Assembly: GCF_900113525.1 (NCBI RefSeq)
Contig: NZ_FOPP01000015.1
Span: 1 to 64,000, forward strand
Source of the DNA: Pedobacter insulae
Lineage (GTDB): Bacteria > Bacteroidota > Bacteroidia > Sphingobacteriales > Sphingobacteriaceae
Length of the DNA: 64,000 nucleotides
Reading direction: 5' to 3'
Below, in pieces: positions 1 to 64,000 of the stretch (position 1 is the stretch's first letter; every line of letters starts with the position of its first letter). The notes under the pieces were generated by a model. The model did not search any database and had not been told where the DNA came from. It saw nothing but the letters and a program-made list of their open reading frames with translations. Both the position numbers and the translations under genes were made by a program.

Positions 1-320
1 AATGCACCAGTGGAAAGCATGGAAACGTGCGTCTGCGAGAATAAAGGGGCTCCTTAAATTAGGGGCTTCTAAACGGGACGCCTACAGGTGGGCGCATAGC
101 AGCAAGGGTTATATCAGGGCGGCACAGGGATGGATTCTTTCAACAACACTCACGTTGGAAGAACTTAAACGCCGCGGCTACCGAGGCTTCATGGATACCT
201 ACTATTGGAAGAAGAAGAGAGCACAGACAACATTATTCTAACAAACCGCCGTATACCGAACGGTACGTACGGTGGTGTGAGAGGACAGGTAGCCAACTAA
301 TGGCTATCTTCCTACTCGAT
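1..320 (+). mobile_element. group II intron, 3' end only
   Basis: The window opens inside a group II intron. The maturase C-terminus is followed by a typical domain V hairpin at 245-276: arms 245-253 and 268-276 pair over 9 bp, a two-base CG bulge sits at 266-267, and tacc/ggta closes a gaac loop. The triad position reads CGC rather than AGC. Domain VI follows at about 281-315, with gtagcca pairing to tggctat. The intron probably ends with the AT at 319-320, since intron 3' ends are normally AY. The 5' part lies outside the window, so subclass and target site cannot be read. Confidence 0.8.
2..241 (+). CDS. group II intron maturase/reverse transcriptase, C-terminal fragment
   Basis: Only the last 79 residues are visible; the frame is open to the left edge, so the methionine at base 2 is probably internal. 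The fragment matches the maturase-specific domain of intron-encoded proteins: a Trp/Lys/Arg-rich start (WKAWKRASARIKGLLKLG), then a kGYiRaa stretch, and an aLT..L...GY block before the end. This domain binds intron RNA and helps splicing and retrohoming. No DNA-endonuclease (HNH) domain follows it; the stop codon is four bases before domain V. The reverse transcriptase part should lie upstream. Confidence 0.75.
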   Translation: MHQWKAWKRASARIKGLLKLGASKRDAYRWAHSSKGYIRAAQGWILSTTLTLEELKRRGYRGFMDTYYWKKKRAQTTLF

Positions 321-393
321 TTTGGTTAAAATATTATTCATACCAGTGAATATCGGTAGTAACAATGTTTAAGAATAGGGGTAGTTTTATTTT

Positions 394-1275
394 ATGAAAA
401 GATATTCATTCATCAAAAAAGCTAAACTTAGCATATTTGTTGTTTTGTTATTAACAGTCCCTTTTTTGGGACAAGCTCAACTCGTTAGCAGCTTTAGTAA
501 AACGATGATAATAGCACCGCCTAAAAGCTATAATTTCGACCCTTACTATAAAAAATATGCAGATGCATATGGAGTTCCTGTTATTTCATCAGAAAACGTT
601 TCAGATGACGCCCTGTTAATTGCGCGGGATATTATCAATTATATGTTGCTAAAAAGGCCAGACATCCGAGAGGGAATGATCAAATTAGGAGCTAGGTTGT
701 CCATTATCGGGAAGGACGAAATGCAGACTGACTTACCGGAATGCCGGGATTGGAAAAAGCCGACAATAAATGACGGACGCCTCACACCAGGTGAACGAGC
801 TAATTATTATAAGCCGGGGGGTATAGCAAGTATGACCGATAGAGGTTATTGGGATCAGAGAGCTCGGGGAATGGGAGGCATTCAAACTTCTTGTGCCGAG
901 GAGAATTTGTTAGGCATTCCAGGAACTCGATATTATGGAGAAAATATAATGGTTCACGAATTTAGTCATAATGTAATGGCTGTTTTACAGCGAATAGACA
1001 AAGACTTTGTAAAACAGATTTATGCTGCGTATGAAGCGGCAAAGGCAAAAGGGCTCTACAAAAATCAATATGCAATTAATACTGTTGCCGAATATTGGGC
1101 TGAAGGTAGTCAGTGGTGGTTTTGGTCAAATTTTGAATTCAAAGATGGAGAGACCAGGGTGCAGTCGCCAGACGACTTAAAAGCTTATGACCCGGCACTT
1201 TATACCTTGTTTGAGCAAGTATACCCCGGACACAAAATCCCAGGCGATGTGTATTACAGCAAAAACATCAGATAG
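394..1275 (+). CDS. secreted HExxH zinc-metalloprotease-like protein
   Basis: A 293-residue protein with a clear Sec signal peptide (basic start, hydrophobic core, probable cleavage after GQAQ near residue 29). It has HEFSH at 188-192, the zinc-binding HExxH form, and a downstream EYWAEG block (E233, E237) that could give the third zinc ligand as in gluzincins. Two or more cysteines lie between 115 and 175, which suits an exported protein. Substrate is unknown. The gene stands alone, 73 bases after the end of the group II intron, and is closed by a good terminator. Peptidase activity is inferred from the motif only. Confidence 0.6.
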   Translation: MKRYSFIKKAKLSIFVVLLLTVPFLGQAQLVSSFSKTMIIAPPKSYNFDPYYKKYADAYGVPVISSENVSDDALLIARDIINYMLLKRPDIREGMIKLGARLSIIGKDEMQTDLPECRDWKKPTINDGRLTPGERANYYKPGGIASMTDRGYWDQRARGMGGIQTSCAEENLLGIPGTRYYGENIMVHEFSHNVMAVLQRIDKDFVKQIYAAYEAAKAKGLYKNQYAINTVAEYWAEGSQWWFWSNFEFKDGETRVQSPDDLKAYDPALYTLFEQVYPGHKIPGDVYYSKNIR

Positions 1276-1340
1276 ATAGCAATCGCTTTTATCGGGCAAT
1301 TTTAATTTAGCCTGTCAATATTTCCTAATTTTTACATTAA

Positions 1341-1366
1341 AACACCAATTTTAGTTGGTGTTTTTT
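1341..1366 (+). terminator. rho-independent terminator after the metalloprotease-like gene
   Basis: Perfect 8-bp stem aacaccaa (1341-1348) / ttggtgtt (1355-1362), six-base loop, followed by T residues to 1366. It separates the secreted HExxH protein from the DUF3347 lipoprotein gene. Confidence 0.85.
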
Positions 1367-1443
1367 GTTAATTTAGCGTTTTAAATGCTATTTTAAGCCT
1401 TTATAAATTAAACGAAATATTCAGCAAGTTAATCCCCTATAAA

Positions 1444-1977
1444 ATGAAACAATATTTAGGAATGGCTTTTTTACTGGTAGTTGTTGCCTGTAACAATCCC
1501 GAAAATAAATCAACTGATAAAAAAGACAGTTCAGCGATAAACAATACTGAGGTTTCTACAGCAGCGGTAACCTTTAAGGATCAAGAGATCGATGCTATTT
1601 ACGGAGATTATATCCGTTTAAAAGATGCACTGGTTGCTACAAAATTTGAAGAGGCAAAATCAGCCGCTAAAGCACTTGTGGTATCGCTTAACGGACACGC
1701 AGGCTGTGAGAATACGGCTATTATTGCAGGGAAAATCGAAAATGCGAAAGATATTGCTGAACAGCGGAAAGAGTTTACTGCTTTAAGTGCTGATGTTATT
1801 GCCTTATTCAAGCATACATCCATTAGCAATGGAGCCATTTATGTACAACATTGCCCGATGGCTAATAAGGGAGATGGTGGAGATTGGCTAGCTTCTGAGA
1901 AAAAAATACAAAATCCATACTATGGAAGTGAGATGATGGAGTGCGGTGCCGTTGTGGAAGAAATAAAGGCGAAATAA
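1444..1977 (+). CDS. DUF3347 lipoprotein
   Basis: 177 residues with a lipoprotein signal: hydrophobic stretch ending in LVVVAC, so Cys16 is the likely lipidated residue. The mature part fits DUF3347, a periplasmic helical domain: a start of the type iYgdYirLKDALVA and the closing signature with CPMA, GGDWLA, NPYYG and MMECG. In Bacteroidota this domain often occurs beside copper or heavy-metal efflux systems, and Met/Cys/His residues in the end motif could bind metal, but no efflux gene lies next to this copy. It is monocistronic between a terminator and the gltA promoter. Function remains inferred. Confidence 0.75.
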   Translation: MKQYLGMAFLLVVVACNNPENKSTDKKDSSAINNTEVSTAAVTFKDQEIDAIYGDYIRLKDALVATKFEEAKSAAKALVVSLNGHAGCENTAIIAGKIENAKDIAEQRKEFTALSADVIALFKHTSISNGAIYVQHCPMANKGDGGDWLASEKKIQNPYYGSEMMECGAVVEEIKAK

Positions 1978-1999
1978 CACGAATTTAAAACGTAATAAC

Positions 2000-2007
2000 T
2001 ATTTTTG
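2000..2007 (+). promoter_or_regulatory. gltA promoter, -7 box
   Basis: TATTTTTG matches the Bacteroidota -7 consensus TAnnTTTG and lies 22 bases before the gltA ATG. A TTTG-like -33 element is not evident. Confidence 0.5.
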
Positions 2008-2029
2008 TTATTAATAAAACTATAATTAT

Positions 2030-3316
2030 ATGTCAGATATTGCAGAAATTAAGATAGACGGGAAGACTTATGAATTTCCAGTTATTACTGGAACAGAAGG
2101 AGAGAAGGCTATTGATATTTCAAAATTAAGAGATTTAACAGGTCACATTACTTTAGATTCAGGTTTCAAGAATACAGGTTCTACAAAAAGCGCAATCACA
2201 TTTTTAGATGGAGAATTGGGGGTACTTAAATATCGTGGTTATCCAATTGAACAGTTAGCCGAAAAATCTACCTTTTTAGAGGTTGCTTATTTATTAATTT
2301 ATGGCGTATTACCAACTGCTACAGAATTAAATGATTTGCAAGCTGTAATTAGTCGCCATACTTTAATTCATGAAGATATGAAGAAATTTTTAGATGGATA
2401 TCCGTCTAAATCTCATCCAATGGCACAATTGGCATCTTTAGTTTGTTCTTTATCAACATTTTATCCTGAGTCGTTAAATGCAAATTCTTCTAAAGAGGAA
2501 ATGAATTTAACAATGATTAAGTTATTGGCTAAATTTCCGACTATTGTATCTTTCATCTACAAAAAATCTTTAGGTCATCCACTTATTTATCCTAAAAATA
2601 AGTACGATTATGTAACCAATTTCATGAACATGATTTTTGGTCAGCGTACAGAAGAAATCGAAATCGATCCGGTGGTAGTTAGTGCAATGAACACCTTGTT
2701 GATTTTACATGCCGATCACGAACAAAACTGTTCTTCTTCTACCGTGAGGATCGTAGGTTCATCTGATTGTAATTTGTATGCATCTGTTTCTGCTGGTATA
2801 TCTGCACTTTGGGGCCCGTTACATGGTGGCGCAAACCAAGCTGTTATAGAAATGCTTGAATTGATTAAAGCAGACGGGGGGGACACGGAAAAGTGGATTA
2901 ACAAAGCAAAAGATAAAAATGATCCATTCAGAATGATGGGTTTTGGTCACCGTGTGTATAAGAATTTTGACCCAAGAGCTAAGATTATTAAGAAGGCATG
3001 TGATGATATTTTAGAAAAATTAGGTATTAACGACCCTGTCTTGGAAATTGCTAAGAAATTAGAAGAAGCGGCCTTAAGTGATCCATATTTTATAGATCGT
3101 AAGTTGTATCCAAATGTAGATTTTTATTCCGGCATCATTTACAGAGCCTTGGGCTTTCCAACAGATATGTTCACTGTACTTTTTGCATTGGGACGTTTAC
3201 CAGGGTGGATCGCTCAATGGAAAGAGATGCATGAAAATAAAGAGCCAATTGGCAGACCTCGTCAGGTTTACGTAGGGAATGTAGATATGGAATTTGTTGA
3301 CATCGAAAAAAGATAA
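2030..3316 (+). CDS. gltA: citrate synthase
   Basis: 428 residues, the usual length of the bacterial type II enzyme. It condenses oxaloacetate and acetyl-CoA to citrate at the entry of the TCA cycle in the cytoplasm. The three catalytic residues are readable: His265 in GPLHGGANQ, His307 in GFGHRVYKNFDPRA and Asp364 in NVDFYSG. The N-terminal beta domain typical of hexameric, NADH-sensitive enzymes is present (residues 1-50). The gene has its own promoter box and a terminator, so it is probably a single-gene unit. Confidence 0.97.
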   Translation: MSDIAEIKIDGKTYEFPVITGTEGEKAIDISKLRDLTGHITLDSGFKNTGSTKSAITFLDGELGVLKYRGYPIEQLAEKSTFLEVAYLLIYGVLPTATELNDLQAVISRHTLIHEDMKKFLDGYPSKSHPMAQLASLVCSLSTFYPESLNANSSKEEMNLTMIKLLAKFPTIVSFIYKKSLGHPLIYPKNKYDYVTNFMNMIFGQRTEEIEIDPVVVSAMNTLLILHADHEQNCSSSTVRIVGSSDCNLYASVSAGISALWGPLHGGANQAVIEMLELIKADGGDTEKWINKAKDKNDPFRMMGFGHRVYKNFDPRAKIIKKACDDILEKLGINDPVLEIAKKLEEAALSDPYFIDRKLYPNVDFYSGIIYRALGFPTDMFTVLFALGRLPGWIAQWKEMHENKEPIGRPRQVYVGNVDMEFVDIEKR

Positions 3317-3339
3317 AAATCATTCCAATGGATTTTAAG

Positions 3340-3366
3340 CCGTTCTAGTAATAGGACGGTTTTTTT
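3340..3366 (+). terminator. rho-independent terminator of gltA
   Basis: Stem ccgttct (3340-3346) / aggacgg (3353-3359), with one G-T wobble, followed by seven T residues. Confidence 0.85.
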
Positions 3367-3422
3367 GTAAAGACATCAATGCATTTTCAATATATTTGAG
3401 AAACATTCTAAATATTAATGAC

Positions 3423-4310
3423 ATGAAATTCGGACAAGTAGCAGATCCATCTATAATTGATTTTACCCTTCCAGAAGATCATCCGGCAACAAAGGAAGTT
3501 TTAACAACGCTAGGTGGAAAAGAATTGGAAGTTTATATAGGTTGTGCAAAGTGGAATAAAACGGATTTAAAAGGTTTTTATCCGAAAGGTACTAAAGATG
3601 AACTAACATACTATGCTACCCAATTTAATGCTATAGAACTTAATGCAACTTTTTATGGAATGCCAGATAAAGCTCAAATAGTTACCTGGAAGGATAAAAC
3701 ACCAGCCGATTTTAAATTTTTCCCCAAGCTTACAAATTCTATTAGCCATTTTAAAAGGTTGATTAATGTAAAGGAACCAGTGCTCCAATTTTGCGAAGCT
3801 ATCAGTAATTTTGATCAGAAGTTAGGGATGGCCTTCTTACAATTGCATGATAACTTTAAGCCAAAAGATTTTGAACGCTTAAAAATTGTAATGAGCGAAT
3901 TTCCGGAACAAATACCTTTGGCAATTGAATTAAGGAATGAGGAATGGTTTGCCAATCCGCAAGTATTTAATGAGTTTACCTCGCTTTGTGAACAATACAA
4001 CATAACCAACATCTTGGTTGATACTGCTGGACGAAGAGATATGCTGCATATGCGATTAACTACCCCTACCGCTTTTATACGCTATGTGGGTGCAAATGCT
4101 GAAAGTGATTATCATAGACTTGATGAATGGGTAGAGCGAATTGTGGAATGGAAAAAACAAGGATTAACGCATTTATACTTTTTTGTACACCAAAATATAG
4201 AGCTTGCCTCGCCGTTGTTATCTGCTTATTTTACTGAAAAATTAAATACAGCATTAGGCCTGAATTTAGTAATACCAGCTAAACAGGAAACACAAACTAA
4301 ACTGTTTTAA
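3423..4310 (+). CDS. DUF72 (YecE-like) family protein
   Basis: 295 residues from the ATG at 3423; an in-frame TTG at 3396 would add nine residues but is less likely. It fits DUF72/YecE, a TIM-barrel-like family: the early yiGcakW segment, FNaIElNaTFYgmP, a W..ktP..FkFfpKl segment, and LaiElRneeWf. Reported relatives are widespread but their reaction is unknown. The C-terminus overlaps by four bases with the end of the convergent DUF3667 gene, so there is no room for a separate terminator between them. Confidence 0.85.
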   Translation: MKFGQVADPSIIDFTLPEDHPATKEVLTTLGGKELEVYIGCAKWNKTDLKGFYPKGTKDELTYYATQFNAIELNATFYGMPDKAQIVTWKDKTPADFKFFPKLTNSISHFKRLINVKEPVLQFCEAISNFDQKLGMAFLQLHDNFKPKDFERLKIVMSEFPEQIPLAIELRNEEWFANPQVFNEFTSLCEQYNITNILVDTAGRRDMLHMRLTTPTAFIRYVGANAESDYHRLDEWVERIVEWKKQGLTHLYFFVHQNIELASPLLSAYFTEKLNTALGLNLVIPAKQETQTKLF

Positions 4311-5422
4311 GTCGCTACGTAATATATAATGTTTATCACTATCATTTCTGCAACTTTAAGAGAGACACCATAAAGCGCAATAATCCAGATCATTCTCCAA
4401 ATGGTAGTCGACGTTTTACGTTGATAGAATATTTTTAGACCTTTGTACAAATACCAAAAAATCCATATAATGAGTGCTGCTTCCAAGATTCCACTCATAA
4501 AGCTATCGGGAAACAAAAACCGTTTAGTTGGTTGAACAATAATAGATACCAGGAAGAAAGCAGTCATGCCATGAATGGTAAAGATCAGATGATCAAGATA
4601 TCGAATATGGTTTTTTCTAAAATTAAGCATGATAAAGAATGCCATTAATGGCATAAATAGGAAATATACTTTTGGTCTATTGTGTGACAATTGTTCCTGA
4701 ATCAGCTCGGAGTTTTGGCCGATTTCTATGCTTCTCTTTTTATAATATCTTTCGAACACGTTATCTCTTTCTAAACTTGGAAGTGTTTTTTGTCGGGCTA
4801 AATAAGCGGTGTAAGTACTGTCGTTTGCCTCAATATGGATCAACTGTAATTTTTTGATAAACTTCCTCAAAGATTCGGATTTTTGGTTTTCGTATTTTGC
4901 ATTTAGATCTCGTAATGCCACTTCCTGTTGTTGGAAACTTAGTTTACGGAATGCATTTTTGTCGAACCCTTCATCAATGGCCTGTTGAGTTTTGGCGATG
5001 ATATCCTTTCCAACTAATCCTGATCCCGACAATGGGGTAGCGATACTATCCAAGTTTGGCTTAACCATGGTTTCTTTGCCCGTCGTGGTCTTTTCTGTTT
5101 CCTTGTGACCGTTCGGGGTATAAACCACCAAAAAATATAGGATGGAAACAAAAATATACATACTAACAGGGTTAATATATCTTGCCCTTTTTCCCGCTAA
5201 ATACGCTAAGGTAACCTCGCCTGGTTTTGAAATGAGAGGTTTTAGTGTTTGAAAAAACTTATTATCAAAGTGGAAGTAATGAGCTATACTATGCGTTATA
5301 AATTGCCAAAAGGTTTCATTTAATTCTAAATTAGGTTGCCCACAGCTACTGCAATAGTGTTTTTCAACCCTAAATCCACAATTTAAGCAATTATCTTCTT
5401 TTCTATATTTACCAGCCGACAT
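4307..5422 (-). CDS. DUF3667 membrane protein, copy 2 of a tandem pair
   Basis: 371 residues. The N-terminus carries a short zinc ribbon, CLNCG...CSSCGQ (residues about 14-29), followed by a conserved Phe/His-rich segment and the GKRARYINPVSMYIFVS motif entering the first membrane helix. A charged, coiled-coil-prone region (about 110-240) leads to four more hydrophobic helices to the C-terminus. This is the DUF3667 pattern, common in Bacteroidota and of unknown function. It starts one base after the neighbouring paralogue at 5424-6521 ends, so the two are surely co-transcribed. A role in membrane protein or lipid handling would be a guess. Confidence 0.8.
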   Translation of the reverse strand: MSAGKYRKEDNCLNCGFRVEKHYCSSCGQPNLELNETFWQFITHSIAHYFHFDNKFFQTLKPLISKPGEVTLAYLAGKRARYINPVSMYIFVSILYFLVVYTPNGHKETEKTTTGKETMVKPNLDSIATPLSGSGLVGKDIIAKTQQAIDEGFDKNAFRKLSFQQQEVALRDLNAKYENQKSESLRKFIKKLQLIHIEANDSTYTAYLARQKTLPSLERDNVFERYYKKRSIEIGQNSELIQEQLSHNRPKVYFLFMPLMAFFIMLNFRKNHIRYLDHLIFTIHGMTAFFLVSIIVQPTKRFLFPDSFMSGILEAALIIWIFWYLYKGLKIFYQRKTSTTIWRMIWIIALYGVSLKVAEMIVINIIYYVAT

Positions 5423-5423
5423 A

Positions 5424-6521
5424 CTAAATCATTATAAAACTCATGGCAATAACCAATAAAAAACAAAGCGTTAATACCATATTGTAACAGAAAGTTAAAA
5501 AGAACAATTTTAATACCGTGACCCAACGAGTACTACCGTAAAAAGTTCTTAGAGATCTGTAGATATACCAGATCATATAGATTATACAAATGAATGATAG
5601 CCAACCGCTTATATCATAAACAAATTTAAACATCCATTGCAGCAACATCGTTATCAGTATACTCAGGAAAATTGCCGAATGAACATGGAATGAATAAATT
5701 AAATGTTCATAATAATACTTTTTCTTGTTGATGTAAACTAATTTCAAGATCAGGGCAAACATCGGCAAAAGCAAAAACATCATCTTAGGAATGTTATGCA
5801 GAAAATCTTCTAAAAACTTTTTACCAGGATCAGGATATTGATTAAGTTCAATACTTCTTCTAACGATATAATGTTTTATGAAACCATCTCTTTTATCCTT
5901 TGTTAGCGCAGCTTGCTTTTTTTCATAATCCATCACGCTTTTATAATCTGAAGCCCAGTTGCCGCCCCATTTTCTGTTGTTTTTAATATTCCAATTCGTA
6001 TTAGTGTTATTTTTACCTTTATCTTCTTTTACCCTATTTGCTTTAAACTCTTCCTTGGCGTTTTTTATCAAACTATCCCGCAAATTTTTGTTAGGCACAT
6101 ATTTAAACGTCGAGATCACTTCTTTTTCTTCAAGTGTTAAGCTATCACTTTGCTTAGCTGTTTGTGCCGTGTCTTGAGTTTTCTTATAATCATTTGATTC
6201 TTTAAATCTTTTCTCACTCAAAACAACTAAGAAGAAAACAATGCTTATAAAGATATAAAGCCGGATAGGGTGGATGAAAGAAACTCGCTTACCTTCAACA
6301 TAGGCTTTGGTGAGTTGCCCGGGTTGGAATAATAAGGGTTTAATTGTGCCAAAAAATCGATGTTCAAAATGAAAATAATCAGCTATCGCGTGACTAACCA
6401 TATGGAAAGCATCTTCTTTAACCACAATATTTTCCTGGCCACAATGGGGGCAGAAATTCTCTTCGACTATGTGACCGCAATTAAGACAGTCTTTTTCTTT
6501 CCTTAGCTTGAAAGCTGACAT
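5424..6521 (-). CDS. DUF3667 membrane protein, copy 1 of a tandem pair
   Basis: 365 residues with the same layout as its downstream neighbour: zinc ribbon CLNCG...CPHCGQ, the segment HAIADYFHFEHRFFGTIKPL, GKRVSFIHPIRLYIFIS entering a first helix, a highly charged Lys/Asn-rich middle (about 115-230) and several membrane helices after residue 245. The middle region diverges strongly between the two copies while the ends are conserved. It follows the nucleoside-type symporter gene by 15 bases, at the tail of the etfB-etfA minus-strand run. Function unknown. Confidence 0.8.
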   Translation of the reverse strand: MSAFKLRKEKDCLNCGHIVEENFCPHCGQENIVVKEDAFHMVSHAIADYFHFEHRFFGTIKPLLFQPGQLTKAYVEGKRVSFIHPIRLYIFISIVFFLVVLSEKRFKESNDYKKTQDTAQTAKQSDSLTLEEKEVISTFKYVPNKNLRDSLIKNAKEEFKANRVKEDKGKNNTNTNWNIKNNRKWGGNWASDYKSVMDYEKKQAALTKDKRDGFIKHYIVRRSIELNQYPDPGKKFLEDFLHNIPKMMFLLLPMFALILKLVYINKKKYYYEHLIYSFHVHSAIFLSILITMLLQWMFKFVYDISGWLSFICIIYMIWYIYRSLRTFYGSTRWVTVLKLFFLTFCYNMVLTLCFLLVIAMSFIMI

Positions 6522-6536
6522 TTTTTAAAATAAATT

Positions 6537-7925
6537 TTAGTGGGCAATTGCTTCTTCAATGGCTGCAACCTCGGCGCGAGAATGTTTATGTTTAAAGAAA
6601 ATCATAAATAGCACAGTGATCATCAAAGCATAGATTGTGAATGATAGCCAGATATTATGCCAGTCTTTAACTTCAAGCCCTCTGCTTAGTTCTCCATTTG
6701 CTAAAACACTAATACCTTTGTCGCCTAAAAATTTAAGCAAATGCTGATCATTGGTCGCCGAACCCACATGCTCTGCCAGAGACTGGATATTTGTATAGGC
6801 TTGGGTGAAGTACTTTTGTATCATCCAGCCAGAAACAATGCTCCCTAACACTGCACCAAAACCATTAGTCATCATCATAAATAATCCTTGTGCTGATGAT
6901 CGGGTCTTTGCTGTTGTTGAGGTTTCTACAAACAACGAACCCGAAATATTAAAAAAGTCGAACGCCATTCCATAAACAATGCAAGATAATACAATCATCC
7001 ACAGATTGCCTGCCGGATCACCATAGGCAAATAAGCCAAACCGAAACACCCATGCCAACATAGCAATTACCATTACTTTTTTAATACCAAATCGCTTTAA
7101 GAAAAAAGGGATAGCTAAAATAAATAAGGTTTCAGAAACCTGAGAAATAGACATGATAATCGTTGAATATTTGATAACGAAAGATTCGGCATAAATTGGA
7201 AAGAGCTTAAACTCATCTAGAAATACATCTCCATAGGCATTTGTAAGTTGTAAAGCCCCTCCTAAAAACATAGAAAAGATAAAAAATAAAGCCATTTTAA
7301 AGTTTGCAAATAGCTTAAAGGCGTCTAATCCTATTTTCTGGGCAAACGTAGCTTTTTCTTCCAATAACTTAGATGGGATGCATTTCGGCAGGGTAAAAGC
7401 GTATAAGCCAAGCGCTAAAGCAGATATCCCTGCAATATAAAACTGATTGGCGTTTGCTTTACTGCCGGTTAAGTTGGTAATCCACATTGCCGCAATAAAA
7501 CCTATTGTTCCCCAAACCCTGATAGGTGGAAAATCCTTAACTACGTCTAATTTTGCAGACTTTAAAGTAGTGTAGGATATGGAATTACTTAAGGAGATAG
7601 TGGGCATATAAAAACACATCGCTAAAAATATAATCCAGAAGAATTCATTCGGAGTGTCTACCTGAGGAATATAAAATAGCGTCCCTGCATACAGGATATG
7701 TAGTATCGCATATAATTTTTCAGCGTTTATCCACTTATCCGCAATGATACCGGTAAGGGTGGGCATAAAAAGAGATGCAAAGCCCATGGTTGCGAATATT
7801 AAACCAAATTGTGCACCATCCCATTGTTTAGTGCCAAACCAGTAATTGGCAATGGTAATTAACCAAGCACCCCATACAAAAAATTGCATAAAGCTAACTA
7901 TAGTTAAACGTAACTTAATATTCAT
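6537..7925 (-). CDS. MFS transporter, nucleoside:H+ symporter family
   Basis: 462 residues with about twelve membrane helices. The N-terminus (RLTIVSFMQFFVWGAWLIT) and the motif GIIADKWINAEKL fit the Nuc_H_symport branch (NupG/XapB-like) of the major facilitator superfamily, which imports nucleosides with protons across the inner membrane. A long loop occurs near residues 375-425 before the last helix. It lies in the minus-strand run after the bifunctional nuclease (63 bases), so a scavenging pairing of nuclease and nucleoside uptake is possible but speculative. The exact substrate cannot be read. Confidence 0.8.
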   Translation of the reverse strand: MNIKLRLTIVSFMQFFVWGAWLITIANYWFGTKQWDGAQFGLIFATMGFASLFMPTLTGIIADKWINAEKLYAILHILYAGTLFYIPQVDTPNEFFWIIFLAMCFYMPTISLSNSISYTTLKSAKLDVVKDFPPIRVWGTIGFIAAMWITNLTGSKANANQFYIAGISALALGLYAFTLPKCIPSKLLEEKATFAQKIGLDAFKLFANFKMALFFIFSMFLGGALQLTNAYGDVFLDEFKLFPIYAESFVIKYSTIIMSISQVSETLFILAIPFFLKRFGIKKVMVIAMLAWVFRFGLFAYGDPAGNLWMIVLSCIVYGMAFDFFNISGSLFVETSTTAKTRSSAQGLFMMMTNGFGAVLGSIVSGWMIQKYFTQAYTNIQSLAEHVGSATNDQHLLKFLGDKGISVLANGELSRGLEVKDWHNIWLSFTIYALMITVLFMIFFKHKHSRAEVAAIEEAIAH

Positions 7926-7988
7926 AAAATGTTTGTTTTCGTTAGTTTAAGTAGCCGTAAGATATAACTATTTTGATTAATTAGCTAA

Positions 7989-8603
7989 TTACAAAGTATT
8001 GCGCTTGGTAATTTCATCTCTAATCCTGGCGGCACGCTCGTAGGCTTCCTCTGCTAAAGCTTCTTCGAGCTTTTGCTGTAATTCTTCATCACTAAACGCT
8101 TGGTAACCGGAACCTTGAATGGAGGTATGGATCTCTTCGGTGCTATGTTCTTTTGCAATTGAATCCATGTTTTCTAGGAATAAGAAATCATTTCCCTCAA
8201 TCACTATTCCAGCCGAAGATAAAATAAACTCATAGGTATAAATTACTGCGTTGAAACGAACCGCTAATGCGATAGCATCCGATGTTCTTGCATCGATTTC
8301 CTGCGTATTTTCTCCATCACTACAAATTAGTTTAGCAAAGAAAACGCCGTCAACTAAATTGTATATAAGTACTTCAAGAATTTGTATGTGATAAAGTTGG
8401 GCAAAACTTTTAAATAAATCGTGCGTAAGTGGACGGGTAGGGGTCATTTTTTCGATCTCAATGGCAATAGCCTGAGCTTCAAATGCCCCAATAATGATTG
8501 GTAATCTACGGCGACCGTTAACCTCTCCCAATACTAAGGCATAGGCACCAGATTGTGTTTGGCTATATGATAAGCCTACAATGTCGAGTTTTACTTTTTT
8601 CAT
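7989..8603 (-). CDS. bifunctional nuclease family protein with UVR motif
   Basis: 204 residues. Residues 1-140 match the BFN/DUF151 domain (VKLDIVGLSYSQTQSGAYAL start, LPIIIGAFEAQAIAIE, DARTSDAIALAVR), a fold first described as a plant nuclease with DNase and RNase activity. The C-terminal 35 residues form a UVR motif (LQQKLEEALAEEAYERAARI), a helical hairpin known from UvrB/UvrC protein contacts. The fusion is common in Bacteroidota. It follows etfA by 54 bases, with a palindromic repeat in the gap. Its physiological substrate is unknown. Confidence 0.85.
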   Translation of the reverse strand: MKKVKLDIVGLSYSQTQSGAYALVLGEVNGRRRLPIIIGAFEAQAIAIEIEKMTPTRPLTHDLFKSFAQLYHIQILEVLIYNLVDGVFFAKLICSDGENTQEIDARTSDAIALAVRFNAVIYTYEFILSSAGIVIEGNDFLFLENMDSIAKEHSTEEIHTSIQGSGYQAFSDEELQQKLEEALAEEAYERAARIRDEITKRNTL

Positions 8604-8614
8604 ATATTGTATTC

Positions 8615-8649
8615 AAACCTCGCAGATACCAAAAGTACCTGCGAGGTTT
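8615..8649. repeat. palindromic repeat between etfA and the BFN gene
   Basis: An 11-bp perfect inverted repeat, aaacctcgcag (8615-8625) / ctgcgaggttt (8639-8649), with a 13-base spacer. There is no T-run on either strand, so it is not a normal terminator. The AACCTCGCAGG-type palindrome looks like the dispersed short repeats of Bacteroidota genomes (recalled, not checked). Confidence 0.7.
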
Positions 8650-8657
8650 ACGTAGAT

Positions 8658-9626
8658 TTAACCCTTATGTGCTTTTAATGCAGCAATAATCTTTGGAACT
8701 ACTTCAAAAGCATCTCCAACTATTCCGTAATCTGCAACTTTAAAGAAGGGAGCCTCAGGATCTTTATTGATCACTACAATTACTTTCGAGGAGCTAACCC
8801 CAGCTAAATGCTGAATAGCGCCCGAAATTCCAATCGCAATATACAAATTTGGACTGATGGCAATCCCCGTCTGCCCAACATGCTCAGCATGAGGCCTCCA
8901 GTCTGCATCTGATACGGGTTTTGAGCAGGCAGTTGCCGCACCTAATAACTCCGCTAATTCTTCAACCATTCCCCAGTTTTCTGGGCCTTTTAATCCTCTT
9001 CCAGCCGAAACAACTAATTCTGCATCCGGAAGAGATATCTTATTTGTTGCTCTTACAATTTCCTTAACGATCGCAACGAGATCAGTAGATTTTACTTCAG
9101 GGCTGAAAGTTTCTATAACTGTTTCAACCGCCGATTCTTTAACCCCAAAAGCATTTGGATTTAAGGCAATAACTTTATTTGCTGAGGTTAAAGTTGTTAT
9201 GGCAAATGCCTTTCCAGAAAAGGCCGTCTTTTTAACAGCAAATCCATTCTCAAAATTAGGTAATTCTACTGCTCCGTCAACCAAACCTGCTTTAAGCTTA
9301 ACAGCAATTCTTGGTGCTAAGCCCTTACCCGAAAACGAATTAGAAAGTACAATTAAATCAGCACTTTCCTTTTTTGCTGCTTCCGCAATTACAGCGGCGT
9401 AAGCCTGGTTTACAAAATTATTCAGTTGCTCATTAGCAACATTCAGCACTTTAGCTGCACCATATTTTCCCAATTCCTTCAATTCCCCATCAGCAACATT
9501 TCCTATAGAAATAGCTGTTAGGTTGGTATTCTGTTTGTCGGCTATGGCTTTAGCATAAGAAACTGCTTCGAAAACAGACTTCTTAAATTTACCATCTACC
9601 TGCTCTACATATACTAATACTGACAT
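8658..9626 (-). CDS. etfA: electron transfer flavoprotein subunit alpha
   Basis: 322 residues. The C-terminal FAD-binding domain is clear: GRGLKGPENWGMVEELAELLG, then SDADWRPH, VGQTGIAISPNLYIAIGIS and the GAIQHLAG motif. With EtfB it takes electrons from acyl-CoA and other flavin dehydrogenases and passes them to ETF:quinone oxidoreductase. It follows etfB by 29 bases in the same direction, so the heterodimer is made from one transcript. No dehydrogenase gene lies beside it in this window. Confidence 0.96.
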   Translation of the reverse strand: MSVLVYVEQVDGKFKKSVFEAVSYAKAIADKQNTNLTAISIGNVADGELKELGKYGAAKVLNVANEQLNNFVNQAYAAVIAEAAKKESADLIVLSNSFSGKGLAPRIAVKLKAGLVDGAVELPNFENGFAVKKTAFSGKAFAITTLTSANKVIALNPNAFGVKESAVETVIETFSPEVKSTDLVAIVKEIVRATNKISLPDAELVVSAGRGLKGPENWGMVEELAELLGAATACSKPVSDADWRPHAEHVGQTGIAISPNLYIAIGISGAIQHLAGVSSSKVIVVINKDPEAPFFKVADYGIVGDAFEVVPKIIAALKAHKG

Positions 9627-9655
9627 ATCATTTATTTGTTTTGTGTATTCCGCTT

Positions 9656-10393
9656 CTATATAACTTTAGCTTCTGTATGGAGCAGGTTAATTAATTCTTC
9701 CGAATTTTCGGCCGGAATTAATTTAACCGCGCCGCGAGGAGCAGGAGTTTCAAACTTGGTTATTTTAGCTAACGCCTCAATTTCTTGAGCAGCTACTACT
9801 TCTAATGGCTTTGTTCTTGCCGACATAATTCCTCTCATATTAGGAATTTTAGCCTCAGCGGTTCCTTCCGCGCAACTTGCAACAAATTTGCCCGTTACAG
9901 AAACAATTTCCTTTCCACCCTCTATTTCCCGCTCTATGGTGGCAGTAGTTCCGTCAAAATCTAATTTCTTAATAATTGAAATGGATGGAATTTCCATAAA
10001 CTCACCAATCATAGCAGCAACTTGCGAGCCATTATAATCAATCGACTCCCGACCACATAAAATCATATCAAAATCATTTGATTTGGCATACTGTGCTATT
10101 TGAAAAGCTGTAAAGTAAGCGTCTCTGGGAAATGCATCAACTCTAACTGCATCATCAGCACCAATGGCTAATGCTTTTCGAATGGTGGGATCCGTGTTAC
10201 TCTCTCCAACATTGATCACGGTAACTGTGCCTTTTCCACCTTCACAAAGTTCAATAGCTCTCGATAAGGCAATTTCATCGTAAGGATTAACAATAAATTG
10301 AACTCCCGAAGCATTGAATTGGGTATTATCATTAGTAAAAGTTATTTTTGTTGTGGTGTCAGGAACGTTACTAATACAAACTAATATTTTCAT
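9656..10393 (-). CDS. etfB: electron transfer flavoprotein subunit beta
   Basis: 245 residues, the usual EtfB length. Typical landmarks are the start MKILVCISNVPDTTTKI, NPYDEIALSRAIEL, and the AMP-binding/partner region CGRESIDYNGSQVA. EtfB carries structural AMP and the loop recognised by partner dehydrogenases. It is the first gene of the minus-strand run etfB-etfA-BFN-symporter-DUF3667-DUF3667 and is divergent from the small TPR gene at 10471, so the promoter lies within the 77-base gap. Confidence 0.96.
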   Translation of the reverse strand: MKILVCISNVPDTTTKITFTNDNTQFNASGVQFIVNPYDEIALSRAIELCEGGKGTVTVINVGESNTDPTIRKALAIGADDAVRVDAFPRDAYFTAFQIAQYAKSNDFDMILCGRESIDYNGSQVAAMIGEFMEIPSISIIKKLDFDGTTATIEREIEGGKEIVSVTGKFVASCAEGTAEAKIPNMRGIMSARTKPLEVVAAQEIEALAKITKFETPAPRGAVKLIPAENSEELINLLHTEAKVI

Positions 10394-10470
10394 AGATTTA
10401 ATATTTGATTTAAAAAGATTTTCTAACGCTATTCTTTATGCAAATCTAATTAAAAAAGCAGTGATTTAAA

Positions 10471-10806
10471 ATGCAAAACGACCGATTATCGAAGTTATTC
10501 GAATTTTTAGCAAGCGATTCCAATGATCCCTTTGTACTCTATGCGATCGCAACAGAATACAATGCCATAAATGACACAGAAAATGCATTTCATTACTATC
10601 TGAAATTAGTCGAACAACATCCTAGTTATGTTGGTACCTACTATCATTTGGGAAAGTTGTACGAAAAAGAAAATGAAAAGGATAAAGCAATCGAAATTTA
10701 TCAAACAGGCATGCAAAAAGCTAGAGAGAAAAGAGATATGCATGCCTTCTCAGAACTGCAAGGAGCTTATAACAGCGCAGCCGGATTAGATTACGAGGAT
10801 GACTAG
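10471..10806 (+). CDS. small TPR protein
   Basis: 111 residues with about two and a half tetratricopeptide repeats: a segment PFVLYAIATEYNAINDTENAF and the stronger unit YVGTYYHLGKLYEKENEKDKAIEIY. No signal peptide or membrane segment, so it is probably a cytoplasmic protein-binding adaptor. It precedes the chrA-type gene by 25 bases in the same direction and may be co-transcribed. A specific partner cannot be named. Confidence 0.75.
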   Translation: MQNDRLSKLFEFLASDSNDPFVLYAIATEYNAINDTENAFHYYLKLVEQHPSYVGTYYHLGKLYEKENEKDKAIEIYQTGMQKAREKRDMHAFSELQGAYNSAAGLDYEDD

Positions 10807-10831
10807 GAAGGTAGGATTTTAGAATTATAGG

Positions 10832-12031
10832 ATGGCAAAAAAACAGCTCTTGTTTATCAGAAATGTATTGTTTTTTACTTTTACCGCCTTTGGTGGTGCA
10901 CAGGCGCATATCTCACTTTTACTAAGATATTTTGTAAAAAACAATCATTTTATTTCCGAAGAAGAGCTGCTTGAGTTAAATGCGCTTGCACAGATACTGC
11001 CCGGACCGGCCTCTACGCAAACTTTAGTAGGTATTGGCTATAAGGTGGGTGGACTAAAGCTTGCTATCATTACCTTTTTAATTTGGATTTTGCCTTCTGC
11101 GATCATCATGACACTGGCAGCGGCAAGTTATGCACTCTTAGATCAGAAGCAGAAATTTATTGAAATGCTTAAATTTATTAATCCAATTGCATTAGGAATT
11201 GTTGCTTATGGCGCTTTTCATTTATCTAGAAAGGTTTTGAAAAATGAAATTACCATCTTGCTGGCATTTGGGGCTGTTGTGGCGACCTTGGTGCTAAAAA
11301 ATGCTTACGTTTTTCCATTAGCTATTTTAATTGGAGGTATGGTAACTTCGGCAATCGGCACACCCACAGACGAAGCACAAATAAGGGTGAGGCTATTTGC
11401 TAATATTAATCCCCGCAAACTAAGTTATTTTATTGGGGTGATGCTTTTTATGGCTATGTTGGGCGCTATTATCAATAGGACTTCACCATTTAGTTTACCC
11501 ATAAGATTATTTGAAAATTTTTACCGTAATGGGATTTTTGTTTTTGGTGGTGGACAAGTTTTAGTACCCTTAATGTTTACCGAGTTCGTTCAAATGAAAC
11601 ATTATCTAACGCAAACTGATTTTATCTCAGGTTTTGCCTTGCAACAGATTCTACCTGGCCCAACGTTTTCCTTTACTGGTTATTTAGGTGCACTCAGTAT
11701 GAAGCATGGGGGATATCATACATCTGGTCAGATTTTTGGAGGCTTTATTGCGGTTTTAGGCATTAACTTGCCAGGCCTAATCCTAGTTTTGTTTATTGTT
11801 CCATTTTGGGATGATCTTAAGAAAATTACCCGCATTAAACATTCCCTATCTGGCGTTAATGCGGTAAGTGTAGGCTTTATTATCGCAGCCTTTATTTTGC
11901 TAGTTCAGCCAATAGGGTTTGATTGGATAGCTATTTTGCTATTGATAATAACTTTCTTATTGTTGGTCTATACAAAGGTGAGTCCACCAATTATTGTATT
12001 AGCAGGTGTTGTTTTAGGTTACTTCATTTAA
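10832..12031 (+). CDS. chrA: chromate transporter (CHR family), fused two-domain form
   Basis: 399 residues with two homologous halves. Each has the family signature: FFTFTAFGGAQAH with LAQILPGPASTQT in the first half, and FVFGGGQVLVPLM with LQQILPGPTFSFTG in the second. About ten membrane helices are predicted by eye. Known ChrA proteins export chromate through the inner membrane, although many homologues have unproven substrates. No chrB regulator or other resistance gene is next to it. It lies 19 bases from the end of the convergent dnaB gene. Confidence 0.88.
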   Translation: MAKKQLLFIRNVLFFTFTAFGGAQAHISLLLRYFVKNNHFISEEELLELNALAQILPGPASTQTLVGIGYKVGGLKLAIITFLIWILPSAIIMTLAAASYALLDQKQKFIEMLKFINPIALGIVAYGAFHLSRKVLKNEITILLAFGAVVATLVLKNAYVFPLAILIGGMVTSAIGTPTDEAQIRVRLFANINPRKLSYFIGVMLFMAMLGAIINRTSPFSLPIRLFENFYRNGIFVFGGGQVLVPLMFTEFVQMKHYLTQTDFISGFALQQILPGPTFSFTGYLGALSMKHGGYHTSGQIFGGFIAVLGINLPGLILVLFIVPFWDDLKKITRIKHSLSGVNAVSVGFIIAAFILLVQPIGFDWIAILLLIITFLLLVYTKVSPPIIVLAGVVLGYFI

Positions 12032-12050
12032 TTTAAATGGCCTAATCCTC

Positions 12051-13619
12051 TTAAAAAGGAGCTTCCTCATCCGTAAAATCATCCATTTTGGATGGTCTGA
12101 TAATGACATTACCGGGGGGATGATCGAAATTAGCAGAAGGTAACATTGCCGAATTTTCGGAAGAGAAACTATTTTGCGGCATGAAACTTTCTTCCAAATC
12201 AGCAAATTTAACATATTTACCAATAAAGCGGAGTGGAACAATTCCAGTTTCACCATTTCTATGCTTTGCAATAATTACTTCTCCGATACCCGCTTGCGAA
12301 CGACCATTTTCATCTTCCGTTATACCATAATACTCAGGCCTGTATAAAAACAACACCATATCGGCATCTTGCTCAATTGAACCAGATTCACGCAAATCGG
12401 ATAAGAGCGGTCTCTTGCCGTTTTGCCCTGGTCTGTTTTCAACCGCACGACTTAACTGTGAAAGAGCCAGTACTGGAACTTCCAATTCTTTTGCAACAGA
12501 TTTAAGTGCCCTGGAGATACTGCCAATTTCTTGTTCCCTGTTTCCACCGCCACTTTGGCCTTCACCCTTACCATGCATTAACTGAAGGTAATCCACAATA
12601 ACCATTTGGATATCGTATTGAGATTTTAAACGACGACATTTAGCGCGGAACTCAAATATATTTAACGCAGGGGTATCATCAATCAACAACGGAGCCTCCG
12701 TTAAAGTTCCAATTTTACTATGTAGCTGTTGCCATTCCCATTCAGCTAAGTTCCCTTTTCTTATTTTCTCCTGTTCAATCTCCGTTTCACCAGAAATTAA
12801 ACGATTCACCAATTGTACAGAGGACATCTCTAAGGAGAAAACTACCACAGGTTTCTTAAAATCAACCGCGGCATTTCGCGCACAGGTAAGTACGAATGCG
12901 GTTTTACCCATCGCCGGCCTAGCAGCAATAATCACAAGATCTGATTTTTGCCATCCCCCCGTAATTCGGTCTAAATCTGTGAAACCAGAAGGAACGCCCG
13001 TTAGACCATCTGTCTTCGTTCTTAATTCTTCCAGCGTGGCTAAAGATTGTTTAATGATCTCGTCCATTTTTTGCGTATCTCTACGCAGGTTATTCTGGGC
13101 AATATCAAATAAGTTTTTCTCCGCATGATCTAATAGATCAAAAATATCGGTCGTATCTTCATAGGCGTTGGTAATAATCTCTGTAGAAATCCTAATCAAT
13201 TCCCGTTGAATATATTTTTGCGAAATTATCCTCGCATGGTATTCAATATTTGCAGCCGATGCCACACGATTAGTTAAGTTGGTAATATAATATGCACCAC
13301 CAACCATTTCTAAAGTGCCTTGCTGACGCATTTCTGAAGTCACAGTCAGGATATCAACCGGCTTTGATTTTTGAAATAACTGCTGAATAGCTTCGAATAT
13401 CTTTTTATGAGCTTCATGATAAAAAACTTCAGGTTTTAAAATATCAATAACCGTTGATAAGGCATCTTTTTCAAGCATCAATGCACCCAATACAGCTTCC
13501 TCGAGATCAATTGCCTGAGGAGGCACTTTCCCCATGGTATTGATAGAAGTAGTTAGTCTGTTTTTACGTGCAGAAGGTGAAAATTTTCCTTGTCCCTGAG
13601 GTTCGTTATCAGTAATCAT
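12051..13619 (-). CDS. dnaB: replicative DNA helicase
   Basis: 522 residues. The N-terminal primase-interaction domain starts at about residue 33 (PPQAIDLEEAVLGALMLEKDA) and the RecA-like helicase domain from about 200 carries Walker A (AARPAMGKTAF), Walker B (IVDYLQLM) and the motif LRESGSIEQDADMVLFL. It unwinds DNA at the replication fork as a hexamer and recruits primase. No intein interrupts the gene. A roughly 70-residue tail after the helicase core is low-complexity and acidic near the end (DDFTDEEAPF). It is divergent from rlmB. Confidence 0.97.
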   Translation of the reverse strand: MITDNEPQGQGKFSPSARKNRLTTSINTMGKVPPQAIDLEEAVLGALMLEKDALSTVIDILKPEVFYHEAHKKIFEAIQQLFQKSKPVDILTVTSEMRQQGTLEMVGGAYYITNLTNRVASAANIEYHARIISQKYIQRELIRISTEIITNAYEDTTDIFDLLDHAEKNLFDIAQNNLRRDTQKMDEIIKQSLATLEELRTKTDGLTGVPSGFTDLDRITGGWQKSDLVIIAARPAMGKTAFVLTCARNAAVDFKKPVVVFSLEMSSVQLVNRLISGETEIEQEKIRKGNLAEWEWQQLHSKIGTLTEAPLLIDDTPALNIFEFRAKCRRLKSQYDIQMVIVDYLQLMHGKGEGQSGGGNREQEIGSISRALKSVAKELEVPVLALSQLSRAVENRPGQNGKRPLLSDLRESGSIEQDADMVLFLYRPEYYGITEDENGRSQAGIGEVIIAKHRNGETGIVPLRFIGKYVKFADLEESFMPQNSFSSENSAMLPSANFDHPPGNVIIRPSKMDDFTDEEAPF

Positions 13620-13758
13620 CTTCCAAAATTAGACAAAAGAAAGATTGGATTTTTAAATCTTTTTAAACAAGCTGTTAGTTAAGCTATTGCATTTTCATAT
13701 TGTTTTAACAACTATTATTTATTTCTGAACAATTAAATGTTAATAAGAGTTTCTTATG

Positions 13759-13766
13759 TACTTTTG
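13759..13766 (+). promoter_or_regulatory. rlmB promoter, -7 box
   Basis: TACTTTTG fits TAnnTTTG and lies 16 bases before the ATG at 13783. An upstream in-frame ATG at 13756 would overlap this box, which is one reason to prefer the start at 13783. Confidence 0.45.
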
Positions 13767-13782
13767 TAACAGATTAAAAAGT

Positions 13783-14547
13783 ATGGATAATTTTAGAAGA
13801 CCACAACGCGTAAAAGAAAATAATGAATTTGTTTTTGGTATCCGAGCAGTTATAGAGGCGATCAAAGCAGGTAGAGATATCGAAACCATTTATTTACAAC
13901 GTGGCTTAACAGGTGATTTATTCACTGAGCTAAAAGCGCTGTTGAGCGGTACTTTAATTCCTTTGAGCTCAGTTCCGGTTGAAAAACTTAACAGGATGTC
14001 TCAAAAAAATCATCAGGGTGTAATTGCGGTTATTTCACCCATTACCTATCAAAACATAGAAGATATCATCCCTGCGGTGTTCGAGAAGGGGGAGGTTCCT
14101 TTAATTTTGATGCTAGATAGCATTACTGACGTTCGAAACATGGGTGCCATTGCCAGAACTGCTGCTTGCGCTGGAGTTCATGCAATAGTTGTTCCGTTAA
14201 AAAACGCCGCTCAAATTAATGCCGATGCAATTAAAACCTCGGCTGGTGCATTATTTAACATCCCGATTTGTAGACATTCCAATTTACATAAAACCTGTTT
14301 GTTTTTGCAGGACAGTGGTTTACAGATTGTCGCTTGTAGCGAAAAGACAAATGATTTAATTTACGCGCCAGACTATACCTTACCCACTGCCATTGTAATG
14401 GGCTCTGAAGATGAAGGTATTTCAAACGAATTGATAAGAGTGGCTAATTACCTAGCTAAAATACCCATGAAAGGTAAAATCGAGTCACTTAATGTATCTG
14501 TAGCCGCTGGTGTTATCCTGTACGAAGCAATCCGGCAACGAGGCTAG
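13783..14547 (+). CDS. rlmB: 23S rRNA (guanosine-2'-O)-methyltransferase, SpoU family
   Basis: 254 residues from the ATG at 13783. The N-terminal substrate-binding domain (EFVFGIRAVIEAIKAGRDIE) is followed by the SPOUT catalytic domain with its three motifs: LDSITDVRNMGAIARTA, VMGSEDEGIS and IPMKGKIESLNVSVAAGV. These build the knotted SAM site. The family methylates G2251 of 23S rRNA in E. coli; a tRNA-directed relative is possible. The end overlaps the end of the convergent manC by four bases. Confidence 0.9.
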   Translation: MDNFRRPQRVKENNEFVFGIRAVIEAIKAGRDIETIYLQRGLTGDLFTELKALLSGTLIPLSSVPVEKLNRMSQKNHQGVIAVISPITYQNIEDIIPAVFEKGEVPLILMLDSITDVRNMGAIARTAACAGVHAIVVPLKNAAQINADAIKTSAGALFNIPICRHSNLHKTCLFLQDSGLQIVACSEKTNDLIYAPDYTLPTAIVMGSEDEGISNELIRVANYLAKIPMKGKIESLNVSVAAGVILYEAIRQRG

Positions 14548-15635
14548 GTGTATTTATTTCCAAAGTTAGCTTTTACATCAGCAGTAATATTCTTTACATT
14601 CTGTTCTTCAGATCGCGGGCAAATCAATAATATATTATTAGATTCTGCAACAATGTAATTATGTAAGCCTTGAAGGATGACTAATTTGTTTTTAGGAACA
14701 TTCACCATACAGTTAGATGAGTCGTACATCATAACTTGTTCTGAAGGAATAACCGCATTGCCTACGTAATCTTTTTCTGCCATTTCGTAAATGGAAGCCC
14801 ATGTACCAAGATCAGACCATCCAAAATCGGATGGCAATACATATACATTATCTGCTTTTTCCATAATGGCAAAATCTATAGAAATATTTGTGCATTGTAA
14901 ATAAGCATTCGCAATAAACGCAACTTCGTTGGTGGTGTTATAAAAAGAGTTTCCTTGCTGGAAAATTTCATGCATCTCTGGCAAATGCTTTTCAAATGCC
15001 TTATTAATGGCTTTGGCCGACCATATAAAAATTCCTGCATTCCACAGAAAATCTCCGCTTTGCAGAAACGACTTCGCTAACTCTAAATTCGGTTTTTCCG
15101 TAAAGGTTTTAACCTTATGGATACTTGGGTCTGTGTTAAGTACATCGTCTGCATACTGAATATAGCCATAACCCGTATCTGGGCGATTGGGTTTAATACC
15201 TAAGGTAACCAGGCATTTGTTATGAGATGCAGCTTCAATAGACTGGTTAATTGCCTCTACAAAACCTTCTTGATTTCCAATAGTATGATCTGAAGGGGCA
15301 ACTACAATGACAGCATTGGGATTAAGTTTGGCAATTTTCATCGATCCGTAGGCGATACACGGTGCTGTATTTCGCATAACTGGTTCAGCCAAGATCTGGT
15401 GATGGCCTAGGTTTGGCAGCTGTTTTTTGATGATATCAACATATATTTCATTGGTTATAATGAAAATGTTTTCTGGTGGACAGATTTGGAGGAAGCGGTC
15501 ATACGTGCTTTGAATTAGCGTTTTACCAACCCCAAAAAAATCTATAAATTGTTTTGGGAATTCCGCTCTGCTCACTGGCCAAAAGCGACTTCCTATGCCA
15601 CCAGCCATTATTAATGCATAATTATTCTTATTCAT
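14544..15635 (-). CDS. manC: mannose-1-phosphate guanylyltransferase
   Basis: 363 residues. The nucleotidyltransferase signature is clear (MAGGIGSRFWPVSRAEFPKQF), followed by APSDHTIGN, GYGYIQYAD and FTEKP with WNAGIFIW. It makes GDP-mannose from mannose-1-phosphate and GTP for surface glycans. Length shows the single-function form without the C-terminal mannose-6-phosphate isomerase domain. It starts 21 bases after kdsD ends on the same strand, so both sugar-nucleotide genes probably share a transcript. Confidence 0.93.
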   Translation of the reverse strand: MNKNNYALIMAGGIGSRFWPVSRAEFPKQFIDFFGVGKTLIQSTYDRFLQICPPENIFIITNEIYVDIIKKQLPNLGHHQILAEPVMRNTAPCIAYGSMKIAKLNPNAVIVVAPSDHTIGNQEGFVEAINQSIEAASHNKCLVTLGIKPNRPDTGYGYIQYADDVLNTDPSIHKVKTFTEKPNLELAKSFLQSGDFLWNAGIFIWSAKAINKAFEKHLPEMHEIFQQGNSFYNTTNEVAFIANAYLQCTNISIDFAIMEKADNVYVLPSDFGWSDLGTWASIYEMAEKDYVGNAVIPSEQVMMYDSSNCMVNVPKNKLVILQGLHNYIVAESNNILLICPRSEEQNVKNITADVKANFGNKYT

Positions 15636-15656
15636 CTACTGCAAAGATAATTTTAT

Positions 15657-16622
15657 TTAAATAATCCCCTCATCCAAAAGGTCATGCAAGTGTATCATTC
15701 CACAATACATTTCTCCATCCATAACTAATAGCTGAGTAATATTGTTTTGTTTAATCATCTCAAGCGCTAATAAGGCTAACTCTTCTTTGCCTATTTTCTT
15801 CGGATTGACATTCATAAGATCAACCGCCTTGATATTAGCTAAATCGGTATATTTTTCAAGCATCCTCCGTATGTCGCCATCCGTAATAATACCCGCCACT
15901 TTATTTTGGTCAATAACTACCACTGCACCCAATCTATTTTTGCTAATCTCAATAATGACATCCTTAACGGAAGCATTAGGAGAAATGGAGGGCTTTTCGT
16001 TTTTTAAAGCGATATCTCCAGCTTTCAGGTATAAACGTTTACCTAATGATCCCCCTGGGTGATAACGTGCAAAATCCTCCGTATTAAATTCCCGTGCTTC
16101 CAATAGGCAAATTGCTAAAGCATCGCCCATGGCCAACTGTGCAGTTGTACTGGTTGTGGGAGCTAAATTATGGGGACAAGCTTCTTTTTCAACGCTGGTA
16201 TTTAAAATTAGATCTGCATTCCTTGCTAAATCAGAATCGATCTTACCAAGCATACCTATCAATAAGTTTCCTGATTGCTTTAGCAGGGGGGCAAGCAGCT
16301 TAATTTCTGGGGTATTTCCACTTTTGGATAAACAAATTACTACATCATTTTGCTGAATCATTCCCAGATCGCCATGAACAGCATCAGCCGCATGCATAAA
16401 TATTGCGGGGGTACCCGTGGAGTTAAAGGTGGCAACAATTTTCTGTGCTATAATTGCACTTTTCCCTATTCCAGTAATAATAACACGACCTTTACTCGCT
16501 AAAATAGCCTCGATAACAGCTACAAAATCATCGTTAATATGTGGTATTAAATTTAATATTGCTTCAGATTCTAACCTAAATGTGGCAATTGCTGTTTCGA
16601 TAATTGATTTTTTACTTTTCAA
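15657..16622 (-). CDS. kdsD: arabinose-5-phosphate isomerase (KpsF/GutQ family)
   Basis: 321 residues. An N-terminal SIS sugar-isomerase domain (VIITGIGKSAIIAQKI, HAADAVHGDLGM, LSKSGNTPE, the EACPHNLAPTTSTT loop) is followed by two CBS domains from about residue 205. It interconverts ribulose-5-phosphate and arabinose-5-phosphate, the first step towards Kdo of lipopolysaccharide. The next pathway gene, kdsA, lies at 18974 beyond recQ. It is divergent from recQ with an 88-base gap. Confidence 0.93.
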   Translation of the reverse strand: MKSKKSIIETAIATFRLESEAILNLIPHINDDFVAVIEAILASKGRVIITGIGKSAIIAQKIVATFNSTGTPAIFMHAADAVHGDLGMIQQNDVVICLSKSGNTPEIKLLAPLLKQSGNLLIGMLGKIDSDLARNADLILNTSVEKEACPHNLAPTTSTTAQLAMGDALAICLLEAREFNTEDFARYHPGGSLGKRLYLKAGDIALKNEKPSISPNASVKDVIIEISKNRLGAVVVIDQNKVAGIITDGDIRRMLEKYTDLANIKAVDLMNVNPKKIGKEELALLALEMIKQNNITQLLVMDGEMYCGMIHLHDLLDEGII

Positions 16623-16710
16623 CCAGAATTTTTTTAGTATATTAATGCATTAATTACTGCAAAATTATGTTATTTTGAACAATAATAGCACAGAATATTT
16701 GACACAAAAA

Positions 16711-18900
16711 ATGGACGTGAAAAAGTCGTTGTTTGATAATTTACAAACTTTCTTCGGTTTTGATAACTTTAAGGGAGATCAGGAGCCAATAATTACAAAC
16801 ATATTAGCAGGTAAAAACACATTTGTAATTATGCCAACAGGTGGTGGGAAGTCTATTTGCTATCAACTACCTGCTTTAATGAGTGAAGGGACAGCTATTG
16901 TAATTTCGCCATTAATTGCATTAATGAAAAATCAGGTAGATCAGTTAAGAGCCTTTGGTGGGAGTGATAGTATAGCCCATTTTTTAAATTCATCACTAAA
17001 TAAAACTGAAATAGCGCAAGTTAAAGGAGATTTATTAGAAGGACATACCAAGCTTTTGTATGTGGCTCCTGAGTCGCTGGCAAAATTAGAGAACATAGAG
17101 TTCTTAAGATTGTTGAAAATTTCATTCGTTGCAGTAGATGAAGCACATTGTATTTCAGAATGGGGGCATGATTTTAGACCGGAATATAGAAAGATAAGAC
17201 AAGTTATAACGGGTTTAGGAGAGGGCATTCCCATCATTGCGTTAACTGCAACAGCTACCCCAAAAGTGCAACAAGATATTATTAAAAATCTACAGATGAC
17301 AGATGCGACTTTATTCAAATCGTCATTTAACAGACCAAATCTATTTTACGAAATCAGGCCAAAAAGAGATGTAATCAAAGAGATTATCAGATATATCAAA
17401 TATAATACAGGCAAATCTGGTATTATCTATTGCTTAAGCAGGAAGAAAGTAGAGGAAGTTGCCGAAAGTCTGAACCTAAACGGTATCAAAGCATTACCCT
17501 ATCATGCAGGGCTAGAGCCTAAGGTAAGAGCAGAAACACAAGATAAATTCTTAATGGAAGATGTCGAGGTAATTGTAGCAACCATTGCTTTTGGCATGGG
17601 AATCGATAAGCCTGATGTTCGTTTTGTCATCCATCATGACATCCCTAAAAGTATGGAAGGCTATTATCAAGAGACCGGTAGAGCGGGACGTGATGGTGGT
17701 GAAGGCGTTTGCTTGGCATTTTATGCACAGAAAGATGTAGATAAATTAGCCAAGTTCATGAAAGACAAGCCAGTTGCTGAACGAGAAATCGGGACCCAAA
17801 TCTTAAAAGAAGTTATCGACTATGCCGAATCGGGGGTATGCCGAAGAAAACAGATACTGCATTATTTTGGAGAGAACTTCAATGAAACGGGTTGCAATTG
17901 CATGTGCGATAACTGCAAAAAACCAAAACAACATTTCAACGCAGAAGAGAATCTATTAACATTGCTAAAGTTAATTCTTTCTACAGGAGAAAAATTCGAT
18001 GATACCCATTTACTAAACATATTTATGGGCAACGAAACAGCTCAAACCATTGCTTATGAACAAAATAAGCTTCCGGAGTTTGGGCTTGGTAAGCAGGATG
18101 GAGAAATCTTATGGAAATCTTTAGTGCGACAAGCTGTATTAAACAACTTTGTTTCAAAGGATATTGATAACTATGGGTTATTAAGGCTTACGAGTATAGG
18201 GAAAGACTTTATTGAAAATCCATATAGCTTAAAGTTCATTTTAAATGAGCTCATCGAAGGAGTTTCTGAAGATGATGATGAGGAAACAAAGCAGGGTACC
18301 GGAGCCTTGGATACCCAGTTATTAGGGCTGTTAAGAGATTTAAGAAAAAAAATAGCCAAACAAAAGAACGTTCCTCCTTTCGTGGTATTCCAAGATCCCT
18401 CACTTGAAGAAATGTGTACGCACTATCCGATTGCGATGGATGAACTGAAACAGATTTCGGGAGTTGGGAACGGTAAAGCACTCAAGTTTGGCGGACCGTT
18501 TATTGAGTTGATCAAAAAGTATGTGGAAGATAACGATATTGAAAGACCGATTGACCTCGTCATTAAAACTCAAGCCAATAAATCGGCGATAAAAGTATCG
18601 ATCATCCAAAATATAGACAGACAAATTGGGTTGGAAGACATTGCAAGGTCTAAAGGCATCACTTATTTTGATATATTAAAAGAGGTGGAAGCAATCGTTA
18701 ATTCAGGAACAAAACTCAATCTTTCTTATTTCGTTGATGAGGTGATAGATGAAGATCGGCAGGACGAAGTTTTTGATTATTTTAAAACTGCTGATAGTGA
18801 TTCTATTGATGTTGCTTTAGCAGAGCTTGGAGAAAGCGATTATACGCGTGAAGAAATACAGTTAATGAGAATTAAATTCATGTCCGAGTTCGGAAACTAA
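16711..18900 (+). CDS. recQ: ATP-dependent DNA helicase RecQ
   Basis: 729 residues from the ATG at 16711; an in-frame TTG at 16675 would add twelve. Order of domains: DEAH helicase core (MPTGGGKSICYQLP, VDEAHCISEWGHDFRPEY, QETGRAGRDG), zinc-binding cysteines (CRR..., CNCMCDNCKK near residues 400-422), RQC winged helix and an HRDC domain at about 560-635. A further C-terminal helical extension of about 80 residues follows, as in other long Bacteroidota RecQ proteins. It works 3' to 5' in recombination and fork repair. Confidence 0.96.
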   Translation: MDVKKSLFDNLQTFFGFDNFKGDQEPIITNILAGKNTFVIMPTGGGKSICYQLPALMSEGTAIVISPLIALMKNQVDQLRAFGGSDSIAHFLNSSLNKTEIAQVKGDLLEGHTKLLYVAPESLAKLENIEFLRLLKISFVAVDEAHCISEWGHDFRPEYRKIRQVITGLGEGIPIIALTATATPKVQQDIIKNLQMTDATLFKSSFNRPNLFYEIRPKRDVIKEIIRYIKYNTGKSGIIYCLSRKKVEEVAESLNLNGIKALPYHAGLEPKVRAETQDKFLMEDVEVIVATIAFGMGIDKPDVRFVIHHDIPKSMEGYYQETGRAGRDGGEGVCLAFYAQKDVDKLAKFMKDKPVAEREIGTQILKEVIDYAESGVCRRKQILHYFGENFNETGCNCMCDNCKKPKQHFNAEENLLTLLKLILSTGEKFDDTHLLNIFMGNETAQTIAYEQNKLPEFGLGKQDGEILWKSLVRQAVLNNFVSKDIDNYGLLRLTSIGKDFIENPYSLKFILNELIEGVSEDDDEETKQGTGALDTQLLGLLRDLRKKIAKQKNVPPFVVFQDPSLEEMCTHYPIAMDELKQISGVGNGKALKFGGPFIELIKKYVEDNDIERPIDLVIKTQANKSAIKVSIIQNIDRQIGLEDIARSKGITYFDILKEVEAIVNSGTKLNLSYFVDEVIDEDRQDEVFDYFKTADSDSIDVALAELGESDYTREEIQLMRIKFMSEFGN

Positions 18901-18973
18901 GATCAAATTACGACTTACGAAGTTATTGAGCACTTTGCTATTTCAAACTTAAGTCGACACACAAAATTAAAAA

Positions 18974-19783
18974 ATGCTACAATTAGATAAACTCAAACAC
19001 CAAGATTCTAACAACTTCTTTTTAATGGCTGGTCCTTGTGCCATAGAAGGTGAAGACATTGCTTTACGTATAGCCGAGAAAATTATGGGTATTACGGATA
19101 AGTTAAAAATACCTTTTATTTTTAAAGGTTCTTACCGTAAGGCGAATAGAAGCAAAGGAAGTTCGTTTACGGGGATTGGTGATGAAAAAGCATTAAAGAT
19201 TTTAGAGAAGATTGGTCATACTTTCGATGTGCCAACCGTAACTGACATTCACGAAAGCGGCGAGGCTGCCATGGCTGCCGCTTATGTTGATGTATTACAA
19301 ATTCCTGCATTTTTATGTCGCCAAACCGATTTGCTTATTGCCGCGGCACAAACCGGCAAGGTAGTAAACGTAAAGAAAGGCCAGTTTTTATCGGCGGCTT
19401 CAATGAAATTTGCCGTAGATAAGATCATTGATTCGGGAAACAATAAGGTTATTTTAACAGATCGAGGTAACACCTTTGGTTATCAAGACTTAATTGTAGA
19501 TTACCGGGGATTACCAGAGATGCAGCGTTTTGGTGTTCCTGTGGTGATGGATTGCACCCACTCACTTCAACAGCCTAATCAAACTAGTGGTGTAACGGGT
19601 GGTAAACCCGAACTGATCGCTACCATTGCCAAAGCAGCTATTGCCGTAGGCGCTGATGGCTTGTTTATTGAAACCCATCCCGATCCAGCTAATGCTAAAT
19701 CTGACGGTGCAAATATGCTCAATCTAGCCTTACTGGAAGATTTGTTGGTTAAATTAATCCGAGTAAGACAAGCGGTGGTGTAA
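18974..19783 (+). CDS. kdsA: 3-deoxy-8-phosphooctulonate synthase
   Basis: 269 residues, close to the family length. Landmarks are FLMAGPCAIEGED at the start, FKGSYRKANRSKGSSFTG, VPTVTDIHE, VNVKKGQFLSAASM and MDCTHSLQQPNQTSGVTGG. It condenses phosphoenolpyruvate with arabinose-5-phosphate to Kdo-8-phosphate for lipopolysaccharide. It sits 73 bases after recQ and ends one base before the convergent OmpA-family gene. Its substrate is the product of kdsD at 15657-16622. Confidence 0.96.
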   Translation: MLQLDKLKHQDSNNFFLMAGPCAIEGEDIALRIAEKIMGITDKLKIPFIFKGSYRKANRSKGSSFTGIGDEKALKILEKIGHTFDVPTVTDIHESGEAAMAAAYVDVLQIPAFLCRQTDLLIAAAQTGKVVNVKKGQFLSAASMKFAVDKIIDSGNNKVILTDRGNTFGYQDLIVDYRGLPEMQRFGVPVVMDCTHSLQQPNQTSGVTGGKPELIATIAKAAIAVGADGLFIETHPDPANAKSDGANMLNLALLEDLLVKLIRVRQAVV

Positions 19784-19784
19784 G

Positions 19785-21677
19785 TCAAACTTTCGTGATG
19801 ATGAATTCCGTTCTTCTATTACGTTGCCTTCCTGCTGAGGTGGCATTGTCGGCCGCTGGTCTTGAAGCGCCAAAACCCTTATAAGTTAATCTTTTTGCCG
19901 CTATACCATTTTTTATCAGGTAATTGAAAACCTCTTTTGCTCTATTTTCGGATAGGTTTTCATTCAAACCGCTTTCACCGATATTATCGGTATGGCCTTG
20001 AATTTCTATGGTAATTTGTTTGTTGGTATTTAAAAAGTCAACCAGCAAATTTAACTCAGCGATAGAAGAGGGCAATAATTGAAATTGATTGGTTTCAAAA
20101 AAAATGTTATTCAGTATCGCCTTAGCGCCAACCTTTATCTTTTCCAATAATATTTCTACTTCAAAGGGTTTCTCGCTCGCCACAATATTTAAGTTAAAGT
20201 GTTGAGAATAAAATAGGTAACCTGGTGCATCTACATCAAAAGAATAATTGCTTCCGATGGGCAGAACAGTTAAAAAATCTCCGGTCTCGGACGAGGTATA
20301 ATCATTAAACATCGCCGCATCATTCTGCAAATCTACTACCAGAATACTCGCTTGTAAGAATTCTTTAGTTTCCTTATCTCTTACTATTCCTTTCACATAA
20401 GTAACGGGAAGTGGCTTAGCTGGCTCTGGAATTTTAAAGGAATAAATATCCAGCTCCCCAAATCCGCCTGCTAAATTGGAAGAAAAAAGCCCTTCGGTAC
20501 CATCTGCACTAACAATTAACCCTATTTCCTCGTTAAAGGTGTTAATTGGATATCCCAGGTTCTTAGGCTTGCTCCATTTTTGGGATTTATCAATTCTACT
20601 AAAAAAAATATCCTTATTTCCCATTCCTGGCCATCCATCTGAAGAAAAATACAATGTTTTACCATCAGGATGGATAAATGGGGTGCTCTCATCAAATGGA
20701 GTATTAATCTCTGGACCTAAGTTTGTAGGGGTAGTCCATTTTGAATCTTCATCTAAGGTGCTTTTCCATATGTCATATCCTCCAATGCCACCGGGGCGAT
20801 TGCTTAAAAAGAACAAGGTGTTGCCATCCGGGCTAATTGCCGGTTGGGATTCCCAATACGCTGTGTTAATGACCGGCCCTAAATTAATAGCTTTGCCCCA
20901 TTGATTGCCTTCTTTTCTGGATAGGTAAATGTCGCACCTGCCTAAACCATCCGGACGATTACAACCTGTAAAAAACAGGTACTTGCCATCAGGGGAAATA
21001 GATTGGGCGCCCTCATTATACACTGGCGTATTAATGTTTGCGCTCAACGGCTTTGCCAATTGCCATTTCCCCTCTTTTTTATAAGCGGTATAAAAATCTT
21101 CATTCCCCTTAACAACTCTTGAAAAAATAATAGTTTCGCCATCTGCAGTTAAGGCAGGGAAATAATCTCTATCCGCACTGTTTATATGAGAGCCCATATT
21201 TGTGGGTTCATATCTTATAGGATTTTTTAAAGCAGTAGCAGCAAATTCACAATCTAATAAGTATTTTTTTGCTTTTTGAACGGATTCAACATCATTGCCC
21301 TTGTAAGCTGTCAGAAATTGGAGCAAACTTGATTTTGCTTGCTCATAATTTCCCGTTAAAAGTTCACTTTCTCCTAGCAAAAAATAAATACGAGGCTCAA
21401 TGGTTGGCGCAGAGGTGATTGCATTTCTATAATGCACTACCGCTTTAGATAATTGCTTAATCCTTCTATATATATCTGCTAGCTGGATATAAGCCGCTTG
21501 AAATTTTGGATCCGCCTTTACGGCTTGTTCTAGATATTTTATTCCCTCATCATATGCCTTTTGATCCAAATATTGTTGTGCATCGTCATAATGCTGTTGC
21601 GCTTTTTTTACCGTAGAAATTTGCGCATTAGCTTGGAAGGCTAAACAAAGGAAAAGAAGTGTTAAAAGTTTATTCAT
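19785..21677 (-). CDS. OmpA-family protein with TPR, PD40 propeller and CRD domains (PorE-like layout)
   Basis: 630 residues with a type I signal peptide (cleavage after ANAQ). Domains in order: TPR repeats (about 20-150), PD40 beta-propeller blades (about 165-410; repeats such as ISPDGKYLFFTG, ISPDGNTLFFLSNRPGG, HPDGKTLYFSSDG), a carboxypeptidase-regulatory-like domain (about 425-510) and a C-terminal OmpA peptidoglycan-binding domain (IEIQGHTDNIG, LSENRAKEV, RRTEF). This order is that of PorE, the periplasmic peptidoglycan-linked part of the type 9 secretion system. PorE of Porphyromonas is a lipoprotein; this one shows no lipobox, and many paralogues share the layout, so assignment to T9SS is uncertain. 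Confidence 0.8.
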   Translation of the reverse strand: MNKLLTLLFLCLAFQANAQISTVKKAQQHYDDAQQYLDQKAYDEGIKYLEQAVKADPKFQAAYIQLADIYRRIKQLSKAVVHYRNAITSAPTIEPRIYFLLGESELLTGNYEQAKSSLLQFLTAYKGNDVESVQKAKKYLLDCEFAATALKNPIRYEPTNMGSHINSADRDYFPALTADGETIIFSRVVKGNEDFYTAYKKEGKWQLAKPLSANINTPVYNEGAQSISPDGKYLFFTGCNRPDGLGRCDIYLSRKEGNQWGKAINLGPVINTAYWESQPAISPDGNTLFFLSNRPGGIGGYDIWKSTLDEDSKWTTPTNLGPEINTPFDESTPFIHPDGKTLYFSSDGWPGMGNKDIFFSRIDKSQKWSKPKNLGYPINTFNEEIGLIVSADGTEGLFSSNLAGGFGELDIYSFKIPEPAKPLPVTYVKGIVRDKETKEFLQASILVVDLQNDAAMFNDYTSSETGDFLTVLPIGSNYSFDVDAPGYLFYSQHFNLNIVASEKPFEVEILLEKIKVGAKAILNNIFFETNQFQLLPSSIAELNLLVDFLNTNKQITIEIQGHTDNIGESGLNENLSENRAKEVFNYLIKNGIAAKRLTYKGFGASRPAADNATSAGRQRNRRTEFIITKV

Positions 21678-21713
21678 GCGCCCAGTTAACTTAAACTACA
21701 AGCCTACAAAGGT

Positions 21714-21760
21714 CGTCATTGCGAGGTACGAAGCAATCTTAAGGCATTTAATTCCTTAAG
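21714..21760. repeat. REP-like palindromic element
   Basis: Between the OmpA-family gene and queE lies cgtcattgcgaggtacgaag followed by caatct (21714-21739), with attgc/gcaat arms. It closely resembles a short repeat seen in many Bacteroidota intergenic regions (recalled, not searched). A second stem, cttaagg (21738-21744) / ccttaag (21754-21760), adjoins it and ends at the queE stop codon region. Confidence 0.6.
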
Positions 21761-22384
21761 TTATGGAATATTTAGGAATTTATGCGTTTGCAACGATATT
21801 TCCCACTTCGGATTAGCCATTACATAATCAACAATTAATGGGGTCATCTCCTTTGCTTTAGACCACTCTGGCTGAAGATATAATTTACAGGTGGGAGAAA
21901 CCGTCTCTGCATATTTTTCTGCCCATTCAAAATCACTTTTATTGAAAACAATTACTTTAAGTTCATTAGCAAAGGCCGTGATATCTGGTCGCGGAGCTTT
22001 AAATTTCTTAGGCGATAAACAAATCCAATCCCAAGATCCAGAAAGGGGATAAGCACCAGAAGTTTCGATAAAAGTAAGCATATTTTGCTCTTGGAGCTTA
22101 TTGGTAAGGTAATCCAAGTTGTAAATTAAGGGCTCACCGCCAGTTACTACCACTGCCTTTCCCGGAAAACTGCTAGCTTTTTCCACTATTTCCTCAACAG
22201 CGGTAAGGGCATGTAGCTCTGCGTCCCAGCTTTCTTTAACATCACACCAGTGACAACCTACATCACAACCGCCCAACCGAATAAAATAGGCAGCTTTGCC
22301 GGTATTAAATCCCTCGCCTTGAATAGTGTAGAACTCTTCCATTAATGGAAGCATGGAGCCGTTTTCTGGAATGATATGTGCCAT
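21761..22384 (-). CDS. queE: 7-carboxy-7-deazaguanine synthase
   Basis: 207 residues. A radical SAM enzyme of queuosine synthesis that turns 6-carboxy-tetrahydropterin into 7-carboxy-7-deazaguanine. The [4Fe-4S] motif CDVGCHWCD has the CxxxCxxC spacing, and TGGEP follows at about residue 80. The N-terminus EEFYTIQGEGFNTGKAAYFIRLGG is typical. Other queuosine genes are not adjacent, though a YhhQ-family precursor transporter lies at 34487. Confidence 0.93.
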   Translation of the reverse strand: MAHIIPENGSMLPLMEEFYTIQGEGFNTGKAAYFIRLGGCDVGCHWCDVKESWDAELHALTAVEEIVEKASSFPGKAVVVTGGEPLIYNLDYLTNKLQEQNMLTFIETSGAYPLSGSWDWICLSPKKFKAPRPDITAFANELKVIVFNKSDFEWAEKYAETVSPTCKLYLQPEWSKAKEMTPLIVDYVMANPKWEISLQTHKFLNIP

Positions 22385-22458
22385 AAATTGAGGTGCAAAG
22401 GTAATAAAATGTAATGGGATAATGTGAATATGTTGTTAAAGTATAGATGAAGCGATCA

Positions 22459-22545
22459 TCAAGTAGGCATCAAGTAGGTATTAAGTAGTCTATAGGGTAC
22501 TTAATACCTACTTGATGCCTACTTGAAGGCTACTTGATACCTACA
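22459..22545. repeat. 29-bp perfect inverted repeat built from 11-bp units
   Basis: Left arm 22459-22487 and right arm 22498-22526 are perfect reverse complements over 29 bp with a ten-base loop (22488-22497). Each arm is made of 11-base units related to CCTACTTGATG; a further, non-paired unit continues to about 22543 (ggctacttgatacctac). It lies upstream of the unknown gene at 22617 and downstream of the queE start. No T-run follows. Confidence 0.9.
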
Positions 22546-22616
22546 TCAGATACACCTTTAGATAGTCGTTTAGTTAAATTATTTTCTATATCTTTAAGTA
22601 ACAAGAATAGTTGCTT

Positions 22617-23387
22617 ATGGCCTTTCAAAGGAGTTCAGTAAAGTTAGAGGGTAAAGTTGGTGACCTTAGTTTTTATAAGGTAGATGATGAATATTATGCC
22701 AAACATTTAACCGGACATAGTAAGGAGCGGATCGCCAATGATCCTGGTTTTGCACGTACCCGGGAAAATGCTAGTGAGTTTGGCTCGGCTAGTTTATTTG
22801 CAAAACAGCTAAAGCTCAATCTAAAACTTGCGTTAGGTAATACGATAGAGCTTTTTAATGATCCCAGTCTGACCAATAGGTTAGTGAAAAGAATGGCAAG
22901 TATCATAAAAGCCGATTCTGTAAACGCTAGGGGGAAAAGAACAATCTCCGCAAGTAATCTCAGCTTGTTCACGGGCTTTAGCATGAATAGTGGTATGTCT
23001 TTAAAAGATGCTTTATTTATACCGGTAAACCCAGAGTGGTTAAAGCAGGAGGGATTGGTTCAGGTACAAATTCCCGATTTCAATCCCGGTGCGGCGATAG
23101 ATTTTCCGAAAGAGGCTTCTAGGTTTTGTTTTCATTGCTGCGTGATAGCAGTAGCTGATGGGGAAATGACGAATACAAGTACGCAATCGGCCTTATTCGA
23201 TATAAATACCGCTTTTATAGCACAATCCTTAAACCTGGAATTAGCTGAAACTGAAAGTGAGGTTCTGCTTATTGCTTTTGGCATTTCGTTTTACAGCATG
23301 GTAGCCGGTTATCCAGTTCCGCTTATTGCGCCATGTAAAAATGCCTTAGATATCGTTAAAGTTCTTTTAATCGATGAAATGGTTTAA
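22617..23387 (+). CDS. conserved Bacteroidota protein of unknown function
   Basis: 256 residues from the ATG at 22617; an in-frame TTG two codons upstream is less likely. The N-terminus (GKVGDLSFYKVDDEYYAKH, then RIANDPGFARTRENASEFG) is a pattern I recall from unannotated Bacteroidota proteins. No signal peptide is visible. The C-terminal half contains a Cys/His cluster (FCFHCC) and hydrophobic segments. It overlaps the following Rieske protein gene by 14 bases, so the two are translationally coupled and may act together. Function unknown. Confidence 0.7.
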   Translation: MAFQRSSVKLEGKVGDLSFYKVDDEYYAKHLTGHSKERIANDPGFARTRENASEFGSASLFAKQLKLNLKLALGNTIELFNDPSLTNRLVKRMASIIKADSVNARGKRTISASNLSLFTGFSMNSGMSLKDALFIPVNPEWLKQEGLVQVQIPDFNPGAAIDFPKEASRFCFHCCVIAVADGEMTNTSTQSALFDINTAFIAQSLNLELAETESEVLLIAFGISFYSMVAGYPVPLIAPCKNALDIVKVLLIDEMV

Positions 23388-23703
23388 AATTGATATGCCC
23401 GTTCCAGACCACGATTTTATTGGTCAGATTTTGGTGAATGGAAAGAAACTTTGCCTCGTTAAAAACGAGCAGGAGGTTTACGTTATTCAAAATAGTTGTC
23501 CGCATGCTGGAGGAATTCTGAGTGGGGGCTGGTGTAAAAATGGAAATATAGTATGCCCAATTCACCGCTGGGAATATAACCTAAAAACAGGGATGGGAGC
23601 GGAGGGACAAGGAGATTATATCCATATTTATCCGGTAGAGCTAAGAGAAGATGGGTTGTATGTAGGTTTTAAAGAAAGCTTATGGAAGCGGTTCTTTAGT
23701 TGA
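23374..23703 (+). CDS. Rieske [2Fe-2S] protein, small ferredoxin-like
   Basis: 109 residues. The cluster ligands are plain: Cys42-x-His44 in CPHAGG and Cys61-x-x-His64 in CPIHRW, with the usual spacing. It resembles the small Rieske ferredoxins and NirD-type subunits rather than quinol oxidase Rieske proteins, since there is no membrane anchor and no disulfide-forming extra cysteine pair in the loops. It starts inside the end of the unknown gene at 22617, which suggests an electron-donor role for that protein, but no oxygenase is next to it. Confidence 0.88.
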   Translation: MKWFKIDMPVPDHDFIGQILVNGKKLCLVKNEQEVYVIQNSCPHAGGILSGGWCKNGNIVCPIHRWEYNLKTGMGAEGQGDYIHIYPVELREDGLYVGFKESLWKRFFS

Positions 23704-23707
23704 AAAT

Positions 23708-24142
23708 TCACTTATGCGCGCTTTTTAACAGCACCTGACGAACGAATTGCTTGCAGTCCAATACTTCAATAGTAGAAAAATAAAAATCCTGTTTATCTTC
23801 TGTAACAATGAAATGGCAGCCGGTTTCTTTAGCTGCATAAAATTCTAAGCCGTCTTCAAAATCATTTATTTTTTTGTTTTGCAGGGTATGTTGAACACCG
23901 TGCATTGAATTTTCAGCTACTTTAAGATGCCTACAAAGTAGATTTATCTTCTCTTTAGCAATTAGCGCATTGCTTTTTTTCTCGGCAAAGTAAAATGCAA
24001 TAGCTAGGCAAAGGGGGGAAGTATAAACTTCAAACTTAGGATGTTCAGCTAAACTTACAATTCTGGCAGAAAGAGTAAATAAGGGATACTCTTTATTAAG
24101 AACAGAGACCAGAACGTTTGCGTCTAAAAATATTTTAAGCAT
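23708..24142 (-). CDS. PIN-domain protein, probable toxin
   Basis: 144 residues, a single PIN domain. Acidic residues typical of the metal site are visible: Asp7 in FLDANVLVSVL, the NDFEDGLEFYAA stretch and the late TEDKQDF. PIN toxins of type II systems are ribonucleases. The start overlaps the stop of the upstream ribbon-helix-helix gene (shared base 24142), as usual for toxin-antitoxin pairs. Toxicity is inferred from family and context. Confidence 0.8.
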   Translation of the reverse strand: MLKIFLDANVLVSVLNKEYPLFTLSARIVSLAEHPKFEVYTSPLCLAIAFYFAEKKSNALIAKEKINLLCRHLKVAENSMHGVQHTLQNKKINDFEDGLEFYAAKETGCHFIVTEDKQDFYFSTIEVLDCKQFVRQVLLKSAHK

Positions 24143-24402
24143 TATTTTTTAGCGGCAAAGAATTCATCTTTATTAGCTTTACGTTCTTTTTTTGAGGTTG
24201 TTTTATATTCAACTTCACCTTCGGCAACCATGCTTACCCAATCGGCTATTGGAAATTCTTCGAGGGATTGGTAAGGTTTTTCTGTTACCTGAATGAGGAG
24301 GTGCTCTATGAGCCTAGAAAGGCTAATATTGTTATTTGCAGCATATATCTTTGCTTTCTTAACAACCTCTTCATTAAAGCTTAATGTTAATTTTGTGTCC
24401 AT
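24142..24402 (-). CDS. ribbon-helix-helix antitoxin-like protein (DUF6364 type)
   Basis: 86 residues from the ATG at 24402; an upstream in-frame start at 24429 would add nine. The N-terminus MDTKLTLSFNEEVVKKAKIY followed by NNNISLSRLIEHLL has the strand-helix-helix pattern of MetJ/Arc proteins. The C-terminal half is charged and ends in a Lys-rich tail, as in antitoxins that wrap their toxin. It precedes the PIN gene in an overlapping pair. A 26-bp palindrome upstream (24456-24481) is a fitting operator. Confidence 0.75.
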   Translation of the reverse strand: MDTKLTLSFNEEVVKKAKIYAANNNISLSRLIEHLLIQVTEKPYQSLEEFPIADWVSMVAEGEVEYKTTSKKERKANKDEFFAAKK

Positions 24403-24438
24403 AATTTCCCGTTTTGATTTAATACTCAAAGGTATTGA

Positions 24439-24481
24439 TTTATTACGTATTAAAGTATAATTTATTACGTAATAAATTATA
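24439..24481. promoter_or_regulatory. palindromic operator of the PIN/RHH pair
   Basis: 24456-24481 is a perfect 26-bp palindrome centred on acgt (half-site tataatttattac). A second copy of tttattacgta begins at 24439, 22 bases from the copy at 24461, about two helical turns. It lies 54 bases before the antitoxin start and would suit cooperative autorepression by the RHH protein (inference). Confidence 0.6.
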
Positions 24482-24522
24482 ACGTAAATTAATAGAACAG
24501 GCTGTTACGACGTAATTTCTCC

Positions 24523-25404
24523 TTACGAATAAATTTCTTTCTTGGCAGAAGCTAAGGTGTTTTTCAACAATCCAACAATCGTCATTAAGCCCACACCACC
24601 GGGAACAGGGGTAATCCAAGAAGATTTTGGAGCTACATTGTCAAAGTCTACATCTCCGAATAATTTAAATCCAGATTTGGTTTCGGTAGAAGTTTCTCTA
24701 TTTATACCTACGTCGATTATTATCGCGCCGGTTTTAACCATGTCGGCAGTTACAAAGTTTTTACGACCGATGGCTGCAACGACGATATCACCTTGCAGAA
24801 CCATTTCTTTTAAGTTGTGCGTTTTGCTGTGGGTTAAGGTTACCGTGCAATTTCCTGGATTGGCATTGCGGGCCATTAAAATACTCATCGGACTTCCAAC
24901 AATGTTGCTACGACCAACAACTACACAATGTTTGCCGGTTGTATCAATATCGTAAGCTTTCAGCATTAAAAGGATTCCGTAGGGGGTAGCTGGGATAAAG
25001 CAGGGTAAATTACGCATCATTCTGCCTAAATTCACTGGGTGAAATCCGTCTACATCTTTCCGGTAATCTATGGTTTCAGTTACCTTTTCTGGATCTATAT
25101 GTTTAGGTAGGGGTAATTGAACAATTAGTCCGTCAACACCCGCATCATCGTTAATTTCCCCAATTTTAGCTAACAATTCGGCCTCTGTAACGGAATTATC
25201 ATACCTAATTAAGGAAGATTGAAAACCAACCTTCTCGCAGTTTTTCATTTTACTAGCCACGTAGGTTTCACTACCTCCATCATTACCTACCAAAATGGCA
25301 ACTAAATGAGGCTTACGCCCACTTTCTGCTAAAAATGCAGCAGCTTCTTCAGCGATTTCTGTTTTGATCTTTTCTGATGCGAATTTTCCGTCTAATAAGT
25401 TCAT
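24523..25404 (-). CDS. folD: bifunctional methylenetetrahydrofolate dehydrogenase/cyclohydrolase
   Basis: 293 residues. Landmarks: [14 protein letters not shown] with the catalytic lysine, [35 protein letters not shown] (NADP site) and [11 protein letters not shown] near the end. It interconverts methylene-, methenyl- and 10-formyl-tetrahydrofolate in one-carbon metabolism. It starts 18 bases after lepA on the minus strand and is the last gene of a probable seven-gene series. Confidence 0.97.
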
Positions 25405-25422
25405 ATAGAGATTTGAGGTAAA

Positions 25423-27210
25423 CTAATCTAATTTTAATACTGCCATAAATGCGGTTTGTGGAATTTCCACATTTCCAACCTGGCGCATCCGCTTTTTACC
25501 TTTTTTCTGTTTTTCTAGCAACTTACGTTTACGGGAAATATCACCTCCATAACATTTAGCGGTTACGTCTTTACGCAATGCACTCAATGTTTCTCTAGCA
25601 ATAACTTTAGCCCCTATAGATGCTTGGATCTTAATTTCAAATTGCTGACGAGGGATTAATTCTCTTAGTTTTTCGCAGATCTTTTTTCCAAAATCGTAGG
25701 CATTGCTACGGTGGATCAGCGATGATAAGGCATCTACAGGCTCTTCGTTTAATAAAAGGTCTAAGCGCACCAAATCCGACTTGCGGTAACCAATTTGATG
25801 ATAATCAAATGATGCATAACCTTTAGAGAGTGTTTTTAATTTATCATAGAAATCGAATACAATCTCGCCCATAGGCATTTCAAAAACAAGCTCAACACGA
25901 TCAGAAGTTAGATAAGATTGATTGATGATGGTTCCTCTTTTTTGAATACAAAGAGACATTATCGGACCAACAAAATCTGCTTTGGTAATGATATTCGCTT
26001 TGATGAATGGTTCTTCAACAGAATCTAATTTACTTGGATCTGGCAAATCTGACGGGTTGTTAACGATAATTTCGTCGCCTTTGGTGGTATAAGCGATGTA
26101 AGATACGTTCGGAACAGTGGTAATTACTGTCATGTCGAACTCTCGTTCTAAGCGTTCCTGGATAATCTCCATGTGCAGCATCCCTAAGAAACCACACCTG
26201 AAACCGAAGCCTAAAGCCGCAGAACTTTCTGGTTCGAAAACAATAGAAGCATCATTTAACTGAAGCTTGTGCATTGCTTCACGTAATTCTTCAAACTCAT
26301 CTGTATCAACAGGATATATCCCTGCAAATACCATTGGTTTAACTTCCTCAAAACCTTGGATTGCTGCTAACGAAGGTCTATCTACCGTAGTAATGGTATC
26401 CCCAACTTTTACTTCCCGGGCTTCTTTAATCCCGGAAATAATATAACCTACATCTCCGGTTTTAACGGTGTTCCTTGGCGACATATCCAATTTCAAAATA
26501 CCAACTTCATCGGCTAGGTATTGCTTTCCTGTATTGATAAATTTAACTTTGTCGCCCTTTTTAATCTCTCCGTTTACCACTTTATAGTAAGCAATAATTC
26601 CCCTAAATGAGTTAAACACGCTATCAAAAATCAAGGCTTGCAACGGCGCATCCGGATCTCCAACCGGGGCAGGAACTCGTTCTACAATAGCTTGTAAAAT
26701 CTCGGGAATTCCCATTCCTGTTTTACCAGAAGCTGGAATGATCTCATCTCTTTTACAGCCAATCAGATCAATAATCTGGTCTTTAACCTCTTCTGGCATT
26801 GCGCCTGGCAAATCCATCTTATTTAAGATTGGAATGATCTCTAAATCATGTTCCAAGGCTAAATAAAGATTAGAAATTGTCTGTGCCTGAATTCCTTGTG
26901 AGGCATCAACAATGAGTAATGCACCTTCACATGCAGCAATAGAACGCGAAACTTCGTACGAAAAATCAACGTGCCCAGGGGTGTCAATTAAATTAAAATT
27001 GTACTCCTGACCATCGATCTCAAAATTCATCTGAATGGCGTGACTTTTAATAGTGATTCCTCGCTCACGCTCCAAGTCCATATTGTCTAGCAATTGTGCC
27101 TGGGCTTCGCGTTTAGAAATTGTGGCTGTATATTCTAATAACCTATCGGCTAAGGTACTTTTGCCGTGGTCTATATGTGCAATTATGCAAAAATTACGTA
27201 TGTGCTTCAT
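25423..27210 (-). CDS. lepA: elongation factor 4 (LepA)
   Basis: 595 residues, full length. GTPase motifs: [22 protein letters not shown] and NKMDLP. The LepA-specific C-terminal domain is present ([20 protein letters not shown]). The factor binds the ribosome and can back-translocate stalled complexes. It lies 25 bases after the GH92 gene and 18 before folD on the minus strand. Confidence 0.97.
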
Positions 27211-27235
27211 CTTTGCTGCAAAGATAGTAAATTAG

Positions 27236-30200
27236 TTAATTAACTGTTATCTCATCAAAAAAGATATGTGCTTTTCCTCCTGCACCTTCATGCCATGAAG
27301 GGAGGGTGCCATAGTTTTTAGCTTTGATCTTAATATATCGACATTGAGCGCCAACCTTAGCCATTAAATCTTTAATTTGAATAGTATAATCCTTTGCTTC
27401 AGTAGGTGACTTAACAGTTGCAACTAATTTAAAATTCATATCCTCGCCAGCAATAAAAAACTCGGCTTCTGGCGGAAAGATAATCCAGGCCTGTGTATCT
27501 TGCAAAGCTCCTATACTCACCGTATTAACCATTTGTATTTTCCCCAAATCTAATACCGCTTCAAAGTCTCGATCCCAAAAGCCTTGCCAGCGATTGCCTA
27601 CACGCCAATTAATTATACCTCTCACGCCGTCAATTAATGCTTCATTCCCTCCGCCCGTGAAGCTCCGGTTAATCTCGCTGTTAATTTTTATGTGGTAATT
27701 GGTAGTCATTTTTTTATAGGTCGCTTTACTCACATAACTTGTTTTGAAACCTTTTTTATAAGCGATAGCATTGATAGTCGCATCCTGATTAATAGTAAAG
27801 GGGGCGGTATATTTGGCAGATTGTTGATTTGGGATAGTCCCGTTAAGCGTATAATAAATTTCGGTACCAGCAAGTGCGGATGTTAAGCTAACCTCTGCTT
27901 TATCCTTAAAGGTCTCTTGCGGCCCTTCGATAATAGGGTTTGGGACTATTAAATTTTCTGTAATCTTCATGACAGGCTTTACCAGGCCATTTAAATAATT
28001 TAGGTCAGGATTAGCTGATAAGGTAAAATTTAAGCTTACACCATTCGATAGGTCGTCGAAGTTGAGGGTTAATTTACGATGAGCCTTTCCATTTAAAGTA
28101 ATGCCCTTGATATAATAGTTCTCAGCACTTTTTGCAGGCGCATTGATGATGATCTTTTTCCCATTCTCTAAACTAATAGTCATCTTTTTAAACCAGGGCG
28201 TTCCAATATTATAAACATTGTTTCCAGGCGATACCGGATAGATTCCCATCGCACTCATCACTAGCCAAGCACTCATTTGCCCGCAATCTTCATTACCCGA
28301 CAGGCCATCGGGCTGATCATGGTATTGCTCGGTCATGATCTTGTTAATGTAGTACTGCGTTTTCTCGGGGTGGTTGGTGTAGTTGAATAGATAGGCCATG
28401 TGATGACTTGGCTCGTTTCCGTGAGCGTATTGTCCGATTAAACCCGTAATATCACTTTGATCTCTTCCAGTTAAACCTAGTTTCGTGGTAAATAACTCAT
28501 CCAGCTTTTGCTGATATATTTTTTCACCGCCCATTAATTCGATATGACCGTTTACATCTTGCTGCGTGCTAAAACTATAATGCCAGGAGTTACCTTCGGT
28601 ATAGTTGTTGTTGACTTCTGTAGGGTTAAAAGGCTTCCACCAACCGCCATTGTTACGCGCTCTGATATGGCCCGTGGAAGGGTCATAGATGTTTTTCCAA
28701 TTCTGCGCCCTGGTCATGTAGGTCTGATAATCGGCATCCGATCCAATCATTTTTGCAAACTGGGCAATACACCAGTCGTCATAAGCATATTCTACTGTTT
28801 TAGAGGCGCTTTCATGCTCCAGATCTGCCATCACTGCGCCTTGTTCGGCATAATGGTCTATGCCAAATTGCTTGCGGTTAACGGCATGCTTCATTGCTTT
28901 CAGCGCTAATTTGGTATCGAAATCTCTAATCCCTTTCGCATAGGCGTCGGTAATAACCGGAATTGCATGGTTGCCGATCATGCAAAAAGTTTCTTCATTT
29001 CCTACAGGCCATATGGGTAATAATCCACCTTGCTCGTACATGGCAAGAAATGTTTTAATAAAATCTAAGGTTCTTTTCCGGTCTATGAGTGTTAATAAGG
29101 GGTGTTCTGTTCTGTGCGTGTCCCATAAACTAAATACACTATAATAGTCAAAACCCTTAGCCGTATGAATTTTGTTGTCTAAACCCCTGTATTTACCGTC
29201 AACATCCATATAAAGATTTGGGTTAAGCAAAGCATGATATAATGCAGTATAAAAGGTGGTTAATTTAGATTTATCTGTTTCTTCTACTTCAATCTTTGCG
29301 AGTTCTTTATTCCAGGCCAGCTTTGCGTTGGCAACAGTTTTACCAAAATCAAATCCATCCTGCTCGCTATTTAAGTTTTTAAGCGCACCCGCTGCATCCA
29401 CTGCCGAAATTGCCACTTGAGCATAAACACTTTCTTGAGCATCGGTTTCAAATTGAATATATAATTTAATATTAGTTCCCTTAGCTCGTTTTAATCCGGG
29501 TTGCAACTCATCGTTAATGGCAATACCAAATGCTTTGAAAGGCTTGTTATAACGAAGATGGAAATATAGTTCTTGTCCCTTTGCCCAGGAGCTTGATTTT
29601 CGATAGCCTCTAATTTCCCGGTCGTTTACAATTTCCACCCAGCTATCTAACACCTTGTCGCGATGTTTTAAGTCTATTATCACATTCGCTTCTTTAGAAC
29701 TGGGATAGGTAAACTTATATAAACCAGCTCGTTTAGTAGTTGTAATTTCCGCTCTGATCTTATATTTGTCTAAATAAGTACTGTAATATCCAGGACTTGC
29801 TTTTTCGTTTTTCTTTTGGAAGGGTGATGCATATTGTTTATTTGAAAACTGTGGTTTTCCGGTAGTTGGCATAATCAAAAAGTCACAATAATCTTCAATT
29901 CCGGTGCCACTTAAATGGGTTTGTGAGAAACCATACAGCAATGAATCGGTGTAATGATAGCCAGAACAACCATCCCAGCCATCTAATCGGGTATCTGGTC
30001 CAGGTTGGATCATTCCAAAAGGTAATGCCGGCCCCGGGTAAGTGTGGCCGTGACCACCGGTACCGATAAATGGATTTACAAATGCACTATAGTTCTTTTT
30101 GTTTTCTAGTTTTTTCATTCTCGAAAACGGATATCCATTGCATCCCTTTTTGGGGTTTTGTCGATCTACGTAGGCGGTCCTTTCAGCTATTTCATCACTT

Positions 30201-30523
30201 TCTGCATTATAAACGGTTAAGCAAAAACCCCAGCGCCATGGATCCATGCCGTTAAAAGTCATATAATCAATCCTCGTATATTTATTAGCGTCGGTTTTAT
30301 TGGCGGAATCATTTTTCGCAACAAGATATTGTTGCTCCCTATTCCATCTAATGATATGGAATTTCATGCCGGGATTTTGTATCCAAAGGGAATCATTAAT
30401 GGTATAGGAAATGCCGTAGTCATCCACAAAACTCCCTAAAGCAAATTCCGGAACAAGGTTTTTTTTATTTTGGGCAAATACAAATATTGGGAAAAGGAAA
30501 AGCAGTGTTAGCCTTAATTGCAT
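27236..30523 (-). CDS. GH92 alpha-mannosidase with accessory domains
   Basis: 1095 residues with a signal peptide (LFLFPIFVFAQ). An N-terminal domain of about 130 residues precedes the GH92 module, whose landmarks are VNPFIGTGGHGHTYPGPA, LPFGMIQPGPDTR, GFSQTHLSGTG and, later, GNEDCGQMSAWLVMSAMGIY. These enzymes trim alpha-mannose from N-glycans in a calcium-dependent inverting reaction. After about residue 860 follow a chitobiase C-terminal-like beta domain (IYYTLNGTIPN) and an F5/8 discoidin-like carbohydrate-binding domain. It shares the strand with cutC and an aspartylglucosaminidase just upstream, a set suited to glycoprotein breakdown. Confidence 0.92.
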   Translation of the reverse strand: MQLRLTLLFLFPIFVFAQNKKNLVPEFALGSFVDDYGISYTINDSLWIQNPGMKFHIIRWNREQQYLVAKNDSANKTDANKYTRIDYMTFNGMDPWRWGFCLTVYNAESDEIAERTAYVDRQNPKKGCNGYPFSRMKKLENKKNYSAFVNPFIGTGGHGHTYPGPALPFGMIQPGPDTRLDGWDGCSGYHYTDSLLYGFSQTHLSGTGIEDYCDFLIMPTTGKPQFSNKQYASPFQKKNEKASPGYYSTYLDKYKIRAEITTTKRAGLYKFTYPSSKEANVIIDLKHRDKVLDSWVEIVNDREIRGYRKSSSWAKGQELYFHLRYNKPFKAFGIAINDELQPGLKRAKGTNIKLYIQFETDAQESVYAQVAISAVDAAGALKNLNSEQDGFDFGKTVANAKLAWNKELAKIEVEETDKSKLTTFYTALYHALLNPNLYMDVDGKYRGLDNKIHTAKGFDYYSVFSLWDTHRTEHPLLTLIDRKRTLDFIKTFLAMYEQGGLLPIWPVGNEETFCMIGNHAIPVITDAYAKGIRDFDTKLALKAMKHAVNRKQFGIDHYAEQGAVMADLEHESASKTVEYAYDDWCIAQFAKMIGSDADYQTYMTRAQNWKNIYDPSTGHIRARNNGGWWKPFNPTEVNNNYTEGNSWHYSFSTQQDVNGHIELMGGEKIYQQKLDELFTTKLGLTGRDQSDITGLIGQYAHGNEPSHHMAYLFNYTNHPEKTQYYINKIMTEQYHDQPDGLSGNEDCGQMSAWLVMSAMGIYPVSPGNNVYNIGTPWFKKMTISLENGKKIIINAPAKSAENYYIKGITLNGKAHRKLTLNFDDLSNGVSLNFTLSANPDLNYLNGLVKPVMKITENLIVPNPIIEGPQETFKDKAEVSLTSALAGTEIYYTLNGTIPNQQSAKYTAPFTINQDATINAIAYKKGFKTSYVSKATYKKMTTNYHIKINSEINRSFTGGGNEALIDGVRGIINWRVGNRWQGFWDRDFEAVLDLGKIQMVNTVSIGALQDTQAWIIFPPEAEFFIAGEDMNFKLVATVKSPTEAKDYTIQIKDLMAKVGAQCRYIKIKAKNYGTLPSWHEGAGGKAHIFFDEITVN

Positions 30524-30533
30524 CTATTTAATT

Positions 30534-31274
30534 TTATAGGTTAGAATTTAATAGGTTTACCATATGCTTAACCAATGTTGCCGAGGTTTGGTCATATTGA
30601 TATTCATCTTCAACACTCCCCATTTTGCTTGTGGGGTTCTTATATTTCATTTTACTTTTAATTTTTATCCGGGCAGAGGAATGAAAGGTATGAGCACCTG
30701 TTTGATCTTTAATCTCCAGGATATTGTGTTCATTTATTCCTGCGCCAGGCATAATCTCAATTCTACCATTGGCTTGCTTAACTAGCTTTTCTAGGGTTTC
30801 AATACCTTTGTAGGCACTTTCCGCTCCGCCTGAGGTGAGTACGCGTAAAAAGCCAAGCTCAATTAAATCTTCCAGGGCACGAGGTAGGTCTTTACTCATG
30901 TCAAACGCGCGATGAAAAGCAACAGGCATGGGATACGCTAAATCAATTAGCACTTTACAACGGCCTTTATCTATTTCGCCATTGGCTAATAAAACCCCGG
31001 TCACTATACCACTACATCCTAATTCTTTGCAAATTTTAACGTCTTCCTTCATCAGGTCAAACTCATCAGCACTATATAAAAAGTCGCCCCCCCGTGGACG
31101 GATAATCGGCCAAATCTTAATACTGAGCTTCTCCTTACATAATTTTATTTGCCCGAAACTAGGGGTTGTGCCTCCTTCGGCCATGTTCTCACAGAGTTCT
31201 ACTCTAATGGCGCCTCCCGTTTGTGCAGCTAAGGCCGATGAGAAAGAATTGGCGCATACTTCTAAACCTGTCAT
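30534..31274 (-). CDS. cutC: CutC family protein
   Basis: 246 residues forming a TIM barrel: EVCANSFSSALAAQTGGAIRVELC, IIRPRGGDFLYS, GCSGIVTGVL, FHRAFDMSKD, LTSGGAES and IMPGAGINEHN. It was named for copper tolerance in E. coli, but the true role is unclear. In Bacteroidota it is frequently found with glycosidases, and here it lies between GH92 (10 bases) and the aspartylglucosaminidase (31 bases), which supports a role in glycan use rather than copper. Confidence 0.92.
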   Translation of the reverse strand: MTGLEVCANSFSSALAAQTGGAIRVELCENMAEGGTTPSFGQIKLCKEKLSIKIWPIIRPRGGDFLYSADEFDLMKEDVKICKELGCSGIVTGVLLANGEIDKGRCKVLIDLAYPMPVAFHRAFDMSKDLPRALEDLIELGFLRVLTSGGAESAYKGIETLEKLVKQANGRIEIMPGAGINEHNILEIKDQTGAHTFHSSARIKIKSKMKYKNPTSKMGSVEDEYQYDQTSATLVKHMVNLLNSNL

Positions 31275-31305
31275 CTTATATTTTCTTTTCGAGGATGGGA
31301 TAGCC

Positions 31306-32337
31306 TTAATAATAACTTTTTCCCTTGATGACTAAATCTTGTTTCTTACTATCGCAAACCGCATAACTAAAACCCTGCTGAATAGCATAGGCACCATGGT
31401 CTCCATTTTTATTCATAGCTAAAAAGCCAACTTGAATATTTTTTGCTGTCGCTGGTTTCTTTTTGATAATCCGCATCACTGCTTCTCTGCAAGCTTCTTC
31501 TGGCGTATATCCCTGGCGCATTAGTTCTACAACTAAAAAAGACCCTACATTTCGCACTACTTCTTCACCAACTCCTGTTGAAGTCGCTCCACCAACCTCG
31601 TTATCGATAAATAACCCTGCACCTATAATAGGGCTATCTCCAATTCTGCCATGTAATTTATACGCCATGCCACTTGTAGTGCATGCACCTGATAAATTTC
31701 CCTTAGAATCCATCGCAATCATTCCTATTGTATCGTGATTATATTGATTGCCCGGCAGTTTTTGTGGAGCGGCCTTATTATACAACTTATTTTCTATATT
31801 TATAACCGGTTCATATCTAGCGGTTTTTAACCATTCTTTCCAGGCTTTTTCGCTTGATGGGGTTAATAAGTTCTCTTTTTTGAAGCCTTGTTCTAATGCA
31901 AACTGCAATGCTCCTTCACCGGCTAACATTACGTGAGGCGTTTTTTCCATTACTTTACGCGCCACAGAAATAGGGTGTTTAATGTGTTCTAAGGCTAAGA
32001 CTGCGCCAATATTGCCATTTTCGTCCATAATGCAGGCGTCCAACGTAACCTTTCCATCACGATCTGGTAACCCGCCATATCCAACAGATTGATTGGTTTC
32101 ATCAGCTTCTGGCACCCACACACCTTGTTCTACTGCATCTAAGGCGCTACCTTTTTTACTTAATACTTTCCATGCATCTGCATTTGCCGCAACGCCGAAA
32201 TCCCATGTAGATATGACAATGGGTTTATTGATGATCTTGCCAGCACTTGGCAAATCCATGGCAATGCTTTTTTGGTCTAATGCAATCAACCCAGCTGATA
32301 GGGCTGAGGCCCTGATAAATTTTCTTCTATTGATCAT
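31306..32337 (-). CDS. N4-(beta-N-acetylglucosaminyl)-L-asparaginase
   Basis: 343 residues, an Ntn-hydrolase made as a precursor that cleaves itself. The processing site and nucleophile are Thr in NHDTIGMIAMDSKG; substrate loops GRIGDSPIIGAG and GATSTGVGEEV follow, as in the Flavobacterium enzyme. It splits the GlcNAc-asparagine bond, the last step in N-glycoprotein breakdown. The N-terminus has a twin-arginine-like motif (NRRKFIRA) before a hydrophobic stretch, so export by Tat is likely. It lies upstream of cutC and GH92. Confidence 0.92.
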   Translation of the reverse strand: MINRRKFIRASALSAGLIALDQKSIAMDLPSAGKIINKPIVISTWDFGVAANADAWKVLSKKGSALDAVEQGVWVPEADETNQSVGYGGLPDRDGKVTLDACIMDENGNIGAVLALEHIKHPISVARKVMEKTPHVMLAGEGALQFALEQGFKKENLLTPSSEKAWKEWLKTARYEPVINIENKLYNKAAPQKLPGNQYNHDTIGMIAMDSKGNLSGACTTSGMAYKLHGRIGDSPIIGAGLFIDNEVGGATSTGVGEEVVRNVGSFLVVELMRQGYTPEEACREAVMRIIKKKPATAKNIQVGFLAMNKNGDHGAYAIQQGFSYAVCDSKKQDLVIKGKSYY

Positions 32338-32373
32338 TATTTTGATTGAAATTGAGAGGAAGTATAAATCGAT

Positions 32374-33183
32374 TTAGTTTAAATTCAATTTAAAATCGTC
32401 TGCATCATTAAGAAAAGGAAATTGTCGACGTATTTTTTCTAATTCAGGATAATTAATGCTAAATGTGTATAAATCTTCGTCTTCTGGTTTGTAATAAACC
32501 GTATTGCCATGGGGGTCGATGCACATAGAATGACCACTGTGATAAACCTGATTGCCATCATGTCCTACACGGTTAACGGCAATAACATAGCTTTGGTTTT
32601 CGATGGCTCGTGCATGTATCAATGTTCGCCAATGAGCCGATCTTTTATCTGGCCAGCTTGCTACGAGTAGTAAAATATCATATGCGGGCGTTTTGTTACG
32701 CAACCATACAGGAAACCGAAGGTCATAGCAAATAGCTAATCTAATTTTCCAGCCTTTTAATTCCACAATCAACTGCTCATTGCCTACGGTATAATGTTTA
32801 TCTTCATCGCCCATTTTAAACAAGTGATGTTTATCGTAAAATTGATATTCCCCGCTCGGTAACATCCAAATCATCCTGTTAAAATATTTACCCTTGTCTT
32901 TGATAATTAGGCTTCCGGTAATTACACAGTTGTACTGAACAGCCGTTTTTTTCAACCACTGCATAGTTTTACCATCCATTTCTTCAGCGAGCTCCTCGGC
33001 TTTCATGGTGAAGCCTGTATTAAACATTTCAGGTAAAACAATGAGGTCGGTTTTCTCTCTTACGCCACCCGAAAGCCTGAGTGTAATATTTTGAAGATTT
33101 TTATCCACATTCTCCCAGAATAAATAAGCTTGGAAGACTGTAATCTTTAGGTTTTGTATATCCAAATATTTGGGGCTTTCCAT
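32374..33183 (-). CDS. omega-amidase, nitrilase superfamily (YafV-like)
   Basis: 269 residues. The catalytic triad of carbon-nitrogen hydrolases is visible: Glu in LPEMFNTGF, Lys in DKHHLF and Cys in ICYDLRFPVW. YafV-type enzymes hydrolyse alpha-keto amides such as 2-oxoglutaramate. It follows the methionine/glutamine-type aminotransferase gene by 34 bases on the same strand; transaminase plus omega-amidase is the known glutaminase II pair. Confidence 0.88.
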   Translation of the reverse strand: MESPKYLDIQNLKITVFQAYLFWENVDKNLQNITLRLSGGVREKTDLIVLPEMFNTGFTMKAEELAEEMDGKTMQWLKKTAVQYNCVITGSLIIKDKGKYFNRMIWMLPSGEYQFYDKHHLFKMGDEDKHYTVGNEQLIVELKGWKIRLAICYDLRFPVWLRNKTPAYDILLLVASWPDKRSAHWRTLIHARAIENQSYVIAVNRVGHDGNQVYHSGHSMCIDPHGNTVYYKPEDEDLYTFSINYPELEKIRRQFPFLNDADDFKLNLN

Positions 33184-33217
33184 TTTTTCTAATTTAAAGG
33201 ATCAAAAATTAACCAAT

Positions 33218-34363
33218 TTATATTTTCATTAATCTTTCAACGGCTTTCTCCAGTGTTTCTTGTTTTTTTGCAAAACAAAATCTAATGATCTTCTCTTCGT
33301 TATTCTTCGTGTAAAATGCCGATATAGGAATACCAGCAACCCCATAATCAATAACTAATCTTTTTGCAAAATCTGCATCAGCTTCATTGCTTATATGGGA
33401 ATAGCTTACGCTTTGAAAATAAGAACCTTTACAAGGTAGTAATTTAAAATTTGTTTGCGATATCATAGACCTAAACAAATCCCTTTTTTGCTGAAAAAAA
33501 GAACCTACTTCCTGGTAGATATCTTCATTCTTTAAGTAATTTGCAATACCAGTTTGCATAGGCGTATTTACGCTGAATACGTTAAATTGATGAACCTTCC
33601 TAAACTCAAGCATTAATTTGGCAGGAGCTAAACAGTAGCCTACTTTCCAGCCAGTTGCGTGTAGTAATTTTCCGAAGGAAGCAATGATAAAGCTTCGTTC
33701 CCGTAATTCCGGGTAAAGCGCAATACTCAAATGTTTAGCTTCATCAAAAATGATATGTTCATAAACTTCGTCACTTAAAATAAGGATATCAGTATTTTTG
33801 GTTAATTTAATCAACGCCTCAATATCCTGCTGCTGCAAAATGCTACCGGTAGGATTATGTGGACTGTTAATGATGATCATCTTTGTATTGCTTGTGAAAA
33901 GCTTTTTGACCATTTCCCAATCTATCTCATAATCAGGGCCATGTAATTCAAAAGGTTTAACCAAGCCACCAAATAGCTTTACCACAGGCGCATAACAATC
34001 GTACGCAGGTTCAAAAATAATAACCTCATCACCTGCATTGATTGTGGCAGCCAAGGCTGTGAATATTGCTTGAGTTCCACCGGCTGTGATGGTAATTTCC
34101 GTTTCTGTATCATAATCGGCCTGATAAAGAAGCTTGATTTTTTCAGACACCAGTTCTCTTAGGGCGGCTAAACCATGCATGGGCGCATATTGATTATGTC
34201 CATTTTTCATAGCTTCTGTTACATATTCTGTCAGTTTTGGCGACACATCGTAATCAGGAAATCCCTGGGATAGATTAATAGCTTTATATTCTTGCGCTAG
34301 TTTAGACATTACTGTAAAAATAGTAGTGCCAACCGTGGGTAGTTTAGAATTTAAGATAATCAT
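33218..34363 (-). CDS. methionine-type aminotransferase, class I/II (YbdL-like)
   Basis: 381 residues from the ATG at 34363; an upstream in-frame start at 34423 would add a 20-residue hydrophobic stretch absent from relatives, which begin near SKLPTVGTTIFTVMSKL. Family marks: INLSQGFPDYD, NSPHNPTGS, LSDEVYEHI and the PLP-lysine in SFGKLLHATGWK. YbdL-type enzymes transaminate methionine and glutamine with keto acids, consistent with the omega-amidase next in line. First gene of a minus-strand series of seven. Confidence 0.88.
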   Translation of the reverse strand: MIILNSKLPTVGTTIFTVMSKLAQEYKAINLSQGFPDYDVSPKLTEYVTEAMKNGHNQYAPMHGLAALRELVSEKIKLLYQADYDTETEITITAGGTQAIFTALAATINAGDEVIIFEPAYDCYAPVVKLFGGLVKPFELHGPDYEIDWEMVKKLFTSNTKMIIINSPHNPTGSILQQQDIEALIKLTKNTDILILSDEVYEHIIFDEAKHLSIALYPELRERSFIIASFGKLLHATGWKVGYCLAPAKLMLEFRKVHQFNVFSVNTPMQTGIANYLKNEDIYQEVGSFFQQKRDLFRSMISQTNFKLLPCKGSYFQSVSYSHISNEADADFAKRLVIDYGVAGIPISAFYTKNNEEKIIRFCFAKKQETLEKAVERLMKI

Positions 34364-34486
34364 AAAGCACGAAAATAGTAATAATATGGTAAAGAAGGTA
34401 ATCAGTGGAAAGTCTCCGATCATTGTGACTTTAATTCTTTATTTAGGTAATTTTCTTTTCTGTTAAATATTTGATATTTTAGCTAC

Positions 34487-35257
34487 ATGACTTTTAAAAC
34501 GAAAGAAAGTAGACTGCTCCTCATCTTAGGTGCTTTTTTTGTTGCCAACGCCATTTTATCTGAATTTATAGGGGTGAAAATCTTTACGGTAGAAGGTACC
34601 TTGGGAATCAGAAAGTTCGATGTGAATTTGTTTGGAGTGCCAAATCTTTCTTTTAATATGTCGGCTGGCGTGCTAACTTGGCCGATAATATTTATCATGA
34701 CAGATATAATTAACGAGTACTTTGGCGTAAGACAGGTTCGTTTTCTATCTATTTTAACATGTATATTAATTGGATTTGCCTTTCTGGTTGTGGGTTTGGC
34801 AATGAAACTTCAGCCTGCTGATTTTTGGGTAATACAAAGCGTTCAAGGACAAAATATTAGCATGCCGATAGCGTTCGATGCAATTTTTGGTCAAGGCATG
34901 TGGATTATTGTCGGATCTATCATCGCCTTCTTAATCGGTCAAATGGTCGATGTGTTAATTTTTCATAGAATTAAAAAGTTTACGGGAGAAAAGGGCTTAT
35001 GGTTAAGGGCAACCGGTTCAACTGTTATATCTCAATTTGTAGATAGTTTTGTTGTTATTTTTATCGCTTTTTATCTTAATCCAGCTTATAATTGGAGCTG
35101 GGAGATGGTGGCAGCAATCGGTATTGTTGGTTATACTTATAAATTTGTCATTGCCATCTTAATGACACCCATTTTATATTTAGTTCATTCGATAATCGAT
35201 AGTTACCTAGGAAGAGATTTGGCTCAAAGAATGATAAAAATGGCCAGTCGAGGTTAA
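34487..35257 (+). CDS. queuosine precursor transporter, YhhQ/VUT family
   Basis: 256 residues with about six membrane helices. Family signs are FFVANAILSEFIGVKIF at the start, MSAGVLTWPIIFIMTDIINEYFG and the RATGSTVISQFVDSFVV segment. YhhQ imports preQ0/preQ1-type 7-deazapurines through the inner membrane. The organism also has queE (21761), so uptake would add to its own synthesis. No preQ1 riboswitch could be recognised in the 63-base leader after the divergent aminotransferase gene. Confidence 0.85.
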   Translation: MTFKTKESRLLLILGAFFVANAILSEFIGVKIFTVEGTLGIRKFDVNLFGVPNLSFNMSAGVLTWPIIFIMTDIINEYFGVRQVRFLSILTCILIGFAFLVVGLAMKLQPADFWVIQSVQGQNISMPIAFDAIFGQGMWIIVGSIIAFLIGQMVDVLIFHRIKKFTGEKGLWLRATGSTVISQFVDSFVVIFIAFYLNPAYNWSWEMVAAIGIVGYTYKFVIAILMTPILYLVHSIIDSYLGRDLAQRMIKMASRG

Positions 35258-35315
35258 AATAAAAATTCTAACACAAATAGTTCGTTTGACTGTTATGCCT
35301 AATAGCGGATAAGTT

Positions 35316-36029
35316 ATGACGATATTGTTAGCAGTTAAAATATTTCAAGATTTAGAAAAATTGTTGATTGGCGATCAGGAATGGGTGTTTATTCCCGAGA
35401 TTATGTTCCGTACGCTAATTATGTACCTGATTGTACTGTTTAGCTTGAGGATTTTAGGGAAGAGAGGAGTGAAGCAACTCTCAGTCTTCGAATTGGTGGT
35501 GATCATAGGCTTAGGTTCCGCGGCAGGCGATCCAATGTTTTATAAAGAAGTCGGACTAATTTCAGCCATCTCGGTGTTTATCATTGTCATAATTGCCTAC
35601 AAGATTACCGCTTTTTTGGTCAACAAAAGCAGTAAAGTCGAAGAGCTGCTAGAAGGGAGCTGCACCTGTTTAATTGAAAACGGTAAATTCTCAATAGAGA
35701 ACTTCAAAAAGGAATCATTAGCACGAGACGAGTTCTTCTCCGAGCTCCGCTTAAATAGTGTTTCTCATCTCGGACAAATTCATTTGGCAATTATCGAAAC
35801 ATCTGGTAGCATTAGTTTGTTCTATTACCCGAAAGAGGAAGTAAAATATGGGTTACCTATTTTACCGGAGTTATTTAAGCAACAATTTACTGAGATTAAG
35901 AGAAAAGATCATTTTTCATGTGCCTTTTGTGGTTACACACAGCTTATTCCTGCTGTTGCAGAACATACATGTAAGATATGTGAACGGACTAAATGGGTAA
36001 AGGCAATGAATATACCCAGAATAACTTAA
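35316..36029 (+). CDS. DUF421 (YetF-like) membrane protein with C-terminal zinc ribbon
   Basis: 237 residues. Three membrane helices in the first 110 residues carry the family motif LRILGKRGVKQLSVFELVV and GLGSAAGDPMF. A soluble YetF domain follows (GKFSIENFKKESLARDEFF). The last 35 residues hold CAFCGY and HTCKICERTKW, a four-Cys zinc-ribbon-like ending that I do not regard as usual for the family. Function is unknown; related Bacillus proteins are spore-associated, which cannot apply here. Confidence 0.8.
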   Translation: MTILLAVKIFQDLEKLLIGDQEWVFIPEIMFRTLIMYLIVLFSLRILGKRGVKQLSVFELVVIIGLGSAAGDPMFYKEVGLISAISVFIIVIIAYKITAFLVNKSSKVEELLEGSCTCLIENGKFSIENFKKESLARDEFFSELRLNSVSHLGQIHLAIIETSGSISLFYYPKEEVKYGLPILPELFKQQFTEIKRKDHFSCAFCGYTQLIPAVAEHTCKICERTKWVKAMNIPRIT

Positions 36030-36101
36030 ATATAATGAGAAACAATAACTTATAATTAACATTAACTGACATTCAGATAGCAAAAAGACCATTATTTTGT
36101 G

Positions 36102-36109
36102 TATCTTTG
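36102..36109 (+). promoter_or_regulatory. promoter of the RRM protein gene, -7 box
   Basis: TATCTTTG matches TAnnTTTG and ends 19 bases before the ATG at 36129, a short leader typical of strongly expressed genes. No clear -33 TTTG is seen. Confidence 0.55.
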
Positions 36110-36128
36110 TGCAAATTTTTAAACATTA

Positions 36129-36434
36129 ATGAAGATATTTATTACAGGCCTTCCTTTAGAAGTAGGGGAAGATGAATTAACAGCCGTATTTGGTGATTTC
36201 GGTCAAGTAAAATCCCTAAGAATTATTAAAGATCGTGAAACCAATCAAAGCCGTGGCTTTGGGTTTGTAGAGATGCCAAATGATGATGAAGCTAAAGAAG
36301 CCATCAAAAGAATGAATGGCGGAGACTACAATGGCAATCGAATTAAAGTTGCTGAGGCGCAGGAAAAACCAAACACAGGTGGAAATGCTGGTGGCGGTTT
36401 TAAACGTAACAACAGCAGAGAGCGTAGCTATTAA
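36129..36434 (+). CDS. RNA-binding protein, single RRM
   Basis: 101 residues. An RRM fills residues 1-80 with RNP2 (IFITGL) and RNP1 (RGFGFVEM), followed by a Gly/Asn/Arg-rich tail (NAGGGFKRNNSRERSY). Bacteria that lack cold-shock abundance often carry such small RRM proteins as RNA chaperones; Bacteroidota have several that shape transcript levels. It has its own promoter and a strong terminator, so it is a single-gene unit. Confidence 0.93.
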   Translation: MKIFITGLPLEVGEDELTAVFGDFGQVKSLRIIKDRETNQSRGFGFVEMPNDDEAKEAIKRMNGGDYNGNRIKVAEAQEKPNTGGNAGGGFKRNNSRERSY

Positions 36435-36511
36435 GGCGGGCGATTTTAGAACAAATAATATTTCTTAAAGGCAATTTAGTGTGGAACAAGATTGCTTATT
36501 TATAAAATATT

Positions 36512-36536
36512 GCGGATTTAGGTCCGCTTTTTTTTT
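36512..36536 (+). terminator. rho-independent terminator of the RRM gene
   Basis: Stem gcggat/gtccgc (36512-36517 and 36522-36527, one wobble), four-base loop, followed by nine T residues. Confidence 0.88.
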
Positions 36537-36550
36537 GCTAGATTAGTGCA

Positions 36551-37783
36551 ATGAAAGTTGACTATATTGCTTTATCTGTACCGGTATTTTTTATACTAAT
36601 CGGAATAGAACTGGCTTATGCATTTTGGAAAAAGTTAAAATACTATCGCTTTAATGATTCAATCTCCAATTTAAGCCAGGGAATAGGGTCGCAGATTACA
36701 GGCCTGTTTATGAAAACAGCTCTGTTTTTTGGTTATAAATACATTTTTGAAAATTGGCGGCTGTTCGATTTACCCACAACGATATGGGTATGGATAATAC
36801 TGTTTATTGGCGTAGATTTTTTCTATTATTGGTTTCATAGAATGAGCCACCAGGTAAATGCCTTATGGGCGGCACATATTGTGCACCATCAATCCGAAGA
36901 GTATAATTTAACAGTTGCCTTGCGACAATCATGGTTTCAAAGCTGGTTTGCATGGGTGTTCTATTTACCTTTAGCCCTTATTGGCTTCGATCCAATTATG
37001 TTTGTTACATTAAGTGCCTTTAACACCTTGTATCAGTTCTGGATCCATACCCGGACCATTAAAAGTATGGGTTTTTTAGAGTACATCTTGAATACACCTT
37101 CTCATCACCGCGTGCATCATGGTTCTAATCCAAAATATATAGATAAAAACCATGCAGGTTCCTTAATTATCTGGGATAAACTGTTTGGTACTTTTCAAAA
37201 GGAAGAGGAAGAAGTTTATTATGGCATTACAACCCCATTGGCAAGTTGGAATCCAGTATGGGCAAATTTTCACTATTGGGTAGAACTTTGGCATACTGCA
37301 AGAAAATCCACCCGGCTGATTGATAAAATAAGTGTATTTATTAAGCCGCCAGGATGGTATCCAGAGAGCCTTGGAGGCTTCAAAAGTGCACCTGATATTG
37401 ATGTAGCCAATTATAGAAAATATGATGACAACTATCATTCTCACATAATACTATATGTGTTATTCCAATTTCTTGTGGCTTTGGCGAGTGGTTCGGCTTT
37501 ATTATTTTTAAATGCTAAAATGAACTTAAGTGATTTAACCCATGCATCGATCTTTACCATATTTACCTTACTTACCTGTGGCGCATTACTTGAGCAGAAA
37601 AAATGGTTAAGATCTTTCGAACTTATTCGTTTAATTGGCAGCATTGTATTTGTTTTTTTATTTAGAGAGAGAATTAATAATGATTTATTAGTAATTGGTT
37701 TTATGTTTATTCAACTGATCTCTGTATTTTGGTTCTATTATTTACAAAACGCTCTATATGCTCAAAAACCACCTCGGGTTTAA
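36551..37783 (+). CDS. alkylglycerol monooxygenase-like di-iron membrane protein (fatty acid hydroxylase superfamily)
   Basis: 410 residues. Histidine boxes of the di-iron hydroxylases are complete: H96RMSH100, H109IVHH113, H185HRVHH190, with further His166 and His201. The region FENWRLFDLP through IIWDKLFGTF (about 66-215) reads very much like animal alkylglycerol monooxygenase (AGMO/TMEM195), including ALRQSW, YQFWIHT, ILNTPSHHRVHHG and IDKNHAG. AGMO also has the extended multi-helix C-terminus seen here after about 290. AGMO cleaves ether lipids with tetrahydrobiopterin. The stop lies inside the next gene (26-base overlap), a YhhN/lysoplasmalogenase homologue. Similarity is from memory; substrate is inferred. 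Confidence 0.8.
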   Translation: MKVDYIALSVPVFFILIGIELAYAFWKKLKYYRFNDSISNLSQGIGSQITGLFMKTALFFGYKYIFENWRLFDLPTTIWVWIILFIGVDFFYYWFHRMSHQVNALWAAHIVHHQSEEYNLTVALRQSWFQSWFAWVFYLPLALIGFDPIMFVTLSAFNTLYQFWIHTRTIKSMGFLEYILNTPSHHRVHHGSNPKYIDKNHAGSLIIWDKLFGTFQKEEEEVYYGITTPLASWNPVWANFHYWVELWHTARKSTRLIDKISVFIKPPGWYPESLGGFKSAPDIDVANYRKYDDNYHSHIILYVLFQFLVALASGSALLFLNAKMNLSDLTHASIFTIFTLLTCGALLEQKKWLRSFELIRLIGSIVFVFLFRERINNDLLVIGFMFIQLISVFWFYYLQNALYAQKPPRV

Positions 37784-38462
37784 CTTTTACTTTGCCCTAT
37801 TATTTATTGTCCAATTATTTACAGAGTCCGATACTTTAACAGATTTATTCTTATTTCCTCAGATACATTACTTTACAAAACCGCTCATAGCATTTTCTTT
37901 ATTTGCTTTGTTAGTTTACCATACAAATTTAAAAGGTCGGTTTTCGAAGCGTATTGCCGCTGGTTTACTTTTTGGCTTAGCTGGAGATATTTTCCTAATG
38001 TTTGAAGATTGCTTTATGTATGGTCTTTTGTCTTTTTTACTTGGCCATATCATGTATATTTCAGCATTTTTTCTAGATTATAAAATAAACACCAGTATCA
38101 ATAAAGACCATGCAAAAAATGCTGTCTTGGGTTTTGGATTTTTTATAATTCTGTTTTGTGGTGGATTGTGGCCTTATTTAGGGGAAATGAAAATTCCGGT
38201 GATCATTTATGCTATAGCCATATCGGCAATGGGTATAATGGCGTTCAAAAGATTTGGAAGGGTAAATTCCTTGAGCTACAAACTTATAGCTGTTGGAGCA
38301 ATATTATTTGTGCTTTCTGATGCATTTTTAGCTATCAACAGATTTGCTTACAGTTTTAAGCTGTCTGGTTGGATAATCATGGCTACCTATATGGCGGCTC
38401 AATATTTGATTACCTTTGGAACAATGGAACGAAGGATAAAAAATAAGATAGAGGAAACCTAG
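37758..38462 (+). CDS. YhhN family protein, putative lysoplasmalogenase (TMEM86-like)
   Basis: 234 residues with about eight membrane helices. Family marks are the KPL segment near residue 35 (FTKPLIAFSLFALLV), LLFGLAGDIFLM, FLLGHIMYISAF and LFVLSDAFLAINRF. Animal TMEM86 proteins of this family hydrolyse the vinyl ether bond of lysoplasmalogens. The start lies 26 bases inside the AGMO-like gene, giving tight translational coupling. Together they suggest ether-lipid breakdown or remodelling. The end is four bases from the convergent small unknown gene. Confidence 0.85.
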   Translation: MLKNHLGFNFYFALLFIVQLFTESDTLTDLFLFPQIHYFTKPLIAFSLFALLVYHTNLKGRFSKRIAAGLLFGLAGDIFLMFEDCFMYGLLSFLLGHIMYISAFFLDYKINTSINKDHAKNAVLGFGFFIILFCGGLWPYLGEMKIPVIIYAIAISAMGIMAFKRFGRVNSLSYKLIAVGAILFVLSDAFLAINRFAYSFKLSGWIIMATYMAAQYLITFGTMERRIKNKIEET

Positions 38463-38466
38463 TTTT

Positions 38467-38871
38467 CTATTTAATCATAACACCTGGTTTATTGAGCAAG
38501 GGGATTTTAATCATATTTCCTTCCACAATACTTTCAGGTAGAAAAATGAATTTCTTATCAAAAATTTCCTTTCCTATATAATAACTCAGCCAATATTCAT
38601 TTGTTAAGCCAAACACCTGTGTGTCAATAGCTTCAACGCCTGCAAAAGAACTTGCAGCCAAATCGCCTATAAAATGTCGCAATAAAGAAGTTTTAACCTG
38701 TGCTCCATCTTTTTCGCCATAACCTTTAGAGGTGATCATCACATTGCTAATGGGGATAGTCTTCAAATTAACAACGTAAACACTCCAGTTTTTAACTTCT
38801 GGAGTTTCACTCATTAAGACAATAGCAATAGCTACATCTTCTACTACGTTATTTGGTAAATCCGCTTTCAA
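38467..38871 (-). CDS. small conserved protein of unknown function
   Basis: 134 residues without signal peptide or membrane segment. Predicted beta-rich: WSVYVVNLKTIPISNVMITS, FAGVEAIDTQVFGL, NEYWLSYYIGKEIFDKKFIF. I do not recognise a named family. It begins 13 bases after topA ends on the same strand, so it is likely the second gene of a topA unit. The compact domain and co-transcription argue for a real gene. Role unknown. Confidence 0.65.
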   Translation of the reverse strand: MKADLPNNVVEDVAIAIVLMSETPEVKNWSVYVVNLKTIPISNVMITSKGYGEKDGAQVKTSLLRHFIGDLAASSFAGVEAIDTQVFGLTNEYWLSYYIGKEIFDKKFIFLPESIVEGNMIKIPLLNKPGVMIK

Positions 38872-38884
38872 TAATCCTAAGTAA

Positions 38885-41437
38885 TTACTTTTTCTTTGCT
38901 ATGACTTTTTTCTTGGCGGGTGCTTTTTTCTTTTTAGGTTCGAAAGCATTAGGCACTTGAGCCACAATTAACTTTTTAACGTCTTCCAGCGACATGGAAG
39001 TTAGTTCTTCGGCAGTAAATTTTTGCTTAGTTTTTGCATTAGTGCCTAACTTTAACATTTCCTTTCCAAAACGGATAAATGGACCCCATCTTCCATTTTC
39101 TATGGCTATTTTTTCATCAGCCCACTGTTGGATAAACCGATTGTTTTCTTTCTCAATTTTCTTCTCAATTAACTCGTTGATATCTTTGTGTGTTAACTGC
39201 TCGAAGTTAAAGGCTTTTGGAACATTGATAAACAGGTTATTCCATTTAATAAAAGGACCAAAACGACCCGTTCCCTTGGTAACTGGTAAACCATCATAAG
39301 AGGCTACAGGAGCGTCTGCGCTAACCTTCTCACTAATGATCTCGATCGCACGTTGAATATCTACCGTGAGGGGATCTTCATTTTTTGGAATAGAGATAAA
39401 CGCATCTCCCCATTTTACATAAGGGCCAAAACGGCCAACACCAACAGAAACTTCCTTGCCCTCATAATCTTCTAACTGGAATGGAAGTTTAAATTGATCT
39501 AAGGCCTCCTCAAGAGTTACTGTTGCAACAGATTGAGTTTTAGATAAACTAGCATAACGAGGTTTTTCAGCTGTTTCGTCTTCGCTTATCTCTCCAATCT
39601 GAACTAGCGGCCCATAACGTCCCACTTTTGCATACACGTTTTTGCCGGTTGTTGGATCTACACCCAATAAACGTTCTCCATTTGCTCTGTCTGCATTTTC
39701 AAGGGTATTTTCAACTTCACCATGAAAAGGTGTATAAAACGAATGTAGCATTTTTGTCCACTCTTTTAATCCCTGGGCTATTTCATCAAATTGTTTTTCA
39801 ACATTAGCTGTGAAATTGAAATCAACAATACCTTTAAAATGTTCAACTAAAAAGTCGTTTACAACCTCACCAATATCCGTAGGGAATAGCTTTGCCTTCT
39901 CAGCGCCTGTAATTTCAGATTTGGTTACTTTATCGATATTTCCATTCGTTAATACCATATACACAAAATCCCGTTTTCTTCCATCTCTATCTTCCTTAAC
40001 CACATAACCACGATTTTGAACCGTAGAGATAGTGGGTGCATAAGTAGAAGGTCGGCCAATGCCCAGTTCCTCTAATTTTTTCACTAAACTAGCCTCGGTA
40101 TATCTGGCAGGAGGACGGGAAAAGCGCTCTGTTGCAGCCAATTCCTTTATATACAATGCCTGTCCCTTGGTGAGTGGCGGCAGTAAATTATTGTTTTCAT
40201 TGTCGTCGTCTTCCTCATCTGTTGATTCCAGATATACCTTTAAAAAGCCGTCAAATTTAAGTACTTCTCCCTCTGCAATTAATTCTTCATTTCGGGTACT
40301 GATATTTATTCCTACAGTCGTTTTTTCGAATACTGCTTCGCTCATTTGTGAAGCAATAGCACGTTTCCAGATCAAATCATAAAGACGCTTTTCTGAATTG
40401 TCGCCGTCTACGCTGTGCTGACTAAAATAAGTAGGTCTAATCGCCTCGTGAGCTTCTTGAGCGCCTGCAGACTTGGTTTTATAAACTCTCGGTTGGTGAT
40501 ATTGATCTCCCCATGCAGATTTAATCTCAGCAGCAGCAGCACTAACTGCAGTTTCCGATAAATTTACAGAATCGGTACGCATATAGGTTATCTTACCACT
40601 TTCATATAAACGCTGGGCAATTTGCATGGTTCTTGCTACTGAAAACCCCAGTTTTCGAGAAGCTTCTTGTTGCAAGGTAGAAGTGGTGAACGGAGCAGCA
40701 GGATTCCGCTTTGCGGGTTTAACCTCTAAACTGCTAACTGCAAAATTTGCATTGATACAATCTTGTAAGAATTGCTCCGCATCAATTGCCTTTTCAAATC
40801 GCTGAGGCAATTCCGCTCTTACAATTTCTCTTGCTTTATCAGTTGTAAATTGAGCCGTGACTTTAAATGCAGCAGTAGCATTAAATCTATTAACCTCTCG
40901 TTCACGGTCTACAATTAACCTAACAGCTACCGATTGAACCCGGCCTGCTGATAGTGATGGTTTAATTTTCTTCCACAGTACCGGCGATAATTCAAAACCT
41001 ACTAAACGATCTAAAACCCTGCGAGCTTGTTGGGCATACACCAAATTGTAATCTATTGTTCGGGGGGCTTCAATAGCTTTTAGAATAGCTGGCTTAGTTA
41101 TTTCATGGAAAACAATCCTTTTCGTATTATGTTCCTTCAGACCTAATGTTTCATATAAATGCCATGATATAGCTTCTCCTTCGCGGTCTTCATCGGATGC
41201 TAACCATACCATTTCAGCTTCCTTAGCAAGTTTCTTAAGTTCTGCTACGACCTGCTTTTTATCTGCAGGTACTTCATAAGTTTGGCTAAAGTTATTAGAT
41301 GTGTCAATTCCCATGTCACCCTTCACCAAGTCGCGAATGTGACCATAACTAGATTTAACCAAAAAATCTTTTCCTAAATACCCTTCTATGGTTTTAGCTT
41401 TTGCTGGTGATTCGACAATTAGTAAATTTTTAGCCAT
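38885..41437 (-). CDS. topA: DNA topoisomerase I
   Basis: 850 residues. The TOPRIM domain opens the protein (LLIVESPAKAKTIEGYLG, SDEDREGEAISWHL), the active-site tyrosine lies in TYMRTDSVNLS, and LVGFELSPVLWKKI and GIGRPSTYAPTI are present. The C-terminus has no four-Cys zinc fingers but four repeats of the GPFIKW type (GPLVQIG, GPYVKWG, GPFIKWN, GPFIRFG) and a basic KKKKAPAKKKVIAKKK tail. It relaxes negative supercoils behind moving polymerases. Confidence 0.96.
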   Translation of the reverse strand: MAKNLLIVESPAKAKTIEGYLGKDFLVKSSYGHIRDLVKGDMGIDTSNNFSQTYEVPADKKQVVAELKKLAKEAEMVWLASDEDREGEAISWHLYETLGLKEHNTKRIVFHEITKPAILKAIEAPRTIDYNLVYAQQARRVLDRLVGFELSPVLWKKIKPSLSAGRVQSVAVRLIVDREREVNRFNATAAFKVTAQFTTDKAREIVRAELPQRFEKAIDAEQFLQDCINANFAVSSLEVKPAKRNPAAPFTTSTLQQEASRKLGFSVARTMQIAQRLYESGKITYMRTDSVNLSETAVSAAAAEIKSAWGDQYHQPRVYKTKSAGAQEAHEAIRPTYFSQHSVDGDNSEKRLYDLIWKRAIASQMSEAVFEKTTVGINISTRNEELIAEGEVLKFDGFLKVYLESTDEEDDDNENNNLLPPLTKGQALYIKELAATERFSRPPARYTEASLVKKLEELGIGRPSTYAPTISTVQNRGYVVKEDRDGRKRDFVYMVLTNGNIDKVTKSEITGAEKAKLFPTDIGEVVNDFLVEHFKGIVDFNFTANVEKQFDEIAQGLKEWTKMLHSFYTPFHGEVENTLENADRANGERLLGVDPTTGKNVYAKVGRYGPLVQIGEISEDETAEKPRYASLSKTQSVATVTLEEALDQFKLPFQLEDYEGKEVSVGVGRFGPYVKWGDAFISIPKNEDPLTVDIQRAIEIISEKVSADAPVASYDGLPVTKGTGRFGPFIKWNNLFINVPKAFNFEQLTHKDINELIEKKIEKENNRFIQQWADEKIAIENGRWGPFIRFGKEMLKLGTNAKTKQKFTAEELTSMSLEDVKKLIVAQVPNAFEPKKKKAPAKKKVIAKKK

Positions 41438-41577
41438 TCAGAACGTTTTTCTGCAAATAAAACTATAAATAACGCTAAAATCAAAATAGATATGGTAATT
41501 ATTTTTTAAAAAAGCTGGCTTTATTCAGCGTAATTAGCTCAAATACATAACTTAAACACTCAATATGACCTGTTTAA

Positions 41578-41596
41578 GATATTTTTAAAAAATATC
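41578..41596. repeat. AT-rich inverted repeat in the topA-gpx intergenic region
   Basis: gatattttt (41578-41586) and aaaaatatc (41588-41596) pair perfectly around one base. It lies in the 239-base divergent gap between topA and the peroxidase gene; it may be an operator or simply AT-rich chance. Nothing else is readable in the gap. Confidence 0.3.
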
Positions 41597-41676
41597 AATT
41601 TCTTTACGATATAATTATTTTAGGCAACCATTTTGTAAGTAACTTCGTATATTGAAAAACAACTAATTCAAAAGAC

Positions 41677-42195
41677 ATGATCAACAACCTATTATTAATA
41701 CTTAGCTTATGGATTACTCCGAATCCTCCTAAGTCTGTTTACGATTTCACAATTAAAACAATTGATGGCAAAGAAGTAAAGCTTTCGAAATTTAAAGGCA
41801 AGAAGATACTAATTGTAAATACGGCTTCAAAATGCGGTTACACCCCGCAATATGAGGACTTGGAAAAATTACACAAACAATATGGAAAGGACGTAGTGCT
41901 GATTGGTTTTCCTGCTGGGAATTTCGGTGGACAGGAACTTGCTACGAACACAGAAATTCAGGATTTCTGTAAGAAAAATTTTGGAGTAACCTTCCTTTTA
42001 AGCGAAAAAGTTAGTGTTAAAGGGCAGGATATCAATCCCTTATTTGCTTATTTAACAAATGAGGAGAATCCAGATTTTAAAGGAGATATAAAATGGAATT
42101 TTGAGAAATTTTTAATCAACGAGAAAGGTGAATTGGTACATCGCTATCGATCGGCAACTAAGCCCCTTTCCAGTGAAATTGTGAAGAATTTATAA
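41677..42195 (+). CDS. glutathione peroxidase-like thiol peroxidase
   Basis: 172 residues. Peroxidatic Cys53 lies in NTASKCGYTPQYEDL and a second cysteine, Cys98 (TEIQDFCKKNFGVTF), stands where thioredoxin-dependent GPx enzymes have the resolving cysteine. Gln86 (GGQE) and the IKWNFEKFL tryptophan complete the site. The usual PCNQFG reads PAGNFG here. A short hydrophobic N-terminus (LLLILSLWITP) suggests export or anchoring. It likely reduces hydroperoxides with thioredoxin. A terminator follows. Confidence 0.92.
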   Translation: MINNLLLILSLWITPNPPKSVYDFTIKTIDGKEVKLSKFKGKKILIVNTASKCGYTPQYEDLEKLHKQYGKDVVLIGFPAGNFGGQELATNTEIQDFCKKNFGVTFLLSEKVSVKGQDINPLFAYLTNEENPDFKGDIKWNFEKFLINEKGELVHRYRSATKPLSSEIVKNL

Positions 42196-42215
42196 GCATG
42201 CTTATTGTTATTAAG

Positions 42216-42246
42216 AGTCTCAATGCGTTTGTATTGAGACTTTTTT
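42216..42246 (+). terminator. rho-independent terminator of the peroxidase gene
   Basis: Nine-bp perfect stem agtctcaat (42216-42224) / attgagact (42233-42241), eight-base loop, then a T-run to 42246. The mtfA start follows 13 bases later. Confidence 0.88.
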
Positions 42247-42259
42247 ATGATTTCTGTTT

Positions 42260-43027
42260 ATGAATTTTTCGCCCTATCTTATCCTTGCAACTACGCTCGC
42301 TATCGCTTTATATTTCATTTTCAAGAAAAAGAAATTGGTTAAGCGTCCTCTAAGCAAGCTAGAGCTACAACTATTAGGCACGCAGGTTGATTTCTACATC
42401 CGGCTGGATGCTGATAAAAGAAAGCTTTTTGAAGAAAAAGTGATAGCATTTCTCGGTGCAGTTAAAATTGAAGGCATTGGACTGGAAATTACCGCCTTAG
42501 ATAAATTGCTCATTGCCTCAAGCGCCGTTATCCCTATTTTCGGTTTTGATAGCTGGGAGTACAAAAATTTAACCAGCGTATTATTATATCCCAACACTTT
42601 TAATAAGGATTTTCAGTTTGAAGGCGGTAAAAGAAATATAATGGGTATGGTGGGCACAGGATATATGAACGGACAAATGATCTTATCCCAAGCTGCTTTG
42701 AGGCATGGATTTTCAAAAAGTGCAGGAAAAGAAAATACCGGTATTCATGAATTTGTTCACCTATTGGATTTATCTGACGGCGCCACAGATGGTATTCCCG
42801 AGAATTTATTGACCCATGAATATATAATTCCGTGGGTAAAGATGATGCATAAAGAGATGGAAATGATTGCAAAAGATAAATCTGATATTAATCCCTACGC
42901 AATTACCAATGAAGCAGAGTTTTTTGCAGTTGTTTCTGAATATTTTTTCGAACAACCAGGGATATTAAAAGATAAACATCCCGATCTATATGAGCGTTTG
43001 AGTGAGATCTTTGCTCAAGAACGATAA
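42260..43027 (+). CDS. mtfA: MtfA-family zinc peptidase, membrane anchored
   Basis: 255 residues. A single N-terminal membrane helix (YLILATTLAIALYFIF) is followed by the MtfA domain: zinc site H163EFVH167 and the later NEAEFFAVVSEYFFEQP glutamate. E. coli MtfA is a cytosolic aminopeptidase that binds Mlc and modulates glucose uptake; most relatives in Bacteroidota have this anchor and no Mlc partner. The start is close behind the peroxidase terminator, so it needs its own promoter, which is not obvious. Confidence 0.88.
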   Translation: MNFSPYLILATTLAIALYFIFKKKKLVKRPLSKLELQLLGTQVDFYIRLDADKRKLFEEKVIAFLGAVKIEGIGLEITALDKLLIASSAVIPIFGFDSWEYKNLTSVLLYPNTFNKDFQFEGGKRNIMGMVGTGYMNGQMILSQAALRHGFSKSAGKENTGIHEFVHLLDLSDGATDGIPENLLTHEYIIPWVKMMHKEMEMIAKDKSDINPYAITNEAEFFAVVSEYFFEQPGILKDKHPDLYERLSEIFAQER

Positions 43028-43067
43028 GTAGCGCTTAGGTATTTTCAGACCCCGCTTCAGTAGCTTC

Positions 43068-43117
43068 ACTAATTAAATTAGTTTAATGAAAATTAGAATA
43101 CTAATAATATTAGTATT
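43068..43117. promoter_or_regulatory. duplicated operator ACTAAT-N3-ATTAGT before dinB
   Basis: Two copies of the same inverted repeat: ACTAAT-TAA-ATTAGT at 43068-43082 and ACTAAT-AAT-ATTAGT at 43100-43114, the second extending to a 9-bp arm (43097-43117). Their centres are 32 bases apart, about three helical turns. The second one touches the -7 box, so a bound protein would block transcription. This looks like the site of a damage-responsive repressor (inference). Confidence 0.65.
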
Positions 43118-43124
43118 ATATTTG
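43117..43124 (+). promoter_or_regulatory. dinB-dnaE2 promoter, -7 box
   Basis: TATATTTG matches TAnnTTTG. It ends nine bases before the dinB ATG at 43133 and directly follows the second operator copy. Confidence 0.55.
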
Positions 43125-43132
43125 TTTTTATA

Positions 43133-44299
43133 ATGGAGCTTGTCGACAAACATATCATTCATATGGATCAGGATGCATTTTTTGTATCCGTTGAAATTCT
43201 AAAAGATTCTTCGTTAGCGGGTAAACCCGTAATTATTGGAGGGATGTCTGATCGGGGAGTGGTAGCATCATGTAGCTATGAAGCACGTAAATTTGGAATT
43301 CACTCCGCCATGCCAAGTAGAATGGCCCGGCAGCTTTGTCCGCATGCTGTTTTTGTAAAGGGTAGTATGGAAGATTACAGCAAGAAATCTAACGAAATCA
43401 CACAGCTACTCCAAGAGAAGGTACCGGTTATTGAAAAGGCGAGCATCGACGAACATTATATTGATATGACCGGGATGGATAAGTTTTTTGGCTGCATGAA
43501 ATTCGCTCAAGAACTACGAAAGTCCGTTTTAAACGAGATTGGATTACCGATTTCATTTGGTTTGTCGATCAATAAAACGGTGTCTAAAATGGTTACGAAT
43601 GAGTGTAAGCCTAATGGAGAGAAGGAGGTGGCTAAATTGAATGTCCAGCCTTTTCTAAATCCATTATCTATTAAAAAAATACCCGGATTAGGGAATGCCA
43701 CATTTATTAAGCTAAGTGAAATGGGTGTTAGAAAAATCCATACTTTAACTCAAATTCCACATGATTTAATGTTTAAGATACTAGGTCAAAATGGTTTAAG
43801 TCTTTGGCAGAAAGCGAATGGGATAGACAATTCGCCGGTCATTCCTTACCGCGAACAAAAGTCTATTGGCAAACAAACCACATTCGATAGCGATAGCATG
43901 GATATTTCGGGCATGAAAATTATTTTGACCGACATGATTACAAAACTTGCTTTTGAACTTCGCCAGAAACAAAGGCTTACTGCTTGCATTACAGTAACTA
44001 TTAGATATGCCAATTTTGAAACCGTGACACAGCAAGCAAAAATTCCATATACCTCCCTCGATACCGTTTTAATTCTAAAGGCAAAAGAACTCTTTGATAA
44101 ATTGTATTCAAAGAGGATGCTTTTACGGTTAGTGGGTGTAAAGCTTTCTCATTTGGTTTGTGGATATGAGCAAGTTGGCTTATATGGACCGTCTGAGAAG
44201 ATTTATAACCTTTATCAAAGTATGGATAAAATGCGTTCAAGATATGGCGTTGATGCGATTAAACTAGCCACCGTTCTACCGTCAAAACTACGTCACTAG
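43133..44299 (+). CDS. dinB: Y-family DNA polymerase (DinB-like)
   Basis: 388 residues. Catalytic carboxylates are present: Asp in HMDQDAFFVSVE and the Asp-Glu pair in ASIDEHYIDMTG. The palm and thumb are followed by a little-finger domain (from about 240). SIDEHYID differs from the more common SIDEAYLD. It is followed six bases later by a short DnaE-type polymerase, the arrangement of an inducible mutagenesis cassette in which the Y-family member may act with DnaE2. The duplicated operator upstream supports damage control. No LexA-like gene is next to it. Confidence 0.9.
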   Translation: MELVDKHIIHMDQDAFFVSVEILKDSSLAGKPVIIGGMSDRGVVASCSYEARKFGIHSAMPSRMARQLCPHAVFVKGSMEDYSKKSNEITQLLQEKVPVIEKASIDEHYIDMTGMDKFFGCMKFAQELRKSVLNEIGLPISFGLSINKTVSKMVTNECKPNGEKEVAKLNVQPFLNPLSIKKIPGLGNATFIKLSEMGVRKIHTLTQIPHDLMFKILGQNGLSLWQKANGIDNSPVIPYREQKSIGKQTTFDSDSMDISGMKIILTDMITKLAFELRQKQRLTACITVTIRYANFETVTQQAKIPYTSLDTVLILKAKELFDKLYSKRMLLRLVGVKLSHLVCGYEQVGLYGPSEKIYNLYQSMDKMRSRYGVDAIKLATVLPSKLRH

Positions 44300-44305
44300 C
44301 AAATC

Positions 44306-47299
44306 ATGTTTCTCAATATTCACTCCCAATACAGCTTGCGTTATGGCACTATGGATATCAAAACTTTGATAGCAGAGGCAAGGGAGAAGGGTATTCACGA
44401 AATGGTGTTGACAGATATCAATAATTCCACAGGATGTATGGAGTTTATTCGGCTTTGCAGGAAGGAAGGCATGGATGAGCAAGACGATGCAGGGAACATC
44501 ATCAAGCCTGCGTATTACCTTAAGCCAATTATCGGAATAGAGTTTAGGAGAAATAACCAGCTCTTGTACATCGGCATTGCAAAAAATAAAGAGGGCATGA
44601 GAGCGTTAAATGAGTTTTTGACCTTTCATAATCTTAATCAAATGTCTTTGCCTGATGAGGCACCTCCATTTGTCGATGCCTTTATAGTTTATCCCTATTC
44701 CAAAAGAACAGGTTTAAAAGACAATGAATACCTGGGAATTAGGCCTAATGAGGTTAACAAGATCACTGGTTTATCTTTGATGGGGATGGAAGATAAGTTG
44801 GTGATCCTTCAACCAATAACAGTTAAGAATAGAGTTGAGCATAGGTTACATAAATATCTAAGAGCTATTGGTTTAAGTACGGTTTTAGGAAAGCTGGAGC
44901 CAGGTGATTATTGCGAGCCCGATGAGGTTTTCGTTACTGAGCGCAATATTCAGGAGCGGTTTGAACGATACAATTTTATGATCGCAAATACGAAAAGGCT
45001 TTTAAGTTGCTGCTGTATGGATGATTATACATTTGGCCATAAGAATAAAAAGACCTTCACTGGCAGTACACATGACGACTTATCGCTTTTAACCAAATTA
45101 GCAATGGAGGGGAGTACTTATCGTTATGGGATAAATAATAAGGAAGCCATTGTAAGAATAAAAAAAGAACTTAAAGTAATTGCCGAACTCAATTTCTGCG
45201 CCTACTTTTTGATTACCTGGGATATCGTAAATTATGCCATGAGCAAAGGTTATTATCATGTTGGCAGGGGCTCTGGCGCCAATAGCATCGTCGCATACTG
45301 TCTCAAAATAACGGATGTAGACCCGATTGACTTAGACTTGTATTTTGAACGTTTTTTAAATCACAAGCGAAGCTCTCCTCCAGATTTTGATCTCGATTTT
45401 AGTTGGGACGAGCGAGAAGATGTCCAGGACTATATATTTAAACGTTATCAAGGAGCAAATACTGCGCTTTTAGGTACAATGAGTACATTTAAAGACAATG
45501 CCATTATTAGAGAAATTGGCAAGGTAATGGGATTGCCAAAAAGTGAGATTGATAGCTTTACAGATCCTACTAAAAATCAATTGCATGCGAATAATGATGT
45601 TTTTAATAAACTACTGCAGATTAATAGTAGGATGAAAGGAATGCCTAATCAGCGTTCCATCCACGCCGGTGGAATATTGATAAGTGAAGAGCCCTTAAGC
45701 TATTATACCGCATTGGATTTACCTCCAAAAGGAATGCCTACTGTACAATGGGATATGTATGAAGCAGAATTAATTGGTTTGGATAAATTTGATATTCTTA
45801 GTCAGCGAGGAATTGGACATATTAAAGAGGCCGTGCAACTCGTGTTGAAAAACAAGAAAGAGAAAGTAGATATCCATGATTTTAAGTCATTTAAGACCGA
45901 CCCTAAACTCAATTCTCAATTAAGGGCAGGTACGCCAATTGGATGCTTTTATATTGAATCACCTGCGATGCGTCAGCTACTTAAGAAATTGCTTTGTGAA
46001 GATTACCTAACCCTTGTTGCGGCGAGTTCTATCATCAGGCCTGGAGTAGCCAGTTCAGGGATGATGAAAATGTATATCCAGAGTTATCATAGCCCGGATA
46101 AGGTGCAATATCTTCACCCAGTTATGAAGGAACAGCTAGCAGAAACTTTTGGTGTAATGGTGTATCAGGAAGATGTGATTAAGATTTGTCACCATTATGC
46201 GGGGCTTGACATGGCAGATGCCGATATTTTACGTAGGGGTATGAGCGGTAAATATCGAGCTAAGATTGAGTTCGATAAACTCGTAGCTCGATTCTTTGAT
46301 AAAGCCAAAGAGAAAGGCAGAGATGAAAAGATTACCAAGGAAGTGTGGCGACAAGTATCCAGTTTCGCAGGTTATAGCTTTTCAAAAGCGCATTCGGCTA
46401 GTTTTGCAGTAGAAAGCTATCAGAGCTTATATCTAAAAACGTATTACCCGATGGAATTTATGGTTGCTGTTTTGAATAACTATGGGGGATTCTATCAACG
46501 TTGGGTGTACGTGCATGCTTTGCAGCAAACTGGAGCGAAGGTGCACTTGCCTTGTGTAAATCGCAGCGATAGTGTGGTAAATATTAAAAAAACGGAAGTC
46601 TATTTGGGTCTGATCGGTATTCAGGGTTTGGAAAATAGCCTAATTGAAATCATTCCAAATGAACGCAAAGAAAATGGTAACTATCGCGATTTGGAAGATT
46701 TAATTAGGCGCACCCAACTTGCTTTAGAACAAGCTGTTATTCTTATTCGCGTAGGCGCATTAAGGTTCACTGGAAAGGATAAAAAGGAATTGCTTTGGGA
46801 GATTCATAATTACTTGGGTAATAAGACAAAAGTAGTGAGCGACAAAATGTTATTCCATTTTCCTCCTAAAGAGTATGTACTTCCAGATTTGGAAAACAAC
46901 ATGATTGAGGATGCTTACCAAGAATTGGAATTACTAGGGTTTCCCATTACTTTAACGATGTTCGATCTGCTTAAAACAAGTTACCGGGGCGATGTATTTG
47001 CTAAGGATTTAGAACAATATCAAGGCAAAGTTGTAAAGATGCTTGGGAATTTTGTTTGTGATAAAACTGTAAATACGGTAAAAAATACCAAGATGTGGTT
47101 TGGAACGTTTATCGATAGTCAGGGCAATTTTTTTGACACCACACACTTTCCAACTTCAAGTCCCGCTTACCCGTTTAGAGGCAAGGGCTGTTATTTAATT
47201 TTAGGTACAGTTGTGCTAGATTTTGGGGTACCTAGCATTGAGGTGATGAAGTTTGCCAAATTACCGATTATAGATAATCCTGTGTTAATAACAAAATAA
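44306..47299 (+). CDS. dnaE2: DNA polymerase III alpha subunit, short error-prone type (DnaE2-like)
   Basis: 997 residues, clearly shorter than a replicative DnaE. PHP domain at the N-terminus (FLNIHSQYSLRYGTM), C-family palm with SPPDFDLDFSW holding catalytic aspartates, GRGSGANSIVAYCL, NQRSIHAGGI and the SFAGYSFSKAHSASFA segment, then a C-terminal OB-type part. It follows dinB by six bases. In many bacteria DnaE2 works with ImuB-type Y polymerases in translesion synthesis; direct partnership here is inferred from the operon. Assignment as DnaE2 rather than the replicase rests on length and context. Confidence 0.85.
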   Translation: MFLNIHSQYSLRYGTMDIKTLIAEAREKGIHEMVLTDINNSTGCMEFIRLCRKEGMDEQDDAGNIIKPAYYLKPIIGIEFRRNNQLLYIGIAKNKEGMRALNEFLTFHNLNQMSLPDEAPPFVDAFIVYPYSKRTGLKDNEYLGIRPNEVNKITGLSLMGMEDKLVILQPITVKNRVEHRLHKYLRAIGLSTVLGKLEPGDYCEPDEVFVTERNIQERFERYNFMIANTKRLLSCCCMDDYTFGHKNKKTFTGSTHDDLSLLTKLAMEGSTYRYGINNKEAIVRIKKELKVIAELNFCAYFLITWDIVNYAMSKGYYHVGRGSGANSIVAYCLKITDVDPIDLDLYFERFLNHKRSSPPDFDLDFSWDEREDVQDYIFKRYQGANTALLGTMSTFKDNAIIREIGKVMGLPKSEIDSFTDPTKNQLHANNDVFNKLLQINSRMKGMPNQRSIHAGGILISEEPLSYYTALDLPPKGMPTVQWDMYEAELIGLDKFDILSQRGIGHIKEAVQLVLKNKKEKVDIHDFKSFKTDPKLNSQLRAGTPIGCFYIESPAMRQLLKKLLCEDYLTLVAASSIIRPGVASSGMMKMYIQSYHSPDKVQYLHPVMKEQLAETFGVMVYQEDVIKICHHYAGLDMADADILRRGMSGKYRAKIEFDKLVARFFDKAKEKGRDEKITKEVWRQVSSFAGYSFSKAHSASFAVESYQSLYLKTYYPMEFMVAVLNNYGGFYQRWVYVHALQQTGAKVHLPCVNRSDSVVNIKKTEVYLGLIGIQGLENSLIEIIPNERKENGNYRDLEDLIRRTQLALEQAVILIRVGALRFTGKDKKELLWEIHNYLGNKTKVVSDKMLFHFPPKEYVLPDLENNMIEDAYQELELLGFPITLTMFDLLKTSYRGDVFAKDLEQYQGKVVKMLGNFVCDKTVNTVKNTKMWFGTFIDSQGNFFDTTHFPTSSPAYPFRGKGCYLILGTVVLDFGVPSIEVMKFAKLPIIDNPVLITK

Positions 47300-47452
47300 A
47301 AAAGGAGGAATGGTAATAAAGATATCGCTAAGGGTCGAATCCATTTCCTATTCACTATTACGGATTTCTTAAGGGTAAAACTTTTCCACATAAAGGTGCA
47401 TATTGACCGTTATTTTATTAAATTCGCAAGGTTATAGTAAACCAATTGTAAA

Positions 47453-47468
47453 TTCGTTTTTTAACGAA
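47453..47468 (+). promoter_or_regulatory. small stem-loop in the gyrA leader
   Basis: ttcgtt (47453-47458) / aacgaa (47463-47468) with a four-base loop lies 10 bases before the gyrA ATG. It could affect translation start of gyrA, but a chance match in AT-rich DNA is possible. Confidence 0.25.
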
Positions 47469-47478
47469 CAAATTATTT

Positions 47479-50028
47479 ATGGCAGAAGATTTAGAAAATC
47501 AAGAGAACGACAAAATTATTTCAATAAACATAGATGAGCAGATGAAATCTGCTTATATCGACTATTCGATGTCGGTTATTGTAAGTAGAGCTTTACCCGA
47601 TGTTAGAGACGGTTTAAAACCAGTTCATCGCCGTGTGTTGTACGGTATGTTAGATTTAGGTTTAGGTGCCGGAAAACCCTATAAAAAGTCTGCCCGTATT
47701 GTGGGAGAGGTGCTGGGAAAGTACCACCCGCACGGAGATTCTTCTGTGTATATGACTATGGTACGTATGGCGCAAGAATGGAGCTTACGTTATTTAATGG
47801 TTGAGGGGCAAGGTAACTACGGCTCTATTGACGGTGATTCACCAGCAGCAATGCGTTATACTGAGGCTCGTTTTCAGAAAATAGCCGAAGATATGTTGGC
47901 TGATATCAACAAAGACACGGTAGATTTCCAATTAAACTTTGATGACTCATTGCAAGAGCCAACTGTATTGCCAGCTAAAGTACCTAACCTCCTAATTAAT
48001 GGATCATCGGGTATTGCCGTAGGTATGGCAACCAATATGGCGCCACATAACATCACAGAGGTTATTAATGCAACTGTTGCTTATATTGAAAATAACGAGA
48101 TTACTATTCCTGAATTAATGAAATATGTGAAGGGTCCTGATTTTCCAACAGGAGCTATTATATATGGTTATGCAGGGGTTCAGGATGCTTTTGAGACTGG
48201 TAGAGGGCGTATTGTGATGCGTGCGAAAGCTGAAATTGAGACTGCTAAGGATCGTGAGGTCATTATTGTAACGGAAATCCCTTACCAAGTTAATAAAGCC
48301 CAAATGATTGAACGAACGGCTGAATTGGTTGGTGAGAAGAAATTGGAAGGTATTTCGAATATCAAAGACGAATCAAACAAGGATGGAATCCGCATTGTTT
48401 ATGAAATTAAACGAGATGCGAATGCCAGTATTGTTCTGAATAATCTATTTAAGCAAACGGCATTGCAAACGTCCTTCAGTGTTAATAACATTGCTTTGGT
48501 ACATGGTCGCCCGGAAATGTTAAACTTAAAGGACTTAATTCGTCATTTTGTTGATCATAGGCATGATGTAATAGTCCGCAGAACTAAATTTGAACTTGCT
48601 GAAGCTGAAAAGAGAGCGCATATCTTAGAAGGTTTATTAATTGCCTTAGATCATATTGAAGAAGTAATCAAGCTAATTCGCGCTTCAAATACACCTGAAG
48701 AAGCAAGAATTGGCTTAATGGAATCATTTGGGTTAAGTGATATCCAGGCTCGGGCTATCTTGGATATGACACTACGCAGGTTAACAGGTTTAGAACGTGA
48801 TAAGATTAAAGATGAGTATGCCGAACTCATGAAAACCATTGAATATTTAAAATCTATTTTAGCAGATGAATCTTTGCGTATGCAAATTATCAAGGACGAA
48901 CTAGCAGAAATGATTGATAAATATGGTGATGAACGTAGAACGACCATTGTCCATTCAGCAGAAGATATGAGCATGGAAGATTTTATCGAAGATGAAGAGG
49001 TTGTGATTACTATTTCGCATGAAGGTTATATCAAACGTACTCCTGCTTCAGAATATCGTACACAGGGAAGGGGTGGAAAAGGCTCGAAAGGAAGTGATTC
49101 TAGAAATGAGGACTTTATTGAACATTTGCTAATCGCTTCCAATCATAATTATATGTTATTCTTTACGGAAGCGGGACGTTGCTTCTGGTTAAGGGTTTAT
49201 GAAATTCCTGAAGGCAGTAGATTAAGTAAAGGAAGAGCTTTACAAAATATCATCAATATACCAAAAGAGGAGAAAGTAAAAGCTTATATTAAGGTGAAAA
49301 ATCTTAAAGATCAAGATTACTTAGAGAACAACTTCATCATCATGTGTACTAAAAAAGGTACCATTAAAAAGACATCGTTAGAGGCATATTCCCGTCCGCG
49401 TGTGAATGGTATTAATGCAATTAATATCAATGATGGCGATCAACTGTTGGAAGCAAGCTTAACAACCGGAAGCAGTGAAATTGTGATGGCCTTACGTTCT
49501 GGCAGGGCGATTCGTTTCAATGAAAGTACAGTTCGACCTATGGGCAGAACTGCAACAGGCGTTAGAGGTGTTACTTTAGCCCATGATAAAGACGAGGTTG
49601 TAGGTATGATTGCAATTGATGATCCATCAGCGACTGTATTGGTTGTATCTGAAAAAGGTTATGGCAAACGTACTGATATTGATGATTATCGCGTTACAAA
49701 TAGAGGTGGAAAAGGTGTTAAGACGATTAATGTAACCGACAAAACTGGCGCGTTAGTTGCTATAAAAAATGTAACGGATGCAGATGATTTGATGATTATC
49801 AATAAATCGGGTATTGTAATTAGGATTGTGGTTAGTGAATTAAGGGTAATGGGTAGAGCAACCCAAGGTGTTCGTTTAATTACTTTGAAAGGCAATGATG
49901 AGATTGCTTCAGTTGCAAAAATTGAACATGAAGATGAGGAAATAGAAGAGGCAACAGAAGGAGAGGTTCCTGAGGCATCTGAGGAAGATACCAATACCGA
50001 TACTGAGCAAAAAAAAGAAGATATATAA
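47479..50028 (+). CDS. gyrA: DNA gyrase subunit A
   Basis: 849 residues. The breakage-reunion domain carries catalytic Tyr127 (AAMRYTEAR) and the quinolone region [15 protein letters not shown]; the Ser83 equivalent is Ser88, while the Asp87 equivalent is Met92. The GyrA box QGRGGKG in the C-terminal beta-pinwheel identifies it as gyrase rather than ParC, and the tail is very acidic. With GyrB it introduces negative supercoils. Two TPR genes follow in the same direction. Confidence 0.97.
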
Positions 50029-50059
50029 ATTAATTTAGAACAAAAGAATTGTAAAACAG

Positions 50060-51196
50060 ATGAAAAAGATATTTTTTAGCATGTTATTTGTAGGAATCTC
50101 ATCCTACGCTAATGCACAGAAGGCTGAACTAGCTGAGGCAAAGAAAATATGGGGAATATTTGAATTAACGATGTCAGTAGATCCTGCTAAAAAGGAGGGA
50201 GCAAAAGCTCCGGCGGCTGATGCTAAAGCTGGAACTTTCGTTGATAGACAAATTGCAAAGTTAAATGAGGGACTTTCTCATATTGATAAAGCAACTGCTC
50301 ATGACAAGACAAAGGATTTACCTGAAACATGGGTGTATAAAGCATTATTTCATTCTACCCTTGCAGCAGTTGATACTCTTAATATTGAAAATTCGATAAA
50401 AAATCAAAAGGCTGCCGAGGAAGCAATTGCTAAAACTAAATCTCTTGACACAAAGAATGATCAAAAAGACTTTGTTGCGCAGGCTGAATCCAATATCCAA
50501 GTTGCATTATCTGCAAGAGGAATTATGGCATACAATAAAAAAGATTATGCAACAGCATTAGATTATTTTAGTCAAATCGCTGCTAAAAACCCAACTGATC
50601 CTTCTTGGTTTTTAAATGCTGGAGTAGCAGCTAATCTTCTTGGAAAGTATCCTGAAGCGATTCAGAATTTCAAGAAAGTGATCAGCTTAAATAGTCCAGA
50701 CGCAAAGAACCTTTATAGTCAAATCATTAATATCACGATAGAAAAACTTAAAGATACTACTACAGCTATAGCCTTATTAGATGAAGCAATTGCTAAATTC
50801 CCTGATGATTCAGATTTAATTGGTACACAAACTGATCTTTATATTGCTACTGGAGATGTGGTTAAATCTCAAGCCTCGTTAACTAAATTGATCGCTAAAG
50901 ACTCAAGTAAGCCAGTTTATCAATACTTAATGGGTGAAACGTATTATAAACAAGCTCTTCAGATGCAAGAGCAACGAAATAAGATTGATTCGAAAAAAGT
51001 CAAAGAATTCGATGCAATTACCGCCAAAATGGTTGCTTTAATTGATCAGGCTTTACCTTATTATAAAAAGTCAATCGAACTTGATCCGAAATTCGTTCCA
51101 GCTTTGGAAACTTTAAAACAAATTTATGGGTTTAAAAATGATACAGAGAATTTTAATGATGTAAAGAAAAAATTAGACGCACTTCCGCAGAACTAA
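50060..51196 (+). CDS. exported TPR protein
   Basis: 378 residues with a signal peptide (IFFSMLFVGISSYANAQ). Tetratricopeptide-like repeats run from about 150 to the end: GIMAYNKKDYATALDYFSQ, WFLNAGVAANLLGKYPEAIQNF, LLDEAIAKFPDDSDLIG, LPYYKKSIELDPKFVPALE. It lies 31 bases after gyrA and may be transcribed with it. It resembles the next gene in length and architecture, so the two are probably paralogues. Periplasmic scaffold role is inferred. Confidence 0.82.
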   Translation: MKKIFFSMLFVGISSYANAQKAELAEAKKIWGIFELTMSVDPAKKEGAKAPAADAKAGTFVDRQIAKLNEGLSHIDKATAHDKTKDLPETWVYKALFHSTLAAVDTLNIENSIKNQKAAEEAIAKTKSLDTKNDQKDFVAQAESNIQVALSARGIMAYNKKDYATALDYFSQIAAKNPTDPSWFLNAGVAANLLGKYPEAIQNFKKVISLNSPDAKNLYSQIINITIEKLKDTTTAIALLDEAIAKFPDDSDLIGTQTDLYIATGDVVKSQASLTKLIAKDSSKPVYQYLMGETYYKQALQMQEQRNKIDSKKVKEFDAITAKMVALIDQALPYYKKSIELDPKFVPALETLKQIYGFKNDTENFNDVKKKLDALPQN

Positions 51197-51230
51197 TAAT
51201 TATTACTTCATGTATTAGCGTGAAAGAAAG

Positions 51231-51270
51231 AACACTTTGACAATCCACCGAGATTATCAAAGTGTTTTTC
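51231..51270 (+). terminator. rho-independent terminator after the first TPR gene
   Basis: Ten-bp perfect stem aacactttga (51231-51240) / tcaaagtgtt (51257-51266), 16-base loop, then T-rich sequence. Confidence 0.85.
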
Positions 51271-51306
51271 TTTTTATTATTTTCCCCTTATACTTTAATA
51301 GAAATA

Positions 51307-52446
51307 ATGAACCGATTTTTGTCCACACTCATTCTTTTTTTCATATTTGCTGCACATGTTAATGCGCAAAAAACTCAGGTTGTATTAGCCCAAAATAGCG
51401 TTGGTAAACTTCAGGAAAGTATTTCAAAGAAAGAAGACACTAAGAAACAGCTGAGTATTATAGGAGAGGGTGTTAAAGCAATAGATGCTGCGCTTAAGGA
51501 TAAAAAAACAAAAAATTGGCCAGAGACATGGGCAATTAAATCTTATTTAAGCTCGTACGTTGCAGTTATTGATGAAAACGAGGGAAACAGTAATAAATAC
51601 TTAGATTTTGCCATTAGATCTTTAGATACTGCGAAAATTTTGGATAAATTTCAGGCTAATTCAGAGTTAATTAACGCCGCTACCTATAATATCAACGTTA
51701 AGAAGCTAACAGAGGGAAATAAAGCATTTAATCAAAGTGATTTTTTAGCTGCCTTTAGTATCTTAAAAGACGTAAGTGATTATTTTCCAAAAGATACAAC
51801 GTTAGCTGTAAACGTTGCACTTTGCGCCCAAAAAATTCAGGCATATGATGAAGCTTTAACTTATTTTTTGCGAGCTAAAGAGAATGGGGTTAAAGATGCC
51901 GTAGTTCATCAAACCATTGCAAGTTTGTATGCATCGAGGTTTGAACAAGAACTTGCTATCAAATCATTAGAAGATGGTTTGAAACTCAATCCTTATCATT
52001 TGTTTTTAACGAATGATTATATTAACATATTGTTAGATAACGAAAAATACGATAAGGCAAATAAAGCTATTGAAAATTTACTGGGCACAGAAAGTCGCAA
52101 TAGTAAATTACTTTATTTTTTATTTGGGTATCTACAACAGTCTAAAGTAAAGAACTACAGTATTGCAGAGGAATCATATAAACGAGCGTTAACATTAGAT
52201 CAAAACTATTTCGACGCATTATATCAGTTAGCCTTAGTTTATATAAACAATGCCAATGATGCAATAAAACAAAAAAATAAACAAAAATACACCAGTTTTA
52301 TTAATAGAGCAGAATTCACGTTACTGCGTGCGCATGAAATTAATATCAACGATCTTAATACCATTCAACTTTTAACCGAAATCTACACAAGAAAAAGTAG
52401 ACTAGACAAAGTGCAAGAGCTAAAAAGAAAACTTAACGAATTTTAA
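51307..52446 (+). CDS. exported TPR protein, paralogue of the preceding gene
   Basis: 379 residues from the ATG at 51307, which gives a clean signal peptide (MNRFLSTLILFFIFAAHVNAQ minus the last residue as cleavage edge); an upstream in-frame ATG at 51262 lies inside the previous terminator and is rejected. Tetratricopeptide units are visible (GNKAFNQSDFLAAFSILKDV, EDGLKLNPYHLFLTNDYI, YKRALTLDQNYFDALYQLAL). The N-terminal segment KNWPETWAIKSYLSSYVAVID parallels LPETWVYKALFHSTLAAVD of its neighbour, which supports tandem duplication. Confidence 0.82.
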   Translation: MNRFLSTLILFFIFAAHVNAQKTQVVLAQNSVGKLQESISKKEDTKKQLSIIGEGVKAIDAALKDKKTKNWPETWAIKSYLSSYVAVIDENEGNSNKYLDFAIRSLDTAKILDKFQANSELINAATYNINVKKLTEGNKAFNQSDFLAAFSILKDVSDYFPKDTTLAVNVALCAQKIQAYDEALTYFLRAKENGVKDAVVHQTIASLYASRFEQELAIKSLEDGLKLNPYHLFLTNDYINILLDNEKYDKANKAIENLLGTESRNSKLLYFLFGYLQQSKVKNYSIAEESYKRALTLDQNYFDALYQLALVYINNANDAIKQKNKQKYTSFINRAEFTLLRAHEININDLNTIQLLTEIYTRKSRLDKVQELKRKLNEF

Positions 52447-52552
52447 AGCCAAATTAGAGAGAGGAGTATTCTAATGGTATAAACTTAACATAATATTAAT
52501 TATGTGCCGTTGTAACATTTAAGTATTCTTATTAATATAGCCAAAATTAATT

Positions 52553-52560
52553 TAGCTTTG
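52553..52560 (+). promoter_or_regulatory. promoter of the Tet-type MFS gene, -7 box
   Basis: TAGCTTTG matches TAnnTTTG and lies 24 bases before the ATG at 52585. Confidence 0.5.
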
Positions 52561-52584
52561 CAGCGCTTAAAACTTTAATCAATT

Positions 52585-53799
52585 ATGTCGAACCAAAAGA
52601 AATCTGGTGTACTTTTTATTCTTGTTACTATTTTGATAGACTGCATTGGTTTCGGAATAATAATTCCAATTATGCCGGATTTGATTAAAGAGTTAACTGG
52701 CGGTGATATAAGTGAAGCCTCCAGATATGGTGGCTTACTATTGGTTGCTTATTCAATCATGCAATTTGTGTCTTCTCCAATTCTGGGTTCTTTAAGCGAT
52801 AAGTTTGGCCGGCGCCCAATCTTGTTAATTTCTTTATTTGGATTAGGTGTCGATTATCTTTTTCTTGCCTTTGCGCCCACAATAATTTGGCTTTTTGTTG
52901 GAAGAATTTTCGCAGGGATCTGTGGAGCGAGTATTACAACAGCCTCAGCGTATATAGCCGACGTGAGCGAGCCAGACAAACGCGCCCAGAATTTCGGGTT
53001 GATAGGTGCTGCATTTGGTCTAGGTTTTATAGTTGGACCTGTAATTGGAGGTATATTTGCCCAATATGGCATACATGTACCTTTTATGATTGCTGCTGGA
53101 TTATCTCTTGTAAATTGGTTATACGGTTACTTTATTCTCCCTGAATCTTTAAAACAGGAGAACAGACGTAGTTTTGATTGGAGACGAGCAAATCCCGTTG
53201 GTGCGCTTAAGCAAATTAGAAAGTATCCAGCGTTATTGGGTTTGCTGGGCTCTTTATTAATTCTTTATCTTGCTGCCCAGGCTACACAGTCTATTTGGTC
53301 CTATTATACGATAGAAAAATTTAACTGGAATGCAGCCTGGGTGGGCTATTCATTAGGTTTTGTTGGAGTTACCGTTGCCATTGTCCAAGGTGGATTAATT
53401 CGGATTATTATACCAAAACTCGGAAATAAACGAGCAATTCAACTTGGTTTAGTTCTTTATATGATTGGTTTTGCAGCTTTTTCACTTGCCACAGAAGGTT
53501 GGATGATGTTTGCCTTTATGGTTCCATATGCATTGGCAGGAGTTACTGGTCCAGCTATACAGGGGATTATTTCCAAACAAATTCCTGCTAATGAACAAGG
53601 AGAAATACAGGGAATTATGACTGGATTAATGAGTTTAGCTAGTATTTTCGGACCATTACTGATGACCAACTTATTCTTTTATTTTACGGCAAAGGATGCT
53701 CCCATCCATTTTGCAGGAGCTCCTTTTATGATGGCTGCAGTGCTAACGTTTTTTGCGATCTTGATCTGCAATCGTTCATTAAGAAAATATCATTCTTAA
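52585..53799 (+). CDS. MFS drug efflux transporter, TCR/Tet type
   Basis: 404 residues with twelve predicted membrane helices. The start ILVTILIDCIGFGIIIPIMP and motif A (GSLSDKFGRRP) are those of TetA-type drug/H+ antiporters, with motif C-like GLGFIVGPVIGG in helix 5. Such chromosomal members are common in Bacteroidota and need not confer tetracycline resistance. No TetR-type repressor is adjacent. It ends exactly where the convergent phoH gene ends (53799/53800). Confidence 0.88.
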   Translation: MSNQKKSGVLFILVTILIDCIGFGIIIPIMPDLIKELTGGDISEASRYGGLLLVAYSIMQFVSSPILGSLSDKFGRRPILLISLFGLGVDYLFLAFAPTIIWLFVGRIFAGICGASITTASAYIADVSEPDKRAQNFGLIGAAFGLGFIVGPVIGGIFAQYGIHVPFMIAAGLSLVNWLYGYFILPESLKQENRRSFDWRRANPVGALKQIRKYPALLGLLGSLLILYLAAQATQSIWSYYTIEKFNWNAAWVGYSLGFVGVTVAIVQGGLIRIIIPKLGNKRAIQLGLVLYMIGFAAFSLATEGWMMFAFMVPYALAGVTGPAIQGIISKQIPANEQGEIQGIMTGLMSLASIFGPLLMTNLFFYFTAKDAPIHFAGAPFMMAAVLTFFAILICNRSLRKYHS

Positions 53800-55134
53800 T
53801 TATAGTAATTCTGTCGCCAGATTAGCCAATTCACTCCTCTCCCCTTTCTTAAGTGTAATATGGGCATACAATGGATGATGCTTAGCATTTTCAATTAAAT
53901 AAGATAAACCGTTGCTCTCTGAGTCCAGATATGGCGTATCTATCTGATAAATATCGCCTGTAAAAACAATTTTAGTATGTTCTCCTGCTCTTGAAATGAT
54001 CGTTTTTATCTCGTGTGGAGTCAAATTCTGGGCCTCATCTACAATAAAAAATATTTTTGTAATTGTTCTTCCTCTAATAAATGCTAATGGTGCAATGGCT
54101 ATTTTTTCAGTTCTAATTAGTTCATCAATCTTGAATAACATTTTTTCATCATGCGCAAACTGCTCTTTGATGAACTTCAGATTATCCCAAATTGGCGCCA
54201 TGTATGGATCTACTTTTGCCTTTACATCTCCTGGTAAAAAGCCAATATCTTTATTGCTCAATGGAACTATCGGACGGGTAATATAAATCTGTCTAAAATA
54301 TTTGCGTTGTTCCAGCGCACTTGCAAGTGCAAGTAATGTTTTTCCCGTGCCTGCATTTCCCTGTATGGTAACTAGTTTAATTGCAGGATTAAGCAAGGCA
54401 TCGATCGCAAATGCTTGTTCTGCATTTTTGGGCTTGATATTAAATACTGATTCTTGATTTACTTTTCTAAGCCTTTTATTAGTGATATCAAAAAAGGCTA
54501 TTTCACTTTTGTTCTTTTGTTTAAATTTATAAAAATGGTTCCGATCTGTATATGTTAAAGTCAGTTCATTAGAATCTACTGAAAGTTCCTTTCTTAACCT
54601 ATCAATAAGCTCACTGTTGCATATTAAATTTGTATTTCCGGTATATAATTCGTCTACATTTTTAATTTTTCCAGTTTCGTAATCTTCTGCCTGAAGATTT
54701 AGTGATTTGGCTTTTAAACGCAAGCAAATATCTTTAGAAACCAATATAACCTTGCTTTTAGGATTTTCCTCTTTTAAAACCAGTGCAGAATTCAAAATTC
54801 GATGATCAAACTTTCCTTTTCCAAAAAGCTCCTCAGCATTGAGGCCCTTTGGATCTTCACTCAATATAAGCTTAATCTTTCCTAAACTCTTTTTATGTAT
54901 TGAAAACCAATCATTGATCGATTTGTCTTTTGCAGCGATATCAATCAACCTTATGAAACTTCGTGCTTCAAAATTTCGGGTATCATTACCACTTTTAAAA
55001 TTGTCAAGTTCCTCTAAAACTAATACCGGAATGGCAACATAATGTTCCTGAAAACTATGAATGGCCTCATGATCGTACAGAACAACTGAAGTATCTAAAA
55101 CGAATATTTTACTTGGAAAATCTTTTTTTACCAT
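53800..55134 (-). CDS. phoH: PIN-PhoH fusion ATPase (PhoH2 type)
   Basis: 444 residues. An N-terminal PIN nuclease domain (FVLDTSVVLYDHEAI; about 8-150) is joined to a C-terminal PhoH ATPase domain with Walker A GNAGTGKT and Walker B FFIVDEAQNL. PhoH2 proteins of other bacteria act as RNA helicases/ribonucleases. The upstream gap holds a probable RNA with a terminator 70 bases before the phoH start, so its expression could be controlled by read-through. Confidence 0.93.
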   Translation of the reverse strand: MVKKDFPSKIFVLDTSVVLYDHEAIHSFQEHYVAIPVLVLEELDNFKSGNDTRNFEARSFIRLIDIAAKDKSINDWFSIHKKSLGKIKLILSEDPKGLNAEELFGKGKFDHRILNSALVLKEENPKSKVILVSKDICLRLKAKSLNLQAEDYETGKIKNVDELYTGNTNLICNSELIDRLRKELSVDSNELTLTYTDRNHFYKFKQKNKSEIAFFDITNKRLRKVNQESVFNIKPKNAEQAFAIDALLNPAIKLVTIQGNAGTGKTLLALASALEQRKYFRQIYITRPIVPLSNKDIGFLPGDVKAKVDPYMAPIWDNLKFIKEQFAHDEKMLFKIDELIRTEKIAIAPLAFIRGRTITKIFFIVDEAQNLTPHEIKTIISRAGEHTKIVFTGDIYQIDTPYLDSESNGLSYLIENAKHHPLYAHITLKKGERSELANLATELL

Positions 55135-55203
55135 GATAAGATAAAATTACCATTTACGAACTAAAGATTATAGTTTAATTGAGAATAAAAAAAGCCATAA
55201 AAC

Positions 55204-55243
55204 AAAAACGGAGAGCCGCCTCTTTCGATTTGGTTCTCCGTTT
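55204..55243 (-). terminator. rho-independent terminator, minus strand
   Basis: Read on the minus strand, aaacggaga (55243-55235) pairs perfectly with tctccgttt (55214-55206), 20-base loop, followed by T-rich sequence (five T, then more T-runs). It ends a transcript coming from the right, before phoH begins at 55134. Confidence 0.75.
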
Positions 55244-55640
55244 AACCTTTGTTTAACCGTAGTTAAAATAAGGCATCAATACTATTTACCTGACCCGTTC
55301 GTCATGTAGTATTCTTTCGATTGCTACATTCGTTTACTTATCATTACTATTTTGCTTTACTCCGTAAAATTCCACAATTAGTAATCATGTTTAATTGAGT
55401 GAACAAATAAAATTTTGGTTTTACAACCTATAGTCTTTATAAACCTTTCTGCTCTTGCGAGTGATCTAGTTTATATTACTTGTTTTTATTACATCCTATC
55501 CGCCTTGCGGCTTCTTAATGTAATACCATTATGCATCTTACAATACATTTGGATTTGAACAACTCTTGAACGATCCCAAAAATTTGTAGCCTTGCAGCTT
55601 CATTTCTGTTTTGGATTGCTCTATCAAACTGTCAAAGTAC
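55204..55640 (-). ncRNA. putative structured non-coding RNA upstream of phoH
   Basis: Several hairpins precede the terminator: a 7-bp stem (55278-55284/55307-55313) enclosing tgac/gtca; ggtt/aacc at 55417-55428; a 7-bp stem attacat/atgtaat (55488-55494/55518-55524) enclosing ccgc/gcgg (55500-55510). A promoter-like TACTTTG on the minus strand (plus-strand 55634-55640) could start it. It matches no RNA I can name; tmRNA, RNase P and 6S signatures were not found. It may be a free RNA or a phoH leader/attenuator. Confidence 0.35.
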
Positions 55641-55738
55641 TTCGTAATTGATATAAGCTAATATAGCATTAAAATAAATTCTTTGCAAGAAAATTCACTT
55701 TAATTTATTAACAAGTTATAAACTATAAAACTATTGTT

Positions 55739-55834
55739 ATCCACATAAAATTTACTCTTTATCTTAATCAGACAAAGTAAAAACACAGTATTCATCATTA
55801 TTGTTAACATTGTACACTTAGTAGTTTATACACA
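55739..55834 (+). other. AT-rich block with two DnaA boxes
   Basis: Perfect DnaA-box matches TTATCCACA (55739-55747) and TTATACACA (55826-55834), same orientation, plus a one-mismatch TTATTAACA at 55707-55715, within very AT-rich sequence. This is a candidate replication-related site or DnaA-regulated promoter region; no dnaA gene is adjacent. Confidence 0.35.
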
Positions 55835-55938
55835 TAAAACAGTTTATTTTCTAACTAAATAGAATTGAATTCATCTAGATTTTAACTTTAGGGTTGTTAC
55901 AATTGTCAATCTACCTAAAAAATTGAGCTGCAATATTG

Positions 55939-55946
55939 TAGATTTG
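55939..55946 (+). promoter_or_regulatory. -7 box just before the FUSC gene
   Basis: TAGATTTG matches TAnnTTTG but ends only three bases before the ATG at 55950, so transcription from here would be leaderless or start after the ATG. It may be coincidental. Confidence 0.3.
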
Positions 55947-55949
55947 TAT

Positions 55950-58097
55950 ATGCTGAACAGGCCAATTAGAAATATCCAGGATTTTTTATTAAGCACATAT
56001 TTTGCCGATGGCTTAAGAATTACGTTTGGTGTATTGTGTCCATCATTAATTATGGCGCAATTTGGTATGTTACAGTTTGGCATGACTTTGTCTCTTGGTG
56101 CATTATGTATTAGTATTGTAGATTCCCCTGGCCCGATAGTTCATCGGCGAAATGCCATGTTAATCACGACCGTACTCATCGTAATCATTTCTGTATTAGT
56201 AGGCATTACCAACAAAAATGTTTACGTAACAGGCTTATTATTGGTAGTTTGTAGTTTTATTTTTTCTATGCTTTTTTTATATGGAGCAAGAGCTGCAGCT
56301 ATCGGTACCTCGGTGTTACTCATTATGGTGCTTAGTATCGATGATGTTAGGCCATGGAAAGAAGTGATTTGGTACGCCATCTTAATATTGTGTGGAAGCG
56401 TGTGGTATACTTTACTTAGCTATTTTATTTATAGGATAAGACCTTACCGATTGGTACAGCAGATATTAAGTGATTCTATTCATGAAGTAAGTAATTTTCT
56501 AAGAGCAAAGGCAAAGTTTTATCAAGAAGGCATTGATTACGAGAAAAACTATGCCGCATTGCTCCAATTGCAGGTCGTGGTTCATGAAAAGCAAGATGAG
56601 GTTAGAGAAGTTTTATTCAAGACCAGAGAAATAGTCCGTGATTCTACACCTCAGGGACGATTTTTACTTTTGGTTTTTGTGGATATGGTAGATCTGTTTG
56701 AGCAAATCATGTCGACTTATTATAATTACCAGAAACTTCATCAGCAATTTGATGAAGTTGGGATTTTGTTCCATTATGAAGAAGTAATTAATAAGATCGC
56801 CGACTCCCTTGAAGACATTGCTTTTGCTTTAAAAACTGGGGGTAAACCCAATTTGTCGAGCGGTTTAGCTGAAGATATAGAGAAATTAAAAGAAGAGATC
56901 TTAGCCTTAGAAAATAATAAACAACACAACGATTACAATACTCAAGGATTAATTGCGCTAAAAAACATTGAAGTTAATATTGAGAATATATTAGGTAGGG
57001 TTAAAACAATTCAGCGCTATTTTAATGAGAAAGAAAAGAAGAATCTTAAAAAGAACGATATAGATGTCAATAAATTTGTAACCAAACAGAGCTTCGATGT
57101 TAAGTTATTTCGTGAAAATTTAAGTTTCGGTTCTTCTACCTTCAGGCATTCATTACGCGTTGCAATTGTAATGTTAATTGGCTTCCTGGTAGCCAAGAGT
57201 CTAGATTTCGCGCATAGCTATTGGATATTGCTTACCATATTGGTGATTTCGAAGCCCGGATATACGTTAACAAAACAGCGAAATTATCAAAGATTGATTG
57301 GAACCATAATTGGTGCCTTTATCGGAATGGGGATTTTGGTGTATGTTAAAGATAAAAATGCGCTATTTGTAATTTTGTTAATATGTATGATCGGCAGTTA
57401 CAGTTTCCAACGTAAAAATTATGTCGTAAGCGTATTATTTATGACCCCGTATATTTTAGTGTTATTCGACTTTCTAGGTATGGGGGGGCTATCTATTGCC
57501 CGAGAGCGGATTTACGACACCTTAATTGGCTCAGGTATCGCACTAATGGCTAGTTATTCTCTATTCCCAAACTGGGAGCATGAGAAATTGAAAGAGGCTA
57601 TGGTAGACATTATTAAAGCAAATTTGAATTATTTTGAGCAGGTCACGCTTTTATATTACGAACAAAATCAAAGCTTAACAAAGTATAAAGTTGCCCGGAA
57701 AGAAGTTTATGTAAATACAGCAAATCTTGCTTCCTTATTTCAGAGGATGTTTTCTGAGCCAAAAAGTAAGCAATTGTATATTAAAGAACTTCATCAATTT
57801 ACCGTGTTAAATCATTTACTTTCATCATATATTGCAACTTTGTCTTTTTTTTACAGGGAACATGATTTTGTGCATTCCAATTTTGAAGAACTGAAGCCGG
57901 TATCTAATAATACCATTTACCTATTATCGCAATCAGCAATAAACCTAAGCATCTCAAAGCAAGAACCGGGCAATGTACCGCTAATCCGGCCTAAAAATAA
58001 CTTAGAAGATAAAAACATGGTCATTGCAGAGCAATTTGAATTAATTCAAAAAGTTGCTTATGACATTTATAAATTAACTGAGAAGATAACAGTATAA
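55950..58097 (+). CDS. FUSC family membrane protein (YccS-like)
   Basis: 715 residues from the ATG at 55950; an in-frame TTG at 55923 is less likely. Two blocks of about six membrane helices (about 20-160 and 390-525) flank a soluble region rich in helices (about 170-385), and a soluble C-terminal domain follows. The motif SIVDSPGPIVHRRNAM and the second-block DTLIGSGIALMASY fit the FUSC/YccS branch, related to aromatic acid exporters and aluminium-activated transporters. Substrate unknown. It precedes ohr by 36 bases. Confidence 0.85.
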   Translation: MLNRPIRNIQDFLLSTYFADGLRITFGVLCPSLIMAQFGMLQFGMTLSLGALCISIVDSPGPIVHRRNAMLITTVLIVIISVLVGITNKNVYVTGLLLVVCSFIFSMLFLYGARAAAIGTSVLLIMVLSIDDVRPWKEVIWYAILILCGSVWYTLLSYFIYRIRPYRLVQQILSDSIHEVSNFLRAKAKFYQEGIDYEKNYAALLQLQVVVHEKQDEVREVLFKTREIVRDSTPQGRFLLLVFVDMVDLFEQIMSTYYNYQKLHQQFDEVGILFHYEEVINKIADSLEDIAFALKTGGKPNLSSGLAEDIEKLKEEILALENNKQHNDYNTQGLIALKNIEVNIENILGRVKTIQRYFNEKEKKNLKKNDIDVNKFVTKQSFDVKLFRENLSFGSSTFRHSLRVAIVMLIGFLVAKSLDFAHSYWILLTILVISKPGYTLTKQRNYQRLIGTIIGAFIGMGILVYVKDKNALFVILLICMIGSYSFQRKNYVVSVLFMTPYILVLFDFLGMGGLSIARERIYDTLIGSGIALMASYSLFPNWEHEKLKEAMVDIIKANLNYFEQVTLLYYEQNQSLTKYKVARKEVYVNTANLASLFQRMFSEPKSKQLYIKELHQFTVLNHLLSSYIATLSFFYREHDFVHSNFEELKPVSNNTIYLLSQSAINLSISKQEPGNVPLIRPKNNLEDKNMVIAEQFELIQKVAYDIYKLTEKITV

Positions 58098-58133
58098 AAC
58101 AAACATCTTCCCCCCTGTATTTGTTATAATTAT

Positions 58134-58544
58134 ATGGAAAAGTTATATACGGCATCTGTAACCGCAATTGGTGGTAGAGATGGTCACATTAAATCAAGTG
58201 ATGGGATGCTAGATTTAGCATTGAGAAAACCTAAAGAATTAGAGGGTCAAGGGGGTGCTACTAATCCCGAACAACTATTTGCAGCTGCTTGGGGTGCTTG
58301 TTATCTTGGTGCTTTAGGCAGTGTTGCCGCACACGATGGAATAGATATCACAGATGCACATGTTAACGTTCAGGTGTCTTTTAATAAAGACGGAAATGGG
58401 TTTGCACTTTCAGCAGATCTTGACGTTCACATACCTGGATTAGCACATGATGAGGCACAACAACTAGCAGATAAAGCACATAAAACCTGTCCTTACTCTA
58501 AGGCAACTAGAGGCAATATTGAAGTGAGGGTAACTGCAGTCTAA
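58134..58544 (+). CDS. ohr: organic hydroperoxide resistance protein
   Basis: 136 residues. The two redox cysteines are Cys56 (GACYLGAL) and Cys119 (KTCPYSKATRGN), with Arg15 and Glu47 as in Ohr active sites, so it belongs to Ohr rather than the OsmC branch. It reduces organic peroxides with lipoylated proteins. No OhrR regulator is adjacent. Confidence 0.93.
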   Translation: MEKLYTASVTAIGGRDGHIKSSDGMLDLALRKPKELEGQGGATNPEQLFAAAWGACYLGALGSVAAHDGIDITDAHVNVQVSFNKDGNGFALSADLDVHIPGLAHDEAQQLADKAHKTCPYSKATRGNIEVRVTAV

Positions 58545-58550
58545 ATAATA

Positions 58551-58581
58551 AAAGGTTGGAAGTTTTAATTTTCCAACCTTT
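58551..58581. terminator. terminator between convergent ohr and bioB
   Basis: Perfect 11-bp stem aaaggttggaa (58551-58561) / ttccaaccttt (58571-58581) with a nine-base loop, placed between the two convergent stop codons. T-runs are weak on both sides, so it may serve both directions. Confidence 0.7.
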
Positions 58582-58590
58582 CTTGTTACC

Positions 58591-59592
58591 TTATATAATA
58601 ACCTCTTCTTTCAGCGTATTTTCTGGTCTACCATTTTTAAAAGCCTCTCGGGTTTTTAGTCCTAAAAGCTCAAACATGGCCATATCGTCAATAAATGACG
58701 GATTTGGTGTCGTTAACAATTTATCGCCAGCAAAAATGGAGCTCGCCCCTGCCATAAAGCAAAAAGCCTGCTCTAAGGTACTCATTTCATTTCTACCAGC
58801 GCTTAGGCGGACAACAGAATTTGGCATCACGATTCTTGCAGTAGCAATCATCCTTACCATATCCCAAATGGGAACGCGCGGCTGATTTTCTAAGGGAGTA
58901 CCTTTAACTGGAACCAATGCATTAACCGGCACTGATTCCGGATGTTTCTCCATATTTGCCAATGTTTGCAACATCGCAATCCTATCTTCAGGCGTTTCAC
59001 CTAATCCGATAATTCCCCCACTACATACAGTTAATTTTGCTTTGCGAACATTTTTAATGGTACTTAACCGATCATCATAAGTCCGGGTAGAAATTATTCG
59101 TTTATAGTCATCCTCAGAAGTATCTATGTTGTGGTTATAAGCATATAAACCAGCATCAGCAAGACGCTGAGCCTGACTTTCTGTGAGCATGCCCAGGGTA
59201 CAGCAAACCTCCATATCCATCTGGTTAACAGCTTTAACCATTTCAATTACCCGATCAAAATCCCGGTTATCTCTTACTTCCCGCCAGGCGGCGCCCATAC
59301 ACAGGCGCGATGCCCCTCCCTCTTTAGCTTTTACTGCAGCACTTACTACCTGCCCTAATTGCATTAATGGCTGCACCTCTAAATCAGTATGGTACCGGGC
59401 TGCTTGCGGACAATAAGAACAATCTTCTGCACAACCTCCAGTTTTAATAGATATTAATGAACTAATTTGCACTTCATTGTAGTCTTTTTGCGCACGATGA
59501 ATGCTTGCTGCTTCATATACCAGGTCTAAAAATGGTTTATGGTAAATTGCCGCTATTTCTTCTTTTGTCCAATCGTGTTTTAATACTTGCAT
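58591..59592 (-). CDS. bioB: biotin synthase
   Basis: 333 residues. The radical SAM cluster motif [10 protein letters not shown] (CxxxCxxC) and the family marks [23 protein letters not shown] and [10 protein letters not shown] are clear. It inserts sulfur into dethiobiotin. The other biotin genes are not in this window. It follows mgtE by 28 bases on the minus strand. Confidence 0.97.
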
Positions 59593-59620
59593 ATTTTAAG
59601 TTATACGTTATAAATTCTAA

Positions 59621-60970
59621 TTATAGCAGTAATTTACTTGCTAATCCTAATAAAAGTAAAAATCCGAAAACATCGGTAAATGTGGTGATAATAATGGAAG
59701 AAGCAATTGCAGGATCGATCCCTACCCTTTTTAAAATTAATGGAATTCCTGCACCCGTAAAACCTGCAACAATTAAGTTTCCCGTCATCGCCATAAAGAT
59801 AACCAAGCCTAACATTGGATTGGAATCAAAAAAGTAGGCGAAAGCAAAAACAATTAAACCTGTTATTGCACCATTAATTAATCCTACCGTAAATTCTTTT
59901 AAAACAGTTCTGTAAGCTTGATTGTCCGTTAAGTCATATAATGAAATACGTCTCACGGTTACCGCAAGCGCCTGCGTAGCGGCATTTCCTCCCATTCCCG
60001 CAATAATGGTCATATAAGCCGATAATACGGCCAAATGCGCTAAGGTGCTTTCATAATGCCTTACAACAGCCGATGCTAAAAAAGCTGTGCCGAGATTGAT
60101 AATTAACCAGGGTAAACGCGATTTTACTGCCTCAACCCAATTACCGCTTAATTCTTCATCTTCCGAAACCCCCGAAATCTTTAAAATATCTTCTGTGTTT
60201 TCATCCTCTAATACGTCTATTACGTCATCGAAGGTCACGCGACCTAATAGTTTCATTGTTGCGTCAACAACCGGAATACTGGTTAAGTTATATTGCGAAA
60301 TTAGCTTTGCCACTTCTTCCTGATCGGTTTCAGGCTTTACATACACCACATCAGATTTTACCATTTCGGTAATTTTCACATTGCCTTTCGCTTTGATAAT
60401 ATCTTTTAAAGATACTATACCCTTAAATGTGTTTTCCTCATCAACTACAAAAACGGTATAAAACTCTTCAATTTCTTCGCTCTGGCGGATGATTTCGTCA
60501 ATTGCGTCCTTTTTAGTGAGGTTAAGATTAATTTTGATGAACTCAGTGTTCATCAAACCTCCAGCTGTTTCCTCATCATAGCTCATCAAATTCCTAATAT
60601 TTGATGCGTCGTCTTCGCTCAAATCCTCTAGAATTTCTTGCTGCTCGTGTTCTTCTAATTGTGAAATAATGTCGGTAGCATCATCATAATCGAGCTCCTC
60701 TAAAATTTCTGTTCGTTTATTGGGATGTAACTGAAGTAACAACTCTTCCGGATGAGCCTCTTCATGCATTTCAGAAATTACTTCCGAAGCAATCTCTACA
60801 TCTAGTAGATTAATGATTCTTTCTTGATCATCTTTGCTAATGCTTTCAAACAAAATAGCGATTTCAGACGCGTGATATTCCTCTAGCGTCGCTTTAAGTT
60901 GATCGTTGTCACCACTTATCGCTTGCTTTAATTTGGAAACATCTGTTTTGTCTAAATCAAATGACTGCAT
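59621..60970 (-). CDS. mgtE: magnesium transporter MgtE
   Basis: 449 residues. Cytosolic N domain (about 1-130, acidic helices), two CBS domains (about 135-255) and five C-terminal membrane helices with AGMGGNAATQALAVTVRR and the end MTGNLIVAGFTGAGIPLILKR, which line the pore. The acidic cytosolic part senses magnesium and closes the channel. It follows the corA gene by 25 bases on the minus strand. Confidence 0.95.
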   Translation of the reverse strand: MQSFDLDKTDVSKLKQAISGDNDQLKATLEEYHASEIAILFESISKDDQERIINLLDVEIASEVISEMHEEAHPEELLLQLHPNKRTEILEELDYDDATDIISQLEEHEQQEILEDLSEDDASNIRNLMSYDEETAGGLMNTEFIKINLNLTKKDAIDEIIRQSEEIEEFYTVFVVDEENTFKGIVSLKDIIKAKGNVKITEMVKSDVVYVKPETDQEEVAKLISQYNLTSIPVVDATMKLLGRVTFDDVIDVLEDENTEDILKISGVSEDEELSGNWVEAVKSRLPWLIINLGTAFLASAVVRHYESTLAHLAVLSAYMTIIAGMGGNAATQALAVTVRRISLYDLTDNQAYRTVLKEFTVGLINGAITGLIVFAFAYFFDSNPMLGLVIFMAMTGNLIVAGFTGAGIPLILKRVGIDPAIASSIIITTFTDVFGFLLLLGLASKLLL

Positions 60971-60995
60971 ACGCCGCTAAGATAGAAATAACAAC

Positions 60996-62114
60996 CTACT
61001 TAAACCACCCCTTTCTCCAAAAATATATTACTTGTAACGCCGCAATCAAGCCCATCACAATCATGGTATATAAATAGCCATGCTCTTGATAAAGTTCGGG
61101 CATATTCTGTGACAACACTTTACCTGTAACCGGATCTTCTCTACTAAAATTCATTCCGTAGATTCCGGCAATAAAGGTGAGTGGGATAAAAATAGAGGAA
61201 ATAATAGTCAATACCTTCATGATTTCATTCATACGGTTGCTGATAATTGAAAGATACATATCGATATTGCTTGCAGAAATCTCTTTTAGCGATTCAATCA
61301 TGTCAATGATTTGAATGCAATGGTCATACGCATCACGGATATAAACTTTTGTCGATTCGGCTACTAACTTACTATCACTTCTTAAGATGTCATTTACCTT
61401 ATCCCGTTCGGGCCAAGCAACACGACGTAATGTTATAAGATGACGTTTAATTTGCTGTGTATCGAACATCACAGATTTATCCGGTTTTGCCAGTAAACGG
61501 TCTTCAATATTATCAAGTTGTTCGCTCCAAAAGCCTAATACTGCAAAATATTGATCTATTACCATATCCATCAAGGCATACATTAAATAGCTGTTTCCAC
61601 CTATCCTGATATTTCCTTTTCCAATTTCTAAACGTGTACGAATGGGTTGTAAGCAATCCTCATATTTATCCTGAAAAGTAAATAGGATATTTTTCATTAA
61701 AATAAACGATAATTGCTCATTCTCTAGATGATGATCTGCATCAAGAAATAACATCCTGCTGATGGCAAAATCATACCCCTGATATTCTTCAAACTTAGGG
61801 CGCTGATTGGTAGTAGTAATATCCTCAAGTACCAGCTTGTTAATTTTATACACGTCATTCAAAGTTTCAAATAAACGAACCGAATTGAAACCCTTTATTT
61901 CTACCCAATAAGTGAAATCTGAACTCAATATTAACTTCTCTAATTCTCCTAAATGTGAGAGCTTCTGTACTTTATAGCTATGCTCATTATAGGTATACAA
62001 AGAAATTCTGGGTTCAAGTGAATTTTCATCCAAATAAACCATACCCGGACTTGAACCAGGACTTGGCAAAGCATAACGAGGTTTTTTATGTTTTTGACGA
62101 GCTGGTTTAGCCAT
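60996..62114 (-). CDS. corA: magnesium/cobalt transporter CorA
   Basis: 372 residues. A large cytosolic N-terminal domain ends in the long stalk helix, followed by two membrane helices with the signature GIYGMNF between them. The C-terminus is the usual short basic end (FWRKGWFK). The pentamer admits magnesium and cobalt. It begins two bases after the wbqC stop and lies next to mgtE, so two unrelated magnesium channels share a transcript. Confidence 0.94.
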   Translation of the reverse strand: MAKPARQKHKKPRYALPSPGSSPGMVYLDENSLEPRISLYTYNEHSYKVQKLSHLGELEKLILSSDFTYWVEIKGFNSVRLFETLNDVYKINKLVLEDITTTNQRPKFEEYQGYDFAISRMLFLDADHHLENEQLSFILMKNILFTFQDKYEDCLQPIRTRLEIGKGNIRIGGNSYLMYALMDMVIDQYFAVLGFWSEQLDNIEDRLLAKPDKSVMFDTQQIKRHLITLRRVAWPERDKVNDILRSDSKLVAESTKVYIRDAYDHCIQIIDMIESLKEISASNIDMYLSIISNRMNEIMKVLTIISSIFIPLTFIAGIYGMNFSREDPVTGKVLSQNMPELYQEHGYLYTMIVMGLIAALQVIYFWRKGWFK

Positions 62115-62116
62115 AT

Positions 62117-62725
62117 TTAAATGTAGAGTTTAGTTTGTGGTCCTTGATTAAATAACAAATCGACAATACTTAAGTTTGGAATAAAGGTATTACGATCGCT
62201 AAACACCTGGAAATAACTTTTCATATCAATCTCATGAATATCTTTTTTGTTAAATTTATTTCTAAAATCTAAACCAGGTGGAACGTCTTTTTCATATCCA
62301 GCTGTGAAGTCGGTTATTTGATTTATTTTCATTTGCTTCAATAACCAATTTGACAATGCTAGATTAAAGTCGAATAAAAAGGTATATTTCTTTTCATAAA
62401 ATGGAACTAGTCCGTCCTCATAAAATTCGAAATATGCTGAGCTGCGATAACAAGTTTGAAGGCTCAACCAATGTAAACGCTGCCATTTGGAATCGTAGCT
62501 TATTTTCACGTCTTTTATTGGGGTATGAGCCTTTGAACCCCTTACTACGGGTAAAATCAAATCCAGCTTACCATCTGGCGAGGCTATTGTAGCTCTATTT
62601 CTAAAAGTCTGCTTTGGGAAATGTTCGTACTTTTCGATCGTAAATTCGAAATGTTGCTCTTTTAGTGCACTAAAATAACTCACAGGGGGAAGATAAAAAA
62701 GGGGAAAAATAGCTGAACTTTGCAT
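62117..62725 (-). CDS. wbqC: WbqC-like family protein
   Basis: 202 residues without a signal peptide. It fits the WbqC family: start FPLFYLPPVSYFSAL, FRNRATIASPDGKLDLILPV, then the HWLSLQTCYRSSAYFEFY segment. WbqC members occur in surface-polysaccharide loci and are suspected enzymes of sugar assembly; the reaction is unproven. It is divergent from the lpxL-type acyltransferase, sharing a 36-base promoter region, and heads a minus-strand run to bioB. Confidence 0.85.
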   Translation of the reverse strand: MQSSAIFPLFYLPPVSYFSALKEQHFEFTIEKYEHFPKQTFRNRATIASPDGKLDLILPVVRGSKAHTPIKDVKISYDSKWQRLHWLSLQTCYRSSAYFEFYEDGLVPFYEKKYTFLFDFNLALSNWLLKQMKINQITDFTAGYEKDVPPGLDFRNKFNKKDIHEIDMKSYFQVFSDRNTFIPNLSIVDLLFNQGPQTKLYI

Positions 62726-62734
62726 CTGATATTT

Positions 62735-62742
62735 TATGTTTG
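62735..62742 (+). promoter_or_regulatory. promoter of the acyltransferase gene, -7 box
   Basis: TATGTTTG followed by C matches TAnnTTTGC and lies 20 bases before the ATG at 62762, in the divergent gap with wbqC. It also supports that start over an in-frame TTG at 62720. Confidence 0.55.
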
Positions 62743-62761
62743 CATTCTGGCGTCCAAATTA

Positions 62762-63631
62762 ATGATTAAAAAAGGCTTTTCACATATCGGCATCTTCTTT
62801 TTATATGTTTTGTCGTTGTTTCCATTAACAATTCTCCATTTTTTTGCGCGATTATTATATTATCCACTATACTATCTCATTGGCTACCGGAAAAAGGTAG
62901 TTCGTGAAAATCTAGAAATGTCATTTCCGGAAAAGAATAATAAACAAATTATACAAATAGAAAAAACCTTTTATAAGTACTTTGTCGACTTAATTTTTGA
63001 AGTCATTAAGATGTCTACCATCTCCCGGAAAGAATTGTTAAAGCGTGTTAAGTTTAATAATCTGGATCAAGTAGAAAGTTATTTTAGTAAGGGCGAAAGT
63101 GTTTTAGCTTGTACTGGCCATTATGGTAACTGGGAATTATGCATGCTTGCATTAGGTGCGAACTTAAGCGAGCCAGCCTACGTAATTTATAAACCACTTA
63201 GTAATCATATTTTTGAGAAATGGTTTCTTCAAATTAGAACTCGATTTGGAAACATTTTTGTAGCTATGCGCCAAACCTTAAGAATGGTGATCGCTACAAA
63301 AGACACGCCTACGATGTTTTGCTTTGCAAGTGATCAAACCCCTACCCGGGAAGAGGCACAGTACGCATTGCATTTTTTGAACCAGCATACAGCTGTTTTA
63401 TTAGGTTTGGAGAAAATCGCACTTCAAACTAATCGCCCCATATTTTATTTTGACGTGGTGAGCGTAAAAAGGGGATATTACGAAGTGAATTGTTTACCCT
63501 TATGTTTAGCGCCAAAGGAGACTAAGGATCATGAAATAACCCACCTTCTTTTTGAGTTTTTAGCCAAGAGAATTAATACATCCCCAGCTTTTTGGCTTTG
63601 GAGTCACCGAAGATGGAAATTAAACAAATAG
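62762..63631 (+). CDS. lipid A acyltransferase, LpxL/HtrB type
   Basis: 289 residues from the ATG at 62762. One N-terminal membrane helix is followed by the acyltransferase domain with the catalytic HxxxxE motif H120YGNWE125, and the usual SDQTPTREEAQ and SPAFWLWSHRRWK segments at the end. LpxL-type enzymes add secondary acyl chains to Kdo-lipid A on the inner face of the inner membrane. This fits the kdsD/kdsA genes in the same window. A glycosyltransferase gene follows one base later. Confidence 0.92.
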   Translation: MIKKGFSHIGIFFLYVLSLFPLTILHFFARLLYYPLYYLIGYRKKVVRENLEMSFPEKNNKQIIQIEKTFYKYFVDLIFEVIKMSTISRKELLKRVKFNNLDQVESYFSKGESVLACTGHYGNWELCMLALGANLSEPAYVIYKPLSNHIFEKWFLQIRTRFGNIFVAMRQTLRMVIATKDTPTMFCFASDQTPTREEAQYALHFLNQHTAVLLGLEKIALQTNRPIFYFDVVSVKRGYYEVNCLPLCLAPKETKDHEITHLLFEFLAKRINTSPAFWLWSHRRWKLNK

Positions 63632-63632
63632 T

Positions 63633-64000
63633 ATGCAACCAAGCGTAGCGGTAGTAATTTTAAATTGGAACGGAAAAGCTTTATTGGAGCGTTTTTTACC
63701 GAGTGTAATCGCAAGTGAATATACAAATTTGCAGATTATTGTGGGTGATAACGCTTCCACGGATGGTTCAGTTGACTACTTAAAAGAGAATTTTCCAACT
63801 ATAACGATATTGGAAAACGACGAAAATTATGGGTTTGCAGGTGGATACAATAAAATATTAGCTAGGGTTGAAGCTGATTATTTCGTTTTACTTAACTCTG
63901 ATGTAGAAGTTCCAACAAAATGGATACAGCCCATGATTGATTTCATGGAAGGTGATGAAAAGATCGCTGTTGCACAGCCGAAAATTAAGTGGCAGCAGCA
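63633..64000 (+). CDS. glycosyltransferase family 2, N-terminal part (cut by window end)
   Basis: At least 122 residues are readable from the ATG at 63633; the frame is open to the right edge. The start SVAVVILNWNGKALLERFLP, then DNASTDGSVDYL, ENDENYGFAGGYN and LLNSDVEVP are the GT-A signature of the rhamnosyltransferase-like branch; the DxD-type pair is in NSDVEV. It follows the acyltransferase gene with one base between, so it is likely transcribed with it and acts on surface glycans. Acceptor unknown. Confidence 0.9.
   Translation, partial: MQPSVAVVILNWNGKALLERFLPSVIASEYTNLQIIVGDNASTDGSVDYLKENFPTITILENDENYGFAGGYNKILARVEADYFVLLNSDVEVPTKWIQPMIDFMEGDEKIAVAQPKIKWQQ

Follow-up and report, generated by a model that had tools for sequence, protein, structure and literature searches.

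A dinB-dnaE gene pair of Pedobacter insulae is very probably an SOS-controlled operon for translesion synthesis, under a CI-like S24 repressor encoded on contig 10. The pair lies in the window, our name for the whole 64,000-nucleotide stretch of DNA analysed, behind two sites that match the published SOS operator of Bacteroidetes, which makes the cassette a well-supported member of a known system. In that system a CI-like S24 protein, the "non-canonical LexA", binds CTAA-N5-TTAG, as was shown by gel shift, by mutation of the site and by induction with mitomycin C (Sanchez-Osuna et al. 2021, PMC8565304, as far as its text was accessible). That paper already reports both the operator and the class of repressor for the phylum, a connection that the initial annotation of this DNA lacked. 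Our evidence, all at the level of sequence, comes from the operators and promoter geometry, the operon, the motifs and own-promoter sites of the repressor, the co-regulated genes, and conservation in relatives.

The distal operator, ACTAATTAAATTAGT, occupies positions 43068..43082 and the proximal operator, ACTAATAATATTAGT, positions 43100..43114; both are exact matches, with no strand assigned. Each is a perfect 15-bp palindrome, ACTAAT-N3-ATTAGT, of the CTAA-N5-TTAG type, and their starts are 32 bp apart. Two bases 3' of the proximal operator, at 43117..43124 on the forward strand, the sequence reads TATATTTG, a TAnnTTTG -7 box, which we take to be a Bacteroidetes-type promoter element. The initial annotation had described two copies of the palindrome 32 bases apart, the second adjoining a -7 box; this was correct to the base, and all coordinates hold. 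The two sites before dinB are the only exact instances of ACTAAT-N3-ATTAGT in the window. The operator core is CTAA-N5-TTAG, and the flanking A and T letters are the dinB promoter's own version of it. Eight bases separate the end of the -7 box from the dinB ATG (43117-43133), a distance that might leave the dinB transcript with almost no leader; in relatives L028-L034 this gap is 9 to 11 bases.

The first gene of the operon (43133..44299, forward strand) encodes a 388-aa Y-family DNA polymerase of the DinB type, matching Pfam IMS (1.5e-45) and IMS_C (6.1e-21) and NCBIfam PRK02406, DNA polymerase IV (289.9 bits, cut-off 256). Six bases on, with no ORF between, follows a second, short DnaE of 997 aa (44306..47299, forward strand), with Pfam matches to DNA_pol3_alpha (8.6e-66), its finger domain (2e-35), HHH_6 and PHP, so that the reading of the cassette as dinB followed six bases later by a short DnaE is borne out. 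The arrangement is widespread: of 80 related loci, 78 have a DnaE relative 3' of dinB, and for 58 of these the gap is estimated at 11 bases or fewer. Two C-family polymerases were found in the genome, this DnaE and one in a 1511-aa frame. The window DnaE appears by context to be error-prone and DnaE2-like, but it falls below the NCBIfam cut-off for PRK05672, error-prone polymerase (446 vs 939 bits), which speaks against a ready DnaE2 label. The genome's other Y-family gene (L258) has no CTAA-N5-TTAG in the 200 bp upstream of it. The tail of DinB resembles the N-terminus of the organism's own RecA, with a score of 39 that was reached by 2 of 2000 shuffles. The best RecA-like match falls in the DinB tail in 78/80 relatives, and the tail beats at least 99% of 200 shuffles in 61/80; in 19/80 it does not.

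Conservation of the promoter was followed in 81 upstream regions, the window plus the best 80 of 175 dinB relatives; each region spans 200 bp, counted back from where the tblastn match begins, which may be as many as 15 bases into the gene. The seven closest relatives found are all Pedobacter, at 84-89% identity. CTAA-N5-TTAG was present in 81/81 regions, twice or more in 52, and the stricter RCTAA-N5-TTAGY in 80. Of six control patterns with the same layout, five occurred in 0/81 regions and one, AT-rich, in 1/81. The motif was found 134 times in 16.2 kb of upstream sequence and 13 times in the remaining 756 kb of the related dinB loci, a density about 480 times higher upstream. A single exact site was seen in 29/81 regions, indicating that an operator pair is not obligatory. 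TAnnTTTG occurred in 76/81 regions, in 74 of them close to the end of an operator, and 69 operator-box pairings had an offset of 0, 2 or 3 bases; the control words GTTTnnAT and ATnnAAAC were found in 11/80 and 27/80. In the eight closest relatives inspected, the proximal operator and the -7 box were kept and the sequence between the operators varied. An operator next to the -7 box is the promoter rule that comes out of this analysis. In 5/80 of the dinB loci gyrA lies downstream within the fetched flank.

Genome-wide counts look different for the exact and the loose forms of the motif. A dinucleotide model derived from the window predicts 0.011 exact 15-mers per 64 kb and 0.74 for the 4.39-Mb genome (21 contigs). 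Three were found in the genome: the two before dinB and a third at C9:3455, 33 bp from which lies a partner with one mismatch. Counts of CTAA-N5-TTAG were 111 vs 147 for its reversed control and 130 by the model, those of RCTAA-N5-TTAGY 38 vs 29 and 32, and those of the 15-mer with at most one mismatch 32 vs 37. In the window itself, the 15-mer with at most two mismatches occurs 11 times vs a shuffled mean of 6.9. Against the reversed control and the model, these genome counts reveal no clear enrichment of the loose motif. The loose forms are near chance level genome-wide, and it is position and conservation that carry the case. The initial annotation had proposed a whole-genome scan, with random positions of the motif speaking against a damage regulon; random placement does describe the loose motif, 22 of the 38 strict RCTAA-N5-TTAGY sites lying within some ORF of at least 60 aa, but it does not describe the conserved promoter sites.

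The repressor was expected to be encoded elsewhere, no LexA-type gene being adjacent to the cassette. A search of the genome for the S24 family gave one gene on contig 10, one on contig 11 and none in the window; likewise, the flanks fetched around the 80 dinB loci contained no relative of the organism's own repressor by tblastn. The contig 10 gene (C10:190699-191472, minus strand) encodes a predicted CI-like S24 repressor of 258 aa, with matches to HTH_3 (PF01381, 5.3e-15) and S24 (3.1e-6). All 30 aligned repressor sequences, its own included, share the segments KASAGYLNG, GDSMLP and VYKR without a change. We take these segments, partly by analogy with LexA, to hold the cleavage bond and the catalytic pair. 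An Ala-Gly bond with a Ser/Lys pair is what the family description of the non-canonical LexA gives, in the accessible text of PMC8565304. The initial annotation had suggested looking for an S24-type repressor whose promoter carries the site; the contig 10 gene is just that, with two CTAA-N5-TTAG sites in its promoter, at C10:191503 and C10:191568. A match to the repressor is present in at least 143 of 151 genomes of the family, and in the promoters of 30 matching genomes the site precedes the repressor gene in 30/30, its own included. In this and the other promoter sets, recA among them, gene starts were extrapolated from tblastn, and no control pattern occurred in more than one region of any set. 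Divergent from the repressor gene, and with the operator region in common, is a small GIY-YIG-like ORF of 116 aa (G000:C10, L147 1207-1557, forward strand), whose Pfam match is below the cut-off. Several genomes of the family have a second, diverged relative of the S24 repressor at 38-40% identity (six among the matches listed, e.g. G093:C78:33030-33803), which may bind another motif.

Outside ORFs lie 16 of the 38 strict sites, a raw share without a control-pattern counterpart. Two of these precede dinB and another two a DinB/YfiT-family gene; single sites precede the repressor gene, recA, an exonuclease/GIY-YIG gene (RNase_T 5.6e-33, GIY-YIG 3.1e-7), a PA0069-family radical SAM gene (507 bits, cut-off 360) and a 108-aa ORF. 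The recA site recurs in 27/27 genomes read, its own included. The other seven sites precede genes without a clear damage link, including RibD_C and Fur types, a CoiA-like ORF below the Pfam cut-off and, by eye, a response regulator, ksgA and two others; these seven may be chance occurrences. Presence of the motif before the repressor, recA, radical SAM, exonuclease/GIY-YIG and dinB-dnaE genes argues for the earlier proposal that it defines a damage regulon, as judged from sequence. Spacings between operators are gene-specific, at 27-54 for dinB, 33 for DinB/YfiT, 64-66 for the repressor and 81-83 for recA. Helical phasing of paired operators, as in CI-like cooperative binding, was unsupported for periods of 10 to 11 bp (Rayleigh test, p about 0.3 to 0.6, with the spacings put by us into ten classes).

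These genes agree well with the regulon described in the accessible text of PMC8565304, the paper we found on CTAA-N5-TTAG. Targets named there include the repressor's own gene, recA, dinB, splB and a GIY-YIG exonuclease; several promoters contain more than one site, and Sphingobacteriaceae are among the families with large regulons. Shared with that system are the operator core, an S24 repressor with a CI-type HTH and the cleavage residues, autoregulation, the recA, dinB, splB-type radical SAM and GIY-YIG exonuclease targets, and multiple sites per promoter. One difference from its text is that dinB-dnaE is here under CTAA-N5-TTAG; there a dinB-dnaE operon is placed under the sister motif GGA-N5-TCC, and imuA-imuB-dnaE2 under CTAA-N5-TTAG. 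A literature search on Pedobacter, LexA and the SOS response returned only apparently unrelated work, going by titles and the beginnings of abstracts.

The polymerase pair itself also has a published counterpart. Bacteroidetes are described as having an unusual pair of a PolY2-group enzyme and DnaE2, both apparently active, and RecA binding is argued to occur via a tail motif of the Y-family polymerase (Timinskas and Venclovas 2019, PMC6511836, from its accessible text); DnaE2 cores are described as distinctly short in Bacteroidetes (PMC3919608, likewise in part). With its RecA-like DinB tail and its short DnaE, the window cassette fits these descriptions. It has, like the PolY2 and DnaE2 pair, an adjacent and apparently active Y-family polymerase and second DnaE, a tail resembling the RecA N-terminus, and an operon in which neither ImuA nor ImuB-C was seen, and the accessible text of PMC6511836 offers no difference between the two.

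Three other explanations of the locus were weighed. That the palindromes are functionless chance occurrences in an AT-rich intergenic stretch would accord with the near-chance level of loose matches in the genome, but such a reading is largely contradicted by operators in every one of the 81 dinB regions, against 0 or 1 for six controls, by the roughly 480-fold upstream density and by the near-fixed offset to the -7 box, and we regard it as scarcely credible. It is also highly unlikely that the palindromes serve another regulator, either the second S24 protein or a non-S24 factor, while the contig 10 repressor controls something else. The genome does encode that second S24 protein, of 219 aa (L011, contig 11), but it was rejected as the repressor, since a search at E 0.01 gave no HTH domain and the 288 bp upstream of its gene lack CTAA-N5-TTAG; the contig 10 repressor, by contrast, has two sites in its own promoter and belongs to a class that binds the motif, according to the accessible text of PMC8565304.

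The remaining explanation takes the locus for an imuA-imuB-dnaE2 cassette of the classic type, whose Y-family member would be catalytically dead. The window cassette resembles one in having a damage-type operator before a Y-family gene and in the adjacency of that gene to a second DnaE. It departs from one in having no adjoining imuA, none of the ORFs of at least 80 aa at 38-52 kb appearing imuA-like by eye, and in the state of its polymerase. DinB reads MDQDAFF and SIDEHYID at what we presume to be the places of the catalytic acids in active DinB enzymes, and its catalytic motifs are apparently intact. We consider a dead-polymerase cassette extremely unlikely.

Under the preferred reading, an SOS operon controlled from contig 10, repressor dimers would occupy both CTAA-N5-TTAG operators, of which the proximal one extends to the -7 box, and would block RNA polymerase there. 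DNA damage would give rise to RecA filaments, which would trigger self-cleavage of the repressor at its Ala-Gly bond and its release from the DNA. The Y-family polymerase and DnaE would then be expressed together and copy past lesions, with the tail of the former probably touching RecA. Binding, cleavage and induction by damage are steps that we infer from the published family. Joint action of the two polymerases, a further inferred step, would be without direct precedent here. The earlier idea of an inducible mutagenesis cassette is supported by the sites, the repressor and the shared targets, with inducibility suggested by analogy.

Beyond the published targets, as named in the main text of PMC8565304, the Pedobacter genome apparently adds a DinB/YfiT-family gene and a protein of ~104 aa. 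The former (G000:C9:2907-3404, L003 950-1450, minus strand; PF05163, 6.4e-17) has a twin operator with a spacing of 33 bp. A site was found in 5 of 28 homologues examined, its own included, these being the five best by E-value; in four of the five the sites form pairs 33 bp apart. Two further loci of the original 30 had been dropped for short upstream sequence. Homologues L174 and L176, of similar identity (about 62%), have no site. A Deinococcus DinB/YfiT protein is described as strongly induced under stress (PMC4338110, from its accessible text), and a term search of the main text of PMC8565304 found no COG2318, YfiT or AlkB.

The second addition is an uncharacterised family of ~104 aa, represented here by a 108-aa ORF with a LexA-type site (G000:C13:54938-55261, L156 1239-1562, forward strand). 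Its sequence pattern is MTVTV...IRWR.VNDV, 21 of 30 loci went into its alignment, and the family was found in 60/79 genomes of the genus; Pfam, NCBIfam and PHROGs gave no match at E 0.01. Exact sites occur in 15/30 of its promoters. In a scan without a control, covering 25 of the 30 fetched loci, a site with at most one mismatch was present in 23/25, its own included, and by reading of the output it stood directly beside TAnnTTTG in 21/25. Among 19 of the 30 loci scanned for neighbours, an AlkB-like 2OG-Fe(II) oxygenase gene lies 3' of the ~104-aa gene in L210 and L215 (Pfam 1.3e-30 in L215). In L207 the ~104-aa gene has a place close to that of dinB-dnaE in the window, 260 bases upstream of a gyrA-like ORF. 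The predicted fold is a fair model (mean pLDDT 83.4, pTM 0.73), with no Foldseek match at E 0.001 or better and, in VIA-align, a ribosomal chain as best row (Z 5.5, rmsd 2.6 over 76 residues), so that no function can be read from it. We lean towards counting both genes, the twin-operator DinB/YfiT gene and the ~104-aa protein, as members of the Pedobacter SOS regulon that the main text of PMC8565304 leaves unnamed, in which case the small protein would be a new damage-response factor of the phylum.

A regulatory switch read from raw sequence has proved real and now has its place in a published SOS system, in a phylum long thought to be without one. What is gained is a compact and testable Pedobacter regulon, with a DinB/YfiT gene and a small uncharacterised protein among its putative members.
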